A stretch of 39,324 nucleotides of DNA from positions 1-39,324 of IMG/VR virus record IMGVR_UViG_3300030118_005002. The stretch is one strand, 5' to 3'. Positions 1-39,324 of the stretch are shown here, one piece after another (position 1 is the stretch's first letter; each line of letters begins with the position of its first letter). Origin of the DNA: a virus. The position numbers were made by a program, and so were the translations under genes. The notes under the pieces were generated by a model. That model was not told the origin of the DNA and did no database searches. It worked only from the letters and a program-made list of their open reading frames with translations.

Positions 1-1491
1 ACAATTGCACAATCTTTAAATAGACTAACAAATGATGGTCCCGTTCTTAGATTTGTGGGTAACGGTACGACTGCAGGCTCAGTTGGTGTTTTAAGTGGTG
101 GTTTATCTTTTGGTACTGGTGCTTCAATGACTACTCGAATGGAAATTGATAGTGGAGGAGATGTAAAAATAAATACCGGTAGGTTAGGCCTTGGTATGGA
201 TGCTGCACAAGCATTAGATATAGAAAGAACTTCTGGGCTATCTCTTAGATTCTATAATGGTGGTAGTTTTAAAGCAGGATTACAAGCAGTAGATGGATCT
301 GGCCAAATGATTGGAACAAGTGCTGCCAATGATTTTGCAATACGATCTCAATCAAATTTATTATTTTCATCTGGTGGTAATACAGAGCGTATGCGCATCA
401 AGAGCGGCAACGGCCATGTTGGTATAGGCACTACAAATCCAAGATATAATCTAACTGTTGAGGGAAACAATACTACTGCTATTGGTATAGGTGTAGATAA
501 TGTAAGTGGTAGTTCTACATTAGACATTGCAGCTTTAGGAACAGGTTATGCAAATCACCAAGCGGCCGGTGGAGAAGTTTGGTTCTATTCACCAGATAAT
601 ATAAACATTGGTGGAGCAACTGGTAGCACAAACAATATTAAATTTATAGCTAATAACAAAGTAAATATGCTTATTAGAGGAGATGGGACCGGCATCGATA
701 CGAACCAAACTTTTCATGCAATGCCAACTCAATCTAATCTTTCTTCTGGTCAATATGATCAAATTTGGGGACAAGCCGCAAAAGCTCATGGCTCTTTCTT
801 GTCACCTTATATGACTTTGTCTACAAGGTATGGTTCGTGGGATGCAAACGTTGGTTGTAATGCTAGGTCTATGATAGGGCAGCAAAGTGGAGGAACAGAG
901 CAGGCTACAGGTTATGGTGGTGGTGGAGCGAGTAATTTATATGTAGGATTTACTAGCTTAAATTGGTATCATTGGCCTTCCTCAGTTACTAATACAGTAG
1001 GAACTAATTTACCTATAACTAGCACATATCAAATGATGGTATGTGACTCTGGTGGTAACTTTAATATTAATGGTACTTACTACAATAATGCTTCAGACAG
1101 GAGACTGAAAGACAACATAACGCCTATAAGCAGTGCCTTAGATAAAGTTAAGAAATTAACAGGTAATACCTTTACATGGAAAACTGATGACTCTCTACCT
1201 ATACCCGAGCAATTTGTAGGTCAAAAAGACGTAGGAGTAATTGCACAAGAAGTTCAAGAAGTAGTGCCTGAAGCAATAGGACTATCGCCTTGGGATATAG
1301 AATATAAAGAAATTGATAACCCAGACTATAAAGCTGATGCCGAACCGCCTATCCCACAAAAAATACAATCAAAGGACGTATCTTCCGAATCAGGCAATGA
1401 TTATTTAACAGTCAATGAAGAAAAATTAGTTCCTTTATTAATAGAGGCAATAAAAGAATTAGAAGCTCGCGTAGCAGAATTAGAAGTATAA
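1..1491 (+). CDS. Tail fibre protein with C-terminal peptidase S74 (intramolecular chaperone) domain, 5' partial
   Basis: The frame is open from base 1, so the gene begins upstream of the window; the first in-window start-like codon (GTG at 55) is internal. The body is Gly/Asn/Ser/Thr-rich beta-type sequence typical of marine phage fibres and contains a VGIGTTNP-type repeat near 421-441. The last ~130 residues are a peptidase S74 domain: the SDRRLKDNI motif starts at base 1093, followed by DVGVIAQEVQEVVPEAI and a C-terminal heptad-like helix ending EARVAELEV. In endosialidase-type fibres this domain trimerises the fibre and then cleaves itself off at the conserved Ser of the SDxRLK motif, so the mature fibre probably ends near base 1092. 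The chaperone assignment is strong. Receptor specificity cannot be read from the sequence. The stop codon lies inside a late-promoter box for the next gene. Confidence 0.88.
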   Translation, partial: TIAQSLNRLTNDGPVLRFVGNGTTAGSVGVLSGGLSFGTGASMTTRMEIDSGGDVKINTGRLGLGMDAAQALDIERTSGLSLRFYNGGSFKAGLQAVDGSGQMIGTSAANDFAIRSQSNLLFSSGGNTERMRIKSGNGHVGIGTTNPRYNLTVEGNNTTAIGIGVDNVSGSSTLDIAALGTGYANHQAAGGEVWFYSPDNINIGGATGSTNNIKFIANNKVNMLIRGDGTGIDTNQTFHAMPTQSNLSSGQYDQIWGQAAKAHGSFLSPYMTLSTRYGSWDANVGCNARSMIGQQSGGTEQATGYGGGGASNLYVGFTSLNWYHWPSSVTNTVGTNLPITSTYQMMVCDSGGNFNINGTYYNNASDRRLKDNITPISSALDKVKKLTGNTFTWKTDDSLPIPEQFVGQKDVGVIAQEVQEVVPEAIGLSPWDIEYKEIDNPDYKADAEPPIPQKIQSKDVSSESGNDYLTVNEEKLVPLLIEAIKELEARVAELEV

Positions 1492-1494
1492 ATA
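1487..1494 (+). promoter_or_regulatory. T4-type late promoter box TATAAATA
   Basis: Exact match to the T4 late -10 box read by the gp55 sigma factor. It overlaps the stop codon of the preceding fibre gene. The box-to-ATG distance is 39 bases, leaving a leader of about 26 bases with a GGAG Shine-Dalgarno before the ATG at 1526. Confidence 0.75.
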
Positions 1495-1525
1495 GTATAA
1501 TAAACCTTGGAGAGTGAAAAGGTAA

Positions 1526-3760
1526 ATGGCAACACAACACAATTTTAGAGTAAAAAATGGTTTGGAAGTCGCTGGTGTACAGCGCATTTCTTCTACGGGT
1601 GTTATAACTGGTACTCTGGATTCTAATACAACAGCAACAACACAATCTGCTTTAGACAACTCTACTAAAATAGCAACAACAGCTTATACAGATGCTGCAA
1701 TTACTGCTGTCATTGGTGGAGCTCCAGGTACACTAGATACTCTTAACGAATTAGCAGCAGCCATTAATGATGATGATTCATATGCAACAACTCTTACTAC
1801 TGCATTAGCAGGTAAGATGGCAATAGCAGGTGGAACATTTACTGGTAATGTTAATCTAACAAAAGAAACTCCTTACCTTAATCTTACAGATTCATCGGCT
1901 AGTAGAACATTAGGTGTTTTTGTTGATGACAATAATTCAGTTCTTAGATCTAGTGGTCCATTGCTTTTACAAGTTGGTACCTCATCAGCAATTACAATTG
2001 ATAGTAGTAGAAGAGTTGGAATAAATCAAGTTCCTGGAGCAAATAATTTTGCTTTACAAGTTCAAGGAGTGCAAACAGACGGTTCAGATGCTAGATCAGT
2101 TAAGATTAAGGGGTTTGGATCACAAACTAGTATTGGAAGTACTGGTCCAACATTAGTTATACAGAATGCTAATACTACAGCAAATAATTATGCTAAATTA
2201 AGTTTTGAATCAGGTAGTGCCGGAGAAACTGTTTCTATTAATGCACAGAATATAGACCATACAAATCATTATGGTGATATGGCATTTAATACTAGAGGTT
2301 CCAGTGGATACTATGAAAAGATGCGTATTACTTCAAATGGTATAATTGATATTAATAAAGCAGGTAGCTTTTCTTCTTATCCAACAGGCTCTCAGTTAAA
2401 TGTATATGCAAATGGAGAAGGAATTAGATTAGACGGATCCGGTGCCACATCAAGAAATATTAGATTTAGAAATGTTAGTGATGCCAATCCGGGTGTTATT
2501 ATAGCTGATGGTAGTTTAAAATTAGAAACAGAAGATGCAAATACAGATATACGATTAAGTGCTGTACGAGACATAGAGTATCAAGTAACTTCAGGAAATA
2601 GTACAGCAGGTTTCCATTATTTTAAATCATATAATACTTACATAATGGCAATTGATGGAGGAAATAATCGAGTTGGTATTAATACAACACTTCCATCATC
2701 TGAACTACATGTTAATAAAGCAAACGCTGATTCTAAAATACTAATTCAGTCAACTGGTGCAGGCAATGATGCAAAATTATCATTTTTAACGCATCAAAAT
2801 GGTCGAACAATGTATGTTGATGACAGTGATGGTAATAAGCTTCATGTTGCTACTGGATATGGAGAAGCGAATGTTCGCGATACTGTTTTTGATAATGAAG
2901 GTAGAGTTGGTATTCGACAAACTGATATTGCTGATACATTACATGTCAGTTCAGTTGATGATGCTCAACATTTAAGATTTAGAGCAGAAAATGGACAAAT
3001 TCCAAGAATAGCATCCTTTTCAGGAACATCTGCGGGTGGTGCTCAACAAATGGATATATCTGCAAGTAGAGTTAGATTTGAAACAGGAAGTACTTATGGC
3101 GGTAAATCAGTTATAGATGGTAAAGGTAGATTTACTGGTAGAGTCATGGACATGGTTAATGTTGGTTCTGATGATTGGAGTGACAGTTGCTATTACAACG
3201 ATCCGGCCGGTGGAGGTATATTTGGATATGGAACAGGCGGATCTTTAGGTGGATATTCTGTAAATGCTCAGAGTGGGCAAGCTGCATATTGGTATGCTGG
3301 ATTATCTTTTTCAGGATATGTTACTTGGATTCCTCCCGTTTATATGCCATATTCAATTGGACAAGTTTATGGATTAAGCTGTACTTTATGGTGTCATCAT
3401 GCAAATACTGCTGGTACCGCAGTTCAATATGTTGGATGTATTGGATATGATTCTAATTTTAACTTTATGAATCATGACGCAATAGGAACATATCAATATA
3501 ATTTAGCTTCTTCTGCATCATATGCTGCACAAACTAGATATCACATGGATGTAACACTAAAAGGATGGAATGATAATGGACAGTCTGATGGAAACAAAAT
3601 GGATAGAGGAACGGTTTATATAAGACCAATGATGTTAATTAATTATCCTTGGAGTAGTTCTTCTGGAGGCACAACTCCATTGGTTGTAATGGAATCTTTC
3701 ACTATGGGTCCAAAACATACAATATCAGATAATGATTCAAACTCGGGAACAAATTACTAA
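1526..3760 (+). CDS. Tail fibre protein
   Basis: 744-residue fibre-like protein. The N-terminal ~100 residues (MATQHNFRVKNGLEVAG, then APGTLDTLNELAAAINDD and a GKMAIAGGTFTGNV stretch) form the tail-fibre N-terminal module common in marine T4-like phages, presumably the attachment end. The middle carries VGIN/VGIR repeats followed by a P/D-x3-LHV turn (about 2014, 2674 and 2908), the same repeat type as in the neighbouring fibre genes. The C-terminal ~200 residues are rich in Tyr, Trp and Gly (from MVNVGSDDWSD onward) and are probably a receptor-binding head. No S74 chaperone is present, unlike the gene upstream. A GGAG/AAGG ribosome site precedes the ATG. The stop overlaps the next ATG as TAATG. 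Exact fibre position in the virion is unknown. Confidence 0.75.
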   Translation: MATQHNFRVKNGLEVAGVQRISSTGVITGTLDSNTTATTQSALDNSTKIATTAYTDAAITAVIGGAPGTLDTLNELAAAINDDDSYATTLTTALAGKMAIAGGTFTGNVNLTKETPYLNLTDSSASRTLGVFVDDNNSVLRSSGPLLLQVGTSSAITIDSSRRVGINQVPGANNFALQVQGVQTDGSDARSVKIKGFGSQTSIGSTGPTLVIQNANTTANNYAKLSFESGSAGETVSINAQNIDHTNHYGDMAFNTRGSSGYYEKMRITSNGIIDINKAGSFSSYPTGSQLNVYANGEGIRLDGSGATSRNIRFRNVSDANPGVIIADGSLKLETEDANTDIRLSAVRDIEYQVTSGNSTAGFHYFKSYNTYIMAIDGGNNRVGINTTLPSSELHVNKANADSKILIQSTGAGNDAKLSFLTHQNGRTMYVDDSDGNKLHVATGYGEANVRDTVFDNEGRVGIRQTDIADTLHVSSVDDAQHLRFRAENGQIPRIASFSGTSAGGAQQMDISASRVRFETGSTYGGKSVIDGKGRFTGRVMDMVNVGSDDWSDSCYYNDPAGGGIFGYGTGGSLGGYSVNAQSGQAAYWYAGLSFSGYVTWIPPVYMPYSIGQVYGLSCTLWCHHANTAGTAVQYVGCIGYDSNFNFMNHDAIGTYQYNLASSASYAAQTRYHMDVTLKGWNDNGQSDGNKMDRGTVYIRPMMLINYPWSSSSGGTTPLVVMESFTMGPKHTISDNDSNSGTNY

Positions 3761-4161
3761 TGGCTACACAACAACAAATAACATTTGAATGGAAAATACC
3801 AGAAATAATATGGAATGAAAATGGTGTAATCCAAGAAGTAAAATGGGAATACCATGGAACAAAAGGTACATATACAACTAAATTATTTGGTCGACATTTT
3901 ATAACTGGTGATCATACAAAGGAAGGTTTTATTTCACAGCCTGATGTTGTAAAAGACGATGTTATTCAATGGATAGAAAATGATTTTAGTAGACAAATAG
4001 AATTTGACGATGATATAAGAGCAATGATTGCTGGACCAGATCAAACTATAGAAGATATACCGGACCCAGAGCCAAGATTAGTTCAAATGAAAAGAGAAAT
4101 TACAGGAACAATTACTGCACAAGAAGAAGCTCCTTTAAGAGAAAGTAGGAGTTTAGAATAA
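3760..4161 (+). CDS. Hypothetical protein in tail-fibre cluster
   Basis: 133 residues starting on an ATG that shares one base with the preceding fibre stop (TAATG), so translation is likely coupled. The N-terminal half alternates hydrophobic and charged residues with several Trp and Tyr (EWKIPEIIWNENGVIQEVKW), suggesting a small beta domain. A DVVKDDVIQWIENDF helix follows, and the tail is charged and Pro/Glu-rich. There is no signal peptide or membrane segment. Its place between two long fibre genes and its size suggest a fibre accessory, hinge or assembly factor, but that is inference from position. I do not recognise a characterised family. Confidence 0.7.
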   Translation: MATQQQITFEWKIPEIIWNENGVIQEVKWEYHGTKGTYTTKLFGRHFITGDHTKEGFISQPDVVKDDVIQWIENDFSRQIEFDDDIRAMIAGPDQTIEDIPDPEPRLVQMKREITGTITAQEEAPLRESRSLE

Positions 4162-4162
4162 T

Positions 4163-6172
4163 ATGTCAAATACAAAACTACCAGCGCGATTATTAGATAC
4201 ATCAGCAGTCCCGGCGTTAAACGTTACTGGGGATTTGACTGTGGACACTACTACATTAAAAGTAGATTCTACTAATAATAGAGTTGGTATAGGAGCTGTA
4301 TCACCAGCTTCTAAACTACATATAAAAAATACTGCTTCTGAAGATACAGCAATTATTTTAGAAAATACTAATAATGCTCAGAATTTAAATATTGATTATT
4401 ATAGTAATGCTGGTTCAGTACAAAGTAGAATAAATTATGCAGAAGGTCCAGCATCTTGGAACTTTATTCCAAATACATCTAATGGTAATAGCGCGTTATA
4501 TATTAATTATTCAGGTAATATTGGTATTGGAGAAACATCTCCATCAGCAAAACTTCATATTAAAAAGGCTGCTGCAACAACTCAACATTATGATTCATAT
4601 GCAACACTCATTGTTGAAGATCCAGAATCACGAATACAAATTGTAGCAACTGATGGAGGAAGCAATGCATCAGCTTTATTACTTACTAATGAAGAAAAGC
4701 ATTGGGGAGTAGTTCATCATGGACCTAGTGAAAATAATACTTTTGGTATTGGATATTATGCAAGTAGCTCGTCCGGTGTTGATATTGCTGATTCACTAAG
4801 TAGTCCTTTCACTATTACTACAGGTGGCTTTGTTGGTATTGGTACAGATAATCCAAGTGCTAGTTTAACTATAGATGGTGATTCGGGTACTCAAGGTAGT
4901 GTTAGAATTGTGCCAGATACTAGCAAAGGAAATCAAGTTTCTCATATTCATTATGGTGGAACAGGTGATTGGTATATTAGATCTGCAGGCACTTCAGGAA
5001 ATGTAGTAATACAGGATAGTGGTGGTAATGTTGGTATTGGTACTGCCACTCCAGGAACAGCAAAGCTTAATGTAACTGCAGGATCGAGTGCTAACACCAC
5101 TATTAAATTTGGTTCGCACTTTGATACCAAGGTACAAATACAAGCTACGGCTACAGCATCTGGAATGCTTCAATTTTTAAACGCCTCTGGCACTTCCAAA
5201 ATAAGTTTGGGATATCGGGACGATGGAACTGGCGGCGATGGTCAATTTAGAATCAGACACGCAGGAACACTAGACACTGCAGGGCCGATGATAAATATGG
5301 CAACGAATGGCGCTGTATCTGTAGTCACAGATACAAGTGCAGCTCCTGTTGGTAATAGTCATGCACAGCTAACTGTTAAAACAACAACAAACGCAAATCC
5401 TGCTTATGCGGTATTAGCCTTTGATTCAGGGGTCGGTAGGCTCGGAGTCATAGAAGGGCAACAAAGAGCGGGAGGATCAGCTGGTTATGGACATATATCA
5501 ACAATAGTAAATAATGGCCAATCAGGCTCTGGTGCTATGGTAAGAGCAATTACCGCTAATTACACTGGTAAGGTTGGTGTAGGTAAGGGCCATAGCATTA
5601 CACCAGATATGAATTTAGAAGTTTATGCATATAATGAAACTTCTCAATGGACAAGTTCCGGATCATATCATGGTGGTACACAAGCATTTGGAATTTTATC
5701 AAATTCTCCTCCAGCACCCGTAGCAGGTGATTATGGTTATTTCAAAGATTTTTGGTATTATATGGTTGGTAACACAAGTCATACAATGGTGTGGGATAAT
5801 GCAGATAGTTATTTTAATGCTGAAGTTATGCTAGTTGCAGCATGTACCAATGGTGGTGCTCATAATAATATTTTCTGTAGAGGTTTTTGGAGTAATAATC
5901 ATACTTCTCATAGATTTGATGGTATTGAAGGTTTTAGAACAGCTTCAAGTACAAGTAGTTTCGAAACAACACAAAACTCCGCTGGAGCTGGAGGTATTGG
6001 TGGATTAACTAATGGTGACTATTTTACTTTTACTGCTTCACAAGGGACAAATGCATCTAATAGTGGAAAATTAACAATTGTTCATTCGTATCCGGGTGCA
6101 TCATTTTATGGTGCTAAAATAAGATTGAGAGTTTTCTTTGGACAATTTAATGGACATAGTAGTACATCATAG
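4163..6172 (+). CDS. Tail fibre protein with VGIG-type repeats
   Basis: 669 residues. It opens with a short attachment-like segment (MSNTKLPARLLDTSAVPALN) and then carries at least four copies of a VGIG-x3-SP-x3-KLHI type repeat, near 4285, 4522, 4834 and 5032. Between repeats are Gly/Ser/Asn-rich beta stretches. The C-terminal third (after KVGVGKGHSITPDMNLEVYA) is a distinct Trp/Tyr/His-rich region, probably the receptor-binding tip. The repeat marks beta-structured shafts of marine phage fibres, and C-terminal S74 chaperones often follow it, but none is present here. The gene starts 1 base after the previous stop. Paralogy with the two other fibres in the window is clear from the repeat, while the tips look unrelated. 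Confidence 0.75.
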   Translation: MSNTKLPARLLDTSAVPALNVTGDLTVDTTTLKVDSTNNRVGIGAVSPASKLHIKNTASEDTAIILENTNNAQNLNIDYYSNAGSVQSRINYAEGPASWNFIPNTSNGNSALYINYSGNIGIGETSPSAKLHIKKAAATTQHYDSYATLIVEDPESRIQIVATDGGSNASALLLTNEEKHWGVVHHGPSENNTFGIGYYASSSSGVDIADSLSSPFTITTGGFVGIGTDNPSASLTIDGDSGTQGSVRIVPDTSKGNQVSHIHYGGTGDWYIRSAGTSGNVVIQDSGGNVGIGTATPGTAKLNVTAGSSANTTIKFGSHFDTKVQIQATATASGMLQFLNASGTSKISLGYRDDGTGGDGQFRIRHAGTLDTAGPMINMATNGAVSVVTDTSAAPVGNSHAQLTVKTTTNANPAYAVLAFDSGVGRLGVIEGQQRAGGSAGYGHISTIVNNGQSGSGAMVRAITANYTGKVGVGKGHSITPDMNLEVYAYNETSQWTSSGSYHGGTQAFGILSNSPPAPVAGDYGYFKDFWYYMVGNTSHTMVWDNADSYFNAEVMLVAACTNGGAHNNIFCRGFWSNNHTSHRFDGIEGFRTASSTSSFETTQNSAGAGGIGGLTNGDYFTFTASQGTNASNSGKLTIVHSYPGASFYGAKIRLRVFFGQFNGHSSTS

Positions 6173-6180
6173 GAGATATA

Positions 6181-6396
6181 ATGGCAATTAAAAAAACAAC
6201 CGCACATGAAATAATTGATTCGCAAGAAAATGTATGGCCTCCAGCAATGATACAAAATGGCGAATGGGTAAATCAAAATATTGATAATTTACCCGATGAA
6301 GTTAAAACCGAAGCAGAAACATTATGGACGGAAAGTAATATAAATCACTTTAAATCAGTAATGGAAGCTGGTGAAGAAGGAACTATAATAGAATAA
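6181..6396 (+). CDS. Small hypothetical protein after fibre gene
   Basis: 71 residues, acidic and mostly helical in character, with no membrane segment or cysteine. An AGGAGAT Shine-Dalgarno lies 5-10 bases before the ATG. It sits between the last fibre gene and the late promoter of gp13, so it is probably the last cistron of the fibre transcript. The sequence (WPPAMIQNGEWVNQNIDNLP) matches no family I can name. A structural or assembly role is possible from position only. Confidence 0.6.
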   Translation: MAIKKTTAHEIIDSQENVWPPAMIQNGEWVNQNIDNLPDEVKTEAETLWTESNINHFKSVMEAGEEGTIIE

Positions 6397-6404
6397 ATAT
6401 AATG

Positions 6405-6412
6405 TATAAATA
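6405..6412 (+). promoter_or_regulatory. T4-type late promoter box, predicted leaderless
   Basis: Exact TATAAATA. The first T lies 13 bases before the A of the gp13 ATG at 6418. In T4 the box spans about -13 to -6, so the transcript would begin on the ATG itself. No Shine-Dalgarno sequence is visible in the AT-only stretch upstream. Confidence 0.7.
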
Positions 6413-6417
6413 GTATT

Positions 6418-7524
6418 ATGGCAAAACCAAATAGCAGATCAACATTAATTCAATATTGCAAAAGGGCTCTAGGGCATCCTGTAATAGAAATAAATGTGGA
6501 TGATGACCAGGTAGATGATAGAGTAGATGAGGCTTTACAGTTTTATCAAGAGTATCATGCTGATGCCGTAGAAAAAGTTTATTTAAAGCACTTAGTTACT
6601 AAAACAGATCAAGCTAATGGTTATATAACAATACCAGATTTAGTTACAAATGTTGTGCGACTAATGCCGCTTCAAGAATCTAATTTATCAAATAATATGT
6701 TTGATATTAAATATCAAGTTATGTTAAATGACATGCATAGCTTAGGTTTCATGGGTCAAATGTATGATTTTAAAATGAAGATGAATCATCTAGCTATGTT
6801 GGATATGATACTAGATGCAGATGAAAAACATGTAGATTTTAATAGACATCAAAATAGATTACATGTACACATGGATTGGGATGTCGATACTGATACACCA
6901 GCAGACGAAACTATAACAGTAAAAGTAATAGCTACAGGCGCTGGAAATAAATATACAGTTAATGGCGTTGAAACCGGAAGCTTAGCTTTATCCATTGGTG
7001 GAACATATACATTCGATCAATCAGATGCTTCTAATAATGGTCATCCATTTAGATTTAGTATTACAGAAAATGGAACACATGCAAGTGGTACTGAGTATAC
7101 CACAGGTGTGACAACTAATGGAACACCCGGACAAGCCGGAGCATATACTAGAATTGTTGTAACAGAATCAACTCCTACATTATATTACTATTGTGCTAAT
7201 CATAGTGCAATGGGTGGAAATGCCAAACTTACACCAGAATTAACTCCTGGTAAATTTACTTATTTAGTTATTGAATGTTATCGTATAGTAGATCCAGATA
7301 CATTTACTGATGTATATAATGATTACTATTTAAAACGTTATGCAACTGCTTTAATAAAACACCAATGGGGTATTAACTTATTAAAATTCGAAGGTATGCA
7401 AATGCCAGGTGGTGTTACCTTTAATGGCCGACAAATCTTCGACGATGCAAGAGAAGAAATCGAAAAGCTTACTGAAGAAGCTAGGCTTAATTGGGAAGAA
7501 CCTATCGATTTTTATACGGGATAG
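6418..7524 (+). CDS. 13: Neck protein gp13 with inserted cupredoxin-like domain
   Basis: 368 residues against about 309 in T4. The N-terminal part (NSRSTLIQYCKRALGHPVIE, VDDRVDEALQFYQEYH) and the C-terminal part (YLKRYATALIKHQWGINLLK, GVTFNGRQIFDDAREEIEKL) are characteristic of gp13, which with gp14 forms the neck that closes the filled head and joins it to the tail. Residues ~165-272 are an insertion: a beta-rich module with TYTFDQSDASNNGHPFRFS and a terminal LYYYCANHSAMGG. His209, Cys259, His262 and Met265 are in the order of type-1 copper ligands in plastocyanin-like folds. Whether metal is bound is inference, since such domains on phage virions may be purely structural. The start is fixed by family similarity although no ribosome site precedes it. 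Confidence 0.9.
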   Translation: MAKPNSRSTLIQYCKRALGHPVIEINVDDDQVDDRVDEALQFYQEYHADAVEKVYLKHLVTKTDQANGYITIPDLVTNVVRLMPLQESNLSNNMFDIKYQVMLNDMHSLGFMGQMYDFKMKMNHLAMLDMILDADEKHVDFNRHQNRLHVHMDWDVDTDTPADETITVKVIATGAGNKYTVNGVETGSLALSIGGTYTFDQSDASNNGHPFRFSITENGTHASGTEYTTGVTTNGTPGQAGAYTRIVVTESTPTLYYYCANHSAMGGNAKLTPELTPGKFTYLVIECYRIVDPDTFTDVYNDYYLKRYATALIKHQWGINLLKFEGMQMPGGVTFNGRQIFDDAREEIEKLTEEARLNWEEPIDFYTG

Positions 7525-7527
7525 ATT

Positions 7528-8463
7528 ATGCCTAGAAATGTATACTTTTCTCAGGCCGTAAGATCCGAACAAAATCTTTACGAAGATTTAATCATTGAAT
7601 CACTTAAAATATACGGTCAAGATCTTTTTTACTTACCAAGAGAAATAGTAAGTACTGATACTATATTGGGAGAAGATCGTGCATCTAAGTTTGATGATGC
7701 ATTTATGATTGAAGGTTATATTGAAGGTACAGAAGGATTTGAAGGTCAAGGAGATTTATATTCTAAATTTGGTTTAGAAGTAAGAGATGAAGTTAACTTT
7801 GTAATATCTAGAAAAGTATGGGATAGATATATTGGATTTGATGGTGGAGATAGACCAAAAGAAGGTGATCTAATATTTTTACCACTATCCAATAAATTTT
7901 TTGAAGTTATGTTTGTGGAACATGAGCAACCATTCTATCAATTATCTAATTTACCAGTATATAGGTTACAATGTGCTCTATATGAATATAATGATGAAGA
8001 CTTTGATACTGGTGTTGATATTTTAGATCAAATAGAAGTAACTGATTCTTATCAAGTAACTTTAGAATATTCTACAACCGGCAATAATCATTTAGAACAA
8101 GGTGAACTAGTTACACAAAATCTTACCTTTAATGCTGGTGGTGATGTATTAACAAGCGTATTTGGAACAGTACAAGTAGTAGAAAAACTATCAGCCACTG
8201 GTGGTAGAATTCAAGTATCAAATATTGGAGTAACTGGAGTTGCTGAAGCTAGAGACTTTATTGTTTCATCTACTCTTACATTAACTGGAGCTGAATCAGC
8301 TAAAACAGTAACTATAACAAAAGTATACGATATTGGAGATAATAGTCCTTTCGTAGATCCTACTGATAGCCAGGGAGAAAATGTTGCATTTGAAGTTGCA
8401 GCAGACGGATTCCTTGACTTTACAGAGGCTAACCCATTTGGAGATCCATCGGATAATTTCTAA
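7528..8463 (+). CDS. 14: Neck protein gp14
   Basis: 311 residues against about 256 in T4. The N-terminus MPRNVYFSQAVRSEQNLYED, the middle (DRYIGFDGGDRPKEGDLIFL, EHEQPFYQLSNLPVYRLQC) and the C-terminal FLDFTEANPFGDPSD are diagnostic of T4 gp14, the neck protein that forms the collar beneath the portal with gp13. Residues ~180-265 are an extra Gly/Thr/Val-rich beta segment (LEQGELVTQNLTFNAGG, GTVQVVEKLSATGGRIQV) placed between the conserved core and the conserved tail. It resembles the extra module at the end of gp15. It starts 3 bases after gp13 and shares its last base with the first base of gp15 (TAATG). Confidence 0.9.
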   Translation: MPRNVYFSQAVRSEQNLYEDLIIESLKIYGQDLFYLPREIVSTDTILGEDRASKFDDAFMIEGYIEGTEGFEGQGDLYSKFGLEVRDEVNFVISRKVWDRYIGFDGGDRPKEGDLIFLPLSNKFFEVMFVEHEQPFYQLSNLPVYRLQCALYEYNDEDFDTGVDILDQIEVTDSYQVTLEYSTTGNNHLEQGELVTQNLTFNAGGDVLTSVFGTVQVVEKLSATGGRIQVSNIGVTGVAEARDFIVSSTLTLTGAESAKTVTITKVYDIGDNSPFVDPTDSQGENVAFEVAADGFLDFTEANPFGDPSDNF

Positions 8464-9488
8464 TGTTTGGAAGTCATTTTTATCACGCAACAGTTAGAAA
8501 GTCAGTAGCCGTTTTTGGTACACTTTTTAACAATATAACTGTCATACGTAAAGATGGCAGTGGTGGTATATTAAATCAAGTAAAAGTTCCGTTGGCTTAT
8601 GGTCCTAAACAAAAATTTCTTGCAAGATTAAATGAAGATTTAGACAATCAATCATTGGCTTTAAAAATGCCAAGAATGGCTTTTGAAATTACTAGTCTTG
8701 ATATTGATTTAAATCAAAAACAAAATAAAAGAAATAAAATAACAAATGCTAGTACCGATACTTCTAAAAGAGATAAAATAGATTTTCAAGTGCCATATAA
8801 TATTGGTATGGAATTAACCATCATGGCTAAGAACCAAGATGATGGATTACAAATATTAGAACAAATCATACCATTCTTTCAACCAGATTATACAGTATCA
8901 ATTAAACCTATTGATGGATGGACTACATTTACGCAAGATGTTCCCATAGTTTTAAATTCAGTTACGTTTAATGATGATTACGAAGCAGACTTTATAACTC
9001 GTAGAGTACTAACGTATACTCTTGGCTTTACAATGAAAATGACTTTTTATAGTTCTAAAGGGTCACAAGGTGTTATTAAAGAAATTGATATTGATTATAT
9101 TAATCAAGCAAATACTACACAAGAATTTCAAAGTAGTACATATAAAATAGATCCAACCACGGCAGTTGAAAGCGATACTTTAGTAACAGGTACACCAGGA
9201 TCGGGACAATATAGAATTGTTACAACAACTGATTTTATTAATCATCCAGAATCAGGAACAATTAATTTACCAGCATCTATAAGTGGAACATTTAGCGTTG
9301 GTGAAATAGTAACTGGAAGTTCTTCTGGAACAACTTTTAAAATTGGTACATTTACTCCAATAATAGAAGGTGGTAATATTGTTAGAAATACTATTGGATT
9401 TAATAGCGCAAGTGGATATTTGCATCCTGGTGAAACTTTAACTGGTGCCACATCAAATGCTTCAACAACATTAACAAGTTACGTGTAA
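8463..9488 (+). CDS. 15: Tail sheath stabiliser / tail completion protein gp15
   Basis: 341 residues. The core MFGSHFYHATVRKSVAVFG, AYGPKQKFLARLNEDLD and PRMAFEITSLDID matches T4 gp15, the ring that caps the sheath and tube and docks to the head neck. T4 gp15 is about 272 residues. The excess here is a C-terminal extension (residues ~235-341) with two Gly-Glu turns, FSVGEIVTGSSSGTTFKIG and LHPGETLTGATSNASTTL, a beta-repeat style also found in the gp14 insertion. TAATG overlaps link it to both gp14 and gp16, so translation is probably coupled. Confidence 0.9.
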   Translation: MFGSHFYHATVRKSVAVFGTLFNNITVIRKDGSGGILNQVKVPLAYGPKQKFLARLNEDLDNQSLALKMPRMAFEITSLDIDLNQKQNKRNKITNASTDTSKRDKIDFQVPYNIGMELTIMAKNQDDGLQILEQIIPFFQPDYTVSIKPIDGWTTFTQDVPIVLNSVTFNDDYEADFITRRVLTYTLGFTMKMTFYSSKGSQGVIKEIDIDYINQANTTQEFQSSTYKIDPTTAVESDTLVTGTPGSGQYRIVTTTDFINHPESGTINLPASISGTFSVGEIVTGSSSGTTFKIGTFTPIIEGGNIVRNTIGFNSASGYLHPGETLTGATSNASTTLTSYV

Positions 9489-9907
9489 TGAATAATAAAG
9501 ATAAAATATCAGAAAGACTAGCTAAAAATTTACCACAAAAGGTAAAGGAAAAAACAGAGTTAGCAAGTATACCTATTGACAAAAAAGATATAAAAGATGA
9601 TTATGAGTTTTCTAGAGAAACATATAAAGATCTTATTCGTACCGGTACTTTGTCTATGGATGCTATGGCTGAACTAGCTAGAGAATCAGAACACCCAAGA
9701 GCTTTCGAAGTGTTATCAAACCATATTAAAAATATGGGTGAAGTGACCGATAAATTAATGAAACTTCAAAAGGCCAAACAGGACCTAAATCAAGATAACG
9801 ACAGAAAAGTGACGAATAATAATGTTTTTGTTGGTAGTACTACAGACCTACAAAGAATGTTATTAAATAAGGATAATGTAATAGATGTCGAACCAAATAA
9901 AGAATAA
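9488..9907 (+). CDS. 16: Terminase small subunit gp16
   Basis: 139 residues, mainly helical and charged. The central stretch (YKDLIRTGTLSMDAMAELAR, ESEHPRAFEVLSNHIKNMGE, DKLMKLQKAKQDLNQ) is the conserved core of T4-family gp16, whose oligomer recognises DNA ends or pac sites and regulates gp17. The start overlaps the gp15 stop (TAATG) and the end overlaps gp17 by 23 bases, the arrangement usual for the 15-16-17 group. A short Asn/Val-rich C-terminal segment (NNNVFVGSTTDLQRMLLNK) follows the coiled core. Assignment is secure from sequence plus position. Confidence 0.88.
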   Translation: MNNKDKISERLAKNLPQKVKEKTELASIPIDKKDIKDDYEFSRETYKDLIRTGTLSMDAMAELARESEHPRAFEVLSNHIKNMGEVTDKLMKLQKAKQDLNQDNDRKVTNNNVFVGSTTDLQRMLLNKDNVIDVEPNKE

Positions 9908-11501
9908 CGAGTTTGGATACTTAGGTAATCCATCCGTTAAACGTGATGGTGTCCAAAGCGAATTTACAAAAGAACAAGTAAACGAATACATGAAATGTAT
10001 GAAGGATCCTTCATATTTTGCTCGTAAATATATTAAAATAGTTTCTTTGGATGAAGGTTTAGTTCCATTTGATTTATATGATTATCAAGAAAAAATGTTT
10101 AAACATTTTAATGATAATAGATTTAGTGTAGTATTGGCATGTAGGCAAAGTGGTAAATCCATTTCTTCTGTTGTATACTTATTATGGTATGCATGTTTTC
10201 ATCCAGAAAAAACAATTGCAATATTAGCTAACAAAGGTGCAGTGGCAAGAGAAATGTTAGCTCGTATAACTTTAGCACTAGAAAATTTACCGTTCTTTTT
10301 ACAACCCGGATGTAAAGCTTTAAATAAAGGTTCTATTGAATTTAGTAATAATAGTAGAATAATAGCTGCAGCAACTTCTGGTAGTTCAATCAGGGGATTA
10401 TCAATTAATCTTTTATTTTTAGATGAGTTTGCTTTTGTTGAAAACGATGCACAATTCTATACTTCAACTTATCCTGTTATATCTGCTGGTAAAGAAACAC
10501 AAATTATAATTTGTTCAACGGCAAATGGAGTTGGTAATGTATACCATAAAATATGGGAAGGTGCAGTAACAGATACAAATGAATTTAAACCATTCAGAGT
10601 AGATTGGTGGGATGTTCCGGGAAGAGATGAAAAATGGAAACAAACCACTATAGCCAATACATCTGAATTGCAATTTGAACAAGAGTTTGGAAATACATTC
10701 CATGGAAGAGGAAATACCTTAATTGCAGCAAATCACTTATTAGCACAAAAGGCTAGAGATCCAATTGAATATAAAGAAAATACTTATGTTTATAAAACAC
10801 CAATTAAAGAACATGACTATATATTAACCGTTGATGTAGCTAAGGGAAGAGGGCAAGATTATAGTACCTTTACAGTTATTGATGTAACTTCAGATCCATT
10901 TGAACAAGTTTGTGTATTTAGAGATAATAATATATCTCCTATGTTATTACCAGATATAGTATACAAATATGCAAAGATATATAATGAAGCATACATAATT
11001 GTAGAATCAAATGATCAAGGTAGTGTTGTATGTAATGGATTATATTACGATTTAGAATATGAAAATATGTTTGTAGAATCTGCTGTAAAGGCTAATGCAA
11101 TTGGTGCTACAATGACTAGACGAGTAAAACGTATAGGTTGTTCTACAATAAAAGATTTAGTTGAACAAAAAAAGTTAGTAATACACGATGCTCAAACAAT
11201 TATAGAAATGACAACATTTGTAGCTAAGGGAAATAGCTTTATGGCTATGGCTCCAAACCATGATGATTTAATGATGAATTTAGTATTGTTTGCTTGGTTT
11301 ACTACAACTGATATATTTCAATCTATATCAGATATTGATATGAAAAATATGTTATATAAAGAACAATTAAAAGCTATACAAGACGATATGATTCCATTTG
11401 GATTTATAGAAAATGGAATTGATGAAGGACATAAAACATTTAAAGATAAAGATGGAAATGTATGGTTTGAAGAAGAGACATACAATACAGGCAGGTTCTA
11501 G
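9885..11501 (+). CDS. 17: Terminase large subunit gp17 (packaging ATPase/nuclease)
   Basis: 538 residues. The N-terminal packaging ATPase has an adenine-binding LYDYQEKMF region, a Walker A ACRQSGKS (85-92), a Walker B LLFLDEFAF with Asp180/Glu181, and a coupling motif ICSTANG (209-215). The C-terminal RNase H-like headful nuclease shows the expected acidic triad: Asp317 in LTVDVAKG, Glu374 in IIVESND and Asp460/461 in NHDDLMMN. All key residues are intact. It drives ATP-dependent DNA translocation through the gp20 portal and makes the headful cut. The first 23 bases overlap gp16. Confidence 0.95.
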   Translation: MSNQIKNNEFGYLGNPSVKRDGVQSEFTKEQVNEYMKCMKDPSYFARKYIKIVSLDEGLVPFDLYDYQEKMFKHFNDNRFSVVLACRQSGKSISSVVYLLWYACFHPEKTIAILANKGAVAREMLARITLALENLPFFLQPGCKALNKGSIEFSNNSRIIAAATSGSSIRGLSINLLFLDEFAFVENDAQFYTSTYPVISAGKETQIIICSTANGVGNVYHKIWEGAVTDTNEFKPFRVDWWDVPGRDEKWKQTTIANTSELQFEQEFGNTFHGRGNTLIAANHLLAQKARDPIEYKENTYVYKTPIKEHDYILTVDVAKGRGQDYSTFTVIDVTSDPFEQVCVFRDNNISPMLLPDIVYKYAKIYNEAYIIVESNDQGSVVCNGLYYDLEYENMFVESAVKANAIGATMTRRVKRIGCSTIKDLVEQKKLVIHDAQTIIEMTTFVAKGNSFMAMAPNHDDLMMNLVLFAWFTTTDIFQSISDIDMKNMLYKEQLKAIQDDMIPFGFIENGIDEGHKTFKDKDGNVWFEEETYNTGRF

Positions 11502-11514
11502 AGTTTATTTATAT

Positions 11515-11522
11515 TATAAATA
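11515..11522 (+). promoter_or_regulatory. T4-type late promoter box TATAAATA
   Basis: Exact box in the 88-base gap between gp17 and gp18. T4 spacing puts the start near 11528, giving a leader of about 62 bases that ends with a GAGAGGATAAAG ribosome site for the sheath gene. Confidence 0.75.
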
Positions 11523-11589
11523 ATAACGATTGAATTAAAAACCGTATTATGTTAACTTAATATATAAACCTTAATGAGAGGATAAAGCG

Positions 11590-13314
11590 ATGGCATTTCA
11601 AGTATCACCCGGAGTTCAAGTCAAAGAAATTGATGCGACTTCCGTAGTACCTGCTGTTTCTACCAGTATTGGTGGATTCGCCGGTGCCTTTAATTGGGGA
11701 CCTGTAGAACAAGTTGTAACTGTTGGATCTGAAAAAGAACTAGCAGCAGAATTTGGTTCACCAGACGATAATACAGCTTTATATTTTTTAACTGCAGCAT
11801 CATTCTTAAAGTATGGTAATGCATTAAAAGTTGTAAGGGCTGCTACTGGCAATAAAAATGCCACGGCTGACGGAACAGGTTTACTAATTAAAAACGATGA
11901 TGATTATGTTGATAACTATGCTGCCGGAAGTAATTCTAAAGGACAATGGGCTGCAAAATTCCCAGGAATTTTAGGAAATAGCTTAAAGGTAGAAATGGCT
12001 ACAGCTGATATTACCGACACCAATTTTAATAATTGGCAGTATGCAGGTAATTTTAACACTAAGCCAGGGACATCAGAATTTGCTGAAAATTTAGGTAAGA
12101 GCGCAACTTTCAATGATGAAGTTCATGTAGTAGTCGTAGACGAAGATGGATTAATCAGTGGAAAAGCTAATACCGTATTGGAAGTATTTTCATTTATGTC
12201 TATAGGTTCTGATGCAAAAGCTAGTGATGGAACATCTAACTATTATGTAGATGTTATCAATGCTGGTTCAAATTACATCAGATGGATGGATCATAATACA
12301 TCATTGCTTTCTGCAGGTAGTGCACTTTCAGGACTATCTAGCTTATCAGGAACTATAACTGCTGTAGATTCCGACAGTTTATCTGGCGGAACAGATGACA
12401 ATGCTCCAACAACTGGAGAATTGGCAACTGCTTATGACTTATTAGAAGATGGAGAAACTGTAGATGTAAATTTACTTTTTGCAGTTCCAGATGCTAATAA
12501 CTCTTCTAGTATAGCAAATGATTTAATATCAATTGCAGGTTCTAGAAAAGATTGCATGGCGTTTGTTTCACCTCCAATTGCAGACACACAAGGATCTTCA
12601 AGTCCTGCTGCTGATGTAATTGCATGGTGTAAAGGAACGGATGCTGGTCATGATGGAGTAACTTCAAGTTCTTATGCTGCAGTTGATTCTTCAGCTCTTT
12701 ACGTATATGACAAATACAATGATGTATTTAGATATATTGGAGCTGCTGGTCATATGGCTGGTTTATGTGCTAATACTGATTCAGTAGCTGATGCATGGTT
12801 TTCACCCGCTGGTGTAAATCGTGGTCAATTACTTGGAGTAACTAAATTAGCATTTAATCCTAAGCAAGCTGATAGAGATGCTCTTTACAAAGAGAGGATC
12901 AACCCACTAGTATCACTTCCGGGACAAGGAACTATTCTCTTCGGAGATAAAACATTATTAAGCAAACCTTCTGCATTTGATAGAATCAATGTACGAAGAT
13001 TGTTTAATACATTAGAAAAAGCAATCTCAACTGCGGCTAAAGCTCAGTTATTTGAATTTAACGATGAGTTCACAAGAGCTCAATTCAAAAACTTAGTTGA
13101 ACCATTTTTGAGAGATGTTAAAGGGCGTAGAGGACTAACGGATTTCCTAGTCGTTTGCGATAGTACTAACAATACAAGTCAAGTAGTAGACTCAAATCAA
13201 TTTGTAGCTGACATTTTTGTTAAGCCTGCAAGATCGATTAACTTTATTACATTGAACTTCGTAGCAACAAGAACTGGGGTCGAGTTTACCGAGATCGCCG
13301 GTACTTCAGCGTAA
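11590..13314 (+). CDS. 18: Contractile tail sheath protein gp18
   Basis: 574 residues (T4 about 659). The N-terminus FQVSPGVQVKEIDATSVVP with SIGGFAGAFNWGPVEQV, and the C-terminal half (GRQLLGVTKLAFNPKQADRD in near-identical form, RRLFNTLEKAISTAAK, FEFNDEFTRAQFKNLVEPF, DVKGRRGLTDFLVVCD) are hallmarks of the T4 sheath family. The last third is the conserved inner domain that packs on the tube. The shorter length is consistent with smaller surface-exposed domains in the middle (residues ~90-290), which here are Ser/Asp/Gly-rich. It is followed 12 bases later by gp19 and probably co-transcribed from the late box at 11515. Confidence 0.94.
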   Translation: MAFQVSPGVQVKEIDATSVVPAVSTSIGGFAGAFNWGPVEQVVTVGSEKELAAEFGSPDDNTALYFLTAASFLKYGNALKVVRAATGNKNATADGTGLLIKNDDDYVDNYAAGSNSKGQWAAKFPGILGNSLKVEMATADITDTNFNNWQYAGNFNTKPGTSEFAENLGKSATFNDEVHVVVVDEDGLISGKANTVLEVFSFMSIGSDAKASDGTSNYYVDVINAGSNYIRWMDHNTSLLSAGSALSGLSSLSGTITAVDSDSLSGGTDDNAPTTGELATAYDLLEDGETVDVNLLFAVPDANNSSSIANDLISIAGSRKDCMAFVSPPIADTQGSSSPAADVIAWCKGTDAGHDGVTSSSYAAVDSSALYVYDKYNDVFRYIGAAGHMAGLCANTDSVADAWFSPAGVNRGQLLGVTKLAFNPKQADRDALYKERINPLVSLPGQGTILFGDKTLLSKPSAFDRINVRRLFNTLEKAISTAAKAQLFEFNDEFTRAQFKNLVEPFLRDVKGRRGLTDFLVVCDSTNNTSQVVDSNQFVADIFVKPARSINFITLNFVATRTGVEFTEIAGTSA

Positions 13315-13326
13315 TAGGAGGACATC

Positions 13327-13857
13327 ATGGCAATATTAGGAGTAGATGATTTTAAATCTAAACTAACAGGTGGTGGAGCTCGAGCTAATTTATTTAAAGC
13401 GACAGTTAACTTCCCTAGTTATGTGGCTACTAGTGATGTAGAATTAACTTCTTTCTTATGTAAAGGAGTGCAAATTCCATCATCAGTAATAGCACCTATT
13501 ACCATTCCATTTAGAGGCAGACAGCTTCAGATGGCTGGAGATAGAACATTCGAACCATTGTCATTGACAGTAATCAATGATGCTAATTTCGTTGTTAGAA
13601 ATGCGTTCGAATCTTGGGCTAATGGTATAAACAACTTTGCAGAAAATACTGGTCTTGCAGACATGAATGATTATGTTTGTGACGTAGTAATTGAACAGCT
13701 TAATAAAGCTGGTGAAACTACTAAAAAGTATGACTTCCGTGGATGTTGGCCTTCAAATGTTTCAACTATCGATTTAAATTACGATAGTGAAAACACTATT
13801 GAAGAATTTACCGTTGAACTACAAGTTCAATACTGGGAATCTAACACCACAACTTAA
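13327..13857 (+). CDS. 19: Tail tube protein gp19
   Basis: 176 residues (T4 gp19 is about 163). The sequence has the tail-tube fold signature: a CKGVQIPSSVIAPITIPFRG hairpin, a GDRTFEPLSLTVINDANFVV strand pair, then RNAFESWANGINNFAENTG and a C-terminal ENTIEEFTVELQVQYWE strand. It polymerises as stacked hexamers to make the inner tube through which DNA passes. A strong AGGAGGA ribosome site precedes the ATG. A related but distinct tube-like protein is encoded at 20437. Confidence 0.93.
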   Translation: MAILGVDDFKSKLTGGGARANLFKATVNFPSYVATSDVELTSFLCKGVQIPSSVIAPITIPFRGRQLQMAGDRTFEPLSLTVINDANFVVRNAFESWANGINNFAENTGLADMNDYVCDVVIEQLNKAGETTKKYDFRGCWPSNVSTIDLNYDSENTIEEFTVELQVQYWESNTTT

Positions 13858-13861
13858 GTGG

Positions 13862-13869
13862 TATAAATA
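13862..13869 (+). promoter_or_regulatory. T4-type late promoter box TATAAATA
   Basis: Exact box 5 bases after the gp19 stop. T4 spacing predicts transcription from base 13875, immediately before an 8-bp inverted repeat, so the gp20 message would carry a hairpin at its 5' end. Confidence 0.75.
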
Positions 13870-13875
13870 TTAGAT

Positions 13876-13897
13876 GAGGGGAATTAATTTTCCCCTC
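13876..13897 (+). other. Stem-loop in gp19-gp20 gap (5' hairpin or weak terminator)
   Basis: Perfect 8-bp inverted repeat GAGGGGAA / TTCCCCTC with a 6-base loop TTAATT. It starts one base after the predicted late transcription start and lies ahead of the gp20 ribosome site. No U-run follows (TGATAATA), so it is a poor intrinsic terminator. It could protect the 5' end of the gp20 mRNA or attenuate readthrough from gp18-19. Confidence 0.6.
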
Positions 13898-13917
13898 TGA
13901 TAATATAGGATAATAAT

Positions 13918-15399
13918 ATGGCAGAATTTTTCGGATTCGAAATTAATAGAAAAACGGGCAAAAGGGCTGAACCAGTCTCAATTGTTCCTAGTACCGATGC
14001 GGATGGCGCTGGAGTTATTAACTCAGGTGGTCACTTTGGTGCGTATCTTGACATGGATAATGATAAGGCTCAAAATGAGGTTGAGCAATTACTTAAGTAT
14101 AGAGATATAGCTTCACAACCTGAGTGTGATGCAGCAATTGAAGATATAGTAAATGAATCTATTGTAGGTGATCACGATGAAGCACCAGTAAATATCGTAT
14201 TAGATAAATTAGATATATCTGACCAATTAAAAGATATGGTTAGAGAAGAGTTTGATAATGTATTAAGGTTAATGCAATTCAATCAATACGCACATGATAT
14301 ATTCAGAAAGTGGTATATTGATGGTAGATTACCTTATCACGTAATAGTAAATGAAAGCAATCCAAAAGCTGGAATAAAAGAATTAAGATATATTGATCCC
14401 ATTCAACTACGTAAAATAAAAGAAGTTGAAGAAAAACAAGATCCTAAAACCGGCGCTAAATTAATTGTAAAACAATCAGAGTATTTTTTATTTCAAGATA
14501 AAAAAATGAATACTGCTGAGCAAGGATTAAAAATACATCCTGATGCTATTATATACACAACATCAGGAATGTTAGACGCTGGTCGTAAAAGAATACTGTC
14601 TTATTTACATAAGGCAATAAAACCTGTAAACCAATTAAGAATGATGGAAGATTCTTTGGTTATATACAGGATATCAAGAGCTCCAGAACGTAGAATATTT
14701 TATATTGATGTAGGTAACTTGCCAAAAGGTAAAGCAGAAGAATACCTAAGAAATATTATGAATCAATATAGAAATAAATTGGTTTATGATGCAGCAACAG
14801 GAGATATTAAAGATGATAAGAAGCATATGTCAATGCTCGAAGATTTCTTCTTACCGCGTAGAGAAGGTGGTAGAGGTACAGAAATATCGACCTTACCCGG
14901 AGGAGAAAACCTGGGCCAGATCGACGACATCATATATTTCCAGAAAAAATTATACAGGTCCCTTAACGTACCAATTAACAGGCTCGAACAAGAAGCTCAA
15001 TTTAGTTTAGGGCGAACAACAGAAATATCTAGAGATGAAGTTAAATTTAAAAAATTTATTGATAGATTAAGAAAAAGATTTTCCGATGTGTTTATGCAAG
15101 CACTTAAAACTCAACTATTACTTAAAGGTGTAATAACCAATAAGGATTGGGATGAGTGGAAAGAAACAATTGTTTTTGATTTTATTGAAGACAATTACTT
15201 TAGTGAACTTAAAGAATCAGAAATGATTAGAGAAAGGTTCGAATTGATTGCTTCAGTCGATGAATATGTAGGTAAATACATATCTAACGAATGGGTAAGA
15301 AAAAATATTTTACGTCAAACAGACGAAGATATTGAAGACATTAATAAACAGATAGAAGATGAAGGTGGTGATGAAGACGACCTTGATATTGACATCTAG
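13918..15399 (+). CDS. 20: Portal vertex protein gp20
   Basis: 493 residues (T4 about 524). Conserved portal blocks are present: QLLKYRDIASQPECDAAIED, IVNESIVGD, KWYIDGRLPYHVIV, LRYIDPIQLRKIKEV, YRISRAPERRIFYIDVGNLP, LEDFFLPRREGGRGTEISTL, VPINRLEQEAQFSLGRTTEI and FIDRLRKRFSDVF. The dodecameric portal occupies one capsid vertex, nucleates prohead assembly and is the channel for gp17-driven DNA entry. The C-terminus is very acidic (EDEGGDEDDLDIDI). It is transcribed from its own late box and preceded by a TAGGATAATA ribosome site. Confidence 0.95.
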   Translation: MAEFFGFEINRKTGKRAEPVSIVPSTDADGAGVINSGGHFGAYLDMDNDKAQNEVEQLLKYRDIASQPECDAAIEDIVNESIVGDHDEAPVNIVLDKLDISDQLKDMVREEFDNVLRLMQFNQYAHDIFRKWYIDGRLPYHVIVNESNPKAGIKELRYIDPIQLRKIKEVEEKQDPKTGAKLIVKQSEYFLFQDKKMNTAEQGLKIHPDAIIYTTSGMLDAGRKRILSYLHKAIKPVNQLRMMEDSLVIYRISRAPERRIFYIDVGNLPKGKAEEYLRNIMNQYRNKLVYDAATGDIKDDKKHMSMLEDFFLPRREGGRGTEISTLPGGENLGQIDDIIYFQKKLYRSLNVPINRLEQEAQFSLGRTTEISRDEVKFKKFIDRLRKRFSDVFMQALKTQLLLKGVITNKDWDEWKETIVFDFIEDNYFSELKESEMIRERFELIASVDEYVGKYISNEWVRKNILRQTDEDIEDINKQIEDEGGDEDDLDIDI

Positions 15400-15412
15400 A
15401 AAACTTAAATAT

Positions 15413-15420
15413 TATAAATA
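15413..15420 (+). promoter_or_regulatory. T4-type late promoter box TATAAATA
   Basis: Exact box between gp20 and the prohead core gene, 28 bases from its ATG. The leader of about 15 bases contains GACGAGGA as ribosome site. It likely drives 67-21-22-23. Confidence 0.72.
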
Positions 15421-15440
15421 TATATTGACGAGGATTTTGA

Positions 15441-15638
15441 ATGAGTATAGAAAACTTAATTAAAAACATTGGTGATGGCGAACACGTCGCAGCCGGTAAG
15501 GACTTTGAATCCATAATAGGCAGTAAACTTTCTGCTGCTTTGGATGCAAAGAAAATAGAAGTTGCTTCTAGGATTGGTAAAAAAATACCAGAAGCTGAAG
15601 AAGAACAAGAAGAAGTCGTAGATACCGAGGAAGGTTAA
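15441..15638 (+). CDS. 67: Prohead core protein gp67-like
   Basis: 65 residues with the layout of T4 gp67 (about 80 residues): a short helical N-terminus (SIENLIKNIGDGEHVAAGKD), a second helix (GSKLSAALDAKKIEVASRIG) and an acidic Glu-rich tail (EEEQEEVVDTEEG). It lies between gp20 and gp21, exactly where T4 encodes gene 67, and its stop overlaps the gp21 start (TAATG). In T4 the protein is a minor scaffold component cut to small internal peptides by gp21. Sequence identity is low, so the call rests on layout and synteny. Confidence 0.7.
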   Translation: MSIENLIKNIGDGEHVAAGKDFESIIGSKLSAALDAKKIEVASRIGKKIPEAEEEQEEVVDTEEG

Positions 15639-16285
15639 TGAAACTAATATCAGAATACGTAAGCAATAATTTAAACGTAATGACTGAAGCCAAAAAGAAT
15701 GGTGACAAAAATTATATTATTGAAGGCGTATTCATGCAGGCCGAAAAGAAAAATAGAAACGGTCGTGTCTACGAAAAAAAGATTTTAGAATCTGCTCTTA
15801 AAAAATATGTTGATGAGCAGGTTTCGCAAGGTAGAGCTGTTGGAGAATTAAATCATCCGGAAGGACCAACAGTAAACCTTGACAAAGTTTCTCATAAAAT
15901 CACAAACCTGGAATTCCAGGGGAATGATGTTTATGGAAAAGCATCAATTCTTAAAACCCCTATGGGGAAGATCGTAGAAGGTCTTCTTGAAGGTGGAGTT
16001 AAGCTTGGTGTATCTAGTCGTGGTATGGGAACTCTTGAGAATAAAGGAGGTACTATGTACGTGAAGGATGACTTTATGTTAGCTTCCGTGGACATAGTCC
16101 AAGATCCCTCCGCTCCATCAGCGTTTGTTAACGGTGTTATGGAAGGAGTTGAATGGATATGGAACAATGGTATCTTACAACCTCAAGAAATTGAAAAAAT
16201 TGAGACTGAAATAAAACGTACTCCTAGCAAGCATTTAGCTGAAGCAGAGATTAAAGCGTTTAAAAATTTCCTCTCTAAACTTTAA
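15638..16285 (+). CDS. 21: Prohead maturation protease gp21
   Basis: 215 residues, as expected for T4 gp21 (212). The fold is the herpesvirus-type assemblin serine protease. Visible active-site elements are His73 in VGELNHPEGP and the Ser126/Ser127 pair in KLGVSSRGMG; the conserved VDIVQDPSAPSAFVNG segment follows. It is activated inside the prohead, digests the scaffold and trims gp23 after (Leu/Ile)-x-Glu sites. One such site is visible in gp23 here. It starts on the last base of the gp67-like gene. Confidence 0.95.
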   Translation: MKLISEYVSNNLNVMTEAKKNGDKNYIIEGVFMQAEKKNRNGRVYEKKILESALKKYVDEQVSQGRAVGELNHPEGPTVNLDKVSHKITNLEFQGNDVYGKASILKTPMGKIVEGLLEGGVKLGVSSRGMGTLENKGGTMYVKDDFMLASVDIVQDPSAPSAFVNGVMEGVEWIWNNGILQPQEIEKIETEIKRTPSKHLAEAEIKAFKNFLSKL

Positions 16286-16313
16286 TAAACTCAAAACTTA
16301 AGAGGACAATAAA

Positions 16314-17531
16314 ATGTCAATGACAGATGAAATTAAAAAAGTTGTCGCTGAAAGCGTTGAAAACGAATCAGTAACTGAGGAAGAAATCTCTGAAGTTGCA
16401 GATGAAGTTGTTGAAGAGGAAGTTGAAGTTACATCAGAAGCTGAATCCGATGAATCTTTGGATGAAATGAAAAACGGTCATGATAAGAAAAAATTGAAGG
16501 CCGGTTATCATAAAGAAGAAGAGGAAGAGGACGATGAGGAAGAAGAAGTCGACGAGCAATCTGAAGACGAAGAAGACGATGACGACGAAGTCGAAGAAGT
16601 CGCAATTCCTAAAACTAAAGCTGGTGTAATTAATGCTGCTCTAGAAATGCTAAAGAAAGCGAAGAAGAACGAAGCGCAACAGTTGTTCGCTAAGATGGTG
16701 AAAATGTCTGAGTCTGAGGACGAAGGTGGAATGGTTGCTAAAGCATCCGGTGTTACAAAGAAAGTTGCCGATCCAAAAGCTAAAGGTGGATCTGGTAAAA
16801 TGGAAGATGTAGACTGGAGCGAAGACCTGGATATCTTAGTTGCAGAGGAAGCCACACTATCAGATGGATTCCGTGATAAAGCTGGTGCTATTTTCGAAGC
16901 TGCTTACAAATCAAAAGTAAGTGCTGAGATTGATAGACTAGAATCAGAATATGCGCAAAATCTTGAGTCTGAAGTAACAGACCTAAATGAATCACTTGTT
17001 AATAAAGTAGATTCATATCTTAACTACGTAGTTGAGAATTGGGTTAAAGAAAACGAAGTTGCAATCGAGCAAGGTCTTAGGACTGAAATCGCTGAGCAAT
17101 TTATGGATTCTTTACAATCAGTATTCAAGGAACATTACATTGAAGTTCCTGAAGGTAAAGCTGACCTGATCGACGATCTAGCTGATCAAGTTGCGGAACT
17201 AGAAGAACAACTCAATAAAACCACAGAAGATAATATTCAATTACACGAGAAGGCTCAATCTTTCGAAAGAGCTGACGTTGTAAGAAGACAATCTTCGGGC
17301 TTGGCAGCAACAGAAGCAGAAAAGCTAGCATCTTTAGTTGAAGATATAGATTTTGATGACGCTGAAACTTTTGAAATGAAAGTTAAAACCGTCAAAGAAT
17401 CTTACTTTGAAAAAGAAATTAGCGAATCTGTAGATGAAGCTGATGCACTAGTTGGAGAAGAGGAAGCACCAGTTGCTAACTCTGATGTAATGAATGCATA
17501 TACTCAAGCTATTAGTAAACACATTAAATAA
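16314..17531 (+). CDS. 22: Prohead scaffolding core protein gp22
   Basis: 405 residues, longer than T4 gp22 (about 269). The first 110 residues are extremely acidic, with runs of Glu/Asp broken by Lys patches. The C-terminal 220 residues are a helical scaffold (FRDKAGAIFEAAYKSKVSAE, NESLVNKVDSYLNYVVENWV, ENEVAIEQGLRTEIAEQFMD) like T4 gp22, followed by a coiled-coil (DDLADQVAELEEQLNKT). It forms the internal core around which gp23 assembles and is then degraded by gp21. The extra length is mostly the acidic N-terminal region. An AGAGGACAATAAA ribosome site precedes the ATG. Confidence 0.9.
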   Translation: MSMTDEIKKVVAESVENESVTEEEISEVADEVVEEEVEVTSEAESDESLDEMKNGHDKKKLKAGYHKEEEEEDDEEEEVDEQSEDEEDDDDEVEEVAIPKTKAGVINAALEMLKKAKKNEAQQLFAKMVKMSESEDEGGMVAKASGVTKKVADPKAKGGSGKMEDVDWSEDLDILVAEEATLSDGFRDKAGAIFEAAYKSKVSAEIDRLESEYAQNLESEVTDLNESLVNKVDSYLNYVVENWVKENEVAIEQGLRTEIAEQFMDSLQSVFKEHYIEVPEGKADLIDDLADQVAELEEQLNKTTEDNIQLHEKAQSFERADVVRRQSSGLAATEAEKLASLVEDIDFDDAETFEMKVKTVKESYFEKEISESVDEADALVGEEEAPVANSDVMNAYTQAISKHIK

Positions 17532-17551
17532 ACTCATAGAGGTAAAACAAA

Positions 17552-18895
17552 ATGTTTAGTGCAGACGAAAAATTAATGGAGAAATGGTCTCCAGTATTGG
17601 AGCATCAAGATGTTCCAAATATCGATGATCGATATAAAAAGGCTGTTACTGCAAGACTTCTTGAAAACCAAGAAGTTGCTCTAAGGGAAGAAAGAGTACA
17701 ACAAAGTTTTGGCGCAATTTCTGAGGCAGCTCCTGCTAACGCAACTGGCTCTAACATTGCTAACTTTGATCCCGTACTAATTTCTTTAGTTAGACGTGCA
17801 ATGCCTAACCTTATTGCTTATGATATCGCTGGCGTACAGCCAATGAGTGGACCTACTGGTCTTATCTTTGCAATGAAATCTAAGTTCTCTACCCAGGGTG
17901 GTACTGAAGCTTTATTCAATGAAGCTGATACTGACTTCTCAGGTGCTGGAACACATGAAGCTGATCCATCAGGTTTAGTTGGAGCCACTGACTCAGACGG
18001 CAACGACGGACTTGCAGATGAAGAGGCTATCTCAGCTGGTAATACAACATCAGGGTTTGGTACTGGTGATACTACTGCGAACGCTGAAAAGCGTGGAAGT
18101 GGTGACAGTGGAGATCCTACATTTGGCGAAATGGCTTTCTCAATTGAGAAATCAACTGTGACAGCTAAAGCCAGAGCTCTTAAAGCTGAATACACAATGG
18201 AATTGGCTCAAGACCTTAAAGCAATCCACGGGTTGGATGCTGAAGGTGAATTGGCTAATATCCTATCTGCTGAAATCTTAGCTGAAATCAACAGAGAAGT
18301 TGTTAGAACAGTTTTAACAAAAGCTAAAATCGGTGCTCTACAATCAAACGTAGCTTTAAAAGGTGTGTTTGATGTACATACTGATTCAGATGGTCGTTGG
18401 ATGGTTGAAAAATTCAAGGGTCTAATCATGCAACTCGAAAGAGAAGCTAACATTATTGCTAAAGAAACAAGACGTGGAAAAGGTAACTATGTTATCGTTT
18501 CTTCTGACGTTGCTTCAGCTTTAGCTGCTTCAGGCATGATGGATTACACTCCTGCAATGTCAACTAACCTTAACGTTGATGACACAGGTAATACTTTTGC
18601 TGGTGTTCTTAACGGAAGGATGAAGGTTTACATTGATCCTTATGCAACTGGCGATTACGCTTGCGTAGGATACAGAGGTCCTAATCCTTATGACGCTGGT
18701 CTTTTCTATTGCCCATACGTTCCTTTAACTATGGTTAAAGCAATTGGTGAGAATGACTTCCAGCCAAGAATCGGATTCAAAACAAGATATGGAATGGTTG
18801 CTAACCCATTCGTCGCTGCTGACGGAACTGGCGCAAACAGAGCCAACCCATACTTCAGAATCTTCAGAGTTGACGACATTATGGTAGATAGCTAA
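17552..18895 (+). CDS. 23: Major capsid protein gp23
   Basis: 447 residues (T4 about 521). Diagnostic blocks include LVRRAMPNLIAYDIAGVQPM, SGPTGLIFAMKSKF, KARALKAEYTMELAQDLKAI, HGLDAEGELANILSAEILAE, GNYVIVSSDVASALAASGMM and YDAGLFYCPYVPLTMVKAIG. A gp21 consensus site, ISE|A, occurs at Glu58, matching the maturation cleavage that removes the T4 N-terminal propeptide, so the mature capsid subunit would be about 389 residues. It builds the hexameric lattice of the head. No separate vertex protein gp24 follows, as is usual in marine T4-like phages. A strong terminator closes the transcript. Confidence 0.96.
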   Translation: MFSADEKLMEKWSPVLEHQDVPNIDDRYKKAVTARLLENQEVALREERVQQSFGAISEAAPANATGSNIANFDPVLISLVRRAMPNLIAYDIAGVQPMSGPTGLIFAMKSKFSTQGGTEALFNEADTDFSGAGTHEADPSGLVGATDSDGNDGLADEEAISAGNTTSGFGTGDTTANAEKRGSGDSGDPTFGEMAFSIEKSTVTAKARALKAEYTMELAQDLKAIHGLDAEGELANILSAEILAEINREVVRTVLTKAKIGALQSNVALKGVFDVHTDSDGRWMVEKFKGLIMQLEREANIIAKETRRGKGNYVIVSSDVASALAASGMMDYTPAMSTNLNVDDTGNTFAGVLNGRMKVYIDPYATGDYACVGYRGPNPYDAGLFYCPYVPLTMVKAIGENDFQPRIGFKTRYGMVANPFVAADGTGANRANPYFRIFRVDDIMVDS

Positions 18896-18924
18896 AATCT
18901 ACTGATCGTTAATACGATTCAACT

Positions 18925-18952
18925 AAAGGGACTCTTCGGGGTCCCTTTTTTT
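18925..18952 (+). terminator. Rho-independent terminator after gp23
   Basis: Perfect 8-bp stem AAAGGGAC / GTCCCTTT with an 8-base loop TCTTCGGG, followed by a seven-T run (18946-18952). It ends the head-gene transcript and separates it from the accessory insert. Confidence 0.92.
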
Positions 18953-18995
18953 ATGGAAGAATATAATTGTTTCCTTAAAGGAATACAATATTGTG

Positions 18996-19003
18996 TATAA
19001 ATA
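18996..19003 (+). promoter_or_regulatory. T4-type late promoter box TATAAATA
   Basis: Exact box 50 bases before the dihydroorotate dehydrogenase ATG, downstream of the gp23 terminator. It implies that this metabolic gene is expressed late. The leader contains a CGGAGA ribosome site. Confidence 0.72.
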
Positions 19004-19045
19004 TAATTATAGAATATATCAACATATAAACGGAGATTATAATAC

Positions 19046-20209
19046 ATGAACGCTATCATAGGTTTACGTAATAAATTTTTATGGTTAGGATATCAAGCTG
19101 CTCGACCCTTGATATTTTTGATGGAGCCAGAACAAGCACACTATTCTTTAAAAAGAGTTGGGGTTTTTCTTGGCAGATTTTGGGTATTTCGAAAATTAAC
19201 AAGTTTACTATTTAATTACGAACATAAGAGTTTGAATATAACAGTAGATGGAATTGATTATAGAAACCCAGTCGGGCTTTCAGCTGGATTTGATAAGGAC
19301 GGTGAGTTAACAAAAATATATCCATCACTTGGATTTGGATTAGCTGAACTTGGTTCTTTTACTGGAGAAATTTGTCCAGGAAATCCAGGTAAAAGATTAT
19401 TTAGAATGATTAAATCAAGAGCCATTGTTGTATGGTATGGTTTAAATAATGAAGGATCTGAAAAAATATCATCTAGGTTAAAAGGTGAAGATTTTGGAAA
19501 ACTTAGAGTAGGTATTAATGCTGCAAATTCTAATCTTACTCCTGAATTTGTTTTAGAAGATTCAATATCAGATTATCTTAAAACAATGAAACTATTTAAA
19601 GATGTTGGTGACTATTATGATATTAATATTAGTTGTCCCAATACACAAGATGGTGAACCATTTGTTGATAAGAAAAACTTAGATGCTTTATTGACTGCAG
19701 TTAATAAAGAAATTAGACCAATAAGTAATAAACCAATTTATGTTAAATTAGCAGCTGATATGAATTTAGATGAAATTAATACAATTGTTGATGCATGTGT
19801 AGAACATAAAATGGATGGAGTTGTATGTACTAATTTGGCAAAGCCTCAATATAATAGTGAACACCGGCCTGAAGAATATCCAACAGTAGATGGAAGACTT
19901 CCAGCTGGCAAAGGCGCTATGAGCGGCTTACCATTACAACGTATTTCTACAAATGTAATTAGGCATGTATATAGAAGGACTAAAGGTAAACTTACAATTA
20001 TAGGTGTGGGTGGTATATTTAGTGCAAAAGATGCTTATGAAAAAATTACTTCAGGCGCTAGTCTATTGCATATGATTACAACAATGATATTTGATGGACC
20101 TCAAAACATTAATGAAATTAATAGAGGATTGGTAAAATTATTAAAAGCCGATGGATTCGATTCATTAGAACAGGCTGTAGGATCGAGGAACCCTATACCA
20201 AACAGATGA
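19046..20209 (+). CDS. pyrD: Dihydroorotate dehydrogenase (class 2-like PyrD)
   Basis: 387 residues. Class 2 DHODH oxidises dihydroorotate to orotate with FMN and quinone at the membrane in pyrimidine synthesis. The class 2 layout is clear: an N-terminal helical segment PLIFLMEPEQAHYSLKRVG, NPVGLSAGFDKDGE (Lys84), PGNPGKRLFR, NISCPNTQDG (194-203), YVKLAADM (Lys234), CTN (Thr262/Asn263), GAMSGLPLQ, IIGVGGIFSA and an FDGP end. FMN-binding positions look intact. Three substrate-side positions differ from E. coli PyrD: the catalytic Ser175 position is Cys197, the Asn111 position falls on Val129, and Thr247 is Leu264. It is either a divergent active enzyme or one with altered substrate. It is phage-borne cargo between gp23 and the tube-like gene. 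Confidence 0.88.
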   Translation: MNAIIGLRNKFLWLGYQAARPLIFLMEPEQAHYSLKRVGVFLGRFWVFRKLTSLLFNYEHKSLNITVDGIDYRNPVGLSAGFDKDGELTKIYPSLGFGLAELGSFTGEICPGNPGKRLFRMIKSRAIVVWYGLNNEGSEKISSRLKGEDFGKLRVGINAANSNLTPEFVLEDSISDYLKTMKLFKDVGDYYDINISCPNTQDGEPFVDKKNLDALLTAVNKEIRPISNKPIYVKLAADMNLDEINTIVDACVEHKMDGVVCTNLAKPQYNSEHRPEEYPTVDGRLPAGKGAMSGLPLQRISTNVIRHVYRRTKGKLTIIGVGGIFSAKDAYEKITSGASLLHMITTMIFDGPQNINEINRGLVKLLKADGFDSLEQAVGSRNPIPNR

Positions 20210-20286
20210 AATATATTATTTTTGGTCTAATTTTTATTCCCTGGGAAATCCCACTAATTCTATTATTAGCTTATTTATTTGTATAA
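20206..20286 (+). CDS. 26-residue hydrophobic membrane peptide coupled to pyrD
   Basis: Short frame opening on an ATG that overlaps the dehydrogenase stop as ATGA. The product is almost entirely hydrophobic (IIFGLIFIPW, then PLILLLAYLFV) and could span the membrane once. Class 2 dihydroorotate dehydrogenases are membrane-associated, so a small partner is conceivable. Its stop lies inside the next late-promoter box. There is no independent ribosome site, so expression would depend on coupling. It may be a chance frame. Confidence 0.42.
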   Translation: MKYIIFGLIFIPWEIPLILLLAYLFV

Positions 20287-20289
20287 ATA
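20282..20289 (+). promoter_or_regulatory. T4-type late promoter box, predicted leaderless
   Basis: Exact TATAAATA whose first T is 13 bases before the ATG at 20295, the same spacing as at gp13. The predicted transcript start coincides with the A of the ATG. No Shine-Dalgarno sequence precedes it. Confidence 0.68.
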
Positions 20290-20294
20290 GATAT

Positions 20295-20456
20295 ATGAGT
20301 AAAAAAAGTAGAATTGACATAATAGGTCAAAATGGAAACACCGGAGAGCACTATGATGAAGTGCCACTCAATCAGCCACGACCAGCCGATGGAAGATGGA
20401 ATTGGTGGGGACTAGCGGAAGAAGAGGACGAAGAAGATGGCTCTAACGACGAATAA
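20295..20456 (+). CDS. 53-residue acidic Trp-rich hypothetical protein
   Basis: Short frame directly after a late-promoter box. The product starts MSKKSRIDIIGQNGNTGEHY, has a Pro-rich middle (PLNQPRPADGRWNWWG) and ends in an acidic run (EEEDEEDGSNDE). It overlaps the start of the tube-like gene by 20 bases, suggesting translational coupling. There is no membrane segment or cysteine. The WNWWG cluster plus acidic tail is compatible with a peptide that binds a partner protein, but the function is unknown. Confidence 0.6.
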   Translation: MSKKSRIDIIGQNGNTGEHYDEVPLNQPRPADGRWNWWGLAEEEDEEDGSNDE

Positions 20457-20904
20457 AAACTTTTTAAGTCCAGTTGGATTTACATTTAAATTAGACGCTA
20501 CTAATTTCGCAAATACCGAATATTTTTGTACCCAGGTTACTATGCCTGGTATGAATTTAGCTGAAGTTAATGTACCTTATAGAGGTGTAAATCTTGCTAT
20601 GACCGGTGATAGAATTAACTTCGAAGATCTTGCTATAAGATTTAATGTGACTGAAAATATGGAAAACTATATTGAAATATTTAATTGGATGCATAGGATT
20701 ATACAAGGGAAAAATGCTGAAGGCGAAAAGTATGATGCTACTCTTTTGATAATGTCATCTCATAATAACCTCACAAAAGCAATTAAATTTCAAGATGTAT
20801 TTCCCACAAGTTTAACATCAGTTGAATTTAATTCACAATCAGCAGAAGTTGAATACTTACAAGCAGACGTAACGTTTAAATATACTCTATTTGAATTTGA
20901 ATAA
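20437..20904 (+). CDS. Tail-tube-like virion protein (gp19-fold paralogue)
   Basis: 155 residues with the same strand-and-loop plan as tail tube proteins: TFKLDATNFANTEYFCTQVT, MPGMNLAEVNVPYRGVNLAM, TGDRINFEDLAIRFNVTENM and NYIEIFNWMHRIIQG, ending in a strand-rich VEFNSQSAEVEYLQADVTFK. The GDR-x-FE-L motif is shared with gp19 of this window (GDRTFEPL), but overall identity is low. It may be a tube-initiator, tube-terminator or baseplate-hub tube component rather than the main tube. In several marine T4-like phages a tail-completion gene occupies the position between gp23 and uvsY. The ATG lies inside the preceding small gene. Confidence 0.75.
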   Translation: MALTTNKNFLSPVGFTFKLDATNFANTEYFCTQVTMPGMNLAEVNVPYRGVNLAMTGDRINFEDLAIRFNVTENMENYIEIFNWMHRIIQGKNAEGEKYDATLLIMSSHNNLTKAIKFQDVFPTSLTSVEFNSQSAEVEYLQADVTFKYTLFEFE

Positions 20905-20909
20905 AGTCC

Positions 20910-20938
20910 TTTACTTTTATATCATTCTGTGATATAAT
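20910..20938 (+). promoter_or_regulatory. Sigma70-like early promoter for uvsY
   Basis: TTTACT at 20910-20915, a 17-base spacer, then TATAAT at 20933-20938 preceded by TGTGA. It is the same architecture as five other promoters in the window. The start codon of uvsY is 30 bases downstream. Confidence 0.75.
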
Positions 20939-20967
20939 ATATAACATATGCCTGGAGACTATACATT

Positions 20968-21411
20968 ATGAATTTAGAAGAAATACTAGCAATGTGGAAA
21001 AAAGATTCCGAGATTGATGAAGTCCAGTTGGATGAGGCATCAAGAGATTCTGCAAAGCTACATTCAAAATATTTAGATCTATATTCTGTAGCAAAAATAA
21101 AACAGAAAGATTTAGATCTTAAATTTAAAGTTATCCTACGAGATAAATTTAAACATTACAATGGTAAATTATCACAAGAAGAAATGGATAAAAAAGGCTG
21201 GGACTATGATCCCTTAGATGGATTAACTGTTTTAAAAGGTGACCTAGATAAATGGTATGATGCTGATGAAGTCATACAAGATCATCAAAGAAAAATAGCT
21301 TATAATGGTGAAATAGTTAACACCCTTAAAGAAATATTAGACAATATTAAATGGCGACATCAGAATATTAAAAATATGATTGAATGGAGAAAGTTTACTA
21401 GCGGTATGTAA
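20968..21411 (+). CDS. uvsY: Recombination mediator UvsY
   Basis: 147 residues (T4 UvsY is 137). It has the helical UvsY profile: NLEEILAMWKKDSEIDEVQL, ASRDSAKLHSKYLDLYSVAK, KGWDYDPLDGLTVLKGDLDK and a C-terminal helix IKWRHQNIKNMIEWRKFTSG. UvsY forms a hexamer that binds single-stranded DNA, displaces gp32 and loads the UvsX recombinase, which is essential for recombination-dependent replication. Its stop shares a base with the start of uvsW (TAATG), and it follows a sigma70-like promoter. Charge pattern and gene order make the call secure. Confidence 0.93.
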   Translation: MNLEEILAMWKKDSEIDEVQLDEASRDSAKLHSKYLDLYSVAKIKQKDLDLKFKVILRDKFKHYNGKLSQEEMDKKGWDYDPLDGLTVLKGDLDKWYDADEVIQDHQRKIAYNGEIVNTLKEILDNIKWRHQNIKNMIEWRKFTSGM

Positions 21412-22910
21412 TGGAAACTATAACCTATACCAAAATTAACGAAACATTTTTAAAAATAGATTGCGAAGCTAGCACTGGGCAAGAATTATCTGAGCATTTT
21501 TGTTTCTACGTTCCTGGATATAAATTTATGCCGGCATATCGTAACAGAATGTGGGATGGTAAAATAAGATTATTCAATATGAGGGATAAAACTTTGTATT
21601 GTGGCCTTTTGCATTATTTAAAACAATTTTGTGCTGAAAGAGGGTATGAGATAAAAGTACACGATATCAATGGTTTAGATCAATCGCATGTAGCACAAAA
21701 GATGGATTTAGAAGCCTTTATATCAGAATTGGGCCCTAGCGTGAACGGAATAGGTATAATACCCAGGGACTATCAAATCGATGCACTCTCGCGCACTATT
21801 TCAGATGGCAAAACCCTATTATTATCACCCACAGCATCTGGAAAAAGTTTAATCATATATATGGCCATTAGATATTTCTTAAAATATTTTGAAGGTAAGG
21901 TATTAATCATTGTCCCTACTACTTCTTTGGTAGAACAAATGTATAGTGATTTTGATGACTATTCTAAACTAGATGATTTATGGAATGCCAACGAAGAATG
22001 TCATAGAATATATTCTGGTAAAGAAAGATTTAGTATACCACAAAGAGTTGTTATTAGTACTTGGCAATCGATTCATAAATTTCCTGGTGATTGGTTTACT
22101 GAGTATGGCATGGTTGTTGGAGATGAGGCTCATCAATTTAAAGCTAAATCATTAACATCTATTATGGAAAAATGTGTTAATGCAGCATTTAAATTAGGTA
22201 CAACCGGTACATTAGATGGTACACAAACTCATCAGTTAGTATTAGAAGGTTTATTTGGTCCTGTTTATAAAGTTACTACATCAAAAGAATTAATGGATAA
22301 AGGTTCACTAGCACAAATGGATATATCCATATTGCTTTTAAAATATAAAGATGAGTATTGTCAAAAAGTTTCTAAAATGAAATATCAAGAAGAATTAGAT
22401 TTTATTGTAGCATATCAGGCAAGAAATAACTTTATAAGTAACTTAGCATTAGATCAAAAAGGTAATACATTAGTGCTATTTAATTATGTAGAAAAACATG
22501 GTAAACCTTTACACGATTTACTAAAAGAAAAAATAAATCCAGATAGAAAACTTTTTTACGTTTCAGGAGAAACAAAAGTAGATGATAGAGAAAATATTAG
22601 AGCTATTACGGAAGAACAAAACGACGCGATTATTGTTGCTTCTCTTGGTACTTTTTCAACTGGTATTAATATTAAACGACTTCATAATTTAATATTTGCT
22701 TCACCATCAAAAAGCCAAATAAGAGTATTGCAATCTATAGGACGAGGTTTAAGAGTAAGTGGTGATGATATAAATACTAAGGTATACGATATTGCTGATG
22801 ACTTACACTGGAAATCAAAGAAAAATTATACACTAAATCATGCGGGCGAAAGAATAAAAATATATTCTAAAGAACGCTTTAAATTCAACGTTTACGATAT
22901 AAATATATAA
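21411..22910 (+). CDS. uvsW: DNA/RNA helicase UvsW
   Basis: 499 residues (T4 about 587). It is an SF2 helicase with an N-terminal DNA-binding region (FCFYVPGYKFMPAYRNRMWD), a Q-like PRDYQIDAL motif, Walker A SPTASGKS (139-146), motif Ia VPTTSLVEQM, DEAH (238-241), motif III TGTLDG, and motifs V/VI TFSTGINIKRL and QSIGRGLR (441-448). UvsW unwinds R-loops, remodels stalled forks and shuts off origin-dependent initiation, moving replication to the recombination-driven mode. It follows UvsY directly. All catalytic motifs are intact. The C-terminal ~50 residues end in a late-promoter box. Confidence 0.94.
   Translation: METITYTKINETFLKIDCEASTGQELSEHFCFYVPGYKFMPAYRNRMWDGKIRLFNMRDKTLYCGLLHYLKQFCAERGYEIKVHDINGLDQSHVAQKMDLEAFISELGPSVNGIGIIPRDYQIDALSRTISDGKTLLLSPTASGKSLIIYMAIRYFLKYFEGKVLIIVPTTSLVEQMYSDFDDYSKLDDLWNANEECHRIYSGKERFSIPQRVVISTWQSIHKFPGDWFTEYGMVVGDEAHQFKAKSLTSIMEKCVNAAFKLGTTGTLDGTQTHQLVLEGLFGPVYKVTTSKELMDKGSLAQMDISILLLKYKDEYCQKVSKMKYQEELDFIVAYQARNNFISNLALDQKGNTLVLFNYVEKHGKPLHDLLKEKINPDRKLFYVSGETKVDDRENIRAITEEQNDAIIVASLGTFSTGINIKRLHNLIFASPSKSQIRVLQSIGRGLRVSGDDINTKVYDIADDLHWKSKKNYTLNHAGERIKIYSKERFKFNVYDINI
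22898..22905 (+). promoter_or_regulatory. T4-type late promoter box, near-leaderless
   Basis: Exact TATAAATA within the last codons of uvsW. T4 spacing predicts a start at 22911, leaving only a 4-base leader before the ATG at 22915, and no Shine-Dalgarno is present. Confidence 0.62.
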
Positions 22911-22914
22911 TACT

Positions 22915-23319
22915 ATGTTAACTAAAGAAAATAATTTAAATATAAGACAATTCAAGCTTTTGAATGGAGAAGAAATTATAGCTCTAGTAAATGAAAAAAC
23001 AGATACTGGAGAATATATAATTGAAAGACCATTTAAGGTAAACTCTGGAATGATAGGAGGTTTTTACTTTGTTCCATGGTTTCCATTTTCATCGCAAAAA
23101 TTATTTAAGTTAACAAAAGAAAAAATAATATATCATGTAGAATTAGATGAAGATATAAAACAAGAATATATAAAATTAGCTAAAGAAGGAGCAAGACCTA
23201 GACCCTCTGCTAGCTTAAAAACGGCAGAAGAAATGGTTGATCAACTTGCTAATGAAATGGGATTAGACGAAATCGAATCCTTTGAAGAAGACATTGAAGT
23301 ACCTAAAACAGTACATTAA
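22915..23319 (+). CDS. Small beta-rich protein with GEE and PW motifs (paralogue of 37849 product)
   Basis: 134 residues. The N-terminal ~95 residues alternate beta strands: IRQFKLLNGEEIIALVNEK, EYIIERPFKVN, a GGFYFVPWFPFS hairpin, then IIYHVELDEDIKQEYIKLAK. The C-terminal 40 residues are acidic and helical. The product at 37849 shares the same order of motifs (SGEEVIGNV, FMPWMPY, FVVEPIDDLKEQ), so the two are paralogues. The strand pattern LxxGEEIIxxV followed by an acidic turn recalls the Sm1 motif of Sm/Hfq-like RNA-binding proteins; this is a structural guess. It lies between uvsW and gp55, just after a late box. Confidence 0.75.
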   Translation: MLTKENNLNIRQFKLLNGEEIIALVNEKTDTGEYIIERPFKVNSGMIGGFYFVPWFPFSSQKLFKLTKEKIIYHVELDEDIKQEYIKLAKEGARPRPSASLKTAEEMVDQLANEMGLDEIESFEEDIEVPKTVH

Positions 23320-23406
23320 TTAGTATACCTCTATCCTCCCCGGATGACTATATTATTATATCACAGTTTTAGTCAAATGTAAAGGACTTTTTGCAAAAAA
23401 TATCTG

Positions 23407-23435
23407 TTTACTTTTCAATGAAAATATGTTATAAT
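23407..23435 (+). promoter_or_regulatory. Sigma70-like early promoter for gp55
   Basis: TTTACT at 23407-23412, a 17-base spacer, TATAAT at 23430-23435 preceded by TATGT. It lies in the 138-base gap before gene 55. Driving the late sigma factor from a host-like promoter would order early before late transcription. Confidence 0.75.
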
Positions 23436-23457
23436 AGATTATTATGGAGAAAATGTA

Positions 23458-24030
23458 ATGACTAAAGATAAAACCAAAAAAGCGCATTATATCAATAACA
23501 AAGATTTTTCGCTTGCCGTTGTTGAATATGTTACTGAATGTAATGCAGCCAAAGCCAAAGAAAAACCTGTTCCAAAAGTTACTGACTATATTGCAACATG
23601 CTTTTTAAAAATTTCTGAAGGTCTAAGTCGTAGACCAAACTTTGTGCGCTATACATATAGAGAAGAAATGGTAATGGACGCAGTTGAAAATTGCTTAAGA
23701 GCTATAGGTAATTATAATATTGAAACTGCAACTAGAACTGGCAAACCAAATGCCTTTTCATACTTTACTCAAATTTGTTATTTTGCTTTTATACGAAGGA
23801 TAGCAAAAGAAAAAAGACAACAAGATATTAAGTTTAAGTTTATTGAAAAAATGGGTATTGAAGATTTTGTACAAATGGGTATGGATTCAGATGGTGCTGA
23901 ACAAACCATGCAATATGTTGATACATTAAGACAAAGAATTAGTAGAGTAAAAGATACTGATAAAGCCATTAAAGAATTTGCAAAGGAAGAAAAAGCTAAG
24001 TTAAAAAAACTTGAGCTATTCATGGTATGA
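23458..24030 (+). CDS. 55: Late transcription sigma factor gp55
   Basis: 190 residues (T4 gp55 is 185). It is a highly divergent sigma-family protein. Conserved stretches are VTDYIATCFLKISEGLSRRP, NFVRYTYREEMVMDAVENCL, RAIGNYNIETATRTGKPNAF and SYFTQICYFAFIRRIAKEKR, corresponding to the region-2-like core that contacts RNA polymerase and reads TATAAATA. In T4, late transcription also needs gp33 and the gp45 clamp. gp45 is encoded downstream; a gp33 candidate is not obvious. The ten TATAAATA boxes in this window are its expected targets. The stop overlaps the gp47 ATG (ATGA). Confidence 0.94.
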   Translation: MTKDKTKKAHYINNKDFSLAVVEYVTECNAAKAKEKPVPKVTDYIATCFLKISEGLSRRPNFVRYTYREEMVMDAVENCLRAIGNYNIETATRTGKPNAFSYFTQICYFAFIRRIAKEKRQQDIKFKFIEKMGIEDFVQMGMDSDGAEQTMQYVDTLRQRISRVKDTDKAIKEFAKEEKAKLKKLELFMV

Positions 24031-25088
24031 AAATAGCAATTATAAACGACACTCATTGTGGTGTCAGAAATTCTAGTGATATATTTCTAGATTATCAGGC
24101 TCGTTTTTATGAAGAAATATTTTTTCCATATTTAAAAGAGCATAACATTAAACAAATCCTACATTTAGGAGACTACTATGAACACCGAAAATTTGTTAAC
24201 TTTAAAGCTCTTAATGCTAACCGTAAGCATTTTCTTGAGCCTATGCGTGATGCCGGTATTACTATGGATATTTTTCCCGGAAATCATGATGTCTACTTTA
24301 AAAATACAAATGAGTTGTGTTCCCTCAAAGAATTGTTGGGCTACTTTACATCCAATATAAACATCATAATGAAACCAACCGTATTGGATTATGACGGTTT
24401 AGGTATAGCAGTTATTCCATGGATTAACAATGGTAATTATAAAGAGTATACTGATTTTGCTTTAAAATGTAAAGCTGATATTCTTGGTGCTCATTTGGAA
24501 TTAAAAGGATTTGACATGATGGCAGGGATGCCTAATCCACATGGTATGAATGCAGATATATTTGAAAGATTTGATATGGTATTGTCAGGTCATTTTCATA
24601 CTAAATCTAGTAGAGATAATATTCACTACCTAGGATCTCAAATGGAATTTACATGGGCTGATGTAGACGATCCAAAGTATTTCCACGTATTAGATACTGA
24701 AACAAGAGAATTAACTCCTGTTCGCAATCCAATTACTATATTTAAAAAGTTTGTTTATGATGATAAAAAACATGATTATAGTAATATAAATATTAATGAG
24801 TTCGAAAAGAAATTTGTAAAGATCATTGTACTAAACAAAACTGACCTTTATATGTTTGATAGGTTTATCGATAAATTACAATCGGTTGAAACTTATGAGC
24901 TCAAAATAGCTGAAAACTTTGAAGAGTTTCTTGGCGAAAGTGTAGAAGATGAAAAGGTGTCTTTAGAAGATACAACAGAAATGTTGGATTCCTATGTCGA
25001 AGCTGTCGACACTGATCTAGATAAAGAACACATCAAGGTGAAACTAAGAGAGCTATATACTGAAGCTCAAAATTTAGAGGTTGTATGA
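24027..25088 (+). CDS. 47: Recombination endonuclease subunit gp47 (Mre11-like)
   Basis: 353 residues (T4 339). Metallophosphoesterase motifs are complete: NDTHCG (Asp8, His10), HLGDYYEH (Asp49), PGNHD (Asn86, His87), GAHLE (His156) and SGHFHTK (His189, His191). With gp46 it forms the Mre11-Rad50-type nuclease that resects double-strand ends for recombination-dependent replication. It is joined to gp55 upstream and gp46 downstream by ATGA-type overlaps, so the three genes likely form one translationally coupled operon from the promoter at 23407. The C-terminal 100 residues are acidic and helical, probably the gp46-binding region. Confidence 0.95.
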   Translation: MKIAIINDTHCGVRNSSDIFLDYQARFYEEIFFPYLKEHNIKQILHLGDYYEHRKFVNFKALNANRKHFLEPMRDAGITMDIFPGNHDVYFKNTNELCSLKELLGYFTSNINIIMKPTVLDYDGLGIAVIPWINNGNYKEYTDFALKCKADILGAHLELKGFDMMAGMPNPHGMNADIFERFDMVLSGHFHTKSSRDNIHYLGSQMEFTWADVDDPKYFHVLDTETRELTPVRNPITIFKKFVYDDKKHDYSNININEFEKKFVKIIVLNKTDLYMFDRFIDKLQSVETYELKIAENFEEFLGESVEDEKVSLEDTTEMLDSYVEAVDTDLDKEHIKVKLRELYTEAQNLEVV

Positions 25089-26800
25089 TAAATTTTAAAT
25101 CCGTAGAGTGGAAAAACTTTCTTTCCACCGGTAACGAATTTATAACTATTGAACTTAACAGAACTCCATCAACTTTAATAGTAGGCCAGAATGGTGCTGG
25201 TAAATCTACTTTATTAGATGCACTATCCTTTGGTTTATTTGGTAAAGCACATAGGGATATTAAAAAAGATCAATTAATAAATTCAATTAATAAAAAGCAA
25301 ACTGTAGTAGTAGTTAAATTTGATATTGGTGGCCAAAAGTTTAAAGTTGTAAGAGGTATTAAACCAGGCAAATTTGAAATATGGCAAAACGGCCATCAAA
25401 TAAATCAAGCGTCTAATGCTAGAGATCATCAAAAGTTTTTAGAACAAAACATTCTAAAATTAAATCATAAATCATTCCATCAAATAGTTGTATTGGGATC
25501 TAGTTCCTTTATACCTTTTATGCAATTACCAGCATGGTCAAGAAGAGAAGTAATAGAAGATCTATTGGATATTAATGTCTTTTCAAAAATGAATCAAATT
25601 TTAAAAGAAAGAAATGCTACAATTAGAAATAATTTAGTTGATATAGACCACAACTTGGATTTAGTTAAAACTAAAATGAACGGCCAAGAAAAATATATCA
25701 AAGACCTTAATGCTATAAATAAAGATCAAATTGATAAAAAGAAACAATCTATTGAAGACCATTCTTCTAGAATAAAAGATATTTTTAAAGAGTCAAAAGA
25801 TCTAGGTAATAATTTAGCGGCATCATTAAAATCAGAACAAACTAATTATGAAAAACAATTGGATCAAATTTCCAGTTATAAATCTCATGATCAACAATTA
25901 AATAATAAAATCAAAGCATTAGTACAGGAAGCTAAATTCTATGAAGAAAATGACCAATGCCCAACGTGTGACCAACCGATCGAAGAGTCGAAGAAGACAA
26001 CAAAGATTGAGGGAATCAAAACTGACGCAGCCGCAATTCAACAAGAAAAGTCTGACCTAGATAGAAAATTAAGTGTATTAAATACAACCACTAAATCTAT
26101 CAATCAAAGCATTGAAAAACTTAGACAACGACAAAACAAAATTAATTCTAACAATGATCAAATTAGTTTATTACAAAAAGAAATAGATAAGATACAAAAA
26201 GAAATAAATGGTTTAGTTGGTCAATCCGGAGATATTAAACAAGCTAAAAAAGAATTAACTAAATTAAGAAGTCAAAAAGATACTGAAACTGAAAGAAAGC
26301 TACAGCATGTAGAAGAAAGAACTTACAATGAAGTTATAGGCGAAATGTTAAAAGATACAGGCATTAAAACCAAAGTTGTAAAACAATATTTGCCAGTAAT
26401 GAATAGACTTATTAATCAATATCTACAAGTATTAGATTTCTTTGTGGCTTTCCATTTAGATGAAAACTTTAATGAAACAATAAGATCAAGACACAGAGAT
26501 ACTTTTAATTATGCTTCTTTTTCAGAAGGAGAAAAACAAAGAATTGATCTATCTTTATTGTTTACTTGGAGACAAATAGCCAAGATGAAAAATTCAGCAG
26601 CAACTAATCTACTAATATTAGATGAAACGTTTGATTCAAGTTTAGATATTGATGGTGTTGAAAACCTAACTAAAATTCTTAGTACGTTAGATGATGATTC
26701 GAATGTCTTTATTATATCTCACAAAGGTGATGTACTAGAAAATAAATTTAGATCCAAAATTGAATTCTACAAGGATAGAAACTTTAGCAAAATCAAATAG
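25085..26800 (+). CDS. 46: Recombination endonuclease subunit gp46 (Rad50-like SMC ATPase)
   Basis: 571 residues (T4 560). Walker A VGQNGAGKS lies at residues 33-41, a long coiled-coil at ~180-430 is interrupted by a zinc hook CPTC (Cys292/Cys295), the ABC signature SFSEGE is at 478-483, and Walker B LLILDE at 509-514 is followed by a D-loop-like TFDSSLD. This is the complete SMC/Rad50 architecture. It uses ATP to control the gp47 nuclease and tethers DNA ends through the hook. Its start overlaps the gp47 stop by 4 bases, and a tRNA gene begins 5 bases after its stop. Confidence 0.96.
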   Translation: MINFKSVEWKNFLSTGNEFITIELNRTPSTLIVGQNGAGKSTLLDALSFGLFGKAHRDIKKDQLINSINKKQTVVVVKFDIGGQKFKVVRGIKPGKFEIWQNGHQINQASNARDHQKFLEQNILKLNHKSFHQIVVLGSSSFIPFMQLPAWSRREVIEDLLDINVFSKMNQILKERNATIRNNLVDIDHNLDLVKTKMNGQEKYIKDLNAINKDQIDKKKQSIEDHSSRIKDIFKESKDLGNNLAASLKSEQTNYEKQLDQISSYKSHDQQLNNKIKALVQEAKFYEENDQCPTCDQPIEESKKTTKIEGIKTDAAAIQQEKSDLDRKLSVLNTTTKSINQSIEKLRQRQNKINSNNDQISLLQKEIDKIQKEINGLVGQSGDIKQAKKELTKLRSQKDTETERKLQHVEERTYNEVIGEMLKDTGIKTKVVKQYLPVMNRLINQYLQVLDFFVAFHLDENFNETIRSRHRDTFNYASFSEGEKQRIDLSLLFTWRQIAKMKNSAATNLLILDETFDSSLDIDGVENLTKILSTLDDDSNVFIISHKGDVLENKFRSKIEFYKDRNFSKIK

Positions 26801-26805
26801 CTTTT

Positions 26806-26882
26806 GTCCTCGTAGTTCAACTGGATAGAACATCGGCCTTCTAAGCCGAGGGTTGCAGGTTCGAGTCCTGCCGAGGACGCCA
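26806..26882 (+). tRNA. tRNA-Arg (anticodon TCT)
   Basis: A full cloverleaf can be drawn: acceptor GTCCTCG / CGAGGAC, D arm GTTC...GAAC, anticodon stem TCGGC / GCCGA with loop CTTCTAA (anticodon TCT, reading AGA), T arm GCAGG TTCGAGT CCTGC, discriminator G and an encoded CCA. All stems pair without mismatch. AGA appears by eye to be the favoured Arg codon in the phage genes (for example in the gp43 and fibre genes), so this tRNA probably supplements the host pool. It lies directly after gp46. Confidence 0.96.
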
Positions 26883-26899
26883 ATATAATAAATAAGGAT

Positions 26900-27055
26900 A
26901 TGCAACATAATTACTTAAGATGTCGAACAAAAAATTGTAATTACACTGGCCCAGTACTTCATTTTGCTTTTATATATGGAACTACACTTTGTCCCTCCTG
27001 CGCTACAAAAACAGTATGGAAAAAAGGTATGGAAACTACTTATTCCCACAGGTAA
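26900..27055 (+). CDS. 51-residue zinc-ribbon-like peptide
   Basis: Short frame between the tRNA and the next promoter. The product starts MQHNYLRCRTKNCNYTGPV and contains four cysteines arranged Cys8-x4-Cys13 and Cys31-x2-Cys34 (LCPSC), a plausible zinc ribbon, followed by a basic segment (TKTVWKKG). The AAGGA ribosome site is only one base from the ATG, so initiation may be weak. Small zinc-binding peptides of phages often modulate host transcription or translation, but no function can be assigned. The paired CxxxxC/CPxC pattern makes chance coding unlikely. Confidence 0.6.
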   Translation: MQHNYLRCRTKNCNYTGPVLHFAFIYGTTLCPSCATKTVWKKGMETTYSHR

Positions 27056-27076
27056 TAAGGATATAACCAAATATTA

Positions 27077-27137
27077 TGAAAAAAAGTGAAAAAAAATGAA
27101 AAAAAACCTTTACATTTGCTAAAAACTGTGATAGAAT
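27077..27137 (+). promoter_or_regulatory. Sigma70-like promoter with A-tract UP element (CobT-like gene)
   Basis: Three direct repeats of TG followed by 7-8 A (27077-27106) sit immediately upstream of TTTACA (27109-27114). A 17-base spacer leads to TAGAAT (27132-27137) with an extended -10 TGA. A 49-base segment (27097-27145) recurs with 4 differences at 29455-29503, ahead of the CobS-like gene. Confidence 0.82.
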
Positions 27138-27170
27138 ATACATATTAAATAATTAAATAAGGAGTTAATT

Positions 27171-29411
27171 ATGCATAATACCACAGTAGCCAAACTACTA
27201 GCCAAAGAAAATATCGAAGTCCAATACGGTAATTATAAAACCGCTTGGTTCGATATTCAATCACGTGTCCTAGGTCTTCCTATGTGGAAAGATATGGGTA
27301 AAGATGTACATGATCTTTTTGTAGGTCATGAAGTTGGTCATGCTTTATATACTCCTTTCGAAGGCTGGCACGATACTCCTGAAAAATTAGAAGGTTGCCC
27401 ACGTTCGTACATCAATGTAGTCGAAGATGCGCGTATTGAAAAAATGATTCGTAGAGAATATCCTGGTCTAGTAGCTCCTTTTGCTAGAGGATATAGAACT
27501 TTAGCTGATCAAGAATTCTTTGGCGATATATCAGATGTTGATTGGGATCAAGTAAAACTAATTGATAAAATAAATTTAAAGGCTAAGCTCAATAATCTTA
27601 TTGAGGTTCCTTTTAATACCGAAGAAGCTACTCTTTTTAACAAAACAATGAATACTGAAACCTTTGCAGAAGTATTGGATGTTGTTAGAGAAATACTAGC
27701 TTATACTAAAGAGCATCAAGATGAATTGATGCAAAAACCAGAACCACAAGTAAGCCAAGGCGATGATTCCATTTCACCTGATGAAGGTGAAGAAAATATG
27801 GCACCACAAGGTCATGATGATACGGAAATGCCTGGCGACCAAGATCAAGGAAACGATAATGTCGAAGAGGACACATCAACGGAAGATGAAACGGACAACA
27901 GTGCAGGACAAGAAGAACAAGAAGGAGATTCCAGTTCTGATCAAACCGAAGAAACTGACCAGCCAGAAATAGGCGAAACTTCAGAAGCTAGCAAAACTCC
28001 AGAAGCAAATGAAGAAGATGTTTCTATAACAGATGAAATTTTCAGAAATTCAGAAGCTAGATTATTAGATGCTGATGAAGATGGAAATCAAGTTACAGTT
28101 GGAAGAGATAGAGGTAAAGAAAATGTTTCTTCAACAGTTATTCCTTATAGCAAACTTAGAGAATTAAGAGCTAAAGTATGGGCTCAACAAGAAGACTATA
28201 TTGTTGATTCTCATAAAGATATTTTAGATGGATATGCAGAATACATGAGGTCAGTTAAAAAATCTGTTAATGTTGCCGTAAAAGAGTTTGAAATGAAAAA
28301 AGCAGCTTTTCAATGGCAAAGAGCTTCAACAGCAAAAACTGGTGTATTAGATACAAATTCATTACATCAATATAAAACACATGATGATATCTTTAAAAGA
28401 GTAACTCATTTGGCTGATGCTAAAAATCATGGAATGATTATGCTAATTGATTATTCTGGTTCAATGGCTTCAACATTGCCACAGGTTTTAGATCAACTTA
28501 TTCATTTAGTTACCTTCTGTAAAGCAATCAATATTCCATTTGATGTATATGCATTTACTACAGAATTTGATGAGCTTAACCCAAGCCGAAAAATAAAAGA
28601 TGGTGAAATTAGCTTTGACAATATGTCACTACCACAATTGATTTCATCTTCTTTGAGTAAAGCGCATTATGAAGAGGCTTTACAACATTTGTATATGAGA
28701 AAGCTTACATGTAATTGCAGATACAGCTGGGATGGACCTTCATATTACGATAGAGCTATTATTGCTAAAGTTGAAGACTTTGGTTCAACACCTTTAAATG
28801 CTGCTTTAATTGTAAGCCACACCTTAGTTAAGAATTTTAGAAGAAAGCATAACATTGATAAAATGAATTTAGTAGTTTTATCAGATGGAGATTCAAACAA
28901 CCTACAGGTTTGTAGAGATTACAATTTAGAAGATAAGCATGCAGATACTATCAGCTCTTGGTCTGGTCCAATGAATATTCTTGTTGATAATAAGAAATTA
29001 AAAATTCAAGGTAGACGTACAAGTGCAACTAAAACTTTGTTAGAAAATCTTAAAAAGAGATATGGTGTAACTACTTTAGGATTCTTTATTGCTCAGGATC
29101 GTCATGATTGGTCTACTAAAATAGCTCAAATCGAAGGACAACAATGGATTGATAGACATTCACCAATGTATCAAGATTTTCAAAAGCAATATCGTAAAAA
29201 TAAAGTTGCTGTAGCAAATAATACTTTAGGCTACGATAAGTTCTTTATGCTTAAGCCTGGTAAAGATTTATCAACTGAAAATGGAGAATTTTCCGAAGCA
29301 GTTACAGAAGATATGTCAACAGCACAAATTAGAAATAGCTTTAAAAAGTTTTCTAAAAACAAAAAGAACAACAAAGTGTTAATGAAACAGCTTGGAGGGG
29401 TTGTTGCTTAG
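27171..29411 (+). CDS. HExxH metallopeptidase-like / VWA-domain protein (CobT-like)
   Basis: 746 residues in three parts. Residues 1-185 hold a zincin-type motif GHEVGHAL (His53, Glu54, His57) followed by a candidate third ligand in NVVEDARIEK (Glu85). Residues ~190-285 are a disordered acidic Glu/Asp/Gln linker. Residues ~415-700 are a von Willebrand A domain with a MIDAS DYSGS (Asp427, Ser429, Ser431), a GSTPLNAAL threonine loop and a VLSDGDSN segment. The layout resembles CobT of cobaltochelatase and the VWA partners of MoxR ATPases. With the AAA+ gene next door it should form a chaperone-like remodelling pair. Nothing in the window supports cobalamin synthesis. It is driven by an A-tract promoter and is the largest early gene besides the polymerase. 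Confidence 0.82.
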   Translation: MHNTTVAKLLAKENIEVQYGNYKTAWFDIQSRVLGLPMWKDMGKDVHDLFVGHEVGHALYTPFEGWHDTPEKLEGCPRSYINVVEDARIEKMIRREYPGLVAPFARGYRTLADQEFFGDISDVDWDQVKLIDKINLKAKLNNLIEVPFNTEEATLFNKTMNTETFAEVLDVVREILAYTKEHQDELMQKPEPQVSQGDDSISPDEGEENMAPQGHDDTEMPGDQDQGNDNVEEDTSTEDETDNSAGQEEQEGDSSSDQTEETDQPEIGETSEASKTPEANEEDVSITDEIFRNSEARLLDADEDGNQVTVGRDRGKENVSSTVIPYSKLRELRAKVWAQQEDYIVDSHKDILDGYAEYMRSVKKSVNVAVKEFEMKKAAFQWQRASTAKTGVLDTNSLHQYKTHDDIFKRVTHLADAKNHGMIMLIDYSGSMASTLPQVLDQLIHLVTFCKAINIPFDVYAFTTEFDELNPSRKIKDGEISFDNMSLPQLISSSLSKAHYEEALQHLYMRKLTCNCRYSWDGPSYYDRAIIAKVEDFGSTPLNAALIVSHTLVKNFRRKHNIDKMNLVVLSDGDSNNLQVCRDYNLEDKHADTISSWSGPMNILVDNKKLKIQGRRTSATKTLLENLKKRYGVTTLGFFIAQDRHDWSTKIAQIEGQQWIDRHSPMYQDFQKQYRKNKVAVANNTLGYDKFFMLKPGKDLSTENGEFSEAVTEDMSTAQIRNSFKKFSKNKKNNKVLMKQLGGVVA

Positions 29412-29436
29412 TTATATTATTATAACAAAAAGATAT

Positions 29437-29495
29437 AAAAAAAATGAAAAAAAATGAAAAAAAGCCTTTACATTTACTGAAAACTGTGATAGAAT
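29437..29495 (+). promoter_or_regulatory. Sigma70-like promoter with A-tract UP element (CobS-like gene)
   Basis: TG plus A-run repeats (29437-29463), TTTACA at 29467-29472, a 17-base spacer and TAGAAT at 29490-29495 with extended TGA. Bases 29455-29503 are a near copy of 27097-27145, so the AAA+ and VWA genes should be co-regulated although they have separate promoters. Confidence 0.82.
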
Positions 29496-29537
29496 ATACC
29501 TATATTATAAAATAAAAAAAGATAAGGAGTCTTTATT

Positions 29538-30692
29538 ATGAATGAATTGAAAGTATCAAGTCAAAAAATCCTTGAGGAATTGTCCACAAGGTTTCCTGGC
29601 AAGCAGGAATTTAGAACCCGTGAAGTTAAAGAAGCGGCTCAATCTCTTGGATATACCGGCAAAGACTGGAATCCAATATTTAATTCTGCTGAAAAGATTG
29701 GTAGAGGTGTCTACAATCTTTCTTCGCTTATCAAGCCAGTTGAACAACCAATTGTAAATTCAAATGTTGTTGCAATGGCGCCACAATCAGTAGTCAATAA
29801 GGAAAGAACTTATGCTGCTATTGATCCTACGTTTGTACCATGGGGATCATTTTCTGATGTTAAGAAAGTAATCCAATCTGAAATGTTTTATCCAATCTAT
29901 ATTTCTGGTCTTTCCGGAAATGGTAAAACATTCATGGTTGAACAGGCTTGTGCCAAGCTTAAAAAAGAATTCATAAGAGTTCAAATCAATCCTGAAACTG
30001 ATGAGGATGATTTGATTGGTGGATTCAGATTAGTAAATGGAGAGACAGTATTCTCCAAAGGTCCAGTTCTTAAAGCTATGGAAAATGGAGCAATCCTTCT
30101 CCTAGACGAAATTGATAGGGCTACTAATAAAATCATGTGTCTTCAAGGAATCCTTGAAGGTAAGCCAGTCCTAGTTAAAAAGACTGGTGAAGTTGTAGAA
30201 CCTGCTCCAGGTTTCAACATTATAGCTACTGCCAATACTAAAGGCAAAGGCTCAGAAGATGGTAGGTTTACTGCTGCTTCTATTATTGATGAAGCTTTCC
30301 TTGAAAGATTTACAATTTCAATTGATCAACAATATCCTTCAGCTGCGATTGAAAAGAAAATCGTAACCAAGCATTTCGAAAAGTTTGGTGTTAACATCAA
30401 TGATGATATTGAAGAATTTACTTCTAAGCTTATTGATTGGGCTGACATTATAAGAAAAACTTTTTATGATGATGGAGTTGATGAAGTGATTTCAACTCGT
30501 AGGCTTTGCCACATTGTTCAAACTTACTCTATCTTTAATGATAGAATGAAAGCGATCAACCTTTGTATTGCTAGGTTTGATGAAGATACTAAGGAAGCAT
30601 TCTTAGATCTTTACACTAAAGTAGATTCTGGTGTAGATATGTCAACTCCAGAAATTGATGAAGTTTTAGATAGTGAGGAGGATCTATATTGA
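29538..30692 (+). CDS. cobS: MoxR/CobS-type AAA+ ATPase
   Basis: 384 residues. Walker A GLSGNGKT (124-131), Walker B AILLLDEIDRA (Asp190, Glu191), a helix-2-insert-type loop DDLIGGFRLVNGETVFSKGP, sensor 1 IIATANT and a FLERF arginine-finger region all fit the MoxR/CobS clade. The N-terminal ~65 residues (FRTREVKEAAQSLGYTGKDW) look like a winged-helix or adaptor domain. Marine T4-like phages commonly carry this gene as cobS, named after the cobaltochelatase subunit. Its partner here is a VWA protein with HExxH rather than CobN, which favours a MoxR-type chaperone role. The next gene begins on TTG overlapping its stop. Confidence 0.87.
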   Translation: MNELKVSSQKILEELSTRFPGKQEFRTREVKEAAQSLGYTGKDWNPIFNSAEKIGRGVYNLSSLIKPVEQPIVNSNVVAMAPQSVVNKERTYAAIDPTFVPWGSFSDVKKVIQSEMFYPIYISGLSGNGKTFMVEQACAKLKKEFIRVQINPETDEDDLIGGFRLVNGETVFSKGPVLKAMENGAILLLDEIDRATNKIMCLQGILEGKPVLVKKTGEVVEPAPGFNIIATANTKGKGSEDGRFTAASIIDEAFLERFTISIDQQYPSAAIEKKIVTKHFEKFGVNINDDIEEFTSKLIDWADIIRKTFYDDGVDEVISTRRLCHIVQTYSIFNDRMKAINLCIARFDEDTKEAFLDLYTKVDSGVDMSTPEIDEVLDSEEDLY

Positions 30693-30973
30693 TAGATTAT
30701 AAATTTAATGAAAAGGAGTTGTGTGAGCAGCTCCTTGAATATATTAACAAAACATATGATGGACATTATTCCAAAAATAAATTTCAATCAACAGAATTTA
30801 TTGTGGATTGTGGCCATGGTGAAGGTTTTTGTATCGGTAATATACTTAAGTATGCTCAACGATATGGAAAAAAGAATGGGTACAATAGAGCTGATCTAAT
30901 GAAAGTACTCCATTATGCAATAATAATGTTAAGTGTGCATGATAGCCGCTTAACCAATAAAGAGGAAGGATAA
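30689..30973 (+). CDS. DUF3310-like small protein (T7 gp1.7-related fold)
   Basis: 94 residues starting on TTG, which overlaps the preceding TGA; a strong GAGGAGG ribosome site 7 bases upstream supports this start. The core FCIGNILKYAQRYGKKNGYN, followed by RADLMKVLHYAIIML, matches the pattern of DUF3310-type phage proteins (G-N-x-x-K-Y-x-x-R-x-x-x-K, then D-L-x-K-x-x-x-Y). That domain also occurs in T7 gp1.7, a nucleotide kinase. A nucleotide-linked role is therefore possible, but catalytic equivalence cannot be claimed. It sits between the AAA+ gene and the sliding clamp with no gaps. Confidence 0.75.
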   Translation: MIDYKFNEKELCEQLLEYINKTYDGHYSKNKFQSTEFIVDCGHGEGFCIGNILKYAQRYGKKNGYNRADLMKVLHYAIIMLSVHDSRLTNKEEG

Positions 30974-31659
30974 TGAATATATCTGATGAAACACTTGATG
31001 TGTTAAAAAACTTTGCCTCGATTAATCCTAATATAGTAATTAATCCTGGGCAAAATATAAAGACGATCTCAGAAGCAAAAAACATTATGGCTTCAGCGGA
31101 AATAGTGGAAGACTTTCCACAAGAATTTGGAGTCTACGACTTAAACGAATTTTTGTCAGTTCTATCGCTTGTACAACCAGCTGATTTAAGCTTTGATGAT
31201 AAGTTTGTTACTATCAGTAGCACAGGCGACAATAGATCTAAAATCAAATACTTCTTTTCAGAACCTGAAATTCTTACAACTCCACAAAAGGATATTAATA
31301 TGCCTGAATGCGAGTTTGGTATTTCAATTACTGAAAGCGTACTTGATCAAATACGTAAGGCAGCAGCTGTGCTTGGCCATACGGAATTAGTATTAACTGG
31401 TGACAATGGAGTAGTAACTGCAACAGTTCTCGATGATAGAGATTCTACTGCAAATACATTCTCTATGGAACTGGACGGTGATAACGAATGTAAGAATGAA
31501 TTTAAATTTGTTGTCAATATTGCTAACCTTAAATTACTACCTGGTGATTATTACGTTAGCATCTCTTCTAAACTTATAAGTAATTGGACTAACGTTTCAC
31601 GTGCAGCTCCTGTAAATTATTTTATAGCTTTAGAGAAAACAAGCGAGTTTCATGTATAA
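30973..31659 (+). CDS. 45: Sliding clamp gp45
   Basis: 228 residues, the exact size of T4 gp45. Conserved elements include MNISDETLDVLKNFASINPN, a GVYDLNEFLSVLSLV strand-helix unit, ISITESVLDQIRKAAAVLGH and a PVNYFIALEKTSEF C-terminus. The trimeric clamp tethers gp43 polymerase and, in T4, activates late transcription by gp55. An AGGAAGGATA ribosome site precedes the ATG. A late-promoter box overlaps its stop codon. Confidence 0.95.
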   Translation: MNISDETLDVLKNFASINPNIVINPGQNIKTISEAKNIMASAEIVEDFPQEFGVYDLNEFLSVLSLVQPADLSFDDKFVTISSTGDNRSKIKYFFSEPEILTTPQKDINMPECEFGISITESVLDQIRKAAAVLGHTELVLTGDNGVVTATVLDDRDSTANTFSMELDGDNECKNEFKFVVNIANLKLLPGDYYVSISSKLISNWTNVSRAAPVNYFIALEKTSEFHV

Positions 31660-31662
31660 ATA
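31655..31662 (+). promoter_or_regulatory. T4-type late promoter box TATAAATA
   Basis: Exact box overlapping the gp45 stop codon. T4 spacing gives a start at 31668 and a leader of about 90 bases, containing two small inverted repeats, before the ATG at 31759. It would give late expression of the 84-residue protein. Confidence 0.62.
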
Positions 31663-31758
31663 TATTATACAGAAATGTTTCTCATTTAATTATGAGGATA
31701 AGGTGGAAGATGCGAATTATCGGTCTTCCTTATTTAGTCTACTTGCAAGGAGAAAAAA

Positions 31759-32013
31759 ATGACTGAAGAAGTAAATGCCGCTGCTGAAGAAGCAGCTCCT
31801 CAACTTACCCTTGGGGATATTGCCACTGTGGTACAGATTATTGATCTAGTATCAAGACGTGGTGGATTTGAAGGCCAAGAACTGGAAACAGTTGGCGCCT
31901 TAAGATCTAGGGTAGTTAAATTCCTTGAAGCTAACAAACCTGCCGATGGTGAAACACCTGAAGGCGCGGTTCCTGTTGCTGAGGAAGCTGAAGCTGACGA
32001 AGCTGAAGCATAA
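31759..32013 (+). CDS. 84-residue acidic Ala/Glu-rich hypothetical protein
   Basis: 84 residues: Glu/Ala-rich ends flank a conserved-looking helical core (QLTLGDIATVVQIIDLVSRR, FEGQELETVGALRSRVVKFL). The AAGGAG ribosome site is 6 bases upstream of the ATG. It has its own late box and is closed by a terminator, forming a one-gene late unit inserted in the replication cluster. Low complexity at both termini and high negative charge suggest an abundant, soluble, possibly virion-associated helical protein. I do not know a characterised homologue. Confidence 0.72.
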   Translation: MTEEVNAAAEEAAPQLTLGDIATVVQIIDLVSRRGGFEGQELETVGALRSRVVKFLEANKPADGETPEGAVPVAEEAEADEAEA

Positions 32014-32015
32014 TC

Positions 32016-32045
32016 GGAGGGAGCTTCGGCTCCCTTCCAATTTTT
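32016..32045 (+). terminator. Rho-independent terminator
   Basis: 9-bp stem (one G-T pair) GGAGGGAGC / GCTCCCTTC with a stable TTCG tetraloop, followed by CAATTTTT. It separates the 84-residue late gene from the clamp-loader cluster. Confidence 0.85.
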
Positions 32046-32061
32046 ATTATAGGATTATATT

Positions 32062-32319
32062 ATGGAAACAAATGATAGAGCAACTCTGCTCGATGCACTT
32101 AAAAAAGGTACAGTAACTGTATCATTTACAAAACTAGACACAGGGGAACTTCGTGTTATGCCCTGCACTCTCAATCCTGAAGTACTTAAAGCAAATGGTG
32201 TAGATACCACTATTGATTATAGCGGAAAAGATATGGAGCACTATGCTGTTTGGGCATTAGATAAAAATGCTTGGAGATCTTTTCGCCTAGATACTGTTCA
32301 AGGTTGGGAGGTACTTTAA
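32062..32319 (+). CDS. SH3-like beta-barrel small protein (DUF2693-like)
   Basis: 85 residues. The pattern LLDALKKGTVTVSFTKLDTG, LRVMPCTLNPEVLK and VWALDKNAWRSFRLDTVQGW matches small T4-like phage proteins described as SH3 beta-barrel fold (DUF2693). The core alternates strands with a terminal Trp-Arg-Ser-Phe-Arg motif, suited to nucleic-acid or protein binding. It is followed immediately by gp44, whose ATG overlaps its TAA. Its partner is unknown, and linkage to the clamp loader suggests a replication accessory. Confidence 0.77.
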   Translation: METNDRATLLDALKKGTVTVSFTKLDTGELRVMPCTLNPEVLKANGVDTTIDYSGKDMEHYAVWALDKNAWRSFRLDTVQGWEVL

Positions 32320-33254
32320 TGCAAGAATTTTTATGGGTCGAGAAGTATCGACCAAAAACAATCGACGAATGTGTCTTGCCTTCTAGCATAAAAGAAAATT
32401 TCCAAAAGGTATTAATACAAGGGGAATTGCAAAACATGATGCTAACAGGGACAGCGGGCACAGGAAAGACCACCGCAGCAAAAGCATTATGCAATGAGCT
32501 TGGACTGGATTACTTATTGATTAATGGTTCAGAAGAATCTGGCATTGATACCTTAAGAAATAAAATTAAACAATTTGCTTCAACCGTTTCATTACAAGGT
32601 GGATATAAAGTAGTTATATTAGATGAAGCAGATTATTTAAATCCACAATCTACACAGCCAGCTCTTCGTGGTTTTATTGAAGAGTTTTCTGCTAATTGTA
32701 GATTTATCTTAACTTGTAATTTTAAAAATCGTATTATTGAACCATTACATTCTCGTTGTACAACAATTGAATTCAATATACCAAAGAAAGAAGCTGAAAG
32801 ATTAGCTTCTGTTATGATGGCTCGTTTAATGCTTATCCTTGATGATGAAGGTATAAAATACGAGCATTCAGTCCTAGCAGAATTAATTATGAAGCATATG
32901 CCTGATTGGCGCAAAGTTATAAATGAACTTCAAAGATATTCTGTAAGTGGTGTTATTGATTCTGGAATATTGGTACAACTATCAGATGTATCAATGACAA
33001 ATTTAGTATCTTTTCTTAAGGAAAAGAATTTCAAACAAATGCGTAAATGGGTTGCTGATAATATGGATAGCGAACCAGTTGCTATATATAGAAAACTATA
33101 CGATAACATGAATGAGTATGTTGAAGCTCAATCTATACCACAATTGGTTCTTATATTAGCTGATTACCAATATAAGAATGCATTTGTAGCAGATCATGAA
33201 CTTAATACAGTTGCATGTTTAACCGAAGTAATGGCAGGAGTAAAATTCAAATGA
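32319..33254 (+). CDS. 44: Clamp loader large subunit gp44
   Basis: 311 residues from the ATG at 32319, chosen because the family begins FLWVEKYRPKTIDEC and a GGGAGG site lies 7 bases upstream. AAA+ motifs are Walker A GTAGTGKT (44-51), Walker B VVILDEAD (DEAD 102-105) and an SRC motif (145-147) carrying the arginine finger. With gp62 it opens and loads the gp45 clamp on primed DNA using ATP. T4 gp44 is 319 residues. It overlaps the preceding gene (TAATG) and the following gene (ATGA). Confidence 0.95.
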   Translation: MQEFLWVEKYRPKTIDECVLPSSIKENFQKVLIQGELQNMMLTGTAGTGKTTAAKALCNELGLDYLLINGSEESGIDTLRNKIKQFASTVSLQGGYKVVILDEADYLNPQSTQPALRGFIEEFSANCRFILTCNFKNRIIEPLHSRCTTIEFNIPKKEAERLASVMMARLMLILDDEGIKYEHSVLAELIMKHMPDWRKVINELQRYSVSGVIDSGILVQLSDVSMTNLVSFLKEKNFKQMRKWVADNMDSEPVAIYRKLYDNMNEYVEAQSIPQLVLILADYQYKNAFVADHELNTVACLTEVMAGVKFK

Positions 33255-33529
33255 AAATACCAAATGAAGTAGAAATCTTAAAGCATAACGTAAAAGAACT
33301 ACAAAGTCAACTACATTCAGCTCAAATAAGAATTGCAGCTTTAAATTCTAAATTAGTAGAATATAGAACTAAATATCGTGATCTTGTAGACAATAACGAA
33401 TATAAAGAAAAATATCGTAATGCAATTGATGCGCAATTAGATTATAGAATGACACAAAAAAGTTTAACTGAGCTTAATTACGACGGTAACGAAACACGTG
33501 GCAGGTACGGAGAAGATGAATCCATTTGA
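33251..33529 (+). CDS. Coiled-coil protein inserted between gp44 and gp62
   Basis: 92 residues from the ATG at 33251, which overlaps the gp44 stop as ATGA. The first ~55 residues form a heptad-type coiled-coil (EVEILKHNVKELQSQLHSAQ, IAALNSKLVEY); the rest is basic then acidic (DYRMTQKSLTELNY). T4 has gp62 directly after gp44, so this is an insertion, also overlapping the gp62 start by about 14 bases. Tight coupling on both sides suggests co-production with the clamp loader, perhaps as a binding partner. Family unknown. Confidence 0.72.
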   Translation: MKIPNEVEILKHNVKELQSQLHSAQIRIAALNSKLVEYRTKYRDLVDNNEYKEKYRNAIDAQLDYRMTQKSLTELNYDGNETRGRYGEDESI

Positions 33530-33905
33530 TTATTTAAATGCTATCAATATGACCAAAAAAGATATAATGGTCGATGATATAGCAGAAAAAGACTATAATT
33601 CTTTTATGGTTAATCGTGGATTATCATATTTTGCTGATACTGTTTTATATGCCAATGAAATGAATAGACACCATCAGATAGATGGGCGTCTTCAATTTGA
33701 TTTTTTTATAAATATAATTAGAAAGAAGAAAAGGTTTTCAAAGTGGTTTAAATCTACTGAAGATGAAAACATTAGTATTCTAAAAGAATATTATGGATAT
33801 AGCAATGAAAAGGCTAAATCTGTTTTATCATTATTAAGTATTAATCAAATTGAAGATTTGAAACAAAGGATTTATAAAGGTGGAAGAACAAAAGCAAATA
33901 AGTAA
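33516..33905 (+). CDS. 62: Clamp loader small subunit gp62
   Basis: 129 residues from the ATG at 33516 (MNPFDYLNAINMTKKDIM); a GTG at 33498 in the same frame is less likely because a GGAG sits just before the ATG. Conserved features are NSFMVNRGLSYFADTVLYAN, EMNRHHQIDGRLQFDFF and a RKKKRFSKW basic patch. T4 gp62 is 187 residues; the shorter form is usual in marine relatives. It bridges the gp44 tetramer in the loader. The call rests on the conserved FMVNRGLSYF motif and gene order. Confidence 0.88.
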   Translation: MNPFDYLNAINMTKKDIMVDDIAEKDYNSFMVNRGLSYFADTVLYANEMNRHHQIDGRLQFDFFINIIRKKKRFSKWFKSTEDENISILKEYYGYSNEKAKSVLSLLSINQIEDLKQRIYKGGRTKANK

Positions 33906-34302
33906 TTGGCAGCCTGATATGATGCTGGAAATTACGCTCAACGAACCTGATGACTTTCTCAAAGTAAGAGAAACACTAACTAGAATTGGTGTTGCTTCTA
34001 GAAAAGATAATAAGTTATTTCAGTCATGTCACATATTGCACAAACAAGGAAGATACTTTATTGTGCATTTCAAAGAATTATTTTTATTAGATGGCAAACC
34101 ATCTAATTTATTAGAAAACGACGTACAACGTAGAAATACTATTGCTGTGCTTCTAGCTGATTGGGGATTAATATCATTACTCAATCCAGAGGCAGCAAAG
34201 GATGTAGCTCCGTTAAGACAAATAAAGGTTATACCTTTTAAAGACAAGTCTCAATGGGAACTATGTCCTAAGTATAATATTGGAAACAGTAGTAAAGATT
34301 AA
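33880..34302 (+). CDS. regA: Translational repressor RegA
   Basis: 140 residues if the GTG at 33880 is used, or 127 from the ATG at 33919, which better fits the 122-residue T4 protein (MIEITL...). The core MLEITLNEPDDFLKVRETLT, FQSCHILHKQGRYFIVHFKE, ADWGLISL and ELCPKYNIGNS is unmistakable. RegA binds ribosome sites of early phage mRNAs, including its own and clamp-loader messages, and represses translation. The GTG start would overlap gp62 by 26 bases; neither start has a convincing Shine-Dalgarno, so the N-terminus is uncertain. Its position between gp62 and gp43 is as in T4. Confidence 0.93.
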   Translation: MEEQKQISNWQPDMMLEITLNEPDDFLKVRETLTRIGVASRKDNKLFQSCHILHKQGRYFIVHFKELFLLDGKPSNLLENDVQRRNTIAVLLADWGLISLLNPEAAKDVAPLRQIKVIPFKDKSQWELCPKYNIGNSSKD

Positions 34303-34444
34303 AGTACTAAATTATATACTTTATGTAGTCTACCTGATTTCATGAATTTGTGAAATTGTTTAAATTTTGATTTTAAATATTTTTGCATAGTATTATTTAT
34401 ATAACTTTGTAACATAACTGTAACATTACTAGGAATTAAAGTTG

Positions 34445-34452
34445 TATAAATA
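34445..34452 (+). promoter_or_regulatory. T4-type late promoter box TATAAATA
   Basis: Exact box in the 215-base gap after regA, 73 bases before the small heat-shock gene. T4 spacing gives a start at 34458 and a 60-base leader with a strong AGGAGG site. No gene is visible in the rest of this gap. Confidence 0.72.
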
Positions 34453-34517
34453 TAATTGAAGAATGCGGCATTGGGCCGGTTCTCGACAACCTTGCTATTT
34501 AATAGGAGGAAAATAAA

Positions 34518-34970
34518 ATGGTAAGAAATACAATGAACGTACCACGTTCTTTATTCGTAGGCTTTGAGCCTTTATTGGATGAATTGGAAAGAATTCATTC
34601 TAACGGTCGTACTAACGATAACTATCCACCACACAATGTTGTGAAGATCGATGAAGAAAAATTCTTAATCGAGATGGCTTTGGCCGGCTTCAAACAGGAA
34701 GACATATCAGTCGAGGTTAAGGATGGAATATTGAAAGTCAAAGGTGAAATGCCAGCTGATGAACGTGAGTTTGCGTATAAAGGTATATCGTCCCGCAAAT
34801 TTGAGAAGAGCTTCCGCCTCTCAGAATTTGTCGTAATAGACGGTGCTGATCTAAAGGATGGAATACTTGTAGTGTATGCTAGAGTTGAACTTCCTAAAGA
34901 GAAGCGTCCTAGGAAGATCGAAATAGGGTCTGCTGGGGCATCAACAAAGAAAGAATTTCTACAAGAATAG
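34518..34970 (+). CDS. hsp20: Small heat-shock protein (Hsp20/IbpA family)
   Basis: 150 residues. The alpha-crystallin domain spans ~38-135: PPHNVVKIDEEKFLIEMALA, GFKQEDISVEVKDGILKVKG, REFAYKGISSRKFEKSFRLS and DGADLKDGILVVYARVELPK. A short N-terminal arm (RSLFVGFEPLLDELERIH) resembles IbpA. Small Hsps hold unfolding proteins in an ATP-independent way; phage copies may help fold virion proteins or keep the host productive. Hsp20 genes are common in marine T4-like phages. It has its own late box and AGGAGG site although it lies inside the replication cluster. Confidence 0.94.
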   Translation: MVRNTMNVPRSLFVGFEPLLDELERIHSNGRTNDNYPPHNVVKIDEEKFLIEMALAGFKQEDISVEVKDGILKVKGEMPADEREFAYKGISSRKFEKSFRLSEFVVIDGADLKDGILVVYARVELPKEKRPRKIEIGSAGASTKKEFLQE

Positions 34971-35030
34971 GAGTTCTCAATTAGCGAAAACTCAGTAGAT
35001 AGTTGGAACACTTTTTACTGGAGATAAATA

Positions 35031-35177
35031 ATGACGAAGATTATAGCTTATGTTCATGATCATTCGATTTATGATATCGCTAAGACCTTTTGTGAGATTA
35101 TGGAACCTGTATTGATTTTTGCCGTGTGTCTGGGAACAGCACCAGCATTAATCTGGTTAGCCCAAATGTCATACTAG
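35031..35177 (+). CDS. 48-residue single-span membrane peptide
   Basis: Short frame with a GGAG ribosome site 7 bases before the ATG, 60 bases after the Hsp20 gene and before a terminator. The product has a polar N-terminus (TKIIAYVHDHSIYDIAKTF) and a hydrophobic segment (PVLIFAVCLGTAPALIWL) that would span the membrane once. It is probably the second cistron of the Hsp20 late transcript. It could be a small envelope-acting or lysis-related peptide, but no family is recognised. Confidence 0.65.
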   Translation: MTKIIAYVHDHSIYDIAKTFCEIMEPVLIFAVCLGTAPALIWLAQMSY

Positions 35178-35193
35178 GTTAAAGCATGATCGA

Positions 35194-35222
35194 GGGAGGG
35201 AGGTAAAACTCCCTCTCATTTT
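35194..35222 (+). terminator. Probable terminator before gp43
   Basis: 9-bp stem GGGAGGGAG / CTCCCTCTC (one G-T pair) with loop GTAAAA, followed by ATTTTATG. The U-run is short and interrupted. It ends the Hsp20 unit just upstream of the gp43 promoter. Confidence 0.68.
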
Positions 35223-35223
35223 A

Positions 35224-35264
35224 TGAAAAAAAACCTTTACATTATGCGAAAAATGTGTTATAAT
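35224..35264 (+). promoter_or_regulatory. Sigma70-like early promoter for gp43
   Basis: A TGAAAAAAAA tract touches TTTACA (35236-35241); a 17-base spacer leads to TATAAT (35259-35264) preceded by TGTGT. It is the same class as the AAA+/VWA promoters but with a single A-tract. Confidence 0.8.
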
Positions 35265-35290
35265 AATACTCTATATTATGGAAATACTGC

Positions 35291-37795
35291 ATGAATTTTT
35301 ACACTAACATTACTCGTTATGGCAATATGATTCTCCTTCGTGGATTTGAAAATGGCCAACGCATCAGTCGTAAAATCAAATATCAACCAACTCTTTTTGT
35401 AAGTTCTCCAAAGGGAACATGGACTTCTTTGTCTGGAGTTAAATGTGAACCACTTAGATTCGAATCTATGAGGGATGCTAAGAATTGGGTTGATGAAAAT
35501 AAGCAGGTAGCAGGTCGCCAAATCTTTGGAAACACTCGCTATCTTTCTTCTTTTGCGAATGATTACTACCCAGGGAAAATCAAATTTGATCGTAACCTAA
35601 TTAACGTAACCTCTATTGATATTGAGGTTGCTTCTGATGATGGCTTTCCAGAGCCACAAGATGCTAACAAACCAGTTACTGCTATTACAATAAAAAATAA
35701 TATTGACAACACATATTATGTGTGGGGTTGCGGTGACTATGATGTTTCGAAATCTTTAATGAAAACTAATCGTGTTGTTTACTTTAAATGCGATACCGAA
35801 GCTATGCTTCTTACTAAATTTATTGAACATTGGCGAATACCTTCAAATACTCCGGACGTAATTACTGGTTGGAATTGTCGATTCTTTGATATGTCTTATC
35901 TTATAAATCGTATCAATAAGCTTATGCCAGGAGAAGCCAATAAGCTATCTCCCTGGGGTATGGTTGATGAACGCAATATTACAAAAATGGGTCGAACTCA
36001 ATATGGCTTTTCGATTGGTGGTATTGAAATACTTGACTATTACGAACTGTTTAAAAAGTTTGGTTATTCGTACGGTCCGCAAGAATCGTACAAACTAGAT
36101 CACATTGCTAATATTGTACTTGGCGAAAAGAAACTATCGTATGAAGAACATGGATCACTACATAGTCTATACAAGTTTGATTACCAAAAGTTTATTGATT
36201 ACAACATTAAGGATGTGGAATTAGTTGAACGCATCGAAGATAAAATGGGACTAATTACTTTGGCTATGACTATAGCATACAAAGGTGGTGTCAATTATAC
36301 CGATACGTTTGGCACTACTGCAATATGGGATACGATTATTTATCGTGATCTTTATGAAAACAAAGTAGCCATTCCATTTGCAGAAGATAAAATTAAAACA
36401 CCATATCCTGGTGGCTATGTTAAAGAACCAATCATAGGACTACATCGTAATGTAGTTTCCTTTGATTTAAATTCACTATATCCTTCTTTAATTATGCAAT
36501 ACAATATGTCTCCTGAAACAATTGCCACAGGAGAAATGGCTAACTTAGACGTGGATTCAATATTAAATAATCCTTCTATAGTTAATAACAATGGAAAGGC
36601 TGTTGCGGCAAATGGCCAATACTTTAATATAAATAAATTAGGTGTGTTGCCGAAGATCATTAATGATCTTTACACTGAACGCGTTGATATCAAAAAGGCA
36701 ATGCTTGACTCTCAACGTGAATTACAAAAGGTAGACAAAAATGATAAACAAGACTTATATCGAATCGAAAGAGATATTACCATTAACGAGAATAGGCAAA
36801 TGGCTATTAAAATTCTCCTTAATTCTCTTTATGGCGCTTTGGGCAACAAATACTTCCGATTCTTTGATCAACGAATTGCCGAAGGAATTACTCTTACCGG
36901 ACAACTTACTATACGATGGGCTGAAAACGCGGTCAATCAATACCTTAATCGATTGCTCAACACTTCGACCGATTATGTTATCGCAATCGACACAGACAGC
37001 GTGTATGTTAGCCTAGATGCTTTAGTACAAAAGTTTAAACCAACTAACGTTACTGATTTTCTAGATAAAGTTTGTTCTGAAAAACTAGAACCAGTATTGG
37101 CTGAATCATATGCTTATATGTTTGAAACCCTAGGTGGTATTGAAAACAAAATGGTTATGAGTAGGGAAGTTATTGCTGATGTTGGTATATGGACTGCCAA
37201 GAAAAGATATATTCTAAATGTTCAAGATAACGAAGGTGTTCGCTATGCAGAGCCTAAACTAAAAATCATGGGTATTGAAGCTATTAAATCTTCTACACCT
37301 ATGCCATGTCGTGATGCTCTAAAAGCTATATTCCAAGAAATTGTTTCTGGTTCTGAATCACATGTACAAAAATCTATTGATCAATTTAAAACATATTTCA
37401 AATCATTACCACCAGATCAAATTGCTTTTCCTAGAGGTATAACTAATATAAGATCATTTAAAGATAATCAAACAATATACAAAAAAGGTACACCAATTCA
37501 TGCTCGTGGTGGATTATTATATAATAAAATGTTAATTGATTTGTCTTTACAAAAAAAGCATCAGCAAATTGGAAATGGTGATAAGATTAAATTTGTTTAC
37601 TTAAAAACACCAAATGTTTTGAAAGAAAATGTTATCAGCTTTCCAGAATATTTGCCTGAAGAGTTTGGTTTGCATAACTATATTGATTATGATTTGCAAT
37701 TTCAAAAAACTTTTCTAGATGCGATTGATCCAATACTAGATGCGATTGGATGGTCCTCAAAAGAGGTAGCAAACTTAAATGACTTTTTTGCATAA
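35291..37795 (+). CDS. 43: DNA polymerase gp43 (family B)
   Basis: 834 residues (T4 898). The N-terminal 3'-5' exonuclease has Exo I SIDIEVAS (Asp110, Glu112), Exo II GWNCRFFD (Asp200) and Exo III YNIKDVEL (Asp308). The polymerase has motif A FDLNSLYPSL (Asp392), motif B AIKILLNSLYGALGNK and motif C AIDTDSVYV (Asp567, Asp569). The C-terminal ANLNDFFA matches the clamp-binding peptide of T4 gp43, which docks on gp45. All catalytic residues are present. It follows regA and the Hsp20 insert. The ribosome site is weak and the leader from the 35224 promoter is about 20 bases. Confidence 0.96.
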   Translation: MNFYTNITRYGNMILLRGFENGQRISRKIKYQPTLFVSSPKGTWTSLSGVKCEPLRFESMRDAKNWVDENKQVAGRQIFGNTRYLSSFANDYYPGKIKFDRNLINVTSIDIEVASDDGFPEPQDANKPVTAITIKNNIDNTYYVWGCGDYDVSKSLMKTNRVVYFKCDTEAMLLTKFIEHWRIPSNTPDVITGWNCRFFDMSYLINRINKLMPGEANKLSPWGMVDERNITKMGRTQYGFSIGGIEILDYYELFKKFGYSYGPQESYKLDHIANIVLGEKKLSYEEHGSLHSLYKFDYQKFIDYNIKDVELVERIEDKMGLITLAMTIAYKGGVNYTDTFGTTAIWDTIIYRDLYENKVAIPFAEDKIKTPYPGGYVKEPIIGLHRNVVSFDLNSLYPSLIMQYNMSPETIATGEMANLDVDSILNNPSIVNNNGKAVAANGQYFNINKLGVLPKIINDLYTERVDIKKAMLDSQRELQKVDKNDKQDLYRIERDITINENRQMAIKILLNSLYGALGNKYFRFFDQRIAEGITLTGQLTIRWAENAVNQYLNRLLNTSTDYVIAIDTDSVYVSLDALVQKFKPTNVTDFLDKVCSEKLEPVLAESYAYMFETLGGIENKMVMSREVIADVGIWTAKKRYILNVQDNEGVRYAEPKLKIMGIEAIKSSTPMPCRDALKAIFQEIVSGSESHVQKSIDQFKTYFKSLPPDQIAFPRGITNIRSFKDNQTIYKKGTPIHARGGLLYNKMLIDLSLQKKHQQIGNGDKIKFVYLKTPNVLKENVISFPEYLPEEFGLHNYIDYDLQFQKTFLDAIDPILDAIGWSSKEVANLNDFFA

Positions 37796-37800
37796 AAGGG

Positions 37801-37829
37801 TTTACTTTTTAATTAAACTGTGTTATAAT
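37801..37829 (+). promoter_or_regulatory. Sigma70-like early promoter (GEE/PW paralogue and mazG)
   Basis: TTTACT at 37801-37806, a 17-base spacer, TATAAT at 37824-37829 preceded by TGTGT. It starts 5 bases after the gp43 stop and should drive 37849 through at least the primase-like gene. Confidence 0.75.
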
Positions 37830-37848
37830 ATACACATTGGAGAAAAAA

Positions 37849-38133
37849 ATGAAAAATATACAATTACTTAGATTAACATCAGGTGAAGAAGTTATTGGTA
37901 ATGTATCTGATACTGATGATAGTTGGTATGTTGAAGATGCAATTGTCATGATTCCAGCCGGTGAAGGCAAACTTGGCTTTATGCCATGGATGCCATATAC
38001 AAACGCTAAAGATGGTGTTGAAATACCAAAGAAACATGTTATGTTTGTGGTTGAACCTATTGATGATCTAAAAGAACAACATAGGCAAGCAACGTCTGGT
38101 TTAGTTGTACCAAAGCAGGGAATAATAAAATGA
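37849..38133 (+). CDS. Small beta-rich protein with SGEE and PW motifs (paralogue of 22915 product)
   Basis: 94 residues from the ATG at 37849, set by the TTGGAG site 7 bases upstream. Strands IQLLRLTSGEEVIGNVSDTD, SWYVEDAIVMIP, GKLGFMPWMPY and HVMFVVEPIDDLKEQ follow the same order as in the 134-residue product at 22915, without its acidic C-terminal tail. The first strand pair and acidic turn resemble the Sm1 motif of Sm/Hfq proteins, a structural guess only. It overlaps mazG by 4 bases (ATGA). It may be an RNA- or partner-binding factor of the replication or transcription program. Confidence 0.75.
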   Translation: MKNIQLLRLTSGEEVIGNVSDTDDSWYVEDAIVMIPAGEGKLGFMPWMPYTNAKDGVEIPKKHVMFVVEPIDDLKEQHRQATSGLVVPKQGIIK

Positions 38134-38534
38134 GTAAAGACTGGGTAAAAGATATACACCTAATGCAAGGTAAATATCTAACACGCCAATGGGTTAAAGA
38201 TAATCCAGAAAAATGGAAAGCTTTTCTAGATTTTAGAATTGATTTTATAAGAGAAGAATTAGAAGAAACAGAAGCAGCATTAGTTAATATGGATGCTGAA
38301 GAAATAGTTGATGGTCTTATTGATTTATGTGTAGTAGCAATTGGTACACTTGATGCTTTTGGTGTTAATCCATACAAAGCATGGGATGAAGTACTAGAAG
38401 CTAATATGGCAAAAGAAGTTGGTAAAAAGCCATCAAGGCCAAATCCACTTGGTGTTCCAGATCTAATTAAACCTGATAATTGGAAAGGACCAAGCCATAA
38501 AGGAAACCATGGTAAGCTTAACAATATTCAATAG
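38130..38534 (+). CDS. mazG: MazG-like nucleotide pyrophosphohydrolase
   Basis: 134 residues. All-alpha NTP-pyrophosphatase metal motifs are visible: REELEET (Glu42, Glu43, Glu46) and EEIVDGLID (Glu58, Asp61, Asp65), followed by the typical FGVNPYKAWDEVLEANMAK helix. Such enzymes hydrolyse NTPs or dNTPs to monophosphates; in phages they are proposed to clean nucleotide pools or lower host (p)ppGpp, though direct alarmone activity is disputed. The C-terminal 30 residues (GPSHKGNHGK) are basic and unstructured. Coupled by ATGA to the upstream small protein; overlaps the next gene by 26 bases. Confidence 0.85.
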   Translation: MSKDWVKDIHLMQGKYLTRQWVKDNPEKWKAFLDFRIDFIREELEETEAALVNMDAEEIVDGLIDLCVVAIGTLDAFGVNPYKAWDEVLEANMAKEVGKKPSRPNPLGVPDLIKPDNWKGPSHKGNHGKLNNIQ

Positions 38535-39324
38535 TATATACGATAATAAAACTCATCAAAGAATGGATTATGATTCTTTCGATGAGTTTGAATCTGTATT
38601 ATTTAAATTGTCTGAAAGTACAAAATATCCAACCAAAAAAGATGCACCATTAATTAGTCCAGCAATTTACAAAAAAGATTCTACTCGTTGTAATGATGGA
38701 GTTACTGCTTGGGCTGGTTGGTGTGCAGTAGATGTCGATGTTGAAGTAGAATCTGAACCATGGAAAGAATATAAACACATAAAATATAGTACTGCATCTT
38801 CAACTGAAGATTTACCAAAATTTAGATTGGTATTTCCACTTACAAGATATGTTGATAAAGAAGAAATTAAACACTTTTGGTTTGCTCTTAATATAGAATT
38901 AGGAGAGGTTGGTGATGCTCAAACTAAAGATTTATCTCGTATGTACTATATTCCAGCACTATATGATGGTGCATTTAATTTTATCGAAAAGAATGATGGT
39001 ATAATTATGGATCCTACAATACTTATGGAAAAACACAGGTATGTAGTTTCTGAAGGTAGCTTTTTTGATAAACTACCTCCAGCGATTAAACAAGGTTTAA
39101 TGGACCATAGAAAAAATCAATTAAATAACACAAATTATACTTGGACAAGTTATAAAGATTGTCCATTTGTAAATCAGAAAAAAGTTGAAGAGTATAAAGT
39201 TTTAACTGATGGTTGGTATTATGCATTATATCAACTTATGGTTTCTATTGCTGGTAATGCGATATCAAAAGGTTATCCTATTACTGCAAAAGAAGTAGAG
39301 TATCTAATAAGAGGTTTAGATGCT
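38509..39324 (+). CDS. Archaeo-eukaryotic primase-like protein, 3' partial
   Basis: Open for 272 codons to the window edge, with no stop, starting at an ATG with AAAGGA 4 bases upstream. The region WAGWCAVDVDVEVE carries an Asp-x-Asp typical of primase motif I. Further on come KYSTASSTEDLPKFRLVFPL and KDLSRMYYIPALYDGAFNF, which together resemble the AEP superfamily (primase-polymerase and RepB/VirE-type replicases). The segment after residue ~170 is helical and may lead to a helicase or PriCT-like domain beyond the edge. The assignment is from motif pattern only. In this phage it follows gp43-mazG, so a role in replication initiation is plausible. Confidence 0.65.
   Translation, partial: MVSLTIFNSIYDNKTHQRMDYDSFDEFESVLFKLSESTKYPTKKDAPLISPAIYKKDSTRCNDGVTAWAGWCAVDVDVEVESEPWKEYKHIKYSTASSTEDLPKFRLVFPLTRYVDKEEIKHFWFALNIELGEVGDAQTKDLSRMYYIPALYDGAFNFIEKNDGIIMDPTILMEKHRYVVSEGSFFDKLPPAIKQGLMDHRKNQLNNTNYTWTSYKDCPFVNQKKVEEYKVLTDGWYYALYQLMVSIAGNAISKGYPITAKEVEYLIRGLDA

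Follow-up and report, generated by a model that had tools for sequence, protein, structure and literature searches.

Phage structural proteins carry Ig-like decoration domains, i.e. mobile beta-sandwiches that numerous virion proteins have inserted at their surface loops. In the neck of bacteriophage T4, gp13 forms a dodecamer and its domain III (residues 190-239) binds fibritin (PMC12270204). Metal on the virion has so far been discussed for iron, HxH iron-binding tail fibres having been described for T4 gp37 and for the alterophage R22Y (PMC11705849). The cupredoxins (PF00127, with amicyanin, pseudoazurin and plastocyanin, besides rusticyanin and AcoP) are, for their part, soluble electron carriers.

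The stretch of DNA analysed here (39,324 nucleotides, i.e. positions 1 to 39,324 of the IMG/VR record IMGVR_UViG_3300030118_005002; hereafter, the window) belongs to an uncultivated marine T4-like virus, which is known from metagenome contigs alone. It encodes a gp13-type neck protein with an inserted domain (table 1) that resembles cupredoxins in its predicted fold, in a His...Cys-x2-His-x2-Met set aligned with their ligands and in a loop of amicyanin-type length, but differs from them in falling below the sequence thresholds of the family, in the proline that follows the first histidine, and in that the predicted site would lie in a domain inserted into a structural component of the virion, theirs belonging to soluble electron carriers. 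The carrier belongs to the same family as T4 gp13 (PDB 9mkb, 9lu4-9lu7) by profile and fold; however, where T4 has the fibritin-binding domain III at the junction (PMC12270204), the window protein has the cupredoxin-like module. With the Ig-like decoration domains, the module shares the character of a mobile surface beta-sandwich, while its cupredoxin-like fold and metal-ligand set distinguish it. As with the HxH fibres, a metal site is proposed for it on the virions of marine phages (PMC11705849), but in the fibres iron is held on trimers through HxH, whereas in the module a type-1-copper-like site is predicted inside a folded domain. The reading that we favour, with a probability of about two in three, is that of a cupredoxin module with type-1-copper-like ligands, which faces outward on the neck, binds copper and serves in decoration or adhesion.

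Table 1. Features of the neck region of the window and of the inserted domain (residue numbers refer to the gp13-type protein).
Feature	Position	Strand	Basis
gp13-type neck protein (head-tail adaptor Ad2), 368 aa	6418..7524	+	ORF; PHROG 211; profile and fold match to T4 gp13 (9mkb, 9lu4)
Inserted cupredoxin-like domain, about residues 161-275, ~115 residues	6898..7242	+	missing from relatives of 246-252 aa; AF2; Foldseek
His209, predicted N-terminal metal ligand (GHPF motif)	7042..7044	+	aligned with the Copper-bind ligand His; conservation
Cys259, predicted thiolate ligand	7192..7194	+	HHalign alignment; conservation
His262, predicted second His ligand	7201..7203	+	HHalign alignment; conservation
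Met265, predicted axial ligand	7210..7212	+	HHalign alignment; conservation
gp14-type head closure protein (Hc2), without cupredoxin module	7528..8463	+	PHROG 460/679
gp15-type tail sheath stabilizer, without cupredoxin module	8463..9488	+	PHROG 227

The assignment of the carrier is based on both sequence and fold: the protein matches PHROG 211 ('head-tail adaptor Ad2') with an E-value of 1.4e-36 and the T4 gp13 profile with one of 7.5e-25, and a model of the whole protein, obtained from a separate alignment, retrieves T4 gp13 (2e-10) and then rusticyanin (4.3e-3) in the fold search. The genes of the window follow the T4-like order gp13-gp14-gp15-terS-terL-sheath-tube-portal, which is identical, from neck to portal, in phage C48C1, the nearest isolate by terminase (69%), the gp13 of which lacks the insert. 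Just upstream of gp13 (5818-6410), the DNA identity with the closest relatives falls from about 87-90% to about 40%, a variable fibre-like region thus adjoining the neck gene.

Most of the gp13 relatives (140 distinct proteins were collected) consist of 246-252 residues and lack the insert; in the alignment, their conserved parts join directly across its position, which corresponds to a short turn between MDW... and ...LVxECYRI. The insert between conserved gp13 parts that had been noticed in a preliminary description of this DNA is therefore real, but the extent given there (about 108 residues, 6910-7233) was slightly too small. The 20 insert-bearing forms make up one clade (support 0.986), and the cupredoxin-like module entered gp13 once. 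Among the phage isolates examined, no gp13 with a cupredoxin-like insert was seen; isolate S-8S56, with a gp13 of 373 aa, was considered and discarded, its extra part being located elsewhere, around residue 63. This is a second insertion point of gp13: another lineage, of 321-325 aa (L141-L149, L151, L155-L159, L381), has there a different insert of about 75 aa with TGGTSGA repeats, and that of S-8S56 is larger.

By alignment with T4 gp13, the cupredoxin-like insert falls at the junction between domains II and III. The module would thus have been spliced into a beta-hairpin of gp13, next to the region that binds fibritin in T4, a position that probably makes it a decoration on the outer rim of the neck ring; with 12 gp13 subunits as in T4, up to 12 copies would be displayed outside the ring, facing outward. 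The same junction, together with the fibre-like genes that lie directly upstream of gp13 (55-6172), could also be read to mean that the domain replaces the fibritin-binding domain III of T4 and that neck fibres, or the variable fibre-like products of the upstream genes, dock on it. Most marine gp13 relatives, however, have nothing at the insertion site, and docking is compatible with decoration or adhesion rather than exclusive of it; taken as the explanation, we regard it as rather improbable.

The fold of the domain was predicted with AlphaFold2 from an alignment with 47 homologues, which yielded an all-beta model (pLDDT 89.9, pTM 0.84) of the type of the cupredoxin Greek-key beta-sandwich. 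The preliminary description had proposed a comparison of the predicted structure with plastocyanin-type folds, and it is cupredoxins that dominate the Foldseek search of the PDB: all nine matches with E-values of 0.001 or below are cupredoxins, with a probability of 1.00, including AcoP (2.2e-4), a pseudoazurin with an engineered amicyanin loop (6.1e-4) and rusticyanin, and nearly all of the best matches are blue copper proteins (AcoP, pseudoazurin, rusticyanin, plastocyanin). The TM-scores of these matches are moderate (about 0.5-0.6, with rmsd values of 4-8 A). The model thus supports the view of the insert as a cupredoxin-fold domain, and the earlier reading appears largely right.

At the level of sequence, the relation is more distant. 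The window protein reached no family of Pfam or NCBIfam, remaining below the gathering cut-off of PF00127, and a single-sequence search of the PDB sequences with the window domain gave no match; the profile of the family, instead, places blue copper proteins first among PDB sequences, but weakly (E 0.065 and up). Members of the family match Copper-bind, sulfocyanin, plastocyanin and rusticyanin weakly, with six of 47 relatives hitting Pfam PF00127 (Copper-bind) at a best E-value of 0.0057. When profiles are compared with HHalign, using a Copper-bind profile derived from bacterial genomes, the probability rises to 80-94% (E 1.6e-6 to 1.8e-7), as opposed to 2.2% at most for column-shuffled controls, and each of the four ligands falls on its counterpart. 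Masking of the four ligand columns brings the probability to 6.3% and the score to 18.2, which compares with a maximum of 15.4 for shuffled and with 19.2 for reversed profiles. Since the masked comparison falls near the reversed control, the sequence link with known cupredoxins is carried mostly by the ligands. This near-background value and the moderate TM-scores would fit an unrelated beta-sandwich, Ig-like or lectin, that had acquired a similar motif by convergence; yet it is cupredoxins, and not the much more numerous Ig structures, that dominate the fold search, and we regard convergence as very improbable.

The four residues of the predicted site are those that had been singled out at first, in plastocyanin-type order, and they align with the ligands of type-1 copper: an N-terminal histidine followed by a C-terminal Cys-His-Met loop. 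The spacing of the latter, Cys-x2-His-x2-Met, is that of amicyanin. It had been taken for a departure from the usual x4 spacing, but it is found exactly in 15 of 75 ordinary Copper-bind domains from bacterial genomes, so that it lies within the range of known members and is no anomaly. What does differ is the residue that follows the first histidine, which is proline in 113 of 121 members, the window included, in place of the asparagine, threonine or serine usual in Copper-bind; the latter feature is common rather than universal, and variable even within Copper-bind.

Of 124 distinct copies of the domain from viral contigs and marine genome contigs, 118 have the complete set (HCHM), a proportion that is biased upward by the part of the viral sample gathered with ligand-containing patterns; the marine genome-contig sample was gathered with ligand-free patterns, and its members are still mostly HCHM. 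The conservation across homologous domains indicates that the residue set is not due to chance. One of the six remaining copies is truncated, one is HCHH and four lack the cysteine, and in all four the second histidine is gone as well, neither residue ever being lost singly. Among the gp13 inserts, the four ligands are complete in 18 of 20; in the other two, which belong to separate branches (L092 and L095), cysteine, histidine and methionine have been lost together in each. The covariation that the preliminary description had suggested examining is therefore observed, the residues being kept together and the cysteine and second histidine (with the methionine in gp13 inserts) being lost together, and the free loss of Cys or His from homologous inserts, which was to count against the proposal, is not seen. 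A gp15-borne copy (L155:3033-4373) reads HCHH, a histidine replacing the axial methionine.

The two gp13 inserts devoid of the site keep the other conserved motifs, so that the domain can persist without its predicted metal site. They fit the possibility of a cupredoxin-fold decoration in which the Cys/His/Met cluster is structural only, or binds zinc or another ion incidentally, with no functional copper, as does the occurrence of the module among decoration and adhesion domains in fibres and large surface-type proteins. However, a structural role could do without the precise arrangement of a type-1 copper site, with its cysteine and axial methionine, and the four residues are widely kept as a set and lost as a group. 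We therefore consider such an account unlikely, if still to be weighed: the strict ligand set argues for a bound metal, most likely copper, and each domain would most likely bind one copper ion.

The insert is not specific to gp13, as might have been thought, the same domain being found in gp14, gp15, baseplate-wedge and tail-fibre proteins. In one virus, the module is borne by gp14 (L107:4751-6022), and in others by the C-terminal part of gp15 (L145:2158-3456, L152:3368-4459, L156:1958-3103 and L159:4274-5479), the gp13 of these viruses being without it. It is present in 194 phage records, mainly of Synechococcus and Prochlorococcus viruses, with some of Pelagibacter and Methylophilales viruses, in proteins named tail fibre, baseplate wedge or virion structural protein; Melnitz, Mosig and S-TIM5 are isolates in which a protein other than gp13 bears it. 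PHROG families 30742, 27200, 693, 677, 708 and 6005 (tail fibre, baseplate wedge, connector) contain the same domain, about 25-65% identical, in carriers other than gp13, and it is not named a copper domain in the annotations seen. Contigs of marine metagenome-assembled genomes (MAGs) and single cells (L161-L192), of bacteria and archaea such as Flavobacteriaceae, Prochlorococcus, MGII and SAR86, carry homologues as well. The proteins concerned reach about 2,000 aa, and Ig-like, lectin or RTX domains accompany the module in some of them; a part of these contigs may, however, be of viral origin. The open-licence literature yielded no relevant paper on a cupredoxin in a phage, virion, cyanophage or tail fibre.

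Carriers of the fibre, baseplate, neck and cell-surface type argue for decoration, adhesion or docking. The presence of the module in many marine-phage tail fibres, combined with a complete type-1 ligand set, would also fit a copper-loaded redox or metal-delivery module, by which the virion would bring copper to the host surface, take it from there, or pass electrons. Such a module would do with copper what the 'Ferrojan/Trojan Horse' proposal for tail fibres assumes for iron, in which iron-binding HxH fibres are proposed to act as bait for host receptors in marine phages (PMC11705849). On the other hand, gp13 is located on the neck, a long way from the tips that bind the receptor, and neither a redox partner nor a copper gene was identified. 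With no partner evident, electron transfer is less likely, and we hold this alternative to be quite improbable. Rather than carrying electrons, the domain most likely holds a metal and serves at the surface or in adhesion, i.e. as a metal-stabilised module that would act in decoration or adhesion as the Ig-like domains of other phages do. A broader proposition is that type-1 copper centres are borne by the virions of marine T4-like phages, in a ring of up to 12 around the neck and also on the baseplate and the fibres, and that the copper held there is required for stability or host contact; it is put forward tentatively, as less likely than not.

A likely identity is thus offered for a recurrent unnamed module of several PHROG families and of proteins from marine MAGs and single cells. 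If the ligand set holds copper, some virus particles may bear copper on their surface, and the module would add this metal to the questions that link virus-host interactions and trace metals. At about 12 kDa, it is a small domain on which the copper question can be tested.

The module also appears to move between carriers. The gp13 core of the window is 91% and 90% identical to those of two relatives (L082 and L088, respectively), whereas its insert shares no more than 65% and 59% identity with their inserts, which are 82% identical to each other, and in the domain tree the window insert is nearer to a fibre copy; judged from these sequences, the module of the window seems to have been exchanged relative to the two relatives. 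As a separate observation, in the Pelagibacter phage Mosig the region just upstream of the neck genes (L403:880-5965) has four 2OG-Fe(II) oxygenases, a ferrochelatase, a heme oxygenase and a phycocyanobilin:ferredoxin oxidoreductase annotated.
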